This document shows positions 1-57,856 of a stretch of DNA of 57,856 nt, in pieces; positions within the stretch are counted from its first letter, which is position 1; every line of letters begins with the position of its first letter. The position numbers were made by a program, and so were the translations under genes. The notes under the pieces were generated by a model. That model had not been told where the DNA came from and made no database searches. It saw nothing but the letters and a program-made list of their open reading frames with translations. Source of the DNA: Pseudomonadota bacterium (lineage in GTDB: Bacteria > Pseudomonadota > Gammaproteobacteria > Nitrosococcales > Methylophagaceae); NCBI GenBank assembly GCA_030576275.1, contig JALIBN010000012.1:190507-248362 (forward strand), in the 5' to 3' direction.

Positions 1-51
1 GATAGTGTTATTACAACAGAAAATGAAGAAACAAAAAACCGGAGAAATGTC

Positions 52-1167
52 ATGTTAATAGGTGTGCCTAAAGAGATTAAGAATAATGAGTACCGTGTTG
101 GCATGACACCAGGGGGGGTGCGCGAGTTAGTGAATGCTGGGCATCAGGTGCTGGTAGAGCATGATGCCGGTGCAGGTATCGGGTTAGCAGATACGGATTA
201 TCAACAAGCGGGCGCAATAATTGTGGCATTAGCCTGCGATATTTTTGCTCAAGCTGACATGATTGTAAAAGTGAAAGAGCCACAATTAGTAGAGCGTGCA
301 ATGCTGAGACCCTATCAAATTTTATTTACCTATTTGCATTTAGCTCCAGATCAACAACAAACCAAAGCGCTGGTGGAATCGGGTGCCATTTGCATCGCTT
401 ATGAAACTGTTACCGACAACGTTGGTGGTTTGCCACTATTAGCACCCATGAGTGAGGTCGCTGGCAGAATGGCTGTGCAAGTTGGTGCACATGCCTTAGA
501 AAAAACTCAAGGTGGCTTGGGTATTTTATTAGGCGGCGTACCCGGCGTTACCCCAGCAAAAGTTATAATCTTGGGCGGTGGAGTTGCTGGCCTCAATGCC
601 GCTAGAATGGCGATGGGTTTAGGTGCCGATGTCACGGTTATTGATAAATCCTTAGCTCGACTTAAAATACTGGATGAACAGTTTGGCCCGCGCTTAAAAA
701 CGCTTTATTCAACCACAGATACGATTGAGCAAGTCTTAAATGATGCTGATCTTATCATTGGAGCGGTGTTAGTAGCAGGCCGAACAGCCCCTAAATTAGT
801 GACAAAGGCCATGTTAGCTAACTTGAAGCCTGGTTCGGTATTAGTCGATATAGCAATTGATCAAGGCGGTTGTTTTGAAACATCAAAGCCCACTACTCAT
901 GATGATCCGACTTATGTTGTTGATGATATTATTCATTATTGTGTGGCTAATATGCCTGGCGGCGTCGCCCGGACCTCGACCTTTGCATTAACCAATGCAA
1001 CCTTACCGTTTGTTATTGAATTGGCCAATAAAGGTATACAACAAAGCTTGCAAGAAAATCGACACTTACGGGCTGGTGTTAATATTTTTCAGCATCACGT
1101 TACTTATCAGGCTGTTGCTGAGGCCCATGGCTATGTTCATACTGCACTTGAATCACTGATAAGCTGA
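52..1167 (+). CDS. ald: alanine dehydrogenase
   Basis: NAD-dependent alanine dehydrogenase (L-alanine + NAD to pyruvate, ammonia and NADH), 371 residues, the usual family length. The N-terminus MLIGVPKEIKNNEYRVGMTP is the family signature. A substrate-region lysine lies in VKVKEPQ and a histidine in YLHLAPD. A Rossmann dinucleotide motif GGGVAGLNAARMA lies near residues 175-190. The ATG follows a GGAG ribosome site at about 41-44. It may assimilate or release ammonia around the alanine/pyruvate node. The gene stands alone, convergent with the diguanylate cyclase. Identification is secure; the preferred direction in vivo is not visible. Confidence 0.95.
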   Translation: MLIGVPKEIKNNEYRVGMTPGGVRELVNAGHQVLVEHDAGAGIGLADTDYQQAGAIIVALACDIFAQADMIVKVKEPQLVERAMLRPYQILFTYLHLAPDQQQTKALVESGAICIAYETVTDNVGGLPLLAPMSEVAGRMAVQVGAHALEKTQGGLGILLGGVPGVTPAKVIILGGGVAGLNAARMAMGLGADVTVIDKSLARLKILDEQFGPRLKTLYSTTDTIEQVLNDADLIIGAVLVAGRTAPKLVTKAMLANLKPGSVLVDIAIDQGGCFETSKPTTHDDPTYVVDDIIHYCVANMPGGVARTSTFALTNATLPFVIELANKGIQQSLQENRHLRAGVNIFQHHVTYQAVAEAHGYVHTALESLIS

Positions 1168-1214
1168 GCATTGTTATGCCAAATACGCGGCCATGCATTT
1201 TGTCAAAGCTAAGC

Positions 1215-2480
1215 TTATGTTGTCAGATTCCTGCCATTTGACTTGGATTGATAAAGTGCTGCATCTGCTTTTTGAATCAGTTCACGAAGTAACTTCTCAT
1301 CTTGAAGCTGACTGGTACCAAGACTAATGGTAAAAGGTACTGACACTTTGTCATCTGAAAATATTGTATTTTCGATATAAGTTCGAATCTTCTCACAAAG
1401 CTCGACTGAGCCAGATAAGTCTGTTTCAGGTAATAATATTATAAATTCTTCACCTCCAAAATGAGCAAAAATATCACTTTCCCGAATCAGTCCATTTATC
1501 GAGTGCACGAGATGAATTAAGATTTCATCACCAATAATATGACCATAGGTATCATTGATGTGTTTGAAATTATCAATGTCGATCATGATTAGTGATAAAG
1601 GTTGTTTAGTTCGCTTTGCAATAGCAAGTATTTGTTGTGAAAGTTCAAAAAATGAGCGTCTATTTCTGATCTTGGTAAGAGGATCATGCCTAGATAATGT
1701 TTTGAACTCTTGATAATGCCGATGTAGTGTCTTTAACATTAAAATCAAGTAACCTACAAAGCTAATGCTTGCAACCGATAAACTGATAAATATATTAGTA
1801 AATAACTGATCTATTTCTTCGTTGACCTTGTTGATAGAACGCTTTGTTCGTTGGTTTAGCATCATCATAAATTCATCAATCGGTAGCATGATGGAGTGTT
1901 TTACTTGCAGGTATTTTTCTGAATACAGTAGTTCAATGGCTAATTGCTGGTTACGTACGCCTTGAATTGTGTATTGGCCATTTTCATCAATAAATACACC
2001 ATCCATTGCTTTGAAGGCTTGTTCTTCAAAATGCGCAAGAAAATTTGAGTGCTTTACTGACAAGGCAAGTTTTTTATACTCATCATCACTAAACGGGAGT
2101 TGTTCCATCGATTCTTGTAATGATTTTTTTGACTCTGGTGGGTGCGATAATGATCGGCTTGGCTCAGTCAAGTCCCAATAGATTTGCTCATAGTTTTTGG
2201 GTCGGTTTGCTTGACCATTACGAATGGCTAAAACGTTATGATAATTATCTTTATAGCGTTGATCACCAGTAACAACGAACATTCTGGCAAATTTTGTTAA
2301 ATCATCGGAACCTTGTCTTAATTCATCAGCTTTTAGAAACATTTCGTGTCGATTAGATTCAATATTTTTTAGTTCAATATTTAAGTCTTTTAATGAGCCT
2401 ATGTATAGCCATAATAATGCCGTAATCCCTAATATAAAAATAGCGATAATAGAGAAGATGAATTTTAGGTTTGTGCTCAT
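1215..2480 (-). CDS. membrane-anchored diguanylate cyclase (GGDEF)
   Basis: Synthesises cyclic di-GMP from two GTP. An N-terminal transmembrane helix (about residues 7-27) and a second near 236-258 enclose a periplasmic sensor region of about 200 residues that I do not recognise. A C-terminal GGDEF domain carries GGEEF at 342-346, so the active site looks intact. RESD at 333-336, five residues before GGEEF, is the RxxD product-inhibition site. There is no EAL domain. No operon partner is apparent; a Cache-domain protein lies 1.5 kb away. The catalytic call is strong; the ligand is unknown. Confidence 0.9.
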   Translation of the reverse strand: MSTNLKFIFSIIAIFILGITALLWLYIGSLKDLNIELKNIESNRHEMFLKADELRQGSDDLTKFARMFVVTGDQRYKDNYHNVLAIRNGQANRPKNYEQIYWDLTEPSRSLSHPPESKKSLQESMEQLPFSDDEYKKLALSVKHSNFLAHFEEQAFKAMDGVFIDENGQYTIQGVRNQQLAIELLYSEKYLQVKHSIMLPIDEFMMMLNQRTKRSINKVNEEIDQLFTNIFISLSVASISFVGYLILMLKTLHRHYQEFKTLSRHDPLTKIRNRRSFFELSQQILAIAKRTKQPLSLIMIDIDNFKHINDTYGHIIGDEILIHLVHSINGLIRESDIFAHFGGEEFIILLPETDLSGSVELCEKIRTYIENTIFSDDKVSVPFTISLGTSQLQDEKLLRELIQKADAALYQSKSNGRNLTT

Positions 2481-2929
2481 TAAGTTTATATCTTATGTGA
2501 TGACCAATAACTTACACCATTTTCTTATATTATAATGCTCTAATGAATTGCTATGTTATTAATAACCAGCTGTAACTGGCGGTTATATTGTCACCAAAGA
2601 TTCATAAGGCCTGCCTATCAACTAGTTGCCGAGTAGGTACAAGCCGACCCACCGTTTTAAATATTATGAGCATCATTAGTGGAGATGAGTCAGCAAATCA
2701 GGTCAAAGCACGTTAATTTATTCTTTGTAACAGCCTTAACTCCAAACACTTCTAGAACTATCCTTAGTGTCATTCAACATGAAATACGTCGCCACAAAAT
2801 AAGGCGTGGCTGGAAGTACATTAGTCAGTTAGACATTTCATTGTCAAAGACGTTATCTTAAATTAGCGAATAGAACTTTCTATAAAAATTTATGTCTTAA
2901 ATTTCTATTCTACAACAAGGCGAGTCAAA
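2481..2929. other. intergenic stretch, no supported gene
   Basis: Nearly 450 bases between the divergent diguanylate cyclase and glutathione peroxidase genes. It must contain both promoters; an AT-rich TATAAT-like hexamer occurs near 2529-2536. A 60-codon open frame at 2679-2861 (+) has no convincing ribosome site or family resemblance, so I do not call it a gene. Confidence 0.5.
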
Positions 2930-3463
2930 ATGAACCGATTATTAGCTGTCATATTTTTATCAATTTCGTCCCAAGCATTTGCATTAGAGAATTGTCCAGA
3001 CTACCTCAATTACGATCTACCTAAATTACATTCAAAAGAAACCGTTAATATTTGTGAAGTGGCTGCAGGTAAACCATTATTAGTGATCAATACTGCTAGT
3101 CATTGTGGTTATACAAAACAATTTGAAGGATTAGAAGCGCTACATCAAAAATACAAAGACCAAGGGCTGTTCGTTGTTGGCTTTGCAAGCAACGATTTTA
3201 ATCAAGAAGCCAAATCTGAAGAAGAGGCGGCAAAAGTCTGTCGTCAGAATTTTGGTGTTTCATTCACCATGGTGGCTCCGAGTTTTGTTAAAGGCGCTAG
3301 AGCTAATCCTGTGTTCGAGGTCATCAACCAACAGTCACAAGAACCGGGTTGGAATTTCAACAAATACCTCATCAATAAAGATGGTCAGGTAGTGAAACAT
3401 TTCTCGAGCCAAATTAAACCAAATTCAGAAGAACTAACAAAAGCAATTGAAGCGCTGATTTAA
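2930..3463 (+). CDS. exported glutathione peroxidase family protein
   Basis: Thiol peroxidase of the glutathione peroxidase family, which reduces peroxides using thioredoxin or glutathione. Residues 1-18 (MNRLLAVIFLSISSQAFA) form a signal peptide, so it should act in the periplasm. The peroxidatic cysteine is in NTASHCGYT. WNFNKYL supplies the family tryptophan. FNQEAK replaces the usual CNQFGGQEP block but keeps Gln. A second Cys in AAKVCRQNFGV sits where thioredoxin-dependent members have the resolving Cys. It is a single gene with its own terminator. Family is secure; the electron donor is inferred. Confidence 0.88.
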   Translation: MNRLLAVIFLSISSQAFALENCPDYLNYDLPKLHSKETVNICEVAAGKPLLVINTASHCGYTKQFEGLEALHQKYKDQGLFVVGFASNDFNQEAKSEEEAAKVCRQNFGVSFTMVAPSFVKGARANPVFEVINQQSQEPGWNFNKYLINKDGQVVKHFSSQIKPNSEELTKAIEALI

Positions 3464-3504
3464 TGGTGTATAAGAACTAAACAGTTATTTTGCACGTCCC
3501 TAAG

Positions 3505-3532
3505 GCCTGATCGGAAAGTGTCAGGCTTTTTT
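3505..3532 (+). terminator. rho-independent terminator after glutathione peroxidase
   Basis: Stem GCCTGA/TCAGGC (3505-3510 with 3521-3526) followed by six T. It lies about 40 bases after the peroxidase stop and touches the stop codon of the opposing small ORF. Confidence 0.75.
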
Positions 3533-3716
3533 ATGCCCAATCTCTAGCTAATGTCCCTCGCATGATGAAAACGTATAAGGCAGTAGCGCCAAATATAGCC
3601 CCCGATATGAATGCTAGTGTATTTGAAATTGATAATGCTGACCAAGCTCCTGCACCCATGTATATGTATGGTAGAGCATTATATGAAAATTGCAGTAACA
3701 TAATTTTAACATCCAT
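3531..3716 (-). CDS. small hydrophobic membrane protein (hypothetical)
   Basis: A 61-residue ORF with ATG start. It has two hydrophobic stretches (about 5-27 and 30-50), a positively charged end (MRGTLARDWA) and aromatic residues at likely membrane boundaries, as in small two-helix inner-membrane proteins. The ribosome site is weak (CTAGG). Its stop codon lies at the edge of the glutathione peroxidase terminator. I do not recognise a family and cannot exclude a chance ORF. Confidence 0.45.
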   Translation of the reverse strand: MDVKIMLLQFSYNALPYIYMGAGAWSALSISNTLAFISGAIFGATALYVFIMRGTLARDWA

Positions 3717-3862
3717 TGCCTAGATTAGGCTTGGCGTTACTCTTAGTAATGGAAAGTAGCAGCATTATTCAAGGTAAACGGTTAGTCAATGCTAATTGTT
3801 GTTTACTTGGTAGGTTTTTGCTGGTCAATTAACGCCATGACCAGATTTGAAGCATACCTCAC

Positions 3863-3896
3863 AAAAAAGCCTCAACACTAAAATCAATGCTGAGGC
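3863..3896 (-). terminator. terminator after the Cache-domain gene
   Basis: Read on the minus strand, a stem of about 10 bp (GCCTCA paired with TGAGGC, extended by G-T pairs) is followed by six T. It lies 34 bases past the stop of the 3930-4376 gene. Confidence 0.75.
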
Positions 3897-3929
3897 TCTG
3901 CTGTGTATGGTGGTAGGGGGATGGCCCTC

Positions 3930-4376
3930 CTATTCTTTGTAGATGCCACAATTAAATCGAAAGTCATCTACTAGAATGGTATATGTTGTTTTCTCATGTG
4001 TTGTACCCGTTAATGGATTAGGCCAGATATAATCAACCGAACCTCCATCGTTGCCAATTTGCATTATCTCTCTTCCAAAGAATTTCCCATTTTCATCTTT
4101 CAACTCCATTGTATCCGTGCCTACAAATTCTATATTGGCGCCATGGGCAACAACCAGACCGTTCTTATCATAAACAAAAACATATAGCTGGCCTCGACTA
4201 AGTTTTCCATTGGGATTGTTGATTTCAGTAAAGGTTTTCTCTTTCCCATTGGCCTTGTAGAAATCGACGGCCTCATTTATAAGTTGTTTTGCTTCCTCTG
4301 GAGTAGCTGCGATAGTAGTAAAAGAAGAAAATAGGAATGTAAGATATAGGAAAGTTGTTGCAATTTTTCTTAACAT
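3930..4376 (-). CDS. periplasmic single-Cache domain protein
   Basis: A 148-residue protein: signal peptide (MLRKIATTFLYLTF...IAA, residues 1-24) and one small Cache/PAS-like sensor domain. Diagnostic parts are EAVDFYKANGKEKTFTEINN, GQLYVFVYDKNGLVVAHG and FGREIMQ...GGSVDYIWPNP. Such domains bind small ligands, but here there is no membrane helix or output domain, so it is a free periplasmic binding or sensor protein. I chose ATG 4376 (AAGG upstream) over a TTG at 4409 that would put charged residues before the signal peptide. The partner is unknown. Confidence 0.75.
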   Translation of the reverse strand: MLRKIATTFLYLTFLFSSFTTIAATPEEAKQLINEAVDFYKANGKEKTFTEINNPNGKLSRGQLYVFVYDKNGLVVAHGANIEFVGTDTMELKDENGKFFGREIMQIGNDGGSVDYIWPNPLTGTTHEKTTYTILVDDFRFNCGIYKE

Positions 4377-4409
4377 TTTTAGTACCTTTATTTTAGGAGA
4401 GTTCAACAA

Positions 4410-5119
4410 GTATTATTGAGGTGATCATGTATATCACTGAAAATAATATATGTTATTAAATTTATATCGTCAAGATTACTATGGGTCATCGATTATTATC
4501 GGAGAGTTGCAATATATTACTTTTACCTTTTACTTATTTTGTGGCGCAAGATCGACCATTCTTGAGGTTCGATTAGATACTTTTTTCTATTTCGGTTGCA
4601 AGTGGGGTGCTTTTATTAAAGTAGTAGACAAAAAAGACCACTTTAATTCAAAGAGTTTGATTTATAAGGGCTTGAACCTTGAGAAAAAGGGTCGTGAATA
4701 ACAGCTGTCACATACTCATGCATCACTAAACTAAAGAGAAGTCACGTGTAAATTTCATTGCTCAGCATGGAAATTCAAAATTCGACCGTAATCGAAGCTG
4801 ATTAATTACCCTCTTATACATCACTGCACTAAGCTGAAGCAATATAATGGGTTTCCCAAAGTGAACGGCGAACTATAAGCCGAAACCTAGTGCAAATGCC
4901 CCTCTTTTTCAGCTATCAAAATTTAACCCTGAGGCATGGTTGCTAACGCTTGTAGCCCCTGAATTTAGCTAATTAAGTCAGAATCGTTACCGGTACGGCG
5001 AAAATGCTAAAAGTTTTAAGCGTTGATGTTAATTAGACACCTAAAGAAAGCCATTATCAAAATAAATAGCGCTGGTGCTGATTATCTGGCTTTGTGCTCA
5101 ATTGGTTCTATCGTCTTTG
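4410..5119. other. gene-poor stretch with tRNA-flank relic
   Basis: About 700 bases without a convincing gene. An 83-codon frame at 4450-4701 (+) overlaps the tRNA-flank repeat at 4557-4697 and ends inside the tRNA-like relic, so I consider it fortuitous. From 4700 to 5119 I see no gene, RNA or strong hairpin. Confidence 0.5.
4557..4697 (-). repeat. diverged direct repeat, copy A: relic of tRNA-Ile2 3' end and its flank
   Basis: About 140 bases align, with many substitutions and gaps, to 6464-6619. Shared stretches include GGTTGCAAGTG, TAAAGTA.TAG.CAAAAAA, GACC, TTTAT and, inside the tRNA, CTTGAACCTTG followed by AAAGGG. About 12 bases matching the acceptor/CCA end are missing in copy A, so no functional tRNA is encoded. 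The order of shared blocks is the same in both copies. Likely an old duplication or a remnant attachment site. Confidence 0.6.
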
Positions 5120-5515
5120 TCAGGCAAAGCTTTGTTTTCGGCGCTCAGAGCTGTTGCTACGATGCTCTTTAGCATTATAAACACCTGTCATTACGAGACT
5201 TGGGTATCGACGGTCACTCCCAGAGCGGCGATCGTCATGATGAAGGTAGCTACACGTACATGTTGGATTAGTACATCCATGGATAGGCAGCGCAGTAATT
5301 TCACTCGGTAAAAATCTTTTCCCTTCGAGCCTACTCACGGGGCCACACGCTTGTGAGCAAAGATGAATGCTCGTGCCATGATATTTTTTTGCTTGGGGCT
5401 TGGCAGAGGATGTACTTTTATGATTCTGAACTAAACGGGTATTAGAATGGCGATGCAACCAGTACAAAACAATGCAGAGTAATACCAGAATAAATAAAAA
5501 TAATAAGTTTTCCAT
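5120..5515 (-). CDS. membrane-anchored Cys-rich conserved protein (unknown function)
   Basis: 131 residues. An N-terminal transmembrane helix (4-20) is followed by a basic, Ser/Lys-rich linker and a conserved-looking core: CSQACGPVSRLEGKRFLPSE, then LPIHGC, CTCSYLH and DDRRSGSDRR. The C-x-C-x-Y-x-H ... DRR arrangement recalls small uncharacterised gammaproteobacterial proteins, but I cannot name a family. The cysteines and histidine could bind metal (inference). A good ribosome site (AAGGAG) precedes the ATG. It lies downstream of pqqA on the same strand but beyond the pqqA terminator. Confidence 0.75.
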   Translation of the reverse strand: MENLLFLFILVLLCIVLYWLHRHSNTRLVQNHKSTSSAKPQAKKYHGTSIHLCSQACGPVSRLEGKRFLPSEITALPIHGCTNPTCTCSYLHHDDRRSGSDRRYPSLVMTGVYNAKEHRSNSSERRKQSFA

Positions 5516-5953
5516 GATTCCTTACTCCTTTTCAAGTAGGGAAGGATCACATTATAATGATGTGAATAACAAAGTTAGGGATTAATAGACTAAGGCTTTA
5601 ACTTGTTATCTTAATATACTCCAATTTTTATTTGATGTAACCCCACACATGAATTATCGTTAAAGGGTTTTCAACCGCACACAAAATTATTCATAGTACC
5701 TGGACAAATACGATATTAAAATTGCTTATCCCTCAGGCCAAAATTCAAAACAACATCATTAAATCTTAGAGTAGATCAACTCATCAAAGCATATAGTGCT
5801 GCTAATGGGACGAGATCTCACCGTATTGGCACGTTAGCGCCGAATTTTTCATTTAGTATTTCAAGTAGCATTTAACCGATGGTTAACAGCTTTTCAGTGC
5901 GTCACTTAAATGGAAGCTCTGATTTACTCAACAATTACAGATGCTTATGACAT
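5516..5953. other. intergenic stretch between pqqA terminator and the Cys-rich gene
   Basis: No gene I can support. On the minus strand around 5740-5890 several short frames could be pieces of a decayed coding sequence interrupted by stops, but I recognise no family. Confidence 0.4.
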
Positions 5954-5990
5954 AAAAAAGCCTCAGTAGACTTAGCTACTGAGGCTTTTT
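5954..5990 (-). terminator. terminator of pqqA
   Basis: Near-perfect hairpin: AAAAAGCCTCAGTAG pairs with CTACTGAGGCTTTTT around a short loop. It ends 25 bases after the pqqA stop and has an oligo-T run when read on the minus strand. It makes pqqA a one-gene transcription unit. Confidence 0.85.
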
Positions 5991-6014
5991 AGGAGCTTTT
6001 TGTAATCTTAAATT

Positions 6015-6086
6015 TTAACGATTGCAGATGTACATTGTCACTTCAAAGCCGAAACGCATATCTGAATACTCTGGTTTAGTCCACAT
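6015..6086 (-). CDS. pqqA: PqqA, PQQ precursor peptide (orphan copy)
   Basis: A 23-residue peptide starting [16 protein letters not shown] and ending TMYICNR, a clear match to PqqA. Glu15 and Tyr19 are the residues that PqqE cross-links with PqqD to form pyrroloquinoline quinone, the cofactor of methanol dehydrogenases. A very strong ribosome site (GGAGGTGAT) lies just upstream. No pqqBCDE genes follow: a terminator comes first, then an unrelated gene 500 bases on. Some methylotrophs carry extra pqqA copies (family knowledge), which fits. The Cys at position 21 near the C-terminus is a minor oddity. Confidence 0.93.
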
Positions 6087-6287
6087 AGTGATCACCTCCT
6101 CTTTTGAATGAATGTTGTTTACGACTCATATATTACATAACACATATCAATAAAAGTATCGGGTATTTGCTTGATTGGAGTCAGGATTTTTCTGAGACAT
6201 CTCTTGGCCCTGCTTTCTTTGAAAAAGGTGCCAGTGGGTACGCCATGAGCAATAGATATTATCAAGCCACCCCCATCACTATAACTA

Positions 6288-6365
6288 TTATACTGAACTA
6301 GCAACCATGACTAGATAACATACCAATGTAGCGCACAGCCCTGTTTCTAGTAGGAACTTACTCAT
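6288..6365 (-). CDS. possible 25-residue hydrophobic peptide
   Basis: ATG with GGAGATGAT a few bases upstream, encoding MSKFLLETGLCATLVCYLVM followed by VASSV and a TAA. It would form one membrane-spanning segment. It lies 200 bases upstream of pqqA on the same strand. Evidence is only the ribosome site and the hydrophobic composition; it may be chance. Confidence 0.3.
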   Translation of the reverse strand: MSKFLLETGLCATLVCYLVMVASSV

Positions 6366-6463
6366 ATCATCTCCAATACATTTAAGATACGGTGATGTTT
6401 CGTGGAGGTTGTTGCTGCTAAACCATGTTTTGTGTATGTTGCGCAAGGTTGATTATTCTCAAT

Positions 6464-6619
6464 CATTCTTAAGGTGCGAATAGATGGTTTTTTAATAGTG
6501 GTTGCAAGTGAGTTGCACAGCTAAAGTAATAGGCAAAAAAAAGACCTACATTTAACTGTAAGTCTTTTATTTATATGGTGGGCCTACAAGGACTTGAACC
6601 TTGGACAAAGGGATTATGA
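6464..6619 (-). repeat. diverged direct repeat, copy B: 3' part of intact tRNA-Ile2 and its flank
   Basis: Counterpart of 4557-4697. It covers the terminator of the rpoD operon and the T-arm and acceptor side of the functional tRNA. The 1.8 kb between the copies holds the Cys-rich protein gene and pqqA. Confidence 0.6.
6535..6569 (-). terminator. terminator of the rpsU-yqeY-dnaG-rpoD-tRNA operon
   Basis: On the minus strand AAGACTTACA pairs with TGTAGGTCTT (one T-G pair) and is followed by eight T, directly downstream of the tRNA CCA end. Confidence 0.8.
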
Positions 6620-6652
6620 GTCCCCTGCTCTAACCAACTGAGCTATAGGCCC
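6576..6652 (-). tRNA. tRNA-Ile2 (CAU anticodon, lysidine type)
   Basis: A 77-base tRNA with encoded CCA. Acceptor GGGCCTA pairs with TAGGCCC; D-arm GCTCAGTTGGTTAGAGC; anticodon loop CTCATAA; T-loop GGTTCAAGTCC. The anticodon is CAU, so it could be read as Met, but C4 and C5 in the acceptor stem (CC, as in E. coli Ile2, instead of UA in elongator Met) and its place after rpoD, where ileX lies in enterics, favour the TilS-modified Ile2 reading AUA. It starts 8 bases after the rpoD stop, so it is probably processed from the rpoD message. Confidence 0.88.
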
Positions 6653-6660
6653 GAAACTTT

Positions 6661-8454
6661 CTAGTTATCGGTATCTAAGAAGCTACGTAATTGATCCGAA
6701 CGTGTCGGATGACGTAGTTTACGTAGTGCTTTTGCTTCTATTTGACGAATACGTTCACGTGTTACGTCAAATTGTTTACCTACTTCTTCTAAGGTATGGT
6801 CTGTATTCATGTCGATACCAAAACGCATCCGTAGTACTTTTGCTTCTCGTTCGGTAAGGCCGCTGAGTATACCTTGTGTTGCTTCTCTTAGGCCTTCAAT
6901 CATGGCCGAATCTTGTGGAGACATTACATTGGTATCTTCAACAAAGTCACCTAAATGTGAATCTTCATCATCACCTATCGGTGTTTCCATTGAAATTGGT
7001 TCTTTCGAAATTTTAAGTACTTTACGTACTTTATCTTCCGGCATTTCTACCCGTTCTGCTAATTCTTGTGGTGTTGGCTCACGCCCCATTTCCTGTAACA
7101 TTTGTCGCGCAATTCGATTCAGTTTGTTGATCGTTTCGATCATATGTACTGGAATACGAATTGTGCGCGCTTGATCAGCAATTGAACGCGTAATTGCTTG
7201 ACGTATCCACCATGTAGCATAGGTAGAAAATTTATAACCACGTTGATATTCAAACTTATCAACAGCCTTCATCAAGCCGATATTACCTTCTTGGATCAGG
7301 TCGAGGAACTGTAAACCGCGGTTAGTATATTTTTTCGCAATCGAGATGACAAGTCGTAAATTCGCTTCAACCATTTCTTTTTTGGCACGACGTGCTTTTG
7401 CTTCAGAAATAGTCATTTGACGGCTGATTTCTTTGATCTCAGGAATTTCCATTCCACGATCTAAAGATACTTCGGCCAGCTTTGTTTGCGCATTGATGAT
7501 TTGATCAAGATTTTTCTTGATGGTTGAAGAGTAGTGCTTTTTGGCTCGGATATGTTTATCTGTCCATTCAAGGTTAGTTTCATTACCCATGAATGATTCG
7601 ATAAAATCACGGCGTTCCATTCTTGCTTCTTCAACGATGATTTTGCTAATCGTACGTTCTTGTTTGCGAATGATCGCAACGGTGTCACGCATTAAGCTAT
7701 TCAGAAGAATCAGTGTTTTGGGCGTAAGCTTGAATTCCATAAACAGATCAGTGACTAGAGCATTGGCTGTTTCAAGCTCATTGTCTGTCGCTTTTTCTGC
7801 TTGGCTCACTGCCTCACGAAGTGCGGTGAAGTGTTCTTTGGCTTCTTCAGGATCTACACCAACGGCTGATTCGTCTTCATCATCGTCATCCGTGTTTTCT
7901 TTTGCTGGAGGTCCGGCAACGACTGGTTCAGGATTAAGATCTTCAGGTAATATAAAGCCTTTAATCACCTCATTTAGACGCATTTCGCCAGCTTCGACGG
8001 CTTCGTACAAGCTAAGAAACTTTTTAATGCACGGTGGATATGTCGTCAGCATTAATAGACTTTCGCGAAGGCCAGCTTCAATGCGTTTTGCAATGACAAT
8101 TTCGCCTTCACGGGTCAATAACTCTACCGATCCCATTTCACGCATGTACATACGCACAGGATCAGTGGTGCGACCGAATTCACCATCTGAACTAGACAAT
8201 ACTGCGGCGGCTTCATCAGCAGAAACATCATCATTGTTGGTGGCAGCTTCAGCTAAGCGTTCCATCTCATCGGTATCCATGCCATCTTCATGGACCATAA
8301 TACCGAGATCACTGAACATGCCGATGATGTCTTCGATTTGATCTGCGTCAACCAAGTTTTCGGGTAAGTGATCGTTTATCTCACCATAAGTGAGGTATCC
8401 GCGTTCTTTCCCAAGTGTGATTAGCGCTTTAATTCGTGACTGTTGATCTTTCAT
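6661..8454 (-). CDS. rpoD: RNA polymerase sigma70 factor
   Basis: Housekeeping sigma factor, 597 residues (E. coli 613). Order visible: region 1.1 with an acidic stretch, the non-conserved region with an acidic run (DDDDEDES), region 2 ([49 protein letters not shown]), region 3 and region 4 ([35 protein letters not shown]). The end [13 protein letters not shown] is typical. AGAGGT precedes the ATG. It is the last protein gene of the operon and runs straight into tRNA-Ile2. Confidence 0.98.
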
Positions 8455-8552
8455 TCGACCTCTATTTTCGTCAGATGCATTGCTGCATGTAGCCGGACAT
8501 TATAACGCAACCCTTTAATATTGCACAGCATTATGTATGCAAAAAGTTGTGT

Positions 8553-10286
8553 TTAATGGTATTGGTTTCGTATTTCTGCCTTCTCTTCATCGGTTAATTG
8601 ACTCGGATGTTTAAGTTCTAAATAAGCTTTTCTTTGTTCAACAGCTTGTTTTTGCAACTGTTGTACAATACCTACTAACTCATGTTTTAACTCTATAGCG
8701 GTTAACGGTAAAATTTGTTGAGCCAAGCGTTGTAAATGTTCCGCGGAATCTGTACCACGTGATCGCTCTAATAGTGCTGCAGTATTAAGATGGGGATTTT
8801 GATGCAAAGTTTCAAGTATTTGCACTAAAATTTTTATTCCAGGTAACTCTAATGTCGCTATTTTGTCAAAAGGACCTAGGTCTTGCTGAAGTTTTGGATG
8901 TTGCAATAACAGTGTAATGGCCATCCTTACCGGCGAAATGGCATTATTAGCAGACGATGAGGCTTTTTTATAGATTGGTCTCTGTCTAGTTTCTGGTGGT
9001 TTTTCTAAATGCTTGTGTAACACTGATGTACTTGTTTGCGCTCTATCGGCTAATTGCTGTTCGAGCATGTCACGATAAACGCCCGTTGGAATATGACGTA
9101 GATAGGGCTTTGCAATTTCTACTAATCGCGAACGACCATCCATTGAGCTAATATCAACCCTACTTTCTAAGGAAGCAAAGAAGAAATCAGAATAATCCTG
9201 GGCTTTTGCCACCAAATTATTAAATTCCACAGCCCCTTGTTGACGAATTAAGCTGTCTGGATCTTCGCCATCCGGTAAAAACATGAATTTTAGCTGATGG
9301 TTACCACCTAAAAGAGGTAATGCATTCTCTGCGGCCCGCCATGCCGCTTCTCTACCTGCGCGATCGCCATCAAAACAAAATACTACTTCGGGCGTGCTAC
9401 GAAGGAGTTGGCGCAAATGTTCTGGTGTAGTTGCGGTGCCTAATGTAGCAACGGCGTTCGTTACGTCATGTTCTGCCAAGGCGATGACATCCATATAGCC
9501 TTCCACAATGATGATGCGTTCTAGCTTGCGGTGGGCTTTACGTGCCTGAAATAAGCCATAAAGTTCATTTCCTTTATGAAAAATCGGTGTTTCTGGCGAA
9601 TTTAAATATTTTGGGGCGCTATCATCTAAAACGCGTCCGCCGAAGCCAATTACTCTTCCACGCCGATCTCGTATTGGGAACATGATGCGTTTACGAAAAC
9701 GATCGTAGGTTCGCCCATTATCATTACTACTTAACAAGCCAGCTTCATCGAGTTGCTGACGGGCTTGTTGTGAAGTACCAAAGGTTTTTAGTACATTATC
9801 CCAGCCATCAGGTGCTATTCCAATATTAAATTGGTCAATAATTTTTGCTGATAGTCCACGACGCTCTAGATAGCTTATAAATTCAGCTTTTTGTGGGTGA
9901 TTATGAAGTTGATGAACATAATACTGGCTGACTTTATCCAATAACTCGTAGAGATTTTGTTTGGCGGGAGTGTTTGATAAGGTTTGTGTCGTTGGCACGG
10001 TCATACCGACGAGATCAGCTAGTTCGTGGATGGACTCAGGAAAACTCATTTGGTCGTATTCCATCAAAAAGCCAATAGCAGTACCGTGAGCACCACAACC
10101 AAAACAATGATAAAACTGTTTGTCAGGACTGACAGTAAATGATGGGGATTTTTCGTTATGGAATGGACAACAGGCGGTAAGGTTTTTACCTGCTTTTTTT
10201 AGGGGTACACGCGGATCAATAACATCGACTATATCAACGCGAGTTAATAGGTCATCAATAAATTGTGTAGGTATTTGGCCGGCCAT
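8553..10286 (-). CDS. dnaG: DNA primase
   Basis: Synthesises RNA primers at the replication fork. 577 residues. An N-terminal CHC2 zinc finger (CPFHNEKSPSF ... YHCFGCGAHG, about residues 40-65), the catalytic core with TOPRIM motifs (IIVEGYMDVIAL; FCFDGDRAG), and a C-terminal DnaB-binding helical domain. The start has no obvious ribosome site, suggesting coupling to yqeY 49 bases upstream. About 100 bases separate it from rpoD. Confidence 0.97.
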   Translation of the reverse strand: MAGQIPTQFIDDLLTRVDIVDVIDPRVPLKKAGKNLTACCPFHNEKSPSFTVSPDKQFYHCFGCGAHGTAIGFLMEYDQMSFPESIHELADLVGMTVPTTQTLSNTPAKQNLYELLDKVSQYYVHQLHNHPQKAEFISYLERRGLSAKIIDQFNIGIAPDGWDNVLKTFGTSQQARQQLDEAGLLSSNDNGRTYDRFRKRIMFPIRDRRGRVIGFGGRVLDDSAPKYLNSPETPIFHKGNELYGLFQARKAHRKLERIIIVEGYMDVIALAEHDVTNAVATLGTATTPEHLRQLLRSTPEVVFCFDGDRAGREAAWRAAENALPLLGGNHQLKFMFLPDGEDPDSLIRQQGAVEFNNLVAKAQDYSDFFFASLESRVDISSMDGRSRLVEIAKPYLRHIPTGVYRDMLEQQLADRAQTSTSVLHKHLEKPPETRQRPIYKKASSSANNAISPVRMAITLLLQHPKLQQDLGPFDKIATLELPGIKILVQILETLHQNPHLNTAALLERSRGTDSAEHLQRLAQQILPLTAIELKHELVGIVQQLQKQAVEQRKAYLELKHPSQLTDEEKAEIRNQYH

Positions 10287-10335
10287 GACAGATGTCTATG
10301 GCCAAGTTAAATTTTTAGTAGCATGCTTATCTGCT

Positions 10336-10797
10336 TTACGCAGAAAGCGCCGCCTTAACAAGGCCACTTACAGCACCCATATCAGCACGCCCTTGAAGTT
10401 TAGGGCGTAAAATATTCATTACGGCACCCATATCTCGAGCACTAGCAGCGCTAGATTCGGTAATAGCGGCTTGTATCGCGTCAGCAATTTCTTGTTCAGT
10501 CATTGCTGTCGGCATGAACTCTTCAATGATCGCGAGTTCTGCAATTTCTATTGCTGCTAAATCATCGCGTCCAGCGGCCTGAAATTGGCTTAATGAATCT
10601 CGGCGTTGCTTACACATTTTTGTCAGGATCGTGATAATGCCTTCATCATCAAGATCTTTACGGTTATCAACTTCAAACTGCTTAATTGCCGCTGTAATTT
10701 GACGTAATGTCGCAAGGCGCTCTTTTTCTTTAGCGCGCATCGCGTCTTTAACGTTATCGGTGATCGTAAGCTTTAATGGGCTTGATTCAGCTGGCAT
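10336..10797 (-). CDS. yqeY: GatB/YqeY domain protein
   Basis: 153-residue YqeY-type protein: helical N-terminal half (DAMRAKEKERLATLRQITAAIKQ) and the tail domain shared with the GatB amidotransferase subunit (AEIEE-type region FMPTAMTEQEI ... RADMGAVSGLVKAAL). The biochemical role is unsettled; a role connected with tRNA is assumed from the domain. It lies between rpsU and dnaG, an arrangement common in gammaproteobacteria. Confidence 0.93.
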   Translation of the reverse strand: MPAESSPLKLTITDNVKDAMRAKEKERLATLRQITAAIKQFEVDNRKDLDDEGIITILTKMCKQRRDSLSQFQAAGRDDLAAIEIAELAIIEEFMPTAMTEQEIADAIQAAITESSAASARDMGAVMNILRPKLQGRADMGAVSGLVKAALSA

Positions 10798-10809
10798 GAT
10801 AATCGTTTT

Positions 10810-11025
10810 TTAGTACATGCGAACGCGGCGGGCGCTTTCACGTGATACTTTCTTTTGATGACGTTTAACGGCTGCAGCTGCAGCGCGTTTGCGTACAGTT
10901 GTTGGTTTTTCATAAGCTTCACGAGCACGCGCATCTGTAACTGTGCCGGCTTTTTCACACGCGCGCTTGAAGCGACGTAGAGCGATATCAAATGGTTCGT
11001 TTTCTTTTAAACGTACTGATGGCAT
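10810..11025 (-). CDS. rpsU: 30S ribosomal protein S21
   Basis: 71 residues, very basic: [20 protein letters not shown], then ACEKAGTV and a C-terminus rich in Arg/Lys ending [10 protein letters not shown]. First gene of the macromolecular-synthesis operon, which couples ribosome, primase and sigma70 production. A sigma70-like promoter is visible at 11064-11091. Confidence 0.98.
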
Positions 11026-11063
11026 TAATAATTCCTAAACATATTTAGATGGAAGAACCGGCA

Positions 11064-11091
11064 ATTGTACGAAATTCCGAAAGGAAAGCAA
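11064..11091 (-). promoter_or_regulatory. candidate sigma70 promoter for rpsU operon
   Basis: On the minus strand TTGCTT (11086-11091), 16 bases, TACAAT (11064-11069), about 40 bases before the rpsU ATG. It lies in the 137-base divergent gap with tsaD; I see no equally clear plus-strand promoter there. Confidence 0.55.
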
Positions 11092-11162
11092 AGAGTTGAA
11101 TCAAATTTATTTTAAAAAAGGCATAATAATGACCTTTATGACGAGCAGAGACGGACAAAATT

Positions 11163-12173
11163 ATGCGAGTATTAGGCATTGAATCATCTTGTGATGAAAC
11201 AGGTATTGCGCTCTATGATAGCGAAAAAGGCTTATTAGCTCATGCTTTATATAGCCAAATAGCGCTTCATGCTGAATATGGTGGTGTGGTGCCTGAATTG
11301 GCTTCTCGTGATCATATTCGTAAAACATTACCGCTAATTAACGAAGTCTTAGCCCAAGCTAAGTTAACTCGTGCTGATATCGACGCGGTGGCGTATACCG
11401 CAGGACCGGGTTTGGTTGGTGCATTATTGGTCGGTTCAGCGATTGGACGCAGTATTGCTTGGGCATTAGGTGTGCCGGCCTTAGCCATCAATCATATGGA
11501 AGGGCATTTGTTATCGCCACTGTTAGAAGATAATCCTCCTGCATTCCCGTTTGTATCGTTACTGGTGTCTGGTGGGCATACATTATTGATCGATGTTCAG
11601 GGTGTTGGCCAATATGAATTATTAGGTGAATCTATTGACGACGCCGTAGGTGAAGCCTTTGATAAAACAGCTAAAATGCTGGGGCTTAGTTACCCAGGTG
11701 GGCCTATTTTGGCGGCCCTAGCCGAGCAAGGTATCGTTGATAAATACACGTTTCCGCGGCCGATGACTAATCGACCAGGATTGGACTTTAGTTTTAGTGG
11801 TTTAAAAACATTTGCGATGAATACTTGGCGTGATAGTGCACAAACTGACCAAGATCAAGCTGATGTTGCGCTAGCTTTCCAAACTGCGGCAGTAGAAACT
11901 CTGGCCATAAAATGTAAACGCGCTCTAAAACAAACTGGACGTCGAACATTAGTTGTTGCCGGTGGTGTCAGCGCTAATAAGGCCTTGCGAACACGGCTTG
12001 ATGCTATGCCCAATGCCCATGTCTATTATCCACGCCCAGAGTTTTGTGGTGATAACGGTGCGATGATTGCGTTTGCTGGTGCGATGCGCCAATCAGCGAT
12101 GACGAAACAAGCTGTGCCGACTTTCTCTGCACGACCTCGTTGGCCTTTAGATGAACTTAGTCCCCCGTATTAA
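11163..12173 (+). CDS. tsaD: tRNA N6-adenosine threonylcarbamoyltransferase
   Basis: Transfers the threonylcarbamoyl group to A37 of ANN-decoding tRNAs, with TsaB and TsaE. 336 residues, the normal length. [19 protein letters not shown] is the ASKHA nucleotide-binding start. [11 protein letters not shown] carries the two metal-binding His. VSGGHTLLI and [11 protein letters not shown] are further family blocks. Placement divergent from rpsU is the usual gammaproteobacterial arrangement. Confidence 0.97.
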
Positions 12174-12187
12174 TGGCCAGTGGTCTA

Positions 12188-12745
12188 TCACCACATTAAA
12201 TCGTCAGGAATCTCATAATCTGCATAAGGATCATCGTCATTCGAGATGATTGCTGATTGAATACGAATAACACTGCTTGGCAAACGGGCTTCAATCTTCT
12301 CCGCTATTTTGTCGGGAATGAGTAGGTGTCGCTCACCAATAGCTGCGATAGCGAGTTGCCCTAATGTTAACTGTTGCTGTTGTTCGCCAGAAACGTAGAT
12401 CTTTTTCACCTTGTTCTGGTGAGTAAAATTATAGGCAACATCGGCTTCTTTAGCTATCGCCACGGTATGTTGCAGAATGATCTGTTGGACTTCTGCAACG
12501 ATAGCTTTATCAGCTCGTTCTGCATCACGCTGTTTATTAAGTTCTAAATCACGTATTTTTTTGTCGTGTCTTTCTTTTGCCAACTGTTGTGGGTCAACTA
12601 GCGTTTGCGAGTCTACTTTTTTGCCAGATTTGACGGCTTGGCGTGCTTTGTTGCCATCTTTGCGTTGTTGATGTTGAACTTTTTTAGATTTTTGTTTATC
12701 AACGACGCCGATTTTGAGTAATTGATCTTGTAGTGAGCCAGCCAT
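12188..12745 (-). CDS. DUF2058 family protein (YaiL-like)
   Basis: 185 residues, highly charged and helical in the N-terminal half: MAGSLQDQLLKIGVVDKQKS, then a Lys/Gln-rich stretch and KERHDKKIRDLELNKQRDAE. The globular C-terminal half ends DDDPYADYEIPDDLMW. This matches DUF2058/YaiL, described as nucleoprotein/polynucleotide-associated, but its function is not established. Its stop is 15 bases from tsaD (convergent), and it follows plsY by 15 bases on the same strand. Confidence 0.85.
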   Translation of the reverse strand: MAGSLQDQLLKIGVVDKQKSKKVQHQQRKDGNKARQAVKSGKKVDSQTLVDPQQLAKERHDKKIRDLELNKQRDAERADKAIVAEVQQIILQHTVAIAKEADVAYNFTHQNKVKKIYVSGEQQQQLTLGQLAIAAIGERHLLIPDKIAEKIEARLPSSVIRIQSAIISNDDDPYADYEIPDDLMW

Positions 12746-12760
12746 AGTGGTCTTGTTACC

Positions 12761-13357
12761 TTATTTAGATTTACTTTCTTCGCCAGCGAATAATCGCTGA
12801 ATGTTGCCACGATGGCGAATCAATAGCATCACCGCCATCACTAAAATTATCCAGCGAGCATTGACACTGTCTATCAGCCATAAGCTGTAAACGGGAGCTA
12901 ACGCTGAGGCGATAATAGCGGATAGTGATGAGATACGACTTACCAAAAATACTATCAGCCAACTGAGCAATATAATGCCAGCAAGTGTGGGAGATAAAGC
13001 CAAAAACCCACCTAATGCAGTGGCTACACCTTTACCACCTTTAAAGCCAAAAAATACTGGGTATAAATGGCCAAGAAATGCCGCAAAGGCGGTCGCTGCT
13101 AGCCAAGTGATATCTAAATCAAGATAGCGGGCAATAACAACAGGCAAGACACCTTTAAGCACATCAACAACTAACACTGTTGCCGCAAGTTTTTTACCAC
13201 CAAAGCGTAATACATTGGTTGCACCGGGATTTCCTGAACCTTGAGAGCGAGGATCGGGGAGGCCGGCTAATTTACATAAGACGATTGCACTGGATAATGA
13301 GCCTATTAAATATGCGGCCACGAGTACAATCAGCGGTAAAGAAAGTGTTTCTAGCAT
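12761..13357 (-). CDS. plsY: acyl-phosphate:glycerol-3-phosphate acyltransferase
   Basis: Integral membrane enzyme making lysophosphatidate from acyl-phosphate in phospholipid synthesis. 198 residues with about five transmembrane segments. Conserved loops: SQGSGNPGATNVLR (motif 1), GHLYPVFFGFKGGKGVAT (motif 2) and IRHRGNIQRL near the end. I chose ATG 13357 (AAAGG upstream); a GTG at 13369 would add four residues. Divergent from folB. Confidence 0.95.
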   Translation of the reverse strand: MLETLSLPLIVLVAAYLIGSLSSAIVLCKLAGLPDPRSQGSGNPGATNVLRFGGKKLAATVLVVDVLKGVLPVVIARYLDLDITWLAATAFAAFLGHLYPVFFGFKGGKGVATALGGFLALSPTLAGIILLSWLIVFLVSRISSLSAIIASALAPVYSLWLIDSVNARWIILVMAVMLLIRHRGNIQRLFAGEESKSK

Positions 13358-13442
13358 GATATGATGCACCTTTATGATTTACAGCATTATAAGGCTGTTG
13401 GCAGTTATTTCTACCCCTATACACTTTAAGACATAGAGCATA

Positions 13443-13796
13443 ATGGATAAAATTTTTCTTAACGACCTCAAAATAGACACAATTATCGGTATTTATGACT
13501 GGGAACGTGAAACATTACAAACGCTGGGTTTTGATTTGGAGATGGATTGGGATATCACTAAAGCCGCCGCTAGCGATGATATCGCTGACACCCTAGATTA
13601 CGGCGCTATTGCTCAAAGTATTGTCAGTTTTGTTGAGGCAAGCCGTTATCAACTGATTGAAGCGTTGGCTGAAGATGTATGTACTCTTTTGTTAACAAAT
13701 TATCCTATGCCCAAGGTTAAATTAACGCTGAGTAAACCCGTTGCACTCCATGGCCAAAATCTAGCAAAAATTGTTATTGAACGCTCCAAAAAATGA
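13443..13796 (+). CDS. folB: dihydroneopterin aldolase
   Basis: Cleaves dihydroneopterin to hydroxymethyldihydropterin and glycolaldehyde in folate synthesis. 117 residues. MDKIFLNDLKIDTIIGIYDWERE and DTLDYGAIAQSI are the FolB signatures; KVKLTLSKPVAL contains the catalytic Lys region. Overlaps folK by four bases (ATGA), so translation is coupled. Confidence 0.95.
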   Translation: MDKIFLNDLKIDTIIGIYDWERETLQTLGFDLEMDWDITKAAASDDIADTLDYGAIAQSIVSFVEASRYQLIEALAEDVCTLLLTNYPMPKVKLTLSKPVALHGQNLAKIVIERSKK

Positions 13797-14326
13797 ATGA
13801 AAGTCATTCGGGGTACTTATTGGGGATCGGTAGTAATATTGAACCACAAGCTAATATCGCCAAAATTATTCAATTATTGTTACAGCAGCTTCCTTGTTTA
13901 TCGCTAAGTCGCGTGCTTAAAATACCCCCAATTGGTATGAATAGTCGGCGAGACTTTCTTAATGTTGTGGTGTTTATTGAAACCGATATGGCGGAAACTG
14001 AGCTCAAGACGATTTGTAATGACATAGAAATAGCATTGGGTAGAGATCGCAGCGATCCAGCTCGAAAAATAAAAGACAGGACAGCCGATCTAGATATTCT
14101 GACTAAAGTGATATTTCCTGATGATGGCAACCGCCTAGTCAGCAGTATTACCGATGAATATTTTCTTTATCCTTTATTAGAAGAAATCAATGCTTACCTG
14201 TCAAACGGAGACTACTTATCACAACAAGTTGGTGAAACAATTACTGTAGATGATTTAACGTTTGGACAAACGGCGACCACCATCAACAGGGATGCTAGCG
14301 CCGGTAATGAACGGATTATCCAATAA
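13793..14326 (+). CDS. folK: 2-amino-4-hydroxy-6-hydroxymethyldihydropteridine pyrophosphokinase
   Basis: HPPK transfers pyrophosphate from ATP to hydroxymethyldihydropterin, the step after FolB. 177 residues. GIGSNIEPQANI is the N-terminal motif; LGRDRSDPARKIKDRTADLDIL holds the catalytic Arg and Asp residues. The last 72 bases overlap the convergent folM gene, so the two 3' ends are antisense to each other. The C-terminus past about residue 150 is looser than in well-known HPPKs. Confidence 0.93.
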   Translation: MNESHSGYLLGIGSNIEPQANIAKIIQLLLQQLPCLSLSRVLKIPPIGMNSRRDFLNVVVFIETDMAETELKTICNDIEIALGRDRSDPARKIKDRTADLDILTKVIFPDDGNRLVSSITDEYFLYPLLEEINAYLSNGDYLSQQVGETITVDDLTFGQTATTINRDASAGNERIIQ

Positions 14327-14977
14327 GCTCTTCACAGCAAGATAAACCGGTTCTGCACCACCTTCCTTAGCTAATAAGGTTTCATCTAGCATTTGTTGGC
14401 GTACCGCTACAGAATGTTGTTCGGTAAATAAAACGGGGCCTGGCGCTACTGCATTGACTTTTATTAAGGGCGCAAATTTTTTGGCAAGTGCTAACGTCAT
14501 ATTGTGAAGACCCGCTTTAGTCGTCCCATAAATATCAAAACGTGGAGTTGGGTTTTCTACATTAATATCAGTGATGTGGATAATATCGGCAGGATTCTCA
14601 TGCTCACCGACCAATAATGGCGACAAACCTTGGTTTATTAGAAATGGCGCCATCATATGTACATTAAAAAATTGTTCATATTGTTGCGCCGCCTCGGTTA
14701 AATCTTCAGAGGTTGCTTCAAAAGATGAGGCATTGTGAATCAATGCTCGAAAGCTACTACTCTGTTTTTTTAATGCATCAACAAACAATAAAATTGCCTG
14801 ACTATTACTAAGAGAGGCCTGTATTGTGGCTATGCCTATATCGTGTAAAGCTTGGATCTCTGCCGTATGCGTACGATAATGGGCGAGTACGGTATAACCT
14901 TCCTGATGTAAGCGCAGGGCAAGATGATGACCGATTCGACGACCGGCTCCAGTGACTAAGATTGCATTTTCTAACAC
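14255..14977 (-). CDS. folM: FolM-type dihydromonapterin/dihydrofolate reductase (SDR)
   Basis: Short-chain dehydrogenase. TGAGRRIGHHLALRL is the NADP-binding motif with the Arg pair of pteridine-reductase-like SDRs; YGTTKAGLHNMT carries the catalytic Tyr/Lys; PVDGGRRLSKR ends the protein. FolM reduces dihydromonapterin or dihydrofolate. Presence beside folB-folK supports the pterin substrate. I place the start at GTG 14977, with GGGAG five bases upstream; the ATG at 14989 shares its bases with the methyltransferase ATG and has no ribosome site. Confidence 0.88.
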   Translation of the reverse strand: MLENAILVTGAGRRIGHHLALRLHQEGYTVLAHYRTHTAEIQALHDIGIATIQASLSNSQAILLFVDALKKQSSSFRALIHNASSFEATSEDLTEAAQQYEQFFNVHMMAPFLINQGLSPLLVGEHENPADIIHITDINVENPTPRFDIYGTTKAGLHNMTLALAKKFAPLIKVNAVAPGPVLFTEQHSVAVRQQMLDETLLAKEGGAEPVYLAVKSLLDNPFITGASIPVDGGRRLSKR

Positions 14978-14987
14978 GTGAACTCCC

Positions 14988-16160
14988 ATGACTTTAACGA
15001 CTAGCCTAACTGTTACAGATACTATTGCACAACAACATAGTGAACAACTGATGACACTTATTAAACTAAAGATAAGCGAAGCGGGTGGTAAGATTAGCTT
15101 TGCTGATTATATGCAGTTATGTCTTTATGCTCCGGGTTTAGGTTATTACAGTGCGGGTAGCCATAAGATTGGCTACGGCGGTGACTTTACTACTGCACCA
15201 GAAATATCCCCATTATTTTCACGAAGCTTGGCCCATCAGCTGATTGATGTATTACGCCAACTCGACCAAGGTAATATTTTAGAATTTGGTGCAGGCAGTG
15301 GCAAAATGGCTGTAGATATTTTACGCGAATTATACCTTAAACAAAGCCTTCCCCAGCAATATTATATTATAGAAGCGAGTGCTGACTTACGTCAAAGACA
15401 GCAACAGACAATACATCATGCTATTCCTCATCTCGAATATAAGGTGGTTTGGCTAGATAGCCTACCCTCTGATTTTAATGGCGTAGTTTTAGCCAATGAG
15501 GTTTGTGATGCGATGCCAGTACATAGGCTACATTTTACCAATGGACTTAATTACGAGCTTTATATCGTCAATAATAACGATGAATTACAGTGGTGTGATG
15601 AGGAGATATCTCGATCGGACCTTATCGACAAGATCATTGAAATTAAATCATTCATCGATGATACGGATTATTTCACCGAAGTAAATTTGGCTGCACAAGC
15701 GTGGCTTACTAGTCTGGCAGACAATTTACAGCATGGTGCTATTTTTGTTATTGATTACGGCTATCCACAAGCGATTTATTATCATCCTCAGCGTAGCAAT
15801 GGCACTTTGATGTGTTATTACCAACAACAAGGCCACGACAACCCACTAATTTTACCTGGGTTACAGGATATCACCGCACATGTTGACTTCACTTCACTGG
15901 CACAAATTGCTGTGGATAATGGCCTCGATGTTGCTGGCTTTCAATCACAGGCTGATTTTTTACTTGCTGCTGGAATTACTGAGTTAACATCATTTAACGA
16001 ACATGATGATGCGTTTCTTATGCTGCAGCATGCGACGGAAATTAAACGATTGACCTTACCCACAGAAATGGGTGAAACATTTAAAGTGTTAACGCTGACT
16101 AAAAATCTTGATCATTTGTTACCGCGGATACAATTGGGCGACCGGCGCTACAACTTATAA
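14988..16160 (+). CDS. SAM-dependent methyltransferase, MidA/NDUFAF7 family
   Basis: 390-residue class I methyltransferase of the DUF185/MidA family. Markers: ISFADYMQLCLYAPGLGYYS, KIGYGGDFTTAPEISPLFSR, LEFGAGSGKMAVDIL (SAM motif I), VVLANEVCDAMPVHR and FVIDYGYP. The mitochondrial homologue methylates an arginine of the complex I NDUFS2 subunit; the bacterial target is unknown. The annotated ATG has no clear ribosome site and its first bases overlap the folM start region; an ATG at residue 22 is an alternative. Confidence 0.85.
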   Translation: MTLTTSLTVTDTIAQQHSEQLMTLIKLKISEAGGKISFADYMQLCLYAPGLGYYSAGSHKIGYGGDFTTAPEISPLFSRSLAHQLIDVLRQLDQGNILEFGAGSGKMAVDILRELYLKQSLPQQYYIIEASADLRQRQQQTIHHAIPHLEYKVVWLDSLPSDFNGVVLANEVCDAMPVHRLHFTNGLNYELYIVNNNDELQWCDEEISRSDLIDKIIEIKSFIDDTDYFTEVNLAAQAWLTSLADNLQHGAIFVIDYGYPQAIYYHPQRSNGTLMCYYQQQGHDNPLILPGLQDITAHVDFTSLAQIAVDNGLDVAGFQSQADFLLAAGITELTSFNEHDDAFLMLQHATEIKRLTLPTEMGETFKVLTLTKNLDHLLPRIQLGDRRYNL

Positions 16161-16169
16161 TTAGCAACA

Positions 16170-16195
16170 AAAAAGGGAGCGTAAGCTCCCTTTTA
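16170..16195. terminator. bidirectional terminator
   Basis: AAAAAGGGAGC, GTAA loop, GCTCCCTTTT. It lies between the convergent methyltransferase and lipoprotein genes and can serve both strands. Confidence 0.85.
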
Positions 16196-16214
16196 AGTCT
16201 ATCTAAAGTTAAGT

Positions 16215-17102
16215 CTAACGCTTAGCTTTTAAGTCTTCAATTTCTTTTTTCAAACGATCAATCTCACCGCTCATATCAAACAATATTTCTTTCATATTGC
16301 CGACGTCTTGACGTAAGTTGCCGTTTTCTTGTTTGTTACGAGCAATATCTTCCAATAATTCAGGGCTAACAGTACCATCAGCACCTGTTTTACGTTCTTT
16401 TGCTGTTGCCAACACAGTCGCGATATCAATGACTAACCAATCACTACGCTCTTTTCCTGTCTCAGGATCAAGGTAAAATGATTGGCCTGAATCTAATGCA
16501 ACACGTGTTGCTAGGTCGGAATCACTTTTACGCGTTCCTGGTACTAATGGGTTGATCCGGCGATCAATTTCTTGGCCTGTCGCAAGATCTTTCTCTCTGT
16601 AGAGATCATGAATTAGTCCAAAAATGATATTTAAACGACCATCGCTCATAAAGACTCGGCCAGTGTTCGTTTTGCGTTCTTGTGCTATCAAGCCTTTGAA
16701 AGAACCAATACTGACAAAATTCACATCTTCATTGGGTGCCGCTTGACTTAAACCACTCGAAATTGCGGTGCTTAATATTTGTAATTCACTTGCAGAAAAC
16801 AATGGGTTTTCAGACGAAGTAAATCCACTGCGTTCATTGACATACATCGCCCCTAATACGGTGCGAAGTTCATCACTACTGATTGATGCGGGATGCTCAT
16901 TTGAAATGCCACTACTTACGTCACGGTTTACAATTTTGACATATTGCAGGTTTGTTTCCCATAAGGTGCGACCCTCTTGGCCCATTAAAATATCAGCATC
17001 GGTGGCAGGTTTATCCGCAGATAGCATGCCACAGCCGGCTAAGCCGCCCGTTAATGCTATGCTGACAGCGATAATACCGCTTAATTTAACAATAGTGCGC
17101 AT
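16215..17102 (-). CDS. lipoprotein of unknown function
   Basis: 295 residues. Signal peptide with lipobox LAGC (Cys24), so it is lipid-anchored. The body contains a region around GRVFMSDGRLNIIFGLIHDL and a C-terminal coiled coil (RNKQENGNLRQDVGNMKEIL ... IDRLKKEIEDLKAKR). I recognise no family. The frame is open upstream to 17249, but the ATG at 17102 has AAGGA and gives a proper lipoprotein start. It is 13 bases downstream of gpsA and may be cotranscribed with it. Confidence 0.82.
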   Translation of the reverse strand: MRTIVKLSGIIAVSIALTGGLAGCGMLSADKPATDADILMGQEGRTLWETNLQYVKIVNRDVSSGISNEHPASISSDELRTVLGAMYVNERSGFTSSENPLFSASELQILSTAISSGLSQAAPNEDVNFVSIGSFKGLIAQERKTNTGRVFMSDGRLNIIFGLIHDLYREKDLATGQEIDRRINPLVPGTRKSDSDLATRVALDSGQSFYLDPETGKERSDWLVIDIATVLATAKERKTGADGTVSPELLEDIARNKQENGNLRQDVGNMKEILFDMSGEIDRLKKEIEDLKAKR

Positions 17103-17115
17103 ACGGTTTTCCTTA

Positions 17116-18159
17116 TTAGTTATTCGGTATCTGAGTAGGAGGGTTGGTTTCAGACTTTTGTTCTCTACAAAGTAATTCTTGTACTGATTCACGCGGATCG
17201 TACCCTTCAAACAGTATTTTGCATACCTGTTCAACAATGGGCATTTCAATACCTGCTTGTCGGGCGCGAATTAATACTTCTCGCGCAGCATACATACCTT
17301 CAACTGTCTTCCCTACTTCAGCAACAGCTTGTTCAACATTTAAGCCGCGGCCTATAGCAAGGCCAAGCTGGCGGTTACGACTTTGATTGTCGGTACAGGT
17401 CAAAATTAAATCACCAATACCTGATAAGCCAAACATGGTTTCGGTTCTTGCCCCTAAACTGGCTGCGAACCGTAAAATCTCTGCCATACCGCGGGTAATT
17501 AAAGCTGCGCGGGCATTAGCGCCATATCCTAAGCCATCCGAAATACCGGCACTAATCGCCAATACATTCTTAACCGTGCCACCAATTTGAACGCCTAATA
17601 CATCATTAGAGGTGTATACGCGTAGAGTAGGACTATGCAACGCCGATGCTAATGCTTGATTAAAATCAGCATTAGGAGAGGCGACAGTAATTGCTGTCGG
17701 CAAATCTTTTGCCACCTCAGCGGCAAAAGATGGACCTGAAATAACAGCTAAAGGATGTGATTCACCTAATATTTCTTGGGCAGTGTCATATAAAAAACGA
17801 CCCGTTTCAGGTGTTAAACCTTTAGTTGCCCAACTTAGCGGCGTACCATCTGCAATCAACGGTTTTATTTTATGCAACATTTCGCTGAATGCTGTGCTGG
17901 GTACAGAGACCAAAATATGTTTGGCTGATTTTAGTGCCAGTTCAAAATCAATGCACACTTTCAAACTATCTGGAAAGGCTAACCCAGGTAAATAGCGTTC
18001 GTTAGTATGAGTTGCCTGCATGGAGGTTAACTGTTGTGTATCACGACCCCACAACAGCACCTCATGACCATTCCTAGCAATTGCAATTGCTAAAGCTGTG
18101 CCCCATGCACCAGCGCCAATTACCAGCGTGGGAAACAATTGACTAGCAACTTTTGACAC
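17116..18159 (-). CDS. gpsA: NAD(P)-dependent glycerol-3-phosphate dehydrogenase
   Basis: Reduces dihydroxyacetone phosphate to sn-glycerol-3-phosphate for phospholipids. 347 residues. VIGAGAWGTALAIAIARNGH is the nucleotide-binding motif; GLTPETGRF and SGPSFAAEVA are family blocks; the catalytic Lys lies in GGTVKNVLAISAGI. It follows secB by 18 bases, as in enterics (grxC-secB-gpsA). Confidence 0.97.
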   Translation of the reverse strand: MSKVASQLFPTLVIGAGAWGTALAIAIARNGHEVLLWGRDTQQLTSMQATHTNERYLPGLAFPDSLKVCIDFELALKSAKHILVSVPSTAFSEMLHKIKPLIADGTPLSWATKGLTPETGRFLYDTAQEILGESHPLAVISGPSFAAEVAKDLPTAITVASPNADFNQALASALHSPTLRVYTSNDVLGVQIGGTVKNVLAISAGISDGLGYGANARAALITRGMAEILRFAASLGARTETMFGLSGIGDLILTCTDNQSRNRQLGLAIGRGLNVEQAVAEVGKTVEGMYAAREVLIRARQAGIEMPIVEQVCKILFEGYDPRESVQELLCREQKSETNPPTQIPNN

Positions 18160-18177
18160 GGCTTATAACCTAAAGGG

Positions 18178-18663
18178 TTAGTGCGTTGTTGCTGTTTCAG
18201 TAGCCGCGGCTTGCTGTTTGGCTTGCTCAATTTGATTCATGTACAAAGCATCAAAGTTAACGGGTGCAAGAACTAATTGTGGAAAGCCACCTTTAATCAC
18301 GATGTCTGAAATTACTTCACGAGCAAACGGGAATAAAGTATTTGGGCAGTAGCTTCCTACTAATGGTCCCATCTCTTGATCAGAGTAACCCGTTAATGAG
18401 AATACGCCAGACTGTTTTACTTCAGCCAAAAATGCCACTTTATCGCCTACTTTTGCTGTAACAGTTACTGTTAGAGTGATTTCATGATTGTCTTCATCAA
18501 TACGCTTATATTCATTACCCAACTGCAAATCTAGTGTTGGTTTCCACTCTTCACGAAAAATCTCCGGTGTGTTTGGCGTTTCAAAAGAGATATCTTTTGT
18601 GTAAATTTTTTGAATTACAAAGCGTGCAGCTTGTTGTTCTGTTGATGCGTTTTCTTCAGCCAT
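18178..18663 (-). CDS. secB: protein-export chaperone SecB
   Basis: Tetrameric cytoplasmic chaperone that keeps preproteins unfolded and hands them to SecA. 161 residues. FVIQKIYTKDISFETPNTPE and LGSY-type block VGSYCPNTLFPFAREVISD followed by GGFPQLVLAPVNFDALY are characteristic. Part of the grxC-secB-gpsA gene string. Confidence 0.97.
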   Translation of the reverse strand: MAEENASTEQQAARFVIQKIYTKDISFETPNTPEIFREEWKPTLDLQLGNEYKRIDEDNHEITLTVTVTAKVGDKVAFLAEVKQSGVFSLTGYSDQEMGPLVGSYCPNTLFPFAREVISDIVIKGGFPQLVLAPVNFDALYMNQIEQAKQQAAATETATTH

Positions 18664-18690
18664 GATTGGTTCCTTAACCTTATTTATTAT

Positions 18691-18948
18691 TTAAGACTGG
18701 ACTAACAAACTATCCAGACGTTTAGAGTTATTGATAGCCACTAAATCAGTGTAACCACCGATGGACTCGTCATTTATAAAAATTTGCGGCACCGTACGTT
18801 GCCGACTTTTTTTCATCATTTCTTGCCGTTTCGTTGGATCTAAATCAACGCGAATTTCTGTATAAGCCACACCTTTTCGATCCAAGAGTTGCTTCGCCAT
18901 CACGCAAAAAGGACAAGAAATAGAGGAATATATTTCAATTTTAGCCAC
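18691..18948 (-). CDS. grxC: glutaredoxin 3
   Basis: 85-residue glutaredoxin with dithiol site CPFC (Cys12, Cys15), the cis-Pro region RTVPQIFIND and the glutathione-binding GGYTDL. It reduces disulfides with glutathione. The context next to the rhodanese and the ArsR-family regulator suggests it may also serve low-molecular-weight persulfide or thiol handling (inference). Confidence 0.96.
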   Translation of the reverse strand: MAKIEIYSSISCPFCVMAKQLLDRKGVAYTEIRVDLDPTKRQEMMKKSRQRTVPQIFINDESIGGYTDLVAINNSKRLDSLLVQS

Positions 18949-18977
18949 GTTTTAGTTACCTAATGATTGTGAATTAA

Positions 18978-19397
18978 TTAACTGAATAAGGGTAATTTTC
19001 CATCTTTCCAAGCATTTAAACCGCCTGTTAATACATAAATATTGGAAAACCCTTTGCCACGAAGTTGCTTGGCAGCGGTGCGCGCACGCTGACCACTGGC
19101 ACAGATCAAAATAATCGGTTGTGCAGGATCTTTCAGTTTTGCAATACTTGCTTCAAGTGTCGATAGCGGAAGACTCATCGATTCAGCAATATGTTCTTTT
19201 TTAAACTCGGCTGTTTCTCTAATATCTAAAAAGATACCATTACGTTGATTAACTATTTGGATTGCCTCCGCCGTGCCTAATGGGTTGATGCCTGATATTT
19301 TGCGACTTAAAGCATCAGACAAAATCAATGCTACCAATACTACAAAGAGCGAGACCAACAGCCAGTGATTAACAATAAAGCTACCTACATTTTCCAT
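18978..19397 (-). CDS. membrane-anchored rhodanese-like sulfurtransferase (YibN-like)
   Basis: 139 residues. An N-terminal transmembrane helix (about 10-28) precedes one rhodanese domain (AIQIVNQRNGIFLDIRETAEF ... YVLTGGLNAWKDGKLPLF). The active-site loop is CASGQR, so the persulfide-forming Cys is present. YibN in E. coli occupies the same place before grxC-secB-gpsA. Its start lies 13 bases after the stop of the ArsR-family gene, so the two are likely cotranscribed. Confidence 0.93.
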   Translation of the reverse strand: MENVGSFIVNHWLLVSLFVVLVALILSDALSRKISGINPLGTAEAIQIVNQRNGIFLDIRETAEFKKEHIAESMSLPLSTLEASIAKLKDPAQPIILICASGQRARTAAKQLRGKGFSNIYVLTGGLNAWKDGKLPLFS

Positions 19398-19410
19398 ATT
19401 AAACCTTTAA

Positions 19411-19731
19411 TTACTGCCCGCTAGAGCAAAATACATCGCGCATCATTTCAATAAGTTTTAATGTACGCTCATCTTTAACACGATAATAAATACGATTTGC
19501 ATCACGTCGTGATGCAAGAATATCTTTATCTCTTAATTTTGCTAAATGTTGTGAGACGTTACTTTGTGTTGTGCCCACATGATCAACAATGTCTTGAACT
19601 GCTAACTCTTGTTCACCGACTGCGCATAGAATCTTCAAACGCAAAGGGTGCGACATCGCTTTTAAAGCAAACGCTGCACGTTCGATATCGCTATCATGTT
19701 GGATAAGATCAACGTTTTCGACTAAAGCCAC
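19411..19731 (-). CDS. ArsR-family regulator with SqrR/BigR-like cysteine pair
   Basis: 106-residue winged-helix repressor. Recognition part TTQSNVSQHLAKLRDKDILA; wing RRDANRIYYRV. The metal-binding ELCVCDL motif of ArsR is absent (ELAVQDI). Instead Cys36 (in LKILCAV) and Cys102 (in RDVFCSS) stand where the SqrR/BigR/YgaV group has its persulfide-sensing dithiol pair. First gene of arsR-rhodanese-grxC-secB-gpsA. A matching inverted repeat lies in the promoter region at 19752-19769. Family secure; signal inferred. Confidence 0.88.
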   Translation of the reverse strand: MALVENVDLIQHDSDIERAAFALKAMSHPLRLKILCAVGEQELAVQDIVDHVGTTQSNVSQHLAKLRDKDILASRRDANRIYYRVKDERTLKLIEMMRDVFCSSGQ

Positions 19732-19751
19732 AAATATTACTCAGTAGTTGA

Positions 19752-19769
19752 GTGACTGCAATTAGTCAC
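19752..19769. promoter_or_regulatory. inverted repeat, candidate operator of the ArsR-family regulator
   Basis: GTGACT-gcaatt-AGTCAC, a perfect 6+6 dyad 21 bases upstream of the regulator's ATG. It also overlaps the -35 position expected for a TATAAT at 19779-19784 that points towards gpmI. Confidence 0.5.
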
Positions 19770-19865
19770 AAAAGGCCATATAATACACTCGATTTTCAAT
19801 GATTTGCATGTATTCCATAGAATATGACTGCTAAACGGTAGTTTTCAGGTTAAAAGGACAACGGT

Positions 19866-21410
19866 ATGAGCCACCCACATCGCCCACTCGCGCTAATTAT
19901 TTTAGATGGTTGGGGTTATAGTGAAGATCCAAAATATAATGCGATCCTTGCCGCTAATACACCGGTGTGGGATAGCTTATGGCAGGATTATCCGCATACA
20001 TTAATTAGTGCCTCAGGCGCTGGCGTGGGTTTGCCAGGTAATCAAATGGGCAATTCAGAAGTGGGGCATATGAATTTGGGTGCCGGGCGAGTAGTGTATC
20101 AAGAATTTACACGTATTAGTCGCGCTATTGATACAGGTTCATTTTTCACCAACCGCACATTAACTGATGCGGTAGAGCTTGCGCAGAAAAATGACAAAGC
20201 TGTTCATATATTAGGACTGTTATCTGCAGGTGGCGTTCATAGTCATGAAGAGCACCTCCATGCAATGGTTGAACTTGCACTTAAACGCGGTGTAAAAAAA
20301 GTATATGTTCATGCCTTTTTAGACGGCCGTGATACGCCGCCAAAAAGTGCACAAAGTTCAATTGACGGCCTCGAGGAAAAATTTCAACAATTGGGTGGTG
20401 GTCAAATTGCTTCGGTAATAGGTCGTTTTTATGCGCTTGATCGTGATCAGCGTTGGAAGCGGGTTGCTAAAGCATACGATCTTATTACCGAGGGACAAGG
20501 TGCATTTCATGCCACTGATGCCAGTACTGCTTTGCAGATGGCCTATGACCGTGATGAAACAGATGAGTTTGTGCAAGCAACGACAATTGGTAATAAACCT
20601 GTTTTAGTTGAAGATGACGATGTCATTGTATTTATGAACTTTCGGTCTGATCGTGCACGGGAATTAACGGAAAGTTTTATCGACGCCGATTTTGATGGTT
20701 TTAATCGCCAACGTAAAATCAAGCTGGCATCATTTGTAACGCTGACTGAATATAAAAAAGACTTTGATGTGCCTGTCGCCTTTCCTGCTGAAAAGTTAAA
20801 TAACGTGCTGGGTGCCCATCTTTCGTCTTTAGGTTTACGGCAGTTACGGATTGCGGAAACCGAAAAATATGCCCATGTTACGTTTTTCTTTAATGGCGGG
20901 CGTGATAAACCCTTCGAAGGTGAAGAACGAATTTTAGTGCCATCACCGAATGTGACTACCTATGATCAACAACCAGCAATGTGCGCTCCAGAAGTAGCTG
21001 AACGACTTGTTAAAGCTATTCATAGCAATAAATTTGATGTCATTATTTGTAATTTTGCTAATGCTGATATGGTTGGACATACCGGTGATTTTGATGCCGC
21101 AGTGAAGGCCGTAGAGGCATTAGATAATTGTCTTGGGCGAGTGTGGTCAGCCCTAAAAGAGGCGGGTGGCGAGATGCTTGTCACCGCTGATCATGGTAAT
21201 GCTGAGTTGATGCGTGATGACAGTACGGGTCAAGCACATACTGCTCATACCAGTAATCCGGTGCCGCTCATTTATGCTGGCCGCGAAGGCCAATGTGTTG
21301 ATCATGGCACCTTGGCTGATATTGCGCCAACAATGCTAAATTTGATGGATTTACCTATTCCGGCTGAAATGAGTAAACATTTGCTTGTTGCTCTGAAATC
21401 GGTCAAATAG
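19866..21410 (+). CDS. gpmI: cofactor-independent phosphoglycerate mutase
   Basis: Interconverts 3- and 2-phosphoglycerate, Mn-dependent alkaline-phosphatase superfamily. 514 residues. [10 protein letters not shown] holds the first metal Asp; [17 protein letters not shown] the phosphoserine; [18 protein letters not shown] and [10 protein letters not shown] further metal ligands. AAAGGA precedes the ATG. First gene before envC and ctpA, an arrangement widespread in gammaproteobacteria. Confidence 0.98.
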
Positions 21411-21415
21411 ATTTA

Positions 21416-22606
21416 GTGTGGCTTGCGGTGCTCATTAGGTTTTATTTATTTGTCGTGCTACTGACGAGTTGTTCGTGGGCAAATGCCGATAAAGCAATCG
21501 CGCCAGCTCAAGAGTTAAAAGCAGTTAAAACAGAAATTCAATCATTAAGTGATGACGTCAACTTAAATAAAGCATCAAAAGAAAGCTTATTTAAACAGTT
21601 AAAACAACAAAGTCGAGATGTTGCTGATCTCAATAAAGAGCTGAATGTACTCGGACAAAAAATGAATAAGCTATCGGTCGAGTTAAGCCAATTAGCCTTG
21701 AAACAGCAAGAGCAACATAAAACGCATGGTGAACAGTTAGAAGCACTTAATCAGCAAATACGCGCGGCTTTCATTAATGGTCAGCCGAGCGTAATAAAAG
21801 TCGTGTTGAATCAAGAAAGTCCGGCGACCTTGTCTCGTAGTACTATTTATTATCGTTATTTTCATCAAGCGCGCCAACAACAGCTCAGCAAAATAACTGA
21901 AACATTACAAAACTTATCCGAAGATCAAAAAATGCTGTTTGCAGCTCAAAAGAAGCAGCAACAATTCTATGCTGAACAAGAATCAAAACGAGCAACACTT
22001 AGGGTGAAGGCTAAACAACGTGAAGCGACGCTTACGGTACTAGATAAAAAAATTACCAGCCAAGATTCACGTTTGCAGTTACTTCGCGAACAAGAGTTGT
22101 CTCTGCAGGCTTTATTGAAGTCATTAAACAACCCTAAAAAGTCGGATATTAGCACGCCAAAAAGACAGGGTGTTCTGGCATATTCTAAGCCCAAAAACCA
22201 GCAAGCTTTCGCTAAAAATGTTGGCGGACTAGTCTGGCCAGTCAAAGGGAAACTACTGGCACACTATGGTAGTCCAAGAAATCTTGGTAAACTCACATGG
22301 CAAGGTATTATGATCGCGGCTTCATCAGGGGACAATGTTGTTGCTGCAGCGACTGGTCGAGTTGTCTTTGCTGATTGGTTGCGAGGATTTGGCCTATTAT
22401 TAATTATTGATCATGGCGATCAATACATGTCGTTATATGGAAATAATGAATCGCTACTTAAGCAGGTCGGTGAGCAAGTGAAAGCGGGCGACCTGATTGC
22501 CCAAAGTGGTGAAAATGATGTACGCCAACAGGCTGGTTTATATTTCGAAATTAGATACAAAGGTAGCCCAACCAACCCAATGAAATGGTTGAGGACACAA
22601 AGTTAA
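21416..22606 (+). CDS. envC: EnvC-like murein hydrolase activator
   Basis: 396 residues: signal segment, long coiled coil (about 30-240) and C-terminal LytM/M23 domain. The zinc ligands are missing: the HxH region reads DHGDQYMSLYG and the end is LYFEIRYKGSPTNPMKWL. As in E. coli EnvC it should activate amidases during septal splitting rather than cut peptidoglycan. The start is a GTG five bases after the gpmI stop, implying coupled translation; a later start would trim the signal peptide. Confidence 0.92.
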   Translation: MWLAVLIRFYLFVVLLTSCSWANADKAIAPAQELKAVKTEIQSLSDDVNLNKASKESLFKQLKQQSRDVADLNKELNVLGQKMNKLSVELSQLALKQQEQHKTHGEQLEALNQQIRAAFINGQPSVIKVVLNQESPATLSRSTIYYRYFHQARQQQLSKITETLQNLSEDQKMLFAAQKKQQQFYAEQESKRATLRVKAKQREATLTVLDKKITSQDSRLQLLREQELSLQALLKSLNNPKKSDISTPKRQGVLAYSKPKNQQAFAKNVGGLVWPVKGKLLAHYGSPRNLGKLTWQGIMIAASSGDNVVAAATGRVVFADWLRGFGLLLIIDHGDQYMSLYGNNESLLKQVGEQVKAGDLIAQSGENDVRQQAGLYFEIRYKGSPTNPMKWLRTQS

Positions 22607-22630
22607 AGTGCATTAATTTAAGGAAAAAAA

Positions 22631-23956
22631 ATGAGTTTTTTGAAACGTGATTTTGGGTTAATAGCTGCTGGCATCACCATCGGTGCAAGTTTGATTTTTG
22701 GCCAAATGGTCTTTGCAGAAAAAGTCGATACCAAACCTGACTTACCCTTAGATGAACTTCGTGCATTTTCTGAAATATTTGGCCGCATAAAAAATAATTA
22801 TGTTGAACCGGTAGAAGATAAAGAATTATTGCAAAATGCTATTCGCGGCATGTTGGCCGGCTTGGATCCACATTCAGCCTATCTTGACCTCAAAGACTTC
22901 AAAGAGTTGCGTGAAGGTACCTCAGGCGAATTTGGTGGCTTGGGTATTGAAGTCACGATGGAAGATGGCTTTGTAAAAGTTGTCTCACCTATAGATGATA
23001 CGCCAGCAGCTCTAGGGGGTGTGTTAGCCGGAGATTTAATTATTCGCCTGGATGATACGCCTGTTAAAGGTATATCACTGAACGATGCGGTAGATATAAT
23101 GAGGGGCAAACCTGGTAGTAAGTTGTTACTTACTATTATTCGAGAAGGTGCTGACAAGCCGATAAAAATCGAGCTGACCCGCGCGATTATTAAAGTAAAA
23201 AGTGTAAAACAAAAAACGTTGGAAGCAGGCTATGGGTATATTCGAATTAGTACCTTTGCAGATCGCACGGGCGCAAGTTTAAAAGAAGCTATCAGCGCAT
23301 TAAAAGTTGAGAATGATGGTGATTTAAAAGGTCTTGTACTCGACTTACGTAACAACCCAGGCGGTTTACTTGACGCTGCTGTCGAAGTATCAGATGCCTT
23401 TATTACCAAAGGCTTGATTGTTTACACCGAAGGTCGCATCAAAGATTCCTCAGAAAAATTTATTGCGAAACCTGATGATTACTTAAAAGGTGCGCCGCTA
23501 GTGGTGTTAGTAAATGGTGGTTCGGCATCGGCATCGGAAATCGTAGCGGGAGCATTACAAGATCATAAACGTGCTGTTATTCTTGGCACCAAAACGTTTG
23601 GTAAAGGCTCAGTACAAACAGTAATGCCATTAACCAACGATACTGCGGTCAAAATGACTACTGCCCGTTATTACACGCCATCAGGACGCTCTATTCAGGC
23701 TGAAGGTATCGTGCCTGACATCACAATGGCAACGGTCAAAATCTCAAATGGTGATGACAATAACTTTGCATTACTACGTGAACAAGATTTAACAAAACAC
23801 CTTGATAATCCTAATGCTGCAACTGAAAAGCCAGTAACTGAAAAGGCTACAGACAATGCGGATGAAGATACAACGCCCTTAGCTGTAAAAGACTATGCAT
23901 TATCAGAAGCCTTAAACCTACTAAAAGGAATTAATATTTTGAACCCTAGACCATAG
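22631..23956 (+). CDS. ctpA: carboxy-terminal processing protease, S41A family
   Basis: 441 residues. N-terminal signal/anchor (about 8-27), PDZ domain (EFGGLGIEV ... GGVLAGDLIIRLDDTPV), then the S41 core. The catalytic Ser lies in NGGSASASEIVAGALQ and Lys in GTKTFGKGSVQ, so the Ser-Lys dyad is intact. A Thr/Asp-rich linker lies near the C-terminus. Acts in the periplasm on cell-wall or envelope proteins. Follows envC by 24 bases. Confidence 0.96.
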   Translation: MSFLKRDFGLIAAGITIGASLIFGQMVFAEKVDTKPDLPLDELRAFSEIFGRIKNNYVEPVEDKELLQNAIRGMLAGLDPHSAYLDLKDFKELREGTSGEFGGLGIEVTMEDGFVKVVSPIDDTPAALGGVLAGDLIIRLDDTPVKGISLNDAVDIMRGKPGSKLLLTIIREGADKPIKIELTRAIIKVKSVKQKTLEAGYGYIRISTFADRTGASLKEAISALKVENDGDLKGLVLDLRNNPGGLLDAAVEVSDAFITKGLIVYTEGRIKDSSEKFIAKPDDYLKGAPLVVLVNGGSASASEIVAGALQDHKRAVILGTKTFGKGSVQTVMPLTNDTAVKMTTARYYTPSGRSIQAEGIVPDITMATVKISNGDDNNFALLREQDLTKHLDNPNAATEKPVTEKATDNADEDTTPLAVKDYALSEALNLLKGINILNPRP

Positions 23957-23966
23957 GAATTTTATT

Positions 23967-24527
23967 ATGCCAATTGTACTTATCCCGTTAGCTAACGGGT
24001 GTGAAGAACTAGAAGCTGTCACATTAATCGACTTGCTTCGACGTGCTGATTTCACTGTACTCACGGCAAGTTTAACTGAGCAACATCAAGTGTTGGGTAG
24101 CCGCGGCGTTCGAATCGTCGCGGATGTAACGCTTGAAGATGTAATGTACGATGATCTTGATATGATGATCTTACCTGGTGGCATTGCTGGCGCAACTCAC
24201 CTTAATGAAGATTCGAGAATTCATGCGATTCTAAAACGATTAATTCAATCTGAAAAAGCGATTGCCGCGATTTGTGCCGCACCATTGGTTTTAGCCCATG
24301 CAGGCTTACTGAATGGTAAAACGATAACTTGCTATCCCGATGCATTACTCGCTAGCGATTGGCTTGAAGTTACTTTGAGTGATGATCCTATCGTTATTGA
24401 TGGCAATATTTTAACGTCCAAAGGACCTGGAACGGCAATGGATTTCGCTTTGGCTATTATTGAATATTTAAGCAATAAAACTATGCGAGATAAGGTTGAA
24501 GCCGGTTTAGCTCGCTCTGTTTTATGA
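23967..24527 (+). CDS. DJ-1/YajL-family protein
   Basis: 186 residues of the DJ-1/PfpI superfamily, closest in look to YajL. The nucleophile-elbow Cys103 is in AAICAAPLVLA, with conserved Glu in NGCEELEAVT and the helix-turn ILPGGIAGATHL. YajL is described as protecting against oxidative or carbonyl stress, though exact activity is debated. It follows ctpA by 10 bases and the receiver protein by 20, so it may share an operon. Confidence 0.88.
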   Translation: MPIVLIPLANGCEELEAVTLIDLLRRADFTVLTASLTEQHQVLGSRGVRIVADVTLEDVMYDDLDMMILPGGIAGATHLNEDSRIHAILKRLIQSEKAIAAICAAPLVLAHAGLLNGKTITCYPDALLASDWLEVTLSDDPIVIDGNILTSKGPGTAMDFALAIIEYLSNKTMRDKVEAGLARSVL

Positions 24528-24547
24528 TAGCCATTTTAGGATAATCC

Positions 24548-25351
24548 ATGTCTTCGATGAATTTATCTGATCTTTCTATTTTGCTAATTGAGCCTTCAGC
24601 GATGCAACGTAAGGTTATCTTGACGCATTTAATAGAAGAAGGAGTCAGTAAGATAGATGGTGTCGAAACGGGCGAAGTGGCCCTAGACCTGTTAAAAAAT
24701 TATGCCCCTGACCTTATTATTAGCGCGATGTATCTGCCGGATATGACGGCGACGGAGTTATTGAGCACTATTCGGACAACTGAATCCCTCAAAGAGATCA
24801 ACTTCATGCTGGTATCTAGTGAAACAAGTTTCAAAGCACTGGATCCAATTCGCCAAGCGGGAGTTGTCGCTATATTACCCAAACCATTTAATCACAGTGA
24901 TTTACGGCGTGCTTTGCGGACAACGGTAGATTATATAGACCCAGAAGAAATGGAGCTTGAAAACTACGACATTACGGAGTTAACCGTATTGTTAGTGGAT
25001 GACAGTATAACGGCCAGGAATCACCTTAAACGTGTTCTGAATAGTCTTGGTATTCAAAATATTCACACCGCAAGTAATGGCGTTGAAGCAGTACAAATTT
25101 TGAGCAGTGCTGAATTTGATCTCATTGTGACCGATTTAAATATGCCTGAAATGGATGGCCAACAACTGACCCAATTTGTTCGTAATGAAATGGGTAATTC
25201 TTATGTTCCTATTTTGATGGTAACTAGTGAGGCTGACGAAGCAAGGCTTGGTCATGTGCAACAAGCTGGCGTTTCTGCGATTTGCGACAAGCCATTTGAG
25301 CCGCAATCTATCCGTGAAATTCTCTATCGTGTATTGGATGATCGAACTTAA
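24548..25351 (+). CDS. double-receiver (REC-REC) response regulator, first receiver degenerate
   Basis: 267 residues, two CheY-like domains and nothing else. In the first (about 9-125) the phospho-acceptor Asp is replaced by Ala60 (IISAMYLPDM) and the acidic pair is IEP, but Lys112 (PKPF) remains. The second (146-265) has the acidic pair DD151-152, the acceptor Asp196 (VTDLNMPEMDG), Thr/Ser (VTSE) and KPF, so it should be phosphorylatable. There is no output domain: it probably works by protein-protein contact. Its stop overlaps the convergent metR stop. Confidence 0.9.
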   Translation: MSSMNLSDLSILLIEPSAMQRKVILTHLIEEGVSKIDGVETGEVALDLLKNYAPDLIISAMYLPDMTATELLSTIRTTESLKEINFMLVSSETSFKALDPIRQAGVVAILPKPFNHSDLRRALRTTVDYIDPEEMELENYDITELTVLLVDDSITARNHLKRVLNSLGIQNIHTASNGVEAVQILSSAEFDLIVTDLNMPEMDGQQLTQFVRNEMGNSYVPILMVTSEADEARLGHVQQAGVSAICDKPFEPQSIREILYRVLDDRT

Positions 25352-26238
25352 GACTCGTCTTTACGCTGTTTACCTAATTGTACAAAAGCCTGCATATAAG
25401 AAACCTCTACGTCACTTTCTCGCATCGCGGCAAATAAGGTTTTAGTTAAGCCTTTTTCCCCTAAACGTATCGTTTTGACAGGTAGTTTTTGACAATACTC
25501 ATCGGCTAACCAGCCAGGTAAAACGGTTAGGCCACGATTGAGCCCAACCATTTGGACCATTATATCGAGCGATTCTATTGCTTTGGTTTTTGGGTTAATG
25601 GCTGCAGGTAATAAAAACTGGGTAAAGATATCAAGTCGATCATGGGCAACGGGGAATGTCAGTAATTTTTCATTACTTAGTTGCTCTGCACTGATGGAGT
25701 CATAACTTGCTAAAGGATGTGAATCGGCCACTAATAAGACCAATTCATAGTCAAATAATGGCTCATAAATTATGCCTGGTATGGCCTCCACATCGGGTGT
25801 AACTAGCAAATCAACATGATGATTGAGTAAACCTTCTAAGCCAGAAAATTGAAATTTGTTCACGATATCAACATCCATATCAGGCATCGCGATTAAAAAA
25901 TTAGCTAATATGCCTTTGAGCCATTCATAACAGGGATGACATTCTACGCCCAGGCGTAATACGCCCATTCGTCCTTCACCAAAGGCCTGTAGGGTTTTCT
26001 CCGTTTGTTCTAGCACCGGCAATACTTGTCTGGCGACTCGCAGTAATAGTTCTCCGGCTTGAGTAAGACGTAATTGCCGGCCATCACGCTGCCAAAGTGA
26101 AACTTCGAGTTTCTTTTCTAAATAGCGGATCTGATGTGATAAGGCTGGTTGGGTTAGAAATAAAGCGTTGGCTGCAGCCGTCAGAGTGCCGTTATCAGCT
26201 AAAGATTTAATAATTTTTAAGTGAGATCGTTCAATCAT
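25348..26238 (-). CDS. metR: LysR-family regulator MetR
   Basis: 296 residues. N-terminal winged helix ([37 protein letters not shown]) and a co-inducer domain starting [15 protein letters not shown], typical of MetR, which senses homocysteine. Divergent from metE with about 100 bases between the start codons, the classical metR-metE arrangement. Confidence 0.93.
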
Positions 26239-26339
26239 CTATTAGAAATACTTATAAGTTGTATAAAAAACATCATTATTGCTCATGGGTTGTACGCTTT
26301 ACAATAGTGTTTTTTAAATGCACATGTAAGGACAGCACG
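26239..26339. promoter_or_regulatory. metR-metE divergent control region
   Basis: Hundred-base gap holding both promoters. A palindrome ACTTATAAGT occurs at about 26248-26257; a canonical MetR box (TGAA-N5-TTCA) is not evident by eye. AAGGA lies about 7 bases before the metE ATG. Confidence 0.45.
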
Positions 26340-28622
26340 ATGATTAAGACGCATAGCCTTGGTTTCCCTAGGATAGGAAGCCATAGACAACTTAAATTTG
26401 CCTTAGAATCTTATTGGCGAGGGAGCATCAACGAAAATGATTTACAGCAACTTGGTCAAACACTTCGTCAAGCACATTGGCAGTTGCAAGGCGATCTAGA
26501 TTATTTGCCAGTGGGCGATTTCTCTTTTTATGACCATGTATTGGACACCAGTGCCTTAGTAGGTAATTTGCCGTCACGAAGTGATGCCGATGCCAGTTCA
26601 CTGGATCGTTATTTTCAGGTTGCCCGTGGTCAATCACATGCGAGTAGTCATTGTCAGCATGTTTCCGCCGGTGAAATGACCAAATGGTTTGATACTAATT
26701 ATCACTATATCGTTCCAGAATTTGATGCCAAGAGTTCATTTGAATTATATGCTGAGAACTTAACTGCCCAAATTGAACAAGCAAAATTACATCATAAAAA
26801 CATCAAGCCAGTTATCCTTGGCCCTGTCAGTTATTTATGGTTGGGCAAAACAAAAGATAATAGTGACAAACTACATTTACTTGATGACCTAGTCGCGATT
26901 TATGAGCAGTTACTCATTAAATTTTCAGATCATGGTGTGGAATGGGTGCAAATTGATGAACCTATTTTAGTGACGGAATTAGACTCCTCGTGGCAGCAAG
27001 CATTCAAACACGCTTATTTTTTGCTCAACAAAGCGCCCGTTAAATTGTTATTAACCAGTTATTTTGGTCAATTAAAGGAAAACTTACACCTAGCCTGTGA
27101 ATTACCGGTTGCTGGTCTGCAGATTGACGCTATCAATGCCTATGATGAAATTAAGCAAGTCGTAGACTGGTTACCAACGCATAAAATTTTATCGCTGGGA
27201 GTGATTAATGGCCGAAATATTTGGAAAACGGATCTTAATTTGACACTAGATTGGCTTGAACCTTTGCAGGCCCGACTAAAAGATAGGTTATGGTTGGCCC
27301 CTTCTTGTTCATTACTTCATGTACCAGTTGATCTAGCGTCTGAGGATGCACTTGATCCAGAGATAAAGTCATGGCTAGCTTTTGCAGTACAAAAACTGGC
27401 GGAGCTGAATATTGTTGCCACTGCATTAAATGCTGGGCGAGGGCAGGTAGCCGAACAGTTACTGGATAATGCATTGTCTATTCAGTCACGCAAACACTCT
27501 CAGCGGGCTCATAAACCTGCAGTGCAGACTCGTCTTACCAGCTTAGATGCTGATATATATCAGCGCCAAAATCCTTATCAGCATCGAGCGAAGCTTCAAC
27601 AGCAACGTTTTAAGCTTCCGTTATTTCCCACTACAACCATTGGTTCATTTCCACAAACTCCAGAAATTCGCCAAGCTAGAAAGCAATTTCGTTTAGGCGA
27701 AATAAATGCTGAACGCTACCAGACGTTCATTCGACAACAAATAAAATTTGCCATAGCAGAGCAAGAGACTATTGGTTTGGATGTATTAGTACATGGCGAA
27801 GCTGAACGTAATGATATGGTTGAATATTTTGGCCAGCAACTGGAAGGATATGCCTTTAGTGACTTAGGCTGGGTACAGTCATATGGCTCACGCTGTGTTA
27901 AACCGCCAATCATTTTTGGTGATGTCTCACGTGCTAAAGCGATGACTGTTGAAACAGCAGTTTATGCTCAATCTCTAAGTGATAAACCGGTGAAAGGTAT
28001 GCTTACAGGGCCAGTGACTTTGCTCAACTGGTCATTTGTTCGCGACGACCAGCCCCGTTCTGAAACGTGTTTGCAACTTGCACTTGCGGTACGCGATGAG
28101 GTGATTGACTTAGAACAAGCAGGGATCAATATTATTCAGATTGATGAGGCGGCTCTTCGCGAAGGGTTGCCATTACGCCAATCAGAATGGCAGGTATATT
28201 TAAATTGGGCGGTTCGTAGTTTCAAAATCAGTGCTAATGGTGTCCGTGACGAAACTCAAATTCATACCCATATGTGTTATTCCGAATTTAACGATATTAT
28301 CGCGGCCATTGTAGATATGGATGCTGATGTGATTACGATAGAAACATCACGCTCTGACATGGAACTGCTCGATGTATTTAACGAGTTTCACTATCCGTAT
28401 GAAATTGGACCGGGTGTTTATGACATACATTCACCCAATATTCCGACGGTAGATCAAATTGTGAGCTTGATGAAGAAAGCGGCCGAGCGTGTTCCCGCAG
28501 AACGATTATGGGTTAATCCGGACTGTGGCTTGAAAACACGCGCTTGGGCAGAAGTTAAACCAGCATTGACTGCAATGGTCGCCGCGAGTCAATTATTGCG
28601 AGAGCAGGCGTCAATAGAATAA
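26340..28622 (+). CDS. metE: cobalamin-independent methionine synthase
   Basis: Transfers methyl from methyl-tetrahydrofolate polyglutamate to homocysteine. 760 residues, two TIM-barrel halves (N-terminal [19 protein letters not shown]; linker; C-terminal [14 protein letters not shown]). Zinc ligands are visible: HTHMCYSEF and NPDCGLKTR, plus Glu in [10 protein letters not shown] start at ATG 26340 with a ribosome site, not the longer frame from 26259. A terminator follows. Confidence 0.97.
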
Positions 28623-28631
28623 ACGGCTTAG

Positions 28632-28666
28632 GCAGTGGTGAGCATCAATGGTTATCACTGCTTTTA
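28632..28666 (+). terminator. metE terminator overlapping the convergent gene end
   Basis: GCAGTGGTGA pairs (two G-T pairs) with TTATCACTGC, then CTTTTAA. The hairpin reaches into the last codons of the opposing MfnB-like gene. Confidence 0.6.
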
Positions 28667-29337
28667 ATAGCTTGCTGGATCTGTTTCGCTAAATTTATCT
28701 GTAAACGCGTTGTACGTTGTCGTTGCATACATAAGGCACTTCGAAAACCTAGATAATCTGCAGCTAGGTGACTTAATACCGTTATATCTTCGAGCCGTAA
28801 TGCTCCCGCTAAGCCACACAATAAATTATGTTGTTTTGCGGCAGCAACAAATCGTTCTAGCGTCAATAAATCCCAGTGATCTAAAAGATGTTGACCATTT
28901 TTTATTGCGGTATCAACCATCACGCCATGAAACCCGCTAGCTTTTAACAATGGTAAATAATCTTCATTGGGTGAGCTATCGGCAAATATGACTGCGATAA
29001 CAGGTGTTGATAGTTTTTTTAGGGTGTCAGCCAATTCGATGATGCAATGTTGTAAGTTTTCATCAGCAAACAATCCAATCTTTACATAATCGACGCCAGA
29101 ACTTGCCATCTGGATCATGGCTGGCTTGATCTGTTCAGCTTGCATTGGTAAATCGCCAATCGTGGCACTGGTCATACAACGACCATCTATCATAGTGACA
29201 ATCTCACTAACAATTGCCACGCTCAATGCGCCTAGAGCACCCTGAGATGGGTTTTTCATGTCTAGAATGTCTGGTAGTACAGGTAGCAGGGCTTCTGCCT
29301 CTTCTAGCGATTGGACGCTGGCTAACCATTTACTCAT
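28645..29337 (-). CDS. MfnB-like (5-formylfuran-3-yl)methyl phosphate synthase (DUF556)
   Basis: 230-residue TIM-barrel protein. ILDMKNPSQGALGALS, DYVKIGLFAD and MVDTAIKNGQHLLDHWD carry the three conserved lysines of the MfnB family (Lys28 here equals the archaeal N-terminal catalytic Lys). MfnB condenses two glyceraldehyde-3-phosphates into the furan precursor of methanofuran; methylotrophic bacteria use a methanofuran analogue in formyltransferase/hydrolase. The start is ATG 29337, which overlaps the upstream stop by 8 bases. Last gene of the C1-cofactor operon. Confidence 0.85.
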   Translation of the reverse strand: MSKWLASVQSLEEAEALLPVLPDILDMKNPSQGALGALSVAIVSEIVTMIDGRCMTSATIGDLPMQAEQIKPAMIQMASSGVDYVKIGLFADENLQHCIIELADTLKKLSTPVIAVIFADSSPNEDYLPLLKASGFHGVMVDTAIKNGQHLLDHWDLLTLERFVAAAKQHNLLCGLAGALRLEDITVLSHLAADYLGFRSALCMQRQRTTRLQINLAKQIQQAIKSSDNH

Positions 29338-29911
29338 TAAGTTCAATACCTGCATCTTTTATTTTTGCCATTAACCAACCCCAGGCCTCTAATTCGCGTT
29401 GCCCAGCGGTTTTGTCGATAGCGATAGTTAAGTATGCAATTTCTTGTTGAATTTTTTCAACAGGTAATATTGTCAACCGACTCACTAATATTGCCGCATC
29501 TATGACTGCGCATTGAGCACGATTAAAGCCTCGAAAGGGCGCATGAGTTTGTTCGTAAACTACTGTCCCTTCAAAGCTAGCGCGAGGGCTGTCATCATCA
29601 AAGGCCACAATTTCTAACTCACTATGGGCTAAAGCTTGGCTCAAATATTGACCAAGAATTTGTTGACAAGGCATGGTGGACCAATTTCGATGTCCCGTCA
29701 TTGAACCGGCAAATATACGTACATCATCAGTATAGTTGATTGTACATTGGCGATGCCGTTTTAAGTTTTCATAGGTAGTTGATGGTTTAAATGGCTTTAT
29801 TACGAAGTGACCATTCACTTCTGTTATGCCCATTGGTGCTGAATGTGTTCTGCCATCAGCTGATAATGTAGTCACGATTACTTCGTGAATTTTACTTTCA
29901 AGCAGTGCCAC
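29330..29911 (-). CDS. DUF447 family flavin-binding-like protein
   Basis: 193 residues. The start IHEVIVTTLSADGRTHSAPMG followed by RHRQCTINYTDDVRIFAGS and FRGFNRAQCAVIDAAILVSR is the DUF447 pattern, a split-barrel fold related to FMN-binding proteins. Family members sit in tetrahydromethanopterin/methanofuran gene clusters of archaea and methylotrophic bacteria, and are thought to be needed for cofactor synthesis; the reaction is not established. Overlaps both neighbours by 8-14 bases. Confidence 0.85.
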   Translation of the reverse strand: MALLESKIHEVIVTTLSADGRTHSAPMGITEVNGHFVIKPFKPSTTYENLKRHRQCTINYTDDVRIFAGSMTGHRNWSTMPCQQILGQYLSQALAHSELEIVAFDDDSPRASFEGTVVYEQTHAPFRGFNRAQCAVIDAAILVSRLTILPVEKIQQEIAYLTIAIDKTAGQRELEAWGWLMAKIKDAGIELNE

Positions 29912-31307
29912 ATTTCTTCCCTGTCTTTATTGTTGTGCCTTCGGCTTTTTGTTGCGTTAGATCTTCTTCAACTCTATTGCTTGCACAACCCCAGGTTAAC
30001 TCTTCATCTTGGGTATAGCGCTTGCCTAATTGCCAAGCTATTTGTGCTTTTGCTAGTTCAGCTCCTAGATAAAATGCATGACCGGTATCATCTTTCAAAT
30101 CCAGTTGGGGATAGAATGCAAAGGGATCAATATCTTGCATTAAACCATCACGATTAAACATATAGATCCCCTGTTTAGCGACTTTAATTCGATAATTGGG
30201 ATCTTTAATGTTACTCGCTAATTCTGCAATCTCTTTTGCTGTATCGGGGAAGGGGCGGCGGTCATGAGTGACTAATAAATCAGCCGTAAAATCGCGTGGC
30301 AAGCTGCTATCTTCACGAGCTGCAAACATCATCCGGCGAGCGATATCTGCTTCTCTTATTGCTTTACAGGCGTGAGGACTCACTTCAGTTGCAAGTACAT
30401 TCGTTATTCGAAGTTCTGAGATAATGCCAAACAATAGTGCATTAATACCACTGGTATCGGCATCGGTCAGTTCGGTTAAATTGCCTACGCCCATCATCAT
30501 CGGTGCATCTGGGTAACGTCGTCGTAGCTCATGGTAACGAACTATCGAATTTGTAAAACCAAAATGAATAGGTTCAATGATGGGATCGGCAATCCATGGC
30601 CGGTTGATTTTGTCCATCAATTCCATGGCTCGCTCTAGCGATTCTAGCGAACCACGTTCAGCGGGAACTAGGATGGGTACGGTATCCATCTCTTCTGCTA
30701 GATGATAGGTTTTCTCAGTCAAACTAAGCACAAAATCTGCTCCTGCCTTGCCGGCACGACGCAAATCATTTATCTCTAATGAATCAACACTGACTTTAAA
30801 CCCCGCTTCATGTAAAGCGGCAATGGCTTCCTCCATGTGCGGAAATTTTTCTTCTGGTAGACAGCCAATATCAATCACATTGGCACCATTGTCTCGGTAA
30901 TAGTTTGCACGTTCCAATATGCTCGTAATATCACGATCTGGCGCGTCAACTATTTCAGCAAAGATGTTGACATCATAGCGACTTAAATCGGGTTGTTTTC
31001 GTTCGCGACCAAAAAAAATTGGTAGATCTTTGACTTCTTCAGGACCTCGAATTATCGATACACCGAGTTGCTGGCTAAGTAGTTCTAAATCACCCCGACA
31101 TCTGCCGGGTACAATGACTTGGTCACTATCGGCAATTATTTCTTTGGTTAAACGACGGCCTATCATTTTATCTGTCATCAAGGCAGCAACCGATAAGCCG
31201 AGTTGATGAATACGGTAATCAAAAGGGAGCGGAGTCATTTCTTGCAAGACTTTATGTAAGCCTAGCTCAGCAAGTTTACCGGTCAGAAAGAGTAGCTTTT
31301 CGCTCAT
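29898..31307 (-). CDS. dihydropteroate-synthase-like protein (DUF6513), tetrahydromethanopterin pathway
   Basis: 469 residues. An N-terminal domain (MSEKLLFLTGKLAELGLHKV ... DSDQVIVPGRCRGDLE) precedes a pterin-binding TIM barrel like dihydropteroate synthase (NIFAEIVDAPDRD, NGANVIDIGCLPEE, KVSVDSLEINDLRRAGKAGA, ADPIIEPIHFG). In methylotrophs and methanogens such proteins are assigned to tetrahydromethanopterin synthesis, plausibly joining the pterin and arylamine parts. Its ATG overlaps the upstream stop by four bases (ATGA). A long C-terminal extension ends in Lys/Cys. Confidence 0.87.
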   Translation of the reverse strand: MSEKLLFLTGKLAELGLHKVLQEMTPLPFDYRIHQLGLSVAALMTDKMIGRRLTKEIIADSDQVIVPGRCRGDLELLSQQLGVSIIRGPEEVKDLPIFFGRERKQPDLSRYDVNIFAEIVDAPDRDITSILERANYYRDNGANVIDIGCLPEEKFPHMEEAIAALHEAGFKVSVDSLEINDLRRAGKAGADFVLSLTEKTYHLAEEMDTVPILVPAERGSLESLERAMELMDKINRPWIADPIIEPIHFGFTNSIVRYHELRRRYPDAPMMMGVGNLTELTDADTSGINALLFGIISELRITNVLATEVSPHACKAIREADIARRMMFAAREDSSLPRDFTADLLVTHDRRPFPDTAKEIAELASNIKDPNYRIKVAKQGIYMFNRDGLMQDIDPFAFYPQLDLKDDTGHAFYLGAELAKAQIAWQLGKRYTQDEELTWGCASNRVEEDLTQQKAEGTTIKTGKKCGTA

Positions 31308-31855
31308 TTATTAATTTCTGCGAGGCGTAGTTTTATTGCGACGAGTAATCTTTCGGGGTTTTCCACTACCGTTGTCGCTTCAAATGATCGTAATTTATGG
31401 GTGTGAGCAAGATCAACTCGTCTAGGCCACAATCTCACCGTACGATCTGGGGCAGGGGTATCTATTTCTTCTTCAGTATCACAAGCTAATACGATGCATG
31501 GTATGCGGCATTTTCCTGCTTGTGCAAAAGCGTTGGTTACCAAACTGTCTGACAAGCCTAGGACCATTTTAGCGACGGTATTTGATGTCGCTGGCGCAAC
31601 GACAAGTGTGTGATAATCACCACGATAAAACAAACCCACAGGAGGAGCGCTTGCTGCCCGATCACGATACACACGACTATTAAGATTGATGTTTTTTGGA
31701 TCATGACCGTACATTCGAAGCACTTCTTCGCCTGCACGACTATAAAATATGTCGATATTGTCTAATTCACGGATGATATCTAAGCATTCATCTAGATAAT
31801 GACCTGATCCTGTCACGGCCCAAGCGAGACGTGGTTTTTCTGGTGCTGATTGCAT
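31304..31855 (-). CDS. AfpA/DmrB-family flavoprotein (putative dihydromethanopterin reductase)
   Basis: 183-residue flavoprotein-superfamily member. LAWAVTGSGHYLDECLDII binds the flavin phosphate region; YHTLVVAPATSNTVAKMVLG and SDSLVTNAFAQA are flavin-site blocks; a Cys-containing IPCIVLACDTEEE follows. Homologues (archaeal AfpA, bacterial DmrB) bind FMN; DmrB performs the last reduction to tetrahydromethanopterin. First gene of the operon, in line with that role. Which of the two activities applies here is inference. Confidence 0.85.
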   Translation of the reverse strand: MQSAPEKPRLAWAVTGSGHYLDECLDIIRELDNIDIFYSRAGEEVLRMYGHDPKNINLNSRVYRDRAASAPPVGLFYRGDYHTLVVAPATSNTVAKMVLGLSDSLVTNAFAQAGKCRIPCIVLACDTEEEIDTPAPDRTVRLWPRRVDLAHTHKLRSFEATTVVENPERLLVAIKLRLAEINK

Positions 31856-31992
31856 TCTGGGAACCTTATTAACAAGCTGGTTCGGTAATTTTGCCAGACT
31901 CAGGCTTGTTAGTAAAAATAAGATAGTTAAGGCAACTCATTTTACGATAGAATTACCTTATTAATATTATGCAATTATGGAGCTTAATCACT

Positions 31993-33315
31993 ATGGCAGC
32001 AACAGATAATACAATTCCTAAGATCGTTGTAGTGGGCGGTGGTGCTGGTGGACTCGAATTGGTTACTAGCTTAGGCAAAAAACTTGGTAAAAAAGGCAAA
32101 GCCGCGGTTACTTTGATTGACAGCACGCACACACATATCTGGAAACCTTTATTGCACGAAGTTGCTGCGGGTACGCTTGATTCTCACGAAGATGAACTTG
32201 AATATCTTGGTCAAGCCATGTGTAGTGGTTTTCGTTTCCGCTTGGGTCGAATGGAAGGCCTGGATCGTGAAAAGAAACTGGTTAACGTTGCTGCTACCTG
32301 TAATGCTGCTGGCGTAGAAATTATTCCTGCCCGCAGTTTTGCTTATGACTATTTAATCATTGCTGTTGGCAGTGTTAGTCATGATTTTGGTATTAAAGGT
32401 ATCGCTGAAAACTGCCTGTTTTTGGACACGACTCAACAAGCCGAACATTTCCAATCCCAATTGATCGAAGCTTATTTACGTGCTCATACGCAAGGTAAAC
32501 CTGTTAATGATGGCCAGTTAGATATTGCAATTGTTGGTGCCGGCGCTACTGGGGTCGAATTGAGTGCCCAATTACACGAAGTATCACATTTACTTACTGC
32601 CTATGGTTTAGATGAAGTTAAGCCTACGGATGTAAAAATCAGCATTATTGAAGCCGCTCATCGAGTATTGCCTGGACTACCTGAGAATTTATCAGCAGCC
32701 ACTGAAAAAGAATTGGCTAAATTAGGGGTTACCGTTTTAACAAACGAACGTGTAACTGAAGTCACTGCTACAGAAATTAAAACTGAAAGCGGTAAAGTTA
32801 TCCCTGCAGCCATTAAAGTTTGGGCTGCCGGCATTAAAGGGCCAGATTTTCTTAAAGATATTGCTGGTCTAGAAACCAATTGGATGAACCAGTTAGTGGT
32901 TAAACAAACATTACAGACCACGCTTGATGATGACATTTATGCTATCGGTGATTGCTGTGCTTGTAAATGGTTGGGTCACGATGAAAATGTTCCACCACGT
33001 GCACAAGCTGCTCATCAAATGGCCTCACATGTTTGTAAATCTATAGTTCGTCGTATGGCTAATAAAGAAGTAACTGAATACGCTTATCATGACTATGGCT
33101 CACTTGTATCATTAGGAAGATACAGCACTGTTGGTAATATGATGGGTAATTTGAGTAAAGGTAGCTTGATGATCGAAGGCTTTATGGCCCGTTTAATGTA
33201 CTTATCTTTATATAAAATGCATCAAGTAGCCTTGTTCGGTATCTTTCGTGTCGCCATGCTTTCCTTGTCACACTTATTCCGTCGAAGTGTTCACCCTAAG
33301 ATCAAGCTTCACTAA
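31993..33315 (+). CDS. NDH-2-like NAD(P)H:quinone dehydrogenase
   Basis: 440-residue FAD protein with two dinucleotide folds: KIVVVGGGAGGLELVTSLGK near the start and IAIVGAGATGVELSAQLHE near residue 180; DIYAIGDCCACK is the second FAD motif. A hydrophobic C-terminus (LMYLSLYKMHQVALFGIFRV) fits membrane association. Type II NADH dehydrogenases pass electrons to quinone without proton pumping. I prefer ATG 31993 (GGAG upstream) to ATG 31969. No operon partner. Confidence 0.9.
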   Translation: MAATDNTIPKIVVVGGGAGGLELVTSLGKKLGKKGKAAVTLIDSTHTHIWKPLLHEVAAGTLDSHEDELEYLGQAMCSGFRFRLGRMEGLDREKKLVNVAATCNAAGVEIIPARSFAYDYLIIAVGSVSHDFGIKGIAENCLFLDTTQQAEHFQSQLIEAYLRAHTQGKPVNDGQLDIAIVGAGATGVELSAQLHEVSHLLTAYGLDEVKPTDVKISIIEAAHRVLPGLPENLSAATEKELAKLGVTVLTNERVTEVTATEIKTESGKVIPAAIKVWAAGIKGPDFLKDIAGLETNWMNQLVVKQTLQTTLDDDIYAIGDCCACKWLGHDENVPPRAQAAHQMASHVCKSIVRRMANKEVTEYAYHDYGSLVSLGRYSTVGNMMGNLSKGSLMIEGFMARLMYLSLYKMHQVALFGIFRVAMLSLSHLFRRSVHPKIKLH

Positions 33316-33346
33316 AATATTAGATCACTGTTAAATTTAACGGTAC

Positions 33347-33904
33347 TTATTTTAACGACATCCGTTCAGTAATACCCGATTTTGCAATATGATGTTTAAT
33401 TACGGCAGCGAGATGTAAGGTAATTAATGCAATAAAGGTAAAGGCTAAGACCTCATGTACTTCACTAAACGTGTCACGCATTACGCTGTCTGCTTCCGCA
33501 AGTCGAGGTAGAACTATGCCCCAAAACTTTGTATCGTAACTACTGTACATCGATTGTAAATAACCCGACATCGGCATAGCAATCATCACAACATATAATA
33601 GTCCCTGAGCAATGCTAGCGGTCTTTTGTTCCCATTTACTCACAGTGTCTGGTAGTGCAGGGGCTTTATGCGTTAATCGCCAGATTACGCGTAATACAAT
33701 AAGCATAGCGGCTGTAAGTCCTAAGGACTTATGCATTAAAAAATAAAATGCTCGTACACTTTCTTCGCCTGGTGGTAGCTCTGATTGTTTAGGTAATTCA
33801 ACCATATATAAACCTAGGCCTATCATCGTTAAGACAATAACGGCGATTAGCCAGTGCAAAATTATCTGTACGCGGTCATATTTCAAGATAGTATTACTTG
33901 TCAT
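33347..33904 (-). CDS. cytochrome b561 (CybB-type)
   Basis: 185-residue four-helix membrane cytochrome. Haem-ligand-type histidines: ILHWLIAVIV, FLMHKSLGLTAAM, EVHEVLAFTFIALITLHLAA. YDRVQIILHW at the start is the family signature. Functions as a quinol-linked or superoxide-oxidising haem protein; exact donor not visible. ATG 33904 with GGAG a few bases upstream is preferred over an ATG 12 bases earlier. Downstream of gyrB but separated from it by a terminator. Confidence 0.9.
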   Translation of the reverse strand: MTSNTILKYDRVQIILHWLIAVIVLTMIGLGLYMVELPKQSELPPGEESVRAFYFLMHKSLGLTAAMLIVLRVIWRLTHKAPALPDTVSKWEQKTASIAQGLLYVVMIAMPMSGYLQSMYSSYDTKFWGIVLPRLAEADSVMRDTFSEVHEVLAFTFIALITLHLAAVIKHHIAKSGITERMSLK

Positions 33905-33934
33905 CGAGCTCTCCATAAAGTGTCATTCAGTAAA

Positions 33935-33973
33935 AACAAAAGGTCATAATAATGAATATTATGACCTTTTGTT
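33935..33973 (-). terminator. gyrB terminator
   Basis: Long hairpin AACAAAAGGTCATAATA / TATTATGACCTTTTGTT with a five-base loop, 37 bases past the gyrB stop and just before the cytochrome b561 start. Confidence 0.8.
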
Positions 33974-34009
33974 ATTAGAAATAATTCCTGCGTGAGTGCA
34001 GTGCTTAAA

Positions 34010-36475
<2,466 letters not shown>

Positions 36476-36519
36476 TTACTCTTTATATCATTTTGTTGAT
36501 AGTTGGTGGTATTAAGCTT

Positions 36520-37602
36520 CTATTTTCGCCCATGTTTCACGTGAAACACTGTCGCTGATTTATCTGATTCTAAACTCTTAACTAAAGAATAATCTGTACT
36601 GCTGATAAACGATTGAACTGGTAGTTTTGCCAGTTCATTCAGTATTATTTGTTGGTGATGCTGATCAAGTTCAGAGCTGATATCGTCTATTAATAAAATA
36701 CTTCGTGTGTGTTGGGCACTATCAAGTGTGATTTCCGCTTGCGCCATACTTAAGGCAAGTACAAATAATTTTTGTTGGCCACGTGAAAATATTTCAGCAG
36801 GATCAGCGCCATTTATATTAAATGACCAATCGGCTGCGTGACTCCCCGAGCGCGTATAACCTAATTTTTTATCTCGTTCTAGATTTGTATTCAGCACCTC
36901 AATTAACGAGTGCTCTTTTGACCATCCCGATTTAAATTGCAGAGCAAAATCTACGCCAGTAAACTCTGGGCATAATCTCGGGAAAATTATGCTGAATTTT
37001 TCTAGTATTAGCTCTAATTGCTGTTGCCTTAGACGGGTAATTTGCTCGCCATACTCTGCGAGATGAGTGTCCCAAAGTTGAATTTCTTGATCTTTTTTAT
37101 GTTGTCGTAAGGCAGAATTACGCTGTTGGACAACTTTTCGGTAAGATTGCCACTGATAATTGAAACTCGGTTCCACGTGAAACAATCCCCAGTCTAGTAG
37201 TTGTCGACGATAGCGAGGGCCTTGTTCGAAGAACTGGTGACAGTTAGCTGGAATAAGTTGTAATGGAAGTTGAGATGCGAGATCAGATAGCCGTTTTAAT
37301 GGCTGACTGTTAAGGCGGATTTGTAGACCTTGTGTGAGATCAAACTGTAATCCAACAGGAACATCGCGAGTTGTTCTAGCTATAACTTGTAACTTTTGGT
37401 GGCCAAATTGAACGGCATTTTTTAAAAAACGTGTTCTAAATGATCGACCTAAAGACAGTAGGTGAACAGCTTCAAGTATGGTTGTTTTCCCTGAACCATT
37501 GTCACCTAGTATCAAGTTGATGCCTGACGACGGTTGAATGATTAATTCAGTGATATTGCGTAGATTTGTGATGGTGAGTTGCTTTAGCACCAGCAGATCC
37601 AT
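36520..37602 (-). CDS. recF: RecF recombination mediator
   Basis: 360 residues, SMC-like ATPase loading RecA at gaps. Walker A GDNGSGKTTILEA; signature-type FSRGQQKLFVLALSMAQ; Walker B ILLIDDISSELD. The coding sequence carries two ParB-binding (parS) sequences. Upstream is rubredoxin reductase instead of dnaN, so the usual dnaA-dnaN-recF-gyrB string is broken. Confidence 0.97.
   Translation of the reverse strand: MDLLVLKQLTITNLRNITELIIQPSSGINLILGDNGSGKTTILEAVHLLSLGRSFRTRFLKNAVQFGHQKLQVIARTTRDVPVGLQFDLTQGLQIRLNSQPLKRLSDLASQLPLQLIPANCHQFFEQGPRYRRQLLDWGLFHVEPSFNYQWQSYRKVVQQRNSALRQHKKDQEIQLWDTHLAEYGEQITRLRQQQLELILEKFSIIFPRLCPEFTGVDFALQFKSGWSKEHSLIEVLNTNLERDKKLGYTRSGSHAADWSFNINGADPAEIFSRGQQKLFVLALSMAQAEITLDSAQHTRSILLIDDISSELDQHHQQIILNELAKLPVQSFISSTDYSLVKSLESDKSATVFHVKHGRK
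36533..36548. other. parS site 1 (perfect consensus)
   Basis: TGTTTCACGTGAAACA, a 16-base palindrome identical to the bacterial chromosomal ParB-binding consensus. It lies within the last codons of recF (encoding VFHVKHG). Confidence 0.88.
37169..37184. other. parS site 2 (15 of 16 consensus)
   Basis: GGTTCCACGTGAAACA, differing from the consensus TGTTNCACGTGAAACA only at the first base. It lies inside recF (encoding LFHVEPS), 636 bases from site 1. Confidence 0.78.
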
Positions 37603-37663
37603 AAGGAAGTAAAACCCATTACTTTACTGGAAAAGTCGGTGTACATAAATAAACCGTTATTGT

Positions 37664-38830
37664 TTAAGCTAGGATATCAGGTAGCAATTTGGTTAAAACT
37701 TGTTTTTCAGACACCATATCACCACTTAATACAAAGCCAAGTAATGCCGCACTATCATTGGTGAAAACAGCTTTGATACCAAAGCCAGATGAGGCGGACT
37801 CAAACTGCCATGAACCTTTTGCCAGTAATGCTGGAGTTGCAACAATGAGTGGATAATTGGGCGTTTTAATAGCTACGGGCATTGCAGGATATTTAACCGC
37901 GGTAGTTTGGCCAGACAGGGTTTTAGCTAAGGCTTTAGCTGCCGCAAGAATTGGCGCTATAAAAAGTAAATTATGTCCCGCGACTTCAGCGCAATCTCCT
38001 AAAGCATAGATATTGGGCAGGCTAGCTTGTAAGTATTCATCGGTAACAATTCCACGGTTGACCGTTATACCGATGGTCTTAGCAAGTTGAATATTGGGAC
38101 AAAGGCCAATGGCAGAAATAACAACATCAGCTTGTATCAAATCACCATTAGATAAAGTTAACTCGTAGCTATTCTTATTCTTAGTGGTAGCGTGATTAAC
38201 CGTGGTGACAGTCGATTGAAAATGCCAGTCGACACCAGCATTGCTAAGTGTCGTTTTAAGTTCTGTGGCGATAGGTTCTGGTAATAGGCCTTGCATAGGA
38301 AGCTTACTAGGACCAATAACGGAGACGGCAATTCCAGTATTAATTAAATCGTTGGCAAATTCGCAACCAATTAAACCGGGCCCGATGATAGCAACATGGT
38401 TGGCATTAACCAGTTGCTCACGAAATTTAGTGTAATCACTTAGGTTATTGATCGGCATTACATCGTCAGTAGCATTGCCTTCAAGTACATTACGAATCGG
38501 CGTCGCGCCGAGCGCTAGGATTAAATGTTTGTAATGGAGTGGGGTGACATTAGTGATTGTGACGGTTTGTTGTTGTGGATCAATGTCGCTAACGATACTG
38601 TTATTAAGAATAGTAATGTTTAGTGTTTTAGCTATTGCCTCTGACGAAGAAAGAGCTAGCTGTTCCGCAGTCTTTCCTTTGCTCAGGGCATTCGAAAGCA
38701 TGGGTTTGGGATAGCTACGGCCATCATCGGACGTGATAATAATTAATGGGCTAGATGAATCTAGTTTGCGAAACTCGCGAGCAAGTGTGTAACCAGCAAA
38801 GCCTGAGCCTATAATAATTATTGGATGCAT
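37664..38830 (-). CDS. rubredoxin-NAD(+) reductase
   Basis: 388-residue FAD/NAD oxidoreductase. IIIIGSGFAGYTLAREFRKL (FAD), AIIGPGLIGCEFANDL (NAD) and NIYALGDCAEVAG (second FAD motif) are in order. SYPKPMLSNALSKGKTAEQL is typical of RubB/AlkT/NorW-type reductases. It sits 66 bases downstream of the rubredoxin gene, its likely electron acceptor. Confidence 0.92.
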   Translation of the reverse strand: MHPIIIIGSGFAGYTLAREFRKLDSSSPLIIITSDDGRSYPKPMLSNALSKGKTAEQLALSSSEAIAKTLNITILNNSIVSDIDPQQQTVTITNVTPLHYKHLILALGATPIRNVLEGNATDDVMPINNLSDYTKFREQLVNANHVAIIGPGLIGCEFANDLINTGIAVSVIGPSKLPMQGLLPEPIATELKTTLSNAGVDWHFQSTVTTVNHATTKNKNSYELTLSNGDLIQADVVISAIGLCPNIQLAKTIGITVNRGIVTDEYLQASLPNIYALGDCAEVAGHNLLFIAPILAAAKALAKTLSGQTTAVKYPAMPVAIKTPNYPLIVATPALLAKGSWQFESASSGFGIKAVFTNDSAALLGFVLSGDMVSEKQVLTKLLPDILA

Positions 38831-38896
38831 GATGACTGTAGCCTTGAATAAATTGAATGGGGGGAAGAAAATCTTCCCTCCACTAATTATAGTTTT

Positions 38897-39061
38897 TTAG
38901 ATTTGTACCATTTCGAAATCGTCCTTGCCGACACCGCATTCTGGGCATTCCCAATCATCAGGAATATCATCCCAGCTAGTGCCCGGTGCAATACCTTCTT
39001 CAGGTAATCCTTTGGCTTCATCATAGATAAAACCACATACTGTACATTGCCACTGTCTCAT
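38897..39061 (-). CDS. rubredoxin
   Basis: 54 residues. [18 protein letters not shown] and [16 protein letters not shown] provide the two CxxC pairs that bind one iron. A GGAG ribosome site precedes the ATG. Electron carrier for the reductase encoded next; final acceptor unknown (peroxide-reducing or oxygen-consuming enzymes are typical partners). OxyR is encoded divergently about 590 bases away. Confidence 0.96.
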
Positions 39062-39064
39062 TAC

Positions 39065-39302
39065 TTACTCTCCAGATTTAAAATCATTTAGATGAATTGA
39101 ATACGTCTTCTTCGATTGAGTATGACGTTGTTCAAATATTGCCAATGCTACAAACTGTTTGTTTGTCGTCGGCGATATTTTAACAAACATCGCAGTATGA
39201 TCCCTAGCTTCTTCAAATTGTCGCCCGATTTCTGCAACTATACTAAGCACGGAAGTTCAGATATTCGTAGGCCTCACCTTCATTCACAAGATGTATGATC
39301 AT
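39065..39302 (-). pseudogene. possible broken small ORF upstream of rubredoxin
   Basis: Two adjacent frames look coding: an ATG at 39302 giving MIIHLVNEGEAYEYLNFRA then a stop, and from 39250 a frame LSIVAEIGRQFEEARDHTAM ... LNDFKSGE ending four bases before the rubredoxin ATG. Joining them by a one-base shift near 39243-39252 would yield a protein of about 80 residues. No family recognised, and the ATG lacks a ribosome site, so this could also be a 61-residue gene from GTG 39250 or chance. Confidence 0.3.
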
Positions 39303-39647
39303 TTTAATTGTAAATGTTTATCAAGGAAGTGATGACGGTAAATAATCAAGATGATGCGCGGTTATTGTGCAACTGTATTTCTCAGGTAACACGGTAATAT
39401 CATAACTCCCAAACCACGAGATTGTTTTACCCAAATAAGAGATATATTATTTGGGCCTTAGTAAGCAAAAGTTAGCTTTTAATTTTGGAATACATTGAAG
39501 TGAGATATTTCATTATTATGATAATTGTACAATCTTAATGTGTGGCTGTAGAGGGATAATATTCATACAGTTTGGTAACGATAGTACAATTTATGGTAAT
39601 TTGTTATTAATGAGTTATTACATTATTTATAAGTGGATTTTCCGATA
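39303..39647. other. divergent intergenic region upstream of oxyR
   Basis: About 345 AT-rich bases between the rubredoxin unit and oxyR. Promoters for both sides must lie here; I see no dominant hairpin or clear operator. Confidence 0.4.
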
Positions 39648-40553
39648 ATGAATTTACCGACACTTAGACAGCTAGAGTATTTAACCGCCGTAGTAGAACT
39701 CAAGCACTTTGGCCGAGCTGCCGAGCGTTGCTTTGTTACTCAATCAACATTGAGTGCAGGTATCCAAGACCTTGAAAGCATTTTAGGTATTCCATTGTTA
39801 GAGCGTACTAACCGTAAAGTTATGCCAACAGCTTTAGGAATAGAGATTGCTACACGATCCCAACAGATTTTGTCTTTATCAACTGATTTAGTTGATTTAG
39901 CCCGCTCAGAGAGTGATCCTCTGAAAGGTAGAATTCGTATAGGTGTGATCCCCAGCATTAGTCCCTTTTTGTTGCCAAAAGCATTGCCTTCGATCCGCAA
40001 ACAATTACCTTTACTTGAGTTGGTGCTCATTGAAGAGCAATCAGAGCGATTATTAACAAAACTAAGATCAGCTGAGATCGATTTGGCAATTTTAGCGTTT
40101 CCTTTCGATGTCGGAGACTTGAGCTACCGAATTTTTGCCGAGGAGCAATTCTGGGTAGCAATGCCAAAAAATCATCCCTTAGCATTGAGGGACAGCGTTC
40201 AGGTGACGCAATTACCCGCTCAAGATTTGCTATTGTTAGCCGAAGGCCATTGTTTACGTGAACATGCACTGAGTGCTTGTAAGCTACCTACAACAACAGA
40301 TAGAGCGACCTTAGAAGGCACGAGTCTTTATACATTAATAGAAATGGTGGCGGGTGGCTTAGGCATTACATTGATACCAGAGATGGCAATTAACACCGAT
40401 ATGGTACGTCATGCTGACATCTGTTTACGACCACTTGATATGAAAGAAATCAAGCCAATGCGAGAAATAGGCTTGGTATGGCGACCTAGCTACCAACGAT
40501 TAAATACCTTGGATTTACTGGCTAAAAGTTTTGCCAGTGCCCTTACAAAATAG
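39648..40553 (+). CDS. oxyR: OxyR, peroxide-responsive LysR regulator
   Basis: 301 residues (E. coli 305). Winged helix: LRQLEYLTAVVELKHFGRAA, FVTQSTLSAGIQDLE. The redox loop GHCLREHALSAC has both cysteines (Cys202, Cys211) with the E. coli spacing, so it should form the regulatory disulfide. ATG 39648 chosen; a TTG 15 bases earlier is possible. Neighbouring rubredoxin genes suggest a linked peroxide/oxygen-stress function (inference). Confidence 0.93.
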   Translation: MNLPTLRQLEYLTAVVELKHFGRAAERCFVTQSTLSAGIQDLESILGIPLLERTNRKVMPTALGIEIATRSQQILSLSTDLVDLARSESDPLKGRIRIGVIPSISPFLLPKALPSIRKQLPLLELVLIEEQSERLLTKLRSAEIDLAILAFPFDVGDLSYRIFAEEQFWVAMPKNHPLALRDSVQVTQLPAQDLLLLAEGHCLREHALSACKLPTTTDRATLEGTSLYTLIEMVAGGLGITLIPEMAINTDMVRHADICLRPLDMKEIKPMREIGLVWRPSYQRLNTLDLLAKSFASALTK

Positions 40554-40733
40554 CTCTAATGATACGAGTAAAATATCTAGGCTTATCATAGATGACATGC
40601 TGGTTGAATATGTGGTAAAAACAGTATTAAACCATGAAATATCGGTAGCAATTTATCATCATAAAGAACGCTAATCGGTTTTAATCTTAATTGATGACTC
40701 GTCTTTCTAACTCAGGATAAAGGAATTTGCCAA

Positions 40734-42374
40734 ATGAAGGCTTCAGATCTATTTGTGAAGGCATTAGAAAATGAGGGGGTCGAATTTATTTTTGGCATCC
40801 CTGGTGAGGAAAATTTAGATTTTCTTAACTCACTACAGCACTCATCGATCAAACTCATTCTTACGCGACACGAGCAAGGTGCTGGTTTTATGGCCGCAAC
40901 TTATGGGCGCTTAACGGGGAAACCGGGAGTATGTTTATCAACTCTGGGCCCAGGAGCGACTAATTTAGTTACTCCTGCTGCTTATGCGCAGTTAGGAGGT
41001 ATGCCGATGTTAATGATTACCGGACAGAAACCCATTAAGACGAGCAAGCAGGGGCAATTTCAAATTATTGATGTTGTTAGCATGATGCATCCAATCACCA
41101 AGTACACAAAACAAGTAGTGCACGGTAATAATATTTCAGGAATAGTGCGAGAAGCTTTTCGCATCGCCATGGACGAACGTCCTGGGGCGGTTCATATTGA
41201 ATTACCAGAAGATATTGCTGCAGAAGAAGTACATGATCACCTCTTTACTGTCGCTAGAATAAGACGTCCCGACGCTGATAATCATGCCATTAAAGATGCT
41301 GTTGATATGATTAAAGCCGCAAAAATGCCACTGTTGTTAGTTGCGGCAGGAGCAAATAGGAAGAGAGCTAGTAAGGCACTAACAAAATTCATTGAGAAGA
41401 CGGGTATTCCGTTTTTTAATACCCAAATGGGCAAAGGGGTAATCGATGAGCGGCATTACAACTATTTAGGTACTGCGGCACTCTCCGATAATGATTTTCT
41501 ACACTGTGCGATTGACAGAGCAGATTTGATTATAAATGTTGGCCATGACGTTATTGAGAAACCACCATTCTTTATGAAAGATGGTGGCCCAAAAGTTATT
41601 CATGTTAATTTTTCACCTGCGCAGATCGATCAAGTTTACTTCCCGCAATTAGATGTGGTGGGCGATATCGCCACGACAGTTAACCGACTTCGAGATGCAC
41701 TTGCTCGACAGCCTCATTGGGATTTTACCTATTTTTATAGGGTGAAAGATGAAGTGAGATATCGTTTGTCCAAATATAGTGAAGATCAACGCTTTCCTGT
41801 TTTACCGCAAAGCGCGGTGAAAATTATTCGCGAAGAATTAAACGAAGAAGGCATTGTTACTTTAGACAATGGTATCTACAAAGTGTGGTTTGCTCGTAAT
41901 TATCTATGTTATGAAAACAATTCATTGTTGTTGGATAATGCCTTGGCAACAATGGGCGCTGGATTGCCTTCTGCCATGATGGCAAAACTAATCAACCCCG
42001 ATCGTAAGGTTGTTAGTGTCTGTGGTGATGGTGGCTTTATGATGAACTCACAAGAAATGGAAACGGCAGTTCGCTTGAAGCTTGATCTAGTGGTGATTAT
42101 TTTAAATGACAATGCTTACGGTATGATCAAATGGAAACAGCAAGGCATGGGCTTTGAAAGTTTTGGGCTTGATTACGCTAATCCAGACTTTGTGAAATAT
42201 GCTGAAAGTTATGGTGCTACAGGACATCGTCCCGCTAGTCATGAAGAATTCAAAGAGACCCTCAAACTTGCGCTGAATTCCAAAGGCGTACATTTAATTG
42301 ATCTTGCAGTGGACTATTCACTTAATCATGTGATTTTAAATCAGAGTCTTAAAGAAAAAATCTGCATTTTATAA
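40734..42374 (+). CDS. acetolactate-synthase-like thiamine diphosphate enzyme
   Basis: 546 residues with the three-domain ThDP fold. The catalytic Glu is in RHEQGAGFMA; the ThDP/Mg motif is GDGGFMMNSQEMETAVRLK ... NDNAYGM. STLGPGATNL and ITGQKP are acetolactate synthase-like. It resembles catabolic AlsS-type enzymes and has no small regulatory subunit gene next to it. The aldehyde dehydrogenase 11 bases downstream suggests a 2-oxo acid decarboxylase or carboligase acting with an aldehyde oxidiser. AAAGGA precedes the ATG. Substrate uncertain. Confidence 0.82.
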   Translation: MKASDLFVKALENEGVEFIFGIPGEENLDFLNSLQHSSIKLILTRHEQGAGFMAATYGRLTGKPGVCLSTLGPGATNLVTPAAYAQLGGMPMLMITGQKPIKTSKQGQFQIIDVVSMMHPITKYTKQVVHGNNISGIVREAFRIAMDERPGAVHIELPEDIAAEEVHDHLFTVARIRRPDADNHAIKDAVDMIKAAKMPLLLVAAGANRKRASKALTKFIEKTGIPFFNTQMGKGVIDERHYNYLGTAALSDNDFLHCAIDRADLIINVGHDVIEKPPFFMKDGGPKVIHVNFSPAQIDQVYFPQLDVVGDIATTVNRLRDALARQPHWDFTYFYRVKDEVRYRLSKYSEDQRFPVLPQSAVKIIREELNEEGIVTLDNGIYKVWFARNYLCYENNSLLLDNALATMGAGLPSAMMAKLINPDRKVVSVCGDGGFMMNSQEMETAVRLKLDLVVIILNDNAYGMIKWKQQGMGFESFGLDYANPDFVKYAESYGATGHRPASHEEFKETLKLALNSKGVHLIDLAVDYSLNHVILNQSLKEKICIL

Positions 42375-42385
42375 AGGCAATAATT

Positions 42386-43837
42386 ATGGAAACCACCATT
42401 CAACATTTTCCATTGATGATCGCAGGGCTATCTAAAATAAGCTCGGAATCTTTTGAAGTTACATCACCCTTCGACGGTAGCTTATTAGGGACGGTAGCTA
42501 AGGCCAATGAGAGTGATATCGATTATGCACTAAATACCGCGGCTAACTTATTTGCAGATCGTGCTAATTGGTTACCGAAGGCTGAACGTATTGCTATTCT
42601 TGAGCGTTCTATTGTGATTATGGAGCAACAGGCCGAAAGCTTAGCCCTTGGTGCTGCTCATGAAGGCGGTAAACCGCTGACGGATTCACACGTTGAAATG
42701 GTTCGTTGTATCGATAGTATTCGTCTTTGCGCAAATACTTTACGCCATGATGTAAGTAAACCGGTGCCTATGGGGGCGAACGCTGCTTCGCAACATCGAC
42801 TGACTATCATGAATAAAGAACCTATCGGTGTTGTTGTCGCGGTGAGTGCATTTAATCATCCCTTGAACTTGATTGCGCATCAAGTTGGTCCAGCGATTGC
42901 TGCCGGTTGTCCGGTTATCGTCAAGCCGGCTGAAAATACCCCATTGTCATGTTTCCGCTTAGTTGAGATTTTTCATCAAGCGGGTTTGCCTGCGCAATGG
43001 TGTCAGGTTGTAATGCCTGAAAATCATCAAGTGGCAGAAAAACTAGTCACCGATCCTCGGGTCGCATTTTTCAGCTTCATTGGCAGTGCTAAAGTAGGTT
43101 GGTATTTACGATCTAAATTAGCAGCAGGAACCCGTTGTGCATTAGAACATGGCGGCGTTGCGCCTGTTATTGTGGCTGAAGATGCCGATGTGGCGGCCGC
43201 CATACCTGGACTAGCTAAAGGTGGTTTTTATCATGCAGGACAAGTTTGTGTATCAGTGCAACGGCTTTATGTTCACGAATCTATCGCTCGTGATGTTGCC
43301 TCGCGCTTAGTCGCTGTGGCAACAAAGATGGTGGTCGGGGATCCTTTGTCAGATAAGACTGAAGTAGGACCATTAATTAGAAGCAGTGAAGTAGATCGTG
43401 TTGACGCTTGGGTGAAGGACGCTGTCAGTGATGGGGCTGAATTGCTGTGTGGTGGGCACTCACTTCCGAATAACTGCTATCCACCAACAGTGCTATATAA
43501 TCCAAGCAATGATAGTCAGATTTCTCAGGCTGAAATATTTGGTCCGGTAGTCTGTATCTATCCTTTTAATGATTTAGATCACGCTATCGTGGCAGCTAAC
43601 TCGCTTGATGTTGCTTTTCAAGCCTCGGTTTATAGTCAAAATATCAATACCTCAATGTATGTTGCCAGCCGATTAGATGCCTCTGCGGTGATGATCAATG
43701 AACACACGGCATTTCGTGTTGACTGGATGCCTTTTGCTGGCTTGAAACATTCAGGGCTAGGCACCGGCGGTATTCCATACACTATGGAAGATATGCAAGT
43801 GGATAAGATGATTGTCATCACCTCTAAAGGTATTTAA
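42386..43837 (+). CDS. NAD(P)-dependent aldehyde dehydrogenase
   Basis: 483 residues. Catalytic Cys in FYHAGQVCVSVQRLYVH; the general-base Glu in CALEHGGVAPVIV, where the common LGG is HGG. AFNHPLNLIAHQVGPAIAAG and PVIVKPAENTPLS bind cofactor; EIFGPVVCIYPF is typical. Operon with the acetolactate-synthase-like gene. Substrate not deducible. Confidence 0.9.
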   Translation: METTIQHFPLMIAGLSKISSESFEVTSPFDGSLLGTVAKANESDIDYALNTAANLFADRANWLPKAERIAILERSIVIMEQQAESLALGAAHEGGKPLTDSHVEMVRCIDSIRLCANTLRHDVSKPVPMGANAASQHRLTIMNKEPIGVVVAVSAFNHPLNLIAHQVGPAIAAGCPVIVKPAENTPLSCFRLVEIFHQAGLPAQWCQVVMPENHQVAEKLVTDPRVAFFSFIGSAKVGWYLRSKLAAGTRCALEHGGVAPVIVAEDADVAAAIPGLAKGGFYHAGQVCVSVQRLYVHESIARDVASRLVAVATKMVVGDPLSDKTEVGPLIRSSEVDRVDAWVKDAVSDGAELLCGGHSLPNNCYPPTVLYNPSNDSQISQAEIFGPVVCIYPFNDLDHAIVAANSLDVAFQASVYSQNINTSMYVASRLDASAVMINEHTAFRVDWMPFAGLKHSGLGTGGIPYTMEDMQVDKMIVITSKGI

Positions 43838-43863
43838 TTAGTTGGAGTGAACAGCGCATTATT

Positions 43864-46668
43864 GTGAGTTATCAAGTTTCAACAACATGGCAAGAATTGC
43901 TGGCAGGTAATGAGCTAATTGACTCTGCTGAGCACGTGTTGGCAGGGAGTGACTATGTCGCCCAGTGGGGTGATCGTCATCCCGCACGTGCCACAGAACT
44001 TATTATTTCAGGCGATTTACTCCGGGTTTATGATGCCGGAAAATTCTCTCAACAATTAGCACGCTTACTGACAGGCGTGGCTGATGAGACGACATTGCAT
44101 CAAAAATTACGCTATTTCCGTCAACGTGAAATGGTGCGAATTATTTGGCGAGATTTGGCAGGCTGGGCTAATTTAGCTGAAACGGTATGTGAATTATCTG
44201 GATTGGCTGATGCCTGTATTCAACAATCTTTGACGATCTTACATCAGTGGCTTGCCGCTGATTTTGGTGAGCCGGCCAATGACCAGAGAGAAGACCAGCA
44301 GTTGATCGTGTTGGGCATGGGTAAATTGGGCGCTGGTGAGCTGAATTTATCGTCAGACGTGGATTTGATTTTTGTTTATCCAGATGATGGTCAAACTCAT
44401 GGCGGCCGACGCAGTTTAAGTAATGAAGAATTTTTCACTCGTTTGGGTCGAAAGCTAATTCAGTCCTTAGATAACGTAACTGTTGATGGCTTTGTGTTCC
44501 GCGTTGATATGCGATTAAGACCATTTGGAGATAGTGGGGCGCTAGCGGCTAGCTTTGGCGCCATGGAAGACTATTACCAGACACAGGGGCGAGAGTGGGA
44601 ACGCTACGCAATGATTAAAGTGCGCCCCATTACCGGTTCGGAAGACGCGAAGAATGAATTAATGGAATTGCTTCAGCCCTTTGTCTATCGACGTTATTTA
44701 GATTATGGCGTCTTTGATTCATTGCGTGAAATGAAGGGTATGATCGCAGAGCAGTTGCAGCATAAAAGCATGGAGGACAATATCAAACTTGGAGCTGGTG
44801 GAATTCGTGAAATCGAATTTATAGGTCAAGTGTTCCAGCTTATTTATGGCGGTCGTGACAAACTACTACAGCAACGTCCAATTTTGACTATTTTAGATTT
44901 ATTAGCCGAGCGAAATTGTCTAACGGCCTATGTGGTAAAAGACTTAAAAGTGGCCTATGAGTTTTTACGCCGAACCGAGCATCGGATTCAAGCATGGGCA
45001 GATAAACAAACACATTTATTACCTAAAGATGATGCTGGGCAAGTTCGTATTGCAAGCTTAATGGGCTTTACTAATTGGGATGGTTTTGTTGTTGAGTTAG
45101 TTCATCATCGTCAACTGGTGCAAAGCCATTTTGAGCAGCTATTGACCTCACCGCAAGCTGATGACTCTCCGGCACACAGTATTTCTTTATTTAGCAGTAG
45201 TGATGAAGATATTTTAAAGTACCTACAGCAATTGGGTTTTGCTGATCCTGATGCTTGTCTAATAGAATTAAAAGGCTTATTAAACAATCATGTCTGTCGT
45301 AATTTAAGTCATACCGGACTGGTTCGTTTACAAAAGCTTTTGCCGTTATTGATCCAAGCGGCGGCCAATATGGCAAATGCAAATGACTGCTTGTCTCGTT
45401 TGATGCCGCTGATTGAATCGATTATGCGCCGCTCAGCTTATATGGCCTTATTGGTCGAAAATCCCTTGGCATTATCGCAACTTATTAAATTATGTGCGGC
45501 AAGTCCATGGATCAGTAGTCAGTTAACACGTTTCCCTGTGTTGTTAGATGAGTTACTCGACCCGCGAAGTTTATATGCGGTGCCTGATCGACAGCAGCAA
45601 ACAACACTATTAATGCAGACATTGAGTGCCGTAAATAGTGGTGACTTAGAACAGCAAATGAATCTGCTACGAGAGTTTAGGCAAGCGGCAAGCCTGCATG
45701 TCGCCGCGGCTGATGTAACGGATTTATTGCCATTGACGCGAGTGGGTGATCAGTTAAGTGAGCTTGCTGAAATTCAATTGGAACATGTCTTTAAGTTGTC
45801 ATGGTCACATTTGGTAGCAAAACATGGGAGACCACCATGCACACAAAGTGATGATATCAATGAATGTGGTTTTACAATATTAGCGTATGGCAAGTTGGGT
45901 GGATTAGAATTGGGCTATGGCTCAGATCTAGATTTAGTGTTTATTTATGACGATACGCGAAATCAAGGCGTTACCGATGGCCCCAAACCCATTGATTCCT
46001 TAATGTTCTATATTCGTTTGGCACAAAGAATGATTAATTTCCTTAACACGGTGACGTCTAGCGGCATTTTGTACGAAATTGATATGAGATTGCGACCAAA
46101 TGGCGATTCGGGATTACTGGTGGCCAGTGCATCAGGATTCGCAGAATATCAAACCGATGATGCATGGACATGGGAACATCAGGCCCTAGTTAGAGCGCGA
46201 AGTGTTGTCGGTGACAGCCTTTTGGCGCAACAAGTGACCGTTATTCGTCAACAAGTATTAGCAAAACAACGTGATCAGCAATTATTGGCAGTGGAAGTTG
46301 GTGATATGCGTGCTAAAATGCGCAGCCAATTAGATAAAACTACAGAACAGTGTTTTGATCTTAAGCAGGGTGTCGGTGGTATCACTGATATTGAGTTTAT
46401 GGTGCAATATGCTGTTCTAGCGTGGTCAACTGCCTTACCTGAGTTATTGATTTATACAGATAATATCCGGATATTAGATGCATTAGTGGCCACGGGTAAA
46501 TTAAGCGAAAAAGATGGGACGATGTTGGCAAATGCGTATCGTTTTTATCGCAAACTGGCAAATCACTGTGTTTTGCAGGAGATGCCAACAGTTGTGACCA
46601 TTGCGGAAGTGGAAGAATATCAACCTCGAGTTAAAGCGCTTTGGGCGAAATGGTTAGCAGAAACTTAA
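43864..46668 (+). CDS. glnE: glutamine synthetase adenylyltransferase / deadenylase
   Basis: 934 residues with two nucleotidyltransferase halves. N-terminal deadenylase LGMGKLGAGELNLSSDVDLI; C-terminal adenylylase LAYGKLGGLELGYGSDLDLV. Both metal-binding SDxDL motifs are intact. It controls glutamine synthetase activity according to nitrogen state with PII. GTG start. Followed by ilvE. Confidence 0.96.
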   Translation: MSYQVSTTWQELLAGNELIDSAEHVLAGSDYVAQWGDRHPARATELIISGDLLRVYDAGKFSQQLARLLTGVADETTLHQKLRYFRQREMVRIIWRDLAGWANLAETVCELSGLADACIQQSLTILHQWLAADFGEPANDQREDQQLIVLGMGKLGAGELNLSSDVDLIFVYPDDGQTHGGRRSLSNEEFFTRLGRKLIQSLDNVTVDGFVFRVDMRLRPFGDSGALAASFGAMEDYYQTQGREWERYAMIKVRPITGSEDAKNELMELLQPFVYRRYLDYGVFDSLREMKGMIAEQLQHKSMEDNIKLGAGGIREIEFIGQVFQLIYGGRDKLLQQRPILTILDLLAERNCLTAYVVKDLKVAYEFLRRTEHRIQAWADKQTHLLPKDDAGQVRIASLMGFTNWDGFVVELVHHRQLVQSHFEQLLTSPQADDSPAHSISLFSSSDEDILKYLQQLGFADPDACLIELKGLLNNHVCRNLSHTGLVRLQKLLPLLIQAAANMANANDCLSRLMPLIESIMRRSAYMALLVENPLALSQLIKLCAASPWISSQLTRFPVLLDELLDPRSLYAVPDRQQQTTLLMQTLSAVNSGDLEQQMNLLREFRQAASLHVAAADVTDLLPLTRVGDQLSELAEIQLEHVFKLSWSHLVAKHGRPPCTQSDDINECGFTILAYGKLGGLELGYGSDLDLVFIYDDTRNQGVTDGPKPIDSLMFYIRLAQRMINFLNTVTSSGILYEIDMRLRPNGDSGLLVASASGFAEYQTDDAWTWEHQALVRARSVVGDSLLAQQVTVIRQQVLAKQRDQQLLAVEVGDMRAKMRSQLDKTTEQCFDLKQGVGGITDIEFMVQYAVLAWSTALPELLIYTDNIRILDALVATGKLSEKDGTMLANAYRFYRKLANHCVLQEMPTVVTIAEVEEYQPRVKALWAKWLAET

Positions 46669-46703
46669 TATAATATGTTTAACGAAGATAAAGTAGGGTA
46701 ATT

Positions 46704-47639
46704 ATGGCTATACCAACAACAATGGCTGATCGTGATGGTGTTATCTGGGTAGATGGCGAAATGGTACCGTGGCGAGAAGCAAAAGTTCATGTATTAACGC
46801 ATACCCTGCATTATGGTATGGGTGTATTTGAAGGTGTTCGCGCTTATAACACTTCACAAGGCCCCGCTATATTCCGCCTGCAAGATCATACTGATCGTTT
46901 ATTCCGCTCTGCTAAAATTTTGGGTATGGGCATGCCGTTTAGTAAAGAAGAGTTAAACGAAGCGCAGCGGGCAGTTGTCCGTGAAAACAATCTTGAATCA
47001 GCTTACCTGCGCCCGATGTGTTTTTATGGCAGTGAAGGTATGGGTATTCGTGCTGATAACTTAAAAACACATGTGATGGTTGCGGCATGGGAATGGGGCT
47101 CGTATTTGGGTGCTGAGAATATGGAAAAAGGTATTCGTGTCAAAACGTCTTCATTTACACGTCATCATGTCAATATCGCAATGTGTAAAGCCAAAGCCAA
47201 TGGTAACTACATGAATTCTATGCTGGCCTTACAAGAAGCTGTTCAGTGTGGTTATGATGAAGCACTATTGCTTGATGCGACCGGGTTTGTGGCAGAAGGC
47301 AGTGGCGAGAACTTCTTTATCGTTCGCGATGGCGTGTTGTATACACCTAGTATTACTGCTGCTTTAGAAGGCATCACTCGCGCTACCATTATGACTTTAG
47401 CTGAAGATATAGGCTTGAAAGTGGTTGAAAAACAAATCACTCGCGACGAAGTTTATATTGCTGATGAAGCGTTTTTTACCGGTACAGCAGCAGAAGTTAC
47501 ACCTATTCGTGAATTAGATAATCGTACTATTGGTAATGGCGGCCGCGGCCCAATTACCGAACAATTACAAAGCATGTTCTTTGATCAGGTTTATGGTCGT
47601 AGTGATATCTATAAAAACTGGAATACACCCGTAAAGTAG
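46704..47639 (+). CDS. ilvE: branched-chain amino acid aminotransferase
   Basis: PLP enzyme interconverting Leu/Ile/Val and their 2-oxo acids. 311 residues. VLTHTLHYGMGVFEGVRAYN and the Lys-containing CKAKANGNYMNSMLALQEA; FVAEGSGENFFIVRDG and EVTPIRELDNRTIG complete the fold-type IV signature. GGGTAA precedes the ATG; 35 bases after glnE. Confidence 0.96.
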   Translation: MAIPTTMADRDGVIWVDGEMVPWREAKVHVLTHTLHYGMGVFEGVRAYNTSQGPAIFRLQDHTDRLFRSAKILGMGMPFSKEELNEAQRAVVRENNLESAYLRPMCFYGSEGMGIRADNLKTHVMVAAWEWGSYLGAENMEKGIRVKTSSFTRHHVNIAMCKAKANGNYMNSMLALQEAVQCGYDEALLLDATGFVAEGSGENFFIVRDGVLYTPSITAALEGITRATIMTLAEDIGLKVVEKQITRDEVYIADEAFFTGTAAEVTPIRELDNRTIGNGGRGPITEQLQSMFFDQVYGRSDIYKNWNTPVK

Positions 47640-47699
47640 TTAAGTAGGTTGAAGACGTTATTTAATTTATGATGGTTGAAAATTTAGAGGTAAAGATTA

Positions 47700-48452
47700 A
47701 TGGCAGGTCATAGTAAGTGGGCAAATATCCAGCATAGAAAAGGTTCACAAGATGCCAAGCGCGGCAAATTGTTTACTAAATTTATCCGTGAAATTAGTGT
47801 TGCAGCCAAAGAAGGTGGAAGTGATCCTGTCAATAATCCACGTTTACGAACAGCCATTGATAAAGCCTTAAGCGGGAATATGACGCGTGATGTGATTGAA
47901 CGTGCGACTAAACGCGGTGCAGGTGAGCTTGAAGGTGTGACTTACGAAGAAATTCGTTACGAAGGTTACGGTCCAAGCGGTATTGCCATTATGCTAGATT
48001 GTTTGACAGATAATAGAAATCGAACCGTAGCTGAAGTACGTAATGTATTTAGTAAGCGAGGCGGTAATATGGGTACCGATGGCTCAGTTGCTTACCTGTT
48101 TAACAAGAAAGGTATTATAAGTTTGCCTGCAGGTACGGATGAAGATGTCGTAATGGAGGTCGCATTAGAGGCCGGCGCAGAAGATATTGTATCGAATGAT
48201 GATAGTTCGGTTGATGTATTTACCCGTTCTGAAGACTTTGATGTGGTAAAAGAAGCATTAATCGTTGCGGAGTTAGTACCTGTATCTGCCGAGGTGACGA
48301 TGCACCCCGAACTAACCACCAGTTTAGAAGTCGATGATGCTCGTAAGGCAATGGCTATGATCGAGGCTTTTGAAGATCTTGATGATGTGCAAAATGTTTA
48401 TTCTAATGCCGACTTCTCTGATGAGGTAATGGCGCAGTTGGATGAAGATTAA
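47700..48452 (+). CDS. yebC: YebC/TACO1 family protein
   Basis: 250 residues. [20 protein letters not shown] is the unmistakable start. Once called transcriptional regulators, YebC proteins are now linked to translation of proline-rich stretches. Directly upstream of ruvC, as in many gammaproteobacteria. Confidence 0.95.
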
Positions 48453-48467
48453 AAATCTTCATTTAAT

Positions 48468-49007
48468 ATGTCACGTATCTTAGGTATTGATCCAGGCTCG
48501 CGTAAGACCGGCTTTGGCATCATTCAGCTAGATGGCCGAAAAATAAAACATGTGATTAATGGTCGCTTGATGGTTGGTGATGGAGATTTCCCTGGCCGTT
48601 TAAAACAAATATTTGAAGGTTTAACGGATATTATTCTGCGCTATCAACCAGACATGATGGCGATAGAAAAAGTGTTCTTACATAAAAATGCCGATTCTGC
48701 CCTAAAATTGGGTCAGGCGCGCGGAGCTGCCATTTGTGCTGGAGTGAGTCAAAACCTCACTGTTCACGAATACACGGCAACGCAAATCAAAAAAGCTGTT
48801 GTAGGTAATGGTCATGCTCAAAAGGAGCAAGTGCAATATATGATGTCGCTTATTTTAACCTTGCCGGAAATACCTGTCGAAGATGCCGCTGATGCATTGG
48901 CTTGTGCCATCACTCATGCAAACTTTGCCGCCGTCGGCGGCAGTCAAGCAAGTAAGTTGCCAGAAGGCATGCGTACTTCTCGCCGTGGGGGTCGTTACAG
49001 TCGATGA
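48468..49007 (+). CDS. ruvC: Holliday junction resolvase RuvC
   Basis: 179 residues. Catalytic acidic residues in ILGIDPGSRKTGFG, AIEKVFLHKN and DAADALACAITHA. Resolves Holliday junctions with RuvAB. Overlaps ruvA by four bases (ATGA). Confidence 0.97.
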   Translation: MSRILGIDPGSRKTGFGIIQLDGRKIKHVINGRLMVGDGDFPGRLKQIFEGLTDIILRYQPDMMAIEKVFLHKNADSALKLGQARGAAICAGVSQNLTVHEYTATQIKKAVVGNGHAQKEQVQYMMSLILTLPEIPVEDAADALACAITHANFAAVGGSQASKLPEGMRTSRRGGRYSR

Positions 49008-49597
49008 TTGGTCGTTTACGTGGGATTATTTTAGAAAAACAAGCTCCTGATTTGTTACTAGATGTGCAGGGTGTTGGTTATGAAGTCGCCGCGCCGATGT
49101 CGACATTTTGTAGCTTGCCGGGTATTAATGAAGAAGTCTCATTATTTACTCATTTAGTCGTTCGTGAAGATGCCCAGTTATTATATGGCTTTGCCACTAC
49201 GCGCGAGCGATTATTATTTCGTAGCTTGCTTAAAGTAAATGGCGTAGGAGCAAAGTTAGCACTCACTATTTTGTCGGGAAGCGATGTCGATGATTTCTCT
49301 CGTAGCGTACAAGAAGGCGATGCAGATAGCTTGACGCGGTTGCCTGGTGTGGGTAAGAAAACGGCAGAACGTTTGATTATTGAAATGCGTGATCGCCTCA
49401 AAGATATCAGTGGAGCGATGGGCTTAAAACCTGTTTTCTCAGCGGCTGCAAGTTTAGCTGGTGCAAAAGACGAGGCGATAGAAGCGTTGATCTCACTGGG
49501 CTATAAACCGATTGAGGCTGATAAGATGATTCGAGTTCTTGCTAGTGATGGTCTCACGACAGAAGAGCTTATTCGCCTAGCCTTACAGAGAAAATAA
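49004..49597 (+). CDS. ruvA: Holliday junction branch-migration protein RuvA
   Basis: 197 residues. MIGRLRGIILEKQAPDLLLD starts the OB domain; two helix-hairpin-helix segments follow (LKVNGVGAKLALTIL, LTRLPGVGKKTAERLI); a C-terminal domain contacts RuvB. Three bases separate it from ruvB. Confidence 0.97.
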   Translation: MIGRLRGIILEKQAPDLLLDVQGVGYEVAAPMSTFCSLPGINEEVSLFTHLVVREDAQLLYGFATTRERLLFRSLLKVNGVGAKLALTILSGSDVDDFSRSVQEGDADSLTRLPGVGKKTAERLIIEMRDRLKDISGAMGLKPVFSAAASLAGAKDEAIEALISLGYKPIEADKMIRVLASDGLTTEELIRLALQRK

Positions 49598-49600
49598 GTC

Positions 49601-50605
49601 ATGGAAGACGAACGTTTTGTAAATGCTACTGCTAAAATGAATGAAGAATATCAAGACAGTGCTATTCGTCCTGCGGCCTTAAAAGATTATATTGGTCAGC
49701 CAGCGGTAAGAGAGCAAATGGACTTATTTATTACGGCCGCTAGAAATCGAAAGGAAGCCTTGGATCACACCTTAATCTTTGGTCCTCCCGGATTAGGTAA
49801 AACGACTCTGGCTCATATCATTGCGAATGAAATGGGGGTTAACCTTAGACAAACTTCTGGACCGGTATTAGAGCGACCAGGTGACTTAGCGGCGCTACTC
49901 ACCAATCTTGAACCTAACGATGTATTGTTTGTTGATGAGATTCATCGTTTAAGCCCTATTGTCGAAGAAGTTCTTTATCCCGCGATGGAAGATTATCAGT
50001 TAGATATCATGATTGGCGAAGGGCCGGCTGCCCGCTCAATTAAACTTGAATTGGCACCCTTTACGCTGGTGGGTGCAACGACGCGTGCAGGGTCTTTAAC
50101 ATCACCATTACGTGATCGTTTTGGCATTGTGCAACGACTAGAATTTTATTCTAGTGTAGATTTAAGCACCATTGTTCAACGTAGCGCACGTATTTTTGGC
50201 GTGAAGCTTGATATCAGTGGCGCGAATGAGATTGCTCGACGGTCACGCGGTACGCCACGTATTGCCAATCGCTTGTTACGCAGAGTGCGAGACTATGCAG
50301 AAGTAAAATTTAATGGCGATATAACTGCCGAAGTTGCCAGGCAAGCGCTTAACCTACTTGACGTCGATGATAATGGTTTTGATATGCTAGATCGTAAATT
50401 ACTGCGGGCGATTATTGAAAAATTTGATGGTGGTCCAGTTGGGGTAGATAATCTTGCCGCCGCAATTGGTGAAGAGCGTGGCACTATTGAGGATGTTTTA
50501 GAGCCATTTTTAATCCAAGAAGGCTTTATTATGCGAACGCCACGGGGGCGTGTGGCGACCAAGAGAGCGTGGCTACATTTAGGTTTAACGCCAAATAATG
50601 AATGA
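49601..50605 (+). CDS. ruvB: Holliday junction helicase RuvB
   Basis: 334-residue AAA+ motor. Walker [18 protein letters not shown], Walker [13 protein letters not shown], sensor [18 protein letters not shown], and a winged helix at the end ([19 protein letters not shown]). Last gene of ruvCAB, leading directly into ybgC-tol-pal. Confidence 0.98.
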
Positions 50606-50607
50606 GA

Positions 50608-50627
50608 ATGAATTACTTTGAATTACT
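50608..50627 (+). repeat. 10-bp tandem duplication at the ybgC start
   Basis: AATTACTTTG occurs twice (50611-50620, preceded by the first copy overlapping the ATG region, and again into 50630). ATG 50608 now reads seven codons to a TGA; with only one copy it would read in frame into YbgC. Confidence 0.7.
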
Positions 50628-51022
50628 TTGAATGGCCCATCCGAATTTATTATGAAGATACTGATAGCGGAGGTGTCGTTTATCATTCAAACTATCTCAA
50701 CTTCATGGAACGTGCACGTACTGAATGGTTAAGATCCTTAGGCTTTGAGCAAGATAAATTAATCGCAGACCATCAGTGTCTGTTTGCGGTACATTCTATG
50801 CAATTAAACTTTCGTCGCCCTGCACGCTTTAATGATGCTTTGCTGATTCGTTCACAGTTGATGAAGACGGCCGGTGCTAGTATGACGTTTGAACAAAAAA
50901 TTTTTCGCAATGATGAACTGTTGTGCGATGCAACAGTCAAAATTGCTTGTTTAGATTCCAATCGGTTTCGACCAATGTCGATTCCTCCCTTTATTTTGAT
51001 GGAGATACAAGGTGAACGCTGA
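50618..51022 (+). CDS. ybgC: YbgC-type acyl-CoA thioesterase of the Tol-Pal cluster
   Basis: 134-residue hotdog protein. RIYYEDTDSGGVVYHSNYLNFMERARTEW has the catalytic Asp/His/Tyr region. First gene of ybgC-tolQRAB-pal-cpoB. The in-frame start is a TTG at 50618; the likely ancestral ATG at 50608 is thrown out of frame by a 10-bp tandem duplication, so expression may be lowered. Overlaps tolQ by 11 bases. Confidence 0.9.
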   Translation: MNYFEWPIRIYYEDTDSGGVVYHSNYLNFMERARTEWLRSLGFEQDKLIADHQCLFAVHSMQLNFRRPARFNDALLIRSQLMKTAGASMTFEQKIFRNDELLCDATVKIACLDSNRFRPMSIPPFILMEIQGER

Positions 51023-51680
51023 TCTTTCTTTAGTGACCCTTATTGCGGAAGCCAGCTTACTGGTTAAGTTAGTGATGCTGATATTATTGTTAGTCTCCAT
51101 ATATTCGTGGACGATTATTTTTAAAAAACGCAGTGAGTTGAGACAGGCAACGCGCGATGCAGACTTATTTGAAGACAAATTCTGGTCAGGCAACGAATTA
51201 AATCGCTTATATGAAGATATTTCATCACGTCCCCACGTTAGTCGAGGTATGGAAGGGATATTTGAAGTGGGCTTTAAAGAGTTCGTGCGACTCAAAAAAT
51301 CTGATCCTGCCTCAGCAGCCGTGTTGGATGGCGCTCAAAGGGTGATGCGTATATCACTTGCTCGTGAAATTGACCACCTAGAAGATACATTACCTTTTTT
51401 GGCAACAGCGGGTTCAACGAGTCCTTATATCGGCTTATTCGGTACAGTATGGGGAATCATGAACTCGTTTCGCGCCCTTGGCGAGGTTCAACAAGCCACA
51501 TTAGCGATGGTAGCTCCAGGTATTTCTGAAGCACTTATTGCTACTGCAATGGGCTTGTTTGCAGCTATTCCTGCGGTAATTGCTTATAATCGTTATTCGC
51601 ACAAGGCTGAACGATTGATTAATCGTTATGATAACTTCCTGGAAGAGTTTTCTTCTATCTTACACCGCCAACATAGTTAA
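51012..51680 (+). CDS. tolQ: TolQ, proton-channel subunit of Tol-Pal
   Basis: 222 residues, three membrane helices of the ExbB/MotA/TolQ family: first at about 13-33, and two in the conserved C-terminal part (LATAGSTSPYIGLFGTVWGIM; APGISEALIATAMGLFAAIPA). GTG start with AAGG just upstream, inside ybgC. Works with TolR to energise outer-membrane constriction. Confidence 0.97.
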   Translation: MNADLSLVTLIAEASLLVKLVMLILLLVSIYSWTIIFKKRSELRQATRDADLFEDKFWSGNELNRLYEDISSRPHVSRGMEGIFEVGFKEFVRLKKSDPASAAVLDGAQRVMRISLAREIDHLEDTLPFLATAGSTSPYIGLFGTVWGIMNSFRALGEVQQATLAMVAPGISEALIATAMGLFAAIPAVIAYNRYSHKAERLINRYDNFLEEFSSILHRQHS

Positions 51681-51695
51681 TCGCGAGTTAGACTC

Positions 51696-52145
51696 ATGGC
51701 CGTTAATAATAAAAGACAACGTCGTAAACCGATGGCTGAGATCAATGTAGTTCCTTACATTGATGTCATGTTGGTACTGCTGATTATATTTATGATCACG
51801 GCTCCGATGCTTACCCAAGGTGTAAAGGTCGATTTGCCTGAAGCTGCGGCTAATGCCGTCGTCCCTCCAGACGACAATAGTGAACCTTTGGTAGTTTCCG
51901 TCGATGCAGATGGTTATTTTTATGTAGCAATTGGTGATAAGCAAGATCAACCCATTGATGCGCAGGAATTACAGGTCAAAGTCGCAGCCGTGCTTCGCCG
52001 TAGTCCAAATACACCCGTGATGGTAAAAGGCGATAATGCCGCTAATTATGGACAAGTTGTAACAGTAATGGCCTTATTACAACTGGCGGGAGCGCCAAGT
52101 GTAGGTTTAATTACTAAGCAACCTGAAATAACCGCAGCACACTAA
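51696..52145 (+). CDS. tolR: TolR
   Basis: 149 residues. Cytoplasmic start MAVNNKRQRRKPMAEINVVP, one helix with the proton-carrying Asp (YIDVMLVLLIIFMI), then a periplasmic domain. Pairs with TolQ. Confidence 0.97.
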   Translation: MAVNNKRQRRKPMAEINVVPYIDVMLVLLIIFMITAPMLTQGVKVDLPEAAANAVVPPDDNSEPLVVSVDADGYFYVAIGDKQDQPIDAQELQVKVAAVLRRSPNTPVMVKGDNAANYGQVVTVMALLQLAGAPSVGLITKQPEITAAH

Positions 52146-52151
52146 TTACTA

Positions 52152-53285
52152 ATGAAAAATATATTTGTAGAAAATATTACCGCTGGCAGTCTTTCATTGC
52201 TATTGCATATCGTATTACTGGGCTTATTTGTGCTTGGGATGGATTCGCAATCAATCCCAATATCAATTGCACAACCTGAACAAGTTGAGATTGTTCAAGC
52301 AACTATGATGGATGAAACCAATATTCTTCAAGAAATGGTTCGCCAACAAGAGCTTGAAGATAAAAAACGCAATGATGAACAAGCAAGGCAAAATCTTGTT
52401 CAACAGCGCCTAGAAGACACGCAAAAGGAATTAGCGCGTAAAGAGCTAGAGTACCAAGATCAGCAAGAGCGTGCGAAGATCGAGCAGCAACAACGTGAAA
52501 CAAAGGTTAAGCAAGAACAAGAAAAAATTGCAAAATTAGAGCAAGATCGGAAGCAGGAAGAAATTAAACAACAACAAGCGGTAGCTGATCGTAAAATTGC
52601 GGAAGAAAAACGGAAAAAAGCTGAGCAAGAGCGAAAGGTCGCTGAAGAAAAACAAAAACAAGCTGAGCAGGAACGTAAGCACGAAGAAGAGCTAAAAAAC
52701 AAAGCCGAACAAGAACGTAAAGCGGCGGAAAAGAAAAAGCTACTGGCGGAGGCTGATCGTAAAGCTGAAGAAGATCGCAAACTTCAGGCAGAAAAAGAAC
52801 GCAAAGCAGAAGAAGCTCGTAAGCTTAAAGCTGAAGCGGATCGTAAAAAAGCCGAAGAGTTAAAGCTTAAAGCAGAAGATGCACGTAAGGCAGAAGAAGC
52901 GCGTAAAGCCGAAGCAGAACGTAAAGCACAAACTGCCGAAGCTGATAAATTGCTACAAGATAGCTTAGCATCTGAAGAGCAGGAACGAGAATCAAAGCGA
53001 ATTGGAGATGTGGTTAATCAAAATATATCAATGATTCAGCAACGAATTAAACGTAATTGGTTACGACCTGGCATAGCTGAGACTGGACTACAAAGTACCT
53101 TGCGAGTAACTTTGTTGCCGAGTGGTGATATAAAACAAGTAGTGGTGGTAAAAAGCAGTGGTAATGCAATCTTTGATCGCTCGGCAGAGTCAGCTGTCTA
53201 TAGAGCTGCGCCATGGCCTCAACCAGCAGATCCAAAAGCCGCGGCAGCTTTACGCGATTTTCAATTTATTTTTAAACCTGAGTAA
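52152..53285 (+). CDS. tolA: TolA
   Basis: 377 residues. N-terminal membrane helix (about 14-31), long Lys/Glu/Ala/Gln-rich helical domain (about 60-280, many AEEARK-like repeats), and C-terminal domain (IKRNWLRPGI ... TLLPSGDIKQVVVVKSSGNA). It bridges inner membrane TolQR and outer membrane Pal/TolB. Confidence 0.95.
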   Translation: MKNIFVENITAGSLSLLLHIVLLGLFVLGMDSQSIPISIAQPEQVEIVQATMMDETNILQEMVRQQELEDKKRNDEQARQNLVQQRLEDTQKELARKELEYQDQQERAKIEQQQRETKVKQEQEKIAKLEQDRKQEEIKQQQAVADRKIAEEKRKKAEQERKVAEEKQKQAEQERKHEEELKNKAEQERKAAEKKKLLAEADRKAEEDRKLQAEKERKAEEARKLKAEADRKKAEELKLKAEDARKAEEARKAEAERKAQTAEADKLLQDSLASEEQERESKRIGDVVNQNISMIQQRIKRNWLRPGIAETGLQSTLRVTLLPSGDIKQVVVVKSSGNAIFDRSAESAVYRAAPWPQPADPKAAAALRDFQFIFKPE

Positions 53286-53297
53286 GAGGGTAACGTA

Positions 53298-54596
53298 ATG
53301 ACCAAACGATGGTTAATTGCACTAGGATTATTAGCTTCAGTATTATCTTGGCAAGCACGTGCTGAATTAGTAATTGAAATAACCGGTGGTTCAGAAGCCG
53401 CATTACCTATCGCATTGGTGCCATTTGGCAGTGAAGGCTTTACCGCACCATTAGATATGTCAGAAGTTATTCGTAATGATTTAGCGGGTAGTGGTCGTTT
53501 TTCACCGCTACCAAAACAAGATCTGATCTCTCAGCCACATGAGCAAGCGGAAGTTAATTTTGCTGATTGGCGTCTACTGAGGTCGGAAGGCTTATTGGTT
53601 GGTAAAGTCAGTAGTGTTGATGGCCAAACCTATGACGTTCAGTTCCAATTATTTGATGTGTATAAAGCGCAACAGCTGGTAGGTAAGCGTTATCAAGTAC
53701 CTGCGTCTGGTTTACGTCGCTTAGCCCATCAGATAGCTGACCAAGTATATCAAGCATTAACGGGTGAGATTGGCGTCTTTGCTACACGTTTGGCTTTTGT
53801 AACTGTAATTAATAATGCTGATGGCAGTAAGCGTTTTGCCTTGCAAGTATCTGATGCTGATGGTGCTAATCCACGGACGGTGTTGCAGTCTAAAGAGCCG
53901 ATAATGTCACCAAATTGGTCTCCTGACGGTGATCGATTAAGTTATGTGTCATTTGAAAATGGCACGACAGAAGTATTTGTGCAGGAAATGAGCAGTGGTC
54001 GCCGTGATTCAGTCGCAGCATTTAAAGGCATAAATAGTGCACCATCATGGTCTCCTGATGGTAAAAAATTAGCACTAACCTTATCAAAAGGCGGAAATCC
54101 AGAGATATATGTTTTGGAGCTAGTGTCTGGAAATTTATCGCGAGTAACGCATAACTCACAATCTATTGATACAGAGGCGGTATGGTTGCCAAATAGTAAT
54201 GAACTTTTGTTTACGTCAGATCGTGGTGGTCGACCACAAATATATAAAGTTTCAGTGGATGGAGGTACAGCATCACGTGTCACATTTGAAGGAAATTATA
54301 ACTCATCACCCGATGTCTCACCTGATGGCCGTTATTTGGCTATGGTCCATGGCATAAGTGGTAAGTATTATATTGCAGTACAAGATTTAGCCTCAGGGGC
54401 TGTAAAAGTTTTGACTGAAACGGGGCGCGATGAATCACCGAGCTTTGCGCCTAATAGTCGTATGATCCTGTACGCTACGGAAAGAAATGGTAAAGGGGTA
54501 TTAGCCGCCGTGTCGGTTGATGGTCGAATTAAACAACGTTTAGGAGAGGCCGGGATTGACGTACGCGAACCCGCATGGTCACCAATAAGAAAATAA
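53298..54596 (+). CDS. tolB: TolB
   Basis: 432 residues. Signal peptide (MTKRWLIALGLLASVLSWQA-RA), N-terminal TolA-binding domain, and a six-bladed beta-propeller with repeated SPNWSPDG-type motifs. Binds Pal. The stop codon TAA falls in the first unit of an 8-bp tandem repeat. Confidence 0.97.
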   Translation: MTKRWLIALGLLASVLSWQARAELVIEITGGSEAALPIALVPFGSEGFTAPLDMSEVIRNDLAGSGRFSPLPKQDLISQPHEQAEVNFADWRLLRSEGLLVGKVSSVDGQTYDVQFQLFDVYKAQQLVGKRYQVPASGLRRLAHQIADQVYQALTGEIGVFATRLAFVTVINNADGSKRFALQVSDADGANPRTVLQSKEPIMSPNWSPDGDRLSYVSFENGTTEVFVQEMSSGRRDSVAAFKGINSAPSWSPDGKKLALTLSKGGNPEIYVLELVSGNLSRVTHNSQSIDTEAVWLPNSNELLFTSDRGGRPQIYKVSVDGGTASRVTFEGNYNSSPDVSPDGRYLAMVHGISGKYYIAVQDLASGAVKVLTETGRDESPSFAPNSRMILYATERNGKGVLAAVSVDGRIKQRLGEAGIDVREPAWSPIRK

Positions 54597-54660
54597 CGAA
54601 ATAACGAAATAACGAAATAACGAAATAACGAAATAACGAAATAACGAAATAACGAAATAT
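54591..54660. repeat. 8-bp tandem repeat between tolB and pal (about eight units)
   Basis: AACGAAAT is repeated eight times at 54595-54658, perfectly, with partial units at both ends. It starts in the tolB stop codon and ends 22 bases before the pal ATG. Such arrays can change length by slippage; here coding sequences are unaffected, but the spacing between tolB and the pal ribosome site would vary. Confidence 0.95.
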
Positions 54661-54681
54661 CAAGCTTCGAGGAGCAATTAA

Positions 54682-55266
54682 ATGAAAGTAATTAAATTAT
54701 TAACGGTATCACTGATACTTGTAGGATTAGCTGGGTGTAGCAGTTTGGGTTCAAGCAAAAAAGACTCTGATGCCATGCAAAATGGCGATGTGTCGATTGA
54801 AGATCGTAATGCAGATTCTTCAGGCCTTGAAGGTGGTAAGGCTTATGGCTCTGATGTTAACTCAGAAAAACAAGTTATTGTAGGCGAAGGCGGCTATCAA
54901 GATGGTCAGTTTAACGACCCTTCTAGCCCATTATCACATCGTATTGTCTATTTTGACTATGATAGCAGTACGGTTAGACCACAAGATTTACCTGTCCTAG
55001 AGGCTCATGCTGCATATTTAAGTGCTCATCCAAATGCGTCTATTCGTGTAGAAGGACATACTGATGATCGCGGATCTCGTGAATATAACCTAGCATTAGG
55101 GGAACGTCGTGCTTTAGCAATTCGTCAAATATTAATGTTACAAGGCGCAGGTATTAATCAGTTCCAAGTAACTAGCTATGGTGAAGAACGCCTAGCAGCA
55201 GAAGGTTATGATGAATCTGTTTGGTCGAAAAATCGCCGTGTTGAATTGACTTACCTAGGACGCTAA
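54682..55266 (+). CDS. pal: Pal, peptidoglycan-associated lipoprotein
   Basis: 194 residues. Lipobox LAGCSS (Cys near 19), a linker, then an OmpA-like peptidoglycan-binding domain (VEGHTDDRGSREYNLALGERRA; GEERLAAEGYDESVWSKNRR). GAGGAG precedes the ATG after the tandem repeat. Partner of TolB. Confidence 0.97.
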   Translation: MKVIKLLTVSLILVGLAGCSSLGSSKKDSDAMQNGDVSIEDRNADSSGLEGGKAYGSDVNSEKQVIVGEGGYQDGQFNDPSSPLSHRIVYFDYDSSTVRPQDLPVLEAHAAYLSAHPNASIRVEGHTDDRGSREYNLALGERRALAIRQILMLQGAGINQFQVTSYGEERLAAEGYDESVWSKNRRVELTYLGR

Positions 55267-55270
55267 ATAA

Positions 55271-56086
55271 ATGAAAATGTTGACTAAAAAAGCCGTAGTG
55301 ATTGCCATGATGTTATCACCGATAATGTCGACCGTCGTTCTGGCTGATGAAGCAGCATTATCACAGCGTATTGAGCGGTTAGAGCGGATTATCCAAGGAC
55401 AAGGCCTAGTCTCACTCCTAGGTCGTGTCGATCAGCAGCAAAATGCAATTCAGAAATTACATGGCGAGAATGAATCATTACGTCATGAATTAAAATTGAT
55501 GAAAGAGCAACAACGTGAACTTTATCTTGATCTTGATAAGCGATTGTTAGGACAGGTTACCACTACACAACCTGCTCCTGCCGTGGTATCGCAAACTAAT
55601 CAAGGAGAGTTACCTAGTTCATCAGTAACTGATAGCGAGCTAGAATCAGTAGATCAGGCCATCAATACGCAACAACCTGAAGGCGCGCCGGTTGCTGTAG
55701 AAAATGGCGAGGCAGCTTATCAGTCAGCCTTGCAGATCTTGCGTAGTGGTCAGTATGAACAGGCTGTAGCGGCTTTAGCGGCTTTTCCTGAACAGTATCC
55801 ACAAAGTACTTATTTACCAAATGCCTATTATTGGCAAGGCGAAGCAAACTATGTGCTTCGCCATTTTGAAGCTGCGATAGTGGCGTTTCAGACTGTCATT
55901 GATAAATTTCCATCAAGTACAAAAGTTGCTGATTCCATGTTGAAGCAAGGTTTCAGTCAATATGAACTGGGTAACGTTGATGTCGCAAAACTAATGTTAA
56001 ATAATGTGATGCAACAATATTCAAATACATCTGCTGCTAAGTTAGCAAAAGTAAGATTGGATCGCATTAAAGAAGAAACACGATAA
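55271..56086 (+). CDS. cpoB: CpoB (YbgF), Tol-Pal associated TPR protein
   Basis: 271 residues. Signal peptide (to about Ala25), an N-terminal trimerising coiled coil (LSQRIERLERIIQGQ ... LRHELKLMKEQQREL), a Gln/Thr-rich linker and C-terminal TPRs (AYQSALQILRSGQYEQAVAA, PNAYYWQGEANYVLRHFEAA). Coordinates Tol with peptidoglycan synthesis. Confidence 0.94.
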   Translation: MKMLTKKAVVIAMMLSPIMSTVVLADEAALSQRIERLERIIQGQGLVSLLGRVDQQQNAIQKLHGENESLRHELKLMKEQQRELYLDLDKRLLGQVTTTQPAPAVVSQTNQGELPSSSVTDSELESVDQAINTQQPEGAPVAVENGEAAYQSALQILRSGQYEQAVAALAAFPEQYPQSTYLPNAYYWQGEANYVLRHFEAAIVAFQTVIDKFPSSTKVADSMLKQGFSQYELGNVDVAKLMLNNVMQQYSNTSAAKLAKVRLDRIKEETR

Positions 56087-56110
56087 GCCATAAAGGCAGA
56101 AGAGGTAGCT

Positions 56111-56752
56111 ATGGCTCAGTGTCGAATTACAGAAATTTTTTATTCATTACAAGGTGAGACACGTACCGTTGGTTTGCCAACGGTATTTGTCCGTCTGACG
56201 GGATGTCCATTGCGGTGCGGATACTGTGATACGGCATACGCCTTTACCGGCGGTGAAAAGATGGATATTGCAGACATTGTAAGTGCAGTTTCTGCTTATA
56301 ACCCGCGTTATGTCACCGTAACAGGTGGCGAACCACTTGCCCAGCAATCCTGTTTCGAATTATTGACTGTTTTATGTAACCTTAATGTAGAAGTATCTTT
56401 GGAAACCAGCGGCGCAATAGATATAACAGCTGTTGATCCACGTGTTGTTTGTGTCATGGATCTCAAAACACCTGCATCAGGTGAAGAATCCAAAAATAAA
56501 TATAGCAATATTGATAAGTTAAAGGCTAAAGACCAAGTCAAATTTGTAATTTGTGATCGTAATGATTATGAATGGTCTTGTAAGAAGCTTACTGAATACA
56601 ATCTTGTCGATCGTTGTGAAGTACTATTTTCGCCCATTCATGGCAAATTAAATCCAGCAGATCTTGCTGAGTGGATTATTGAAGACAATTTAGCTGTTCG
56701 AATGCAAATTCAAATGCACAAATATCTATGGAACGATGAGCAAGGCCGATGA
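56111..56752 (+). CDS. queE: 7-carboxy-7-deazaguanine synthase
   Basis: 213-residue radical-SAM enzyme of the queuosine/preQ0 pathway. [19 protein letters not shown]; iron-sulfur motif [15 protein letters not shown] (Cx3Cx2C); [10 protein letters not shown]. Stop and start overlap queC by four bases (ATGA). Confidence 0.95.
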
Positions 56753-57420
56753 AACGTGCAGTAATCCTGTTATCTGGTGGTCTTGATTCCGTAACCGCAT
56801 TAGCAATGGCTAAAAGTCAGGGCTTTGATTGTTATACCTTAAGCTTTAATTACGGTCAACGACACGATTCAGAACTGGTAGCTTCAGCTAAGTTATCTAA
56901 GTTGTATGGAGCCACTGAGCATAAAGTAATAAATATTGATTTACGGTCTATTGGCGGTTCAGCCTTAACTGATCATAATCTTGCTGTACCTGAGCAAGAA
57001 CAACAAGGCATTCCTATCACCTACGTGCCTGCAAGAAATACGGTCTTTCTATCAATCGCTCTAGGTTGGGCTGAAGTATTAAATGCACAAGCTATATATG
57101 TAGGTGTTAATGCGGTTGATTATTCTGGCTATCCAGATTGTCGCCCTGACTTTATTGCGGCATTTGAGACTCTAGCTAATCTTGCAACTAAAACAGGGGT
57201 TGAAGGCAATAAGCTTTCAATTCATGCACCGCTGATTAATATGTCAAAAGCAGAGATTATTCTGCAAGGCTCAAAATTAGGTGTCGACTACAGTCAAACC
57301 GTATCATGTTATCAAGCTGATCAAGAGGGCAAGGCCTGTGGACGATGCGATTCATGTCGTTTAAGACGGCAAGGATTTGAGCAAGCAGGAATAGTAGATC
57401 CAACCCAATACAAAATTTAA
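56749..57420 (+). CDS. queC: 7-cyano-7-deazaguanine synthase
   Basis: 223-residue PP-loop ligase. [19 protein letters not shown] binds [24 protein letters not shown] has four zinc-binding Cys. Converts the QueE product into preQ0 with ammonia and ATP. QueD is not in this window. Confidence 0.97.
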
Positions 57421-57647
57421 TCAAATATCGAATATCTAACTATATATAGAAGATAGATAACCTAGAGTAATGAATGACGCGGGTATTGTATAAATAAACG
57501 CATAACTGATCTACTTTATTAGTCAGGAACAAGTAATTCAAAACATCCATATTAGACCGGTTATAACTTAAGTTATTGCTCTATATATATTTTAATTGAT
57601 AACCGTCATGCTGATAACGCTTTAAGACAAAATAATTCTCAAAAGGG

Positions 57648-57675
57648 TTGTTATTTCCTCAGAATAGCGTATTAT
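57648..57675 (+). promoter_or_regulatory. candidate promoter of tRNA-Lys
   Basis: TTGTTA (57648-57653), 16 bases, TATTAT (57670-57675), then GC-rich GCGTC, a discriminator typical of stable-RNA promoters. Ends 15 bases before the tRNA. Confidence 0.5.
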
Positions 57676-57690
57676 TTCGCGTCTTGGTTT

Positions 57691-57766
57691 GGGCCGTTAG
57701 CTCAGCTGGTAGAGCACCGGACTTTTAATCCGATGGTCCCGCGTTCGAATCGCGGACGGCCCACCA
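57691..57766 (+). tRNA. tRNA-Lys (UUU)
   Basis: 76 bases with encoded CCA. Acceptor GGGCCGT/ACGGCCC; D-arm GCTCAGCTGGTAGAGC; anticodon stem CCGGA with loop CTTTTAA (anticodon UUU); T-loop GTTCGAAT. Confidence 0.97.
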
Positions 57767-57816
57767 AATTAAGAATTAGTTTGATTGATATTAGAAATAA
57801 TATTTAAGAATAAAGA

Positions 57817-57844
57817 TTGACAGTTTAGTGAGAGCCTGTATAAT
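57817..57844 (+). promoter_or_regulatory. strong sigma70 promoter pointing out of the window
   Basis: Perfect TTGACA (57817-57822) and TATAAT (57839-57844) with 16 bases between. Its product lies beyond the end; a highly expressed gene such as another stable RNA is plausible. Confidence 0.7.
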
Positions 57845-57856
57845 TCTCGCTTCTTT

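Follow-up and report, generated by a model that had tools for sequence, protein, structure and literature searches.

A one-gene pqqA unit

The window, a 57,856-nucleotide stretch of contig C12 of a 2.37-Mb genome (34 contigs; 99.98% complete), carries on its minus strand a very small pqqA gene (6015..6086) encoding a peptide of 23 aa followed by a stop codon. The translation scores 42.1 bits with the Pfam profile PF08042 (cutoff, 21.1) and 50.7 bits with the NCBIfam profile TIGR02107 (cutoff, 20), which bears out the pqqA gene that an earlier note had proposed from the letters of the window. As that note had also read, the peptide contains E15 and Y19, four residues apart, which is the Glu/Tyr pair that becomes PQQ. 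Its claim of a very strong ribosome site agrees with an 11-nucleotide Shine-Dalgarno match, AGGAGGTGATC (6090..6100, minus strand), the longest among the nine pqqA copies of the genome (0 to 8 nucleotides in the other eight); the complement used was that of the E. coli-type anti-Shine-Dalgarno sequence, which we assume to apply to this organism. The gene likewise has a Rho-independent terminator of its own (5954..5990, minus strand) with a 15-bp stem and a T run ending at 5954, and a folding energy of -22.3 kcal/mol was obtained for the 71-nucleotide terminator stretch (z = -4.7), a value equaled by 0 of 200 shuffled sequences. A simple terminator scanner run on the window did not list this hairpin. 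A generic sigma-70 scan returned no promoter at the place predicted for the window pqqA (see below); such a miss is what an activated promoter might show, yet it lends no support to one. We infer that the locus is a functional, transcribed one-gene pqqA unit. High output was the proposal of the earlier note, and expression is here a prediction from the sequence.

Nine pqqA copies and one processing locus

The best named matches recovered with the RpoD of this genome were from a Piscirickettsiaceae metagenome-assembled genome and Methylophaga sp. 42_25_T18 (82% identity each), and the genome appears to be of the Methylophagaceae type and that of a methylotroph, which may grow on methanol. It contains nine PF08042 (pqqA) matches versus a single pqqE match genome-wide. 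All nine copies encode the identical 23-residue peptide, and their coding sequences differ in 12 columns, all of them third positions and all synonymous. The naive chance of 12 of 12 changes being silent is 1.3e-9 (36 of the 198 possible single changes are silent), an estimate that ignores the relatedness of the copies and codon bias.

The processing genes lie on contig C19 in the order sensor kinase, LuxR-type response regulator, pqqA, pqqA, pqqB, pqqC, pqqD, pqqE, and ABC transporter, and PqqB, PqqC, PqqD, and PqqE of this locus (L014) all score above their NCBIfam cutoffs; the genome-wide count of processing genes rests on pqqE, with pqqB to pqqD read at the C19 locus. No pqqB to pqqE therefore follows the window pqqA, as the earlier note had stated, the only pqqE match of the genome being on C19, and the pqqBCDE set that it proposed to look for is present there. 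Seven copies, including that of the window, have no adjoining pqqE and are orphans (one copy, L010, sits at a contig end). A hairpin with a T run follows seven of the nine (seven of the eight with a readable tail, that of L010 being cut by the contig end). The copy immediately upstream of pqqB is followed by a hairpin lacking the T run, which makes lower-level read-through into pqqB to pqqE plausible.

One PQQ-alcohol dehydrogenase scores above its family cutoff (709.9 versus 480), with an Asp-x-Asp pattern that we take to be that of lanthanide-type XoxF, and a second open frame falls below it (454.6 versus 480). Broken matches to this family with in-frame stops occur at G000:C1:61026-62584 and G000:C24:186521-187043. 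The idea that the window gene serves to supply substrate peptide thus gains from the presence of pqqBCDE elsewhere, from the single pqqE for nine pqqA copies, and from the one dehydrogenase above the cutoff, but the gene is not the sole pqqA: the search for further copies recovered eight more, making it one of nine.

Across the family, pqqA is found in 26 of 36 genomes (this one counted), with 2 to 9 copies each, and the four pqqA-bearing genomes of an outgroup family have one each. The relative G006 (99% complete) has three copies versus the nine found here.

A shared upstream element

The upstream blocks of the nine copies have AAG(G/A)AAAATCCTGAG-like sequence in common, and every one of them carries the same element, consisting of a pair of AAGnnnnnTCCT-like sites with a spacing of 22 bp and then a -10-like TAnnnT. 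In the window, all on the minus strand, box 1 (6180..6194; CAGAAAAATCCTGAC) matches 13 of 15 positions of the family pattern MAGGAAAATCCTGAG, box 2 (6161..6172; AAGCAAATACCC) begins 22 bp after box 1, and the predicted -10 element TAATAT (6130..6135) is one base off the family position. Among the nine copies, TAnnnT is at the exact position in five and within one base of it in eight.

We surveyed the element in 68 pqqA copies from 17 genomes (65 in 14 family genomes, this one included, and 3 in the outgroup family). Of the 65 family copies, 61 reach a score of 11 or more out of 15 and 56 a score of 13 or more; shuffled upstream regions reach these values in 165 and 1 of 3,400 cases, respectively. 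As the pattern was drawn from the scored sequences, these counts are a description more than a test. All three copies of the outgroup family have a score of 9. The four family copies scoring below 11 are L116:817 (the second of a tandem pair), L118, L124, and L147:310, and the box is absent at L118:2514, L124:1873, and L147:310. In L118 and L124, pqqA is just 3' of the same gene, presumably a cysteine-synthase-like open reading frame (ORF), which suggests that these copies use another promoter.

Fifty-two promoters from 13 relatives align without gaps over box 1 (columns 0 to 14), box 2 (22 to 33), and TAnnnT (58 to 63), with G24 conserved in 51, C32 in all 52, and TAnnnT in 46. The two boxes look like direct repeats of AAGnnnnnTCCT spaced by 22 bp, i.e., two helical turns; with TAnnnT taken as the -10 element, their centers would be near -63 and -41, a usual position for an activator. 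Box 1 also reads as an imperfect palindrome with the potential to fold into a short hairpin, as would be expected if the element acted in an RNA leader, as a riboswitch or attenuator, and not as a DNA operator. We consider an RNA leader very improbable: the element is upstream of the -10-like TAnnnT at a fixed distance in 46 of the 52 promoters, and in an Rfam scan of window positions 5500 to 6700 a tRNA alone reached the gathering score.

Apparent restriction of the element to pqqA

We built a sequence-only, 46-column model (R1) from the 52 promoters of the relatives, leaving this genome out. With 150 of 1,030 first-look candidates scored in this genome, so that very divergent sites could be missed, the nine pqqA promoters take the first nine places among the R1 matches (E values from 9.9e-9 to 0.02), and the next three matches have E values of 0.34 to 0.47. 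In 21 held-out genomes, R1 gave 20 matches below 1e-3, all in the nine relatives with pqqA; 19 are just upstream of pqqA and one (G002:C268) is at a contig end. At this threshold the model covers 19 of the 24 pqqA matches in those nine relatives, the other five being G013:C6:14846 (E = 0.05), G024:C87 (at a contig start), G002:C68, G002:C86 (which holds a stop), and G025:C15. None of the 12 genomes that lack pqqA or belong to the outgroup family has a match below 1e-3, the best being 0.0027 in the outgroup genome G037. Eight further matches in the 21 held-out genomes have E values between 1e-3 and 0.1; one is upstream of pqqA, and the rest, including those in three genomes without pqqA, were treated as noise.

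The pattern MARRAAAWTCCTKAG, with at most one mismatch, occurs at 15 sites in this genome versus 3 for a reversed-pattern control. Eight of these are pqqA promoters, the ninth pqqA copy having two mismatches. We rejected the box as a mark of other genes at the remaining seven sites, of which one is in rpoD, five are in other ORFs, and one is outside the listed ORFs. A looser search with an exact 14-mer was dropped as unspecific, with matches in 23 of 25 genomes, outgroups included, and was replaced by the 46-column model.

A candidate regulator next to pqqA

The response regulator encoded on C19 combines a receiver domain (PF00072) with a GerE domain (PF00196), both above their cutoffs, and its partner sensor kinase has a HisKA_3 domain (PF07730), also above the cutoff, plus PAS and HAMP domains. 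In MoxYX-type two-component systems, a kinase and a LuxR-type regulator are linked to methanol-oxidation genes. Here, in contrast, the pair adjoins pqqA-pqqBCDE rather than a methanol dehydrogenase gene, and the match of the kinase to the MoxY periplasmic domain (LapD_MoxY_N, PF16448) is below the cutoff (17.1 bits versus 25; E = 0.005).

Of the 23 pqqA-bearing family genomes searched, 21 encode the regulator at an identity of at least 79%, versus none of 12 others, and in all 12 loci holding it, that of this genome included, it is directly followed by a box-bearing pqqA. In G034, the regulator-linked pqqA is about 13 kb from the pqqA that precedes pqqB, and in G030 and G032 the two are on different contigs; the kinase and regulator thus travel with a pqqA and not with pqqB to pqqE. 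The co-occurrence of regulator and pqqA is not phylogenetically independent and may just mark the pqq locus of the family.

The element could instead be read by a regulator other than this pair. Such an arrangement would account for G035 (99% complete), in which no regulator match was found at 1e-60 although the box is present on five of six pqqA copies; this counts against the assignment, unless, as is possible, an assembly gap hides the gene. In G025 (82% complete), the regulator was likewise not found. Given the distribution of the neighboring regulator over pqqA-bearing genomes and its invariable position directly beside a box-bearing pqqA, we rate a different regulator as rather unlikely and retain the neighboring LuxR-type protein as the leading candidate.

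Insertion at tRNA-Met and origin of the window copy

Upstream of the window pqqA is a tRNA-Met gene (anticodon CAT; 6576..6652, minus strand). A base-level reading of the relatives G001 and G006 shows an empty site, with this tRNA directly followed by a terminator with TATGGTGG. In the window, the same ancestral terminator plus TATGGTGG (3863..3913) is 2.66 kb away from the tRNA, from which we deduce that the intervening, pqqA-bearing segment (3914..6575) entered at the 3' end of the tRNA. The pqqA copy of the window seems to be a recent arrival that came within this insertion. We found no pqqA within about 1,500 bases past rpoD in any of the 14 readable relatives, including G001 and G006 (RpoD 99% and 96% identical, respectively); the other three relatives among the 17 whose rpoD loci were read (G002, G008, and G024) are uninformative, as these loci end 141 bases or fewer from rpoD or inside it. 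A regular-expression search likewise gave 0 of 80 rpoD loci with an adjacent pqqA in named genomes, many of these loci being cut by contig ends.

The absence of pqqA from this site in the relatives is what would be expected if the orphan copies were redundant duplicates kept by chance, with no role in dosage. The spread of copy number over the 26 pqqA-bearing family genomes points the same way, as does work on Methylovorus, cited in PMC6520949, in which by its title one copy contributes dominantly and in which the copies are reported to respond differently. Redundancy nevertheless seems quite improbable in view of the exclusively synonymous variation in the coding sequences, the presence of the element at all nine copies, and the retention of a hairpin and T run at seven of the eight readable tails.

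We also weighed the possibility that the window copy is mainly the cargo of an integrative element, perhaps phage derived, that uses tRNA-Met. Such an origin is favored by the position of the insertion, which starts exactly where the tRNA ends, by the carriage of orphan pqqA genes by phages (see below), and by the situation in G001, where an ORF for a phage integrase is found about 3 kb away from this tRNA. However, when the three ORFs of at least 80 aa in the insertion were scanned against Pfam, none was an integrase, and the only direct repeat flanking the insertion is the 8-nucleotide TATGGTGG. The window copy also carries the family element, whereas viral copies among the matches listed score 8 to 11 of 15 (11 in seven), the level of shuffled sequences. 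Further, about 345 bp of the window unit is shared at 80% identity with the copy on C14 of this genome, so that the duplicated piece looks like a promoter-gene-terminator cassette. On balance, we think it doubtful that the gene is chiefly integrative cargo.

Within the insertion, 35 nucleotides (4663 to 4697) are 74% identical to part of tRNA-Met (6585 to 6619), possibly what nested insertions left of a second tRNA. At L016:5038-8471, about 3.4 kb separates another orphan pqqA from a tRNA-His, and an ORF for a phage integrase lies between the two, so that this copy, too, may sit in an island. The notion that a tRNA or tmRNA stands beside every pqqA copy was rejected, one being within the stretch at only four of the eight loci scanned.

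A proposed substrate-supply model

The reading that we prefer, with a probability of roughly two in three, is that the window gene is a one-gene pqqA unit, one of nine making the same peptide, probably under one activator, most likely the neighboring LuxR-type regulator, and that these units raise the substrate over pqqB to pqqE. One PqqA is consumed for each PQQ made, so that the peptide is needed in excess of the enzymes. The nine units would yield a single PqqA peptide, in which PqqD and PqqE would cross-link Glu15 and Tyr19, and the remaining Pqq enzymes would convert the cross-linked peptide to PQQ. The extra, mostly terminated pqqA copies would thereby raise peptide supply without raising pqqB to pqqE, with a presumed benefit in dosage. 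A single activator probably drives all nine by binding the two tandem sites near -63 and -41, and the likeliest one is the LuxR-type regulator with its sensor kinase, encoded directly upstream of pqqA-pqqA-pqqBCDE.

A more far-reaching version, which we put forward tentatively and with slightly less than even confidence, is that of a dedicated two-component system whose sole targets in the genome are the dispersed pqqA genes. Cofactor output would then be scaled by copying a 200- to 350-bp promoter-peptide-terminator cassette, sometimes into tRNA integration sites, with every copy falling under the same switch.

PQQ supply may limit methanol oxidation, and the balance between a consumed peptide substrate and its enzymes is rarely visible from sequence. 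With nine copies of one peptide, an operator-like element that the model search (150 of 1,030 candidates scored) placed at pqqA genes alone, and one candidate regulator, this balance becomes directly testable. The combination of the box and a tiny ORF also offers a handle for finding unannotated pqqA genes.

Comparison with known systems

Multicopy and orphan pqqA genes are already known, and the orphan state is ordinary for methylotrophs. The Methylophilaceae have 3 to 12 pqqA copies and, with one exception, a single set of the other pqq genes (PMC4109929). The two cases are alike in having multicopy pqqA and one processing set in methylotrophs, but the present genome is of another family, and its copies encode identical peptides and share an upstream element, with a candidate for a dedicated regulator. 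An orphan pqqA missed by annotation is also described for Methylosinus trichosporium OB3b, with expression values of 11,857 and 13,927 versus 161 to 372 for pqqB, pqqC/D, and pqqE (PMC3615186). Both organisms thus have stand-alone pqqA; in the portion of that report consulted, OB3b has one such gene with measured expression, whereas here the evidence is that of sequence. Beijerinckiaceae bacterium RH AL1 resembles the present genome in having several copies, namely, three pqqA genes whose expression falls in the presence of neodymium or of a lanthanide mix (for one of the three, only neodymium has this effect); a shared promoter element does not figure in the available part of that account (PMC10848612). 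No such pqqA upstream element was described in the titles and abstract starts of the open-license literature that we searched, and the shared element and its candidate regulator appear to be the new part.

Viral and divergent pqqA

For a Lake Baikal virus of methylotrophs, a viral PqqA was proposed to feed the host pathway (PMC7678222); that pqqA is virus borne, and the viral copies read here differ from those of the present genome in lacking a family-level element score. In INPHARED, a PqqA-like peptide (64 to 74% identity) occurs in 12 of 50,697 phage records (e.g., OP830907.1, positions 43050 to 43118 [L306], and MZ577097.1, positions 76140 to 76205 [L307]), comprising nine Methylophilales/Methylophilaceae phages, one unassigned member of the Caudoviricetes, and two records labeled Acinetobacter phage. 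The annotation shows no gene at this place in 7 of the 12 and a hypothetical gene in 5, on the opposite strand in Melnitz EXVC044M; a term search of the main text of the Melnitz paper (PMC9004378) did not find pqqA. A degenerate GFEVTMY pattern recovered at least 80 loci in IMG/VR contigs (L173 to L252), and all 80 listed have PqqA-like ends. Searches of these 80 loci (700 kb) by tblastn at 1e-4 with PqqB to PqqE of this genome gave no match. Portal, head, helicase, and polymerase families are represented among ten proteins from five of the IMG/VR contigs.

Three relatives (L135:1878, L141:2187, and L149:1789) encode a divergent PqqA of the GFEVTAYV type, with the element upstream at 13 to 14 of 15. 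In two of them it is followed by its own relatives of PqqD (43.5 to 44.7% identity) and PqqE (50.5 to 52.1%), and in the third it is followed by a contig end.
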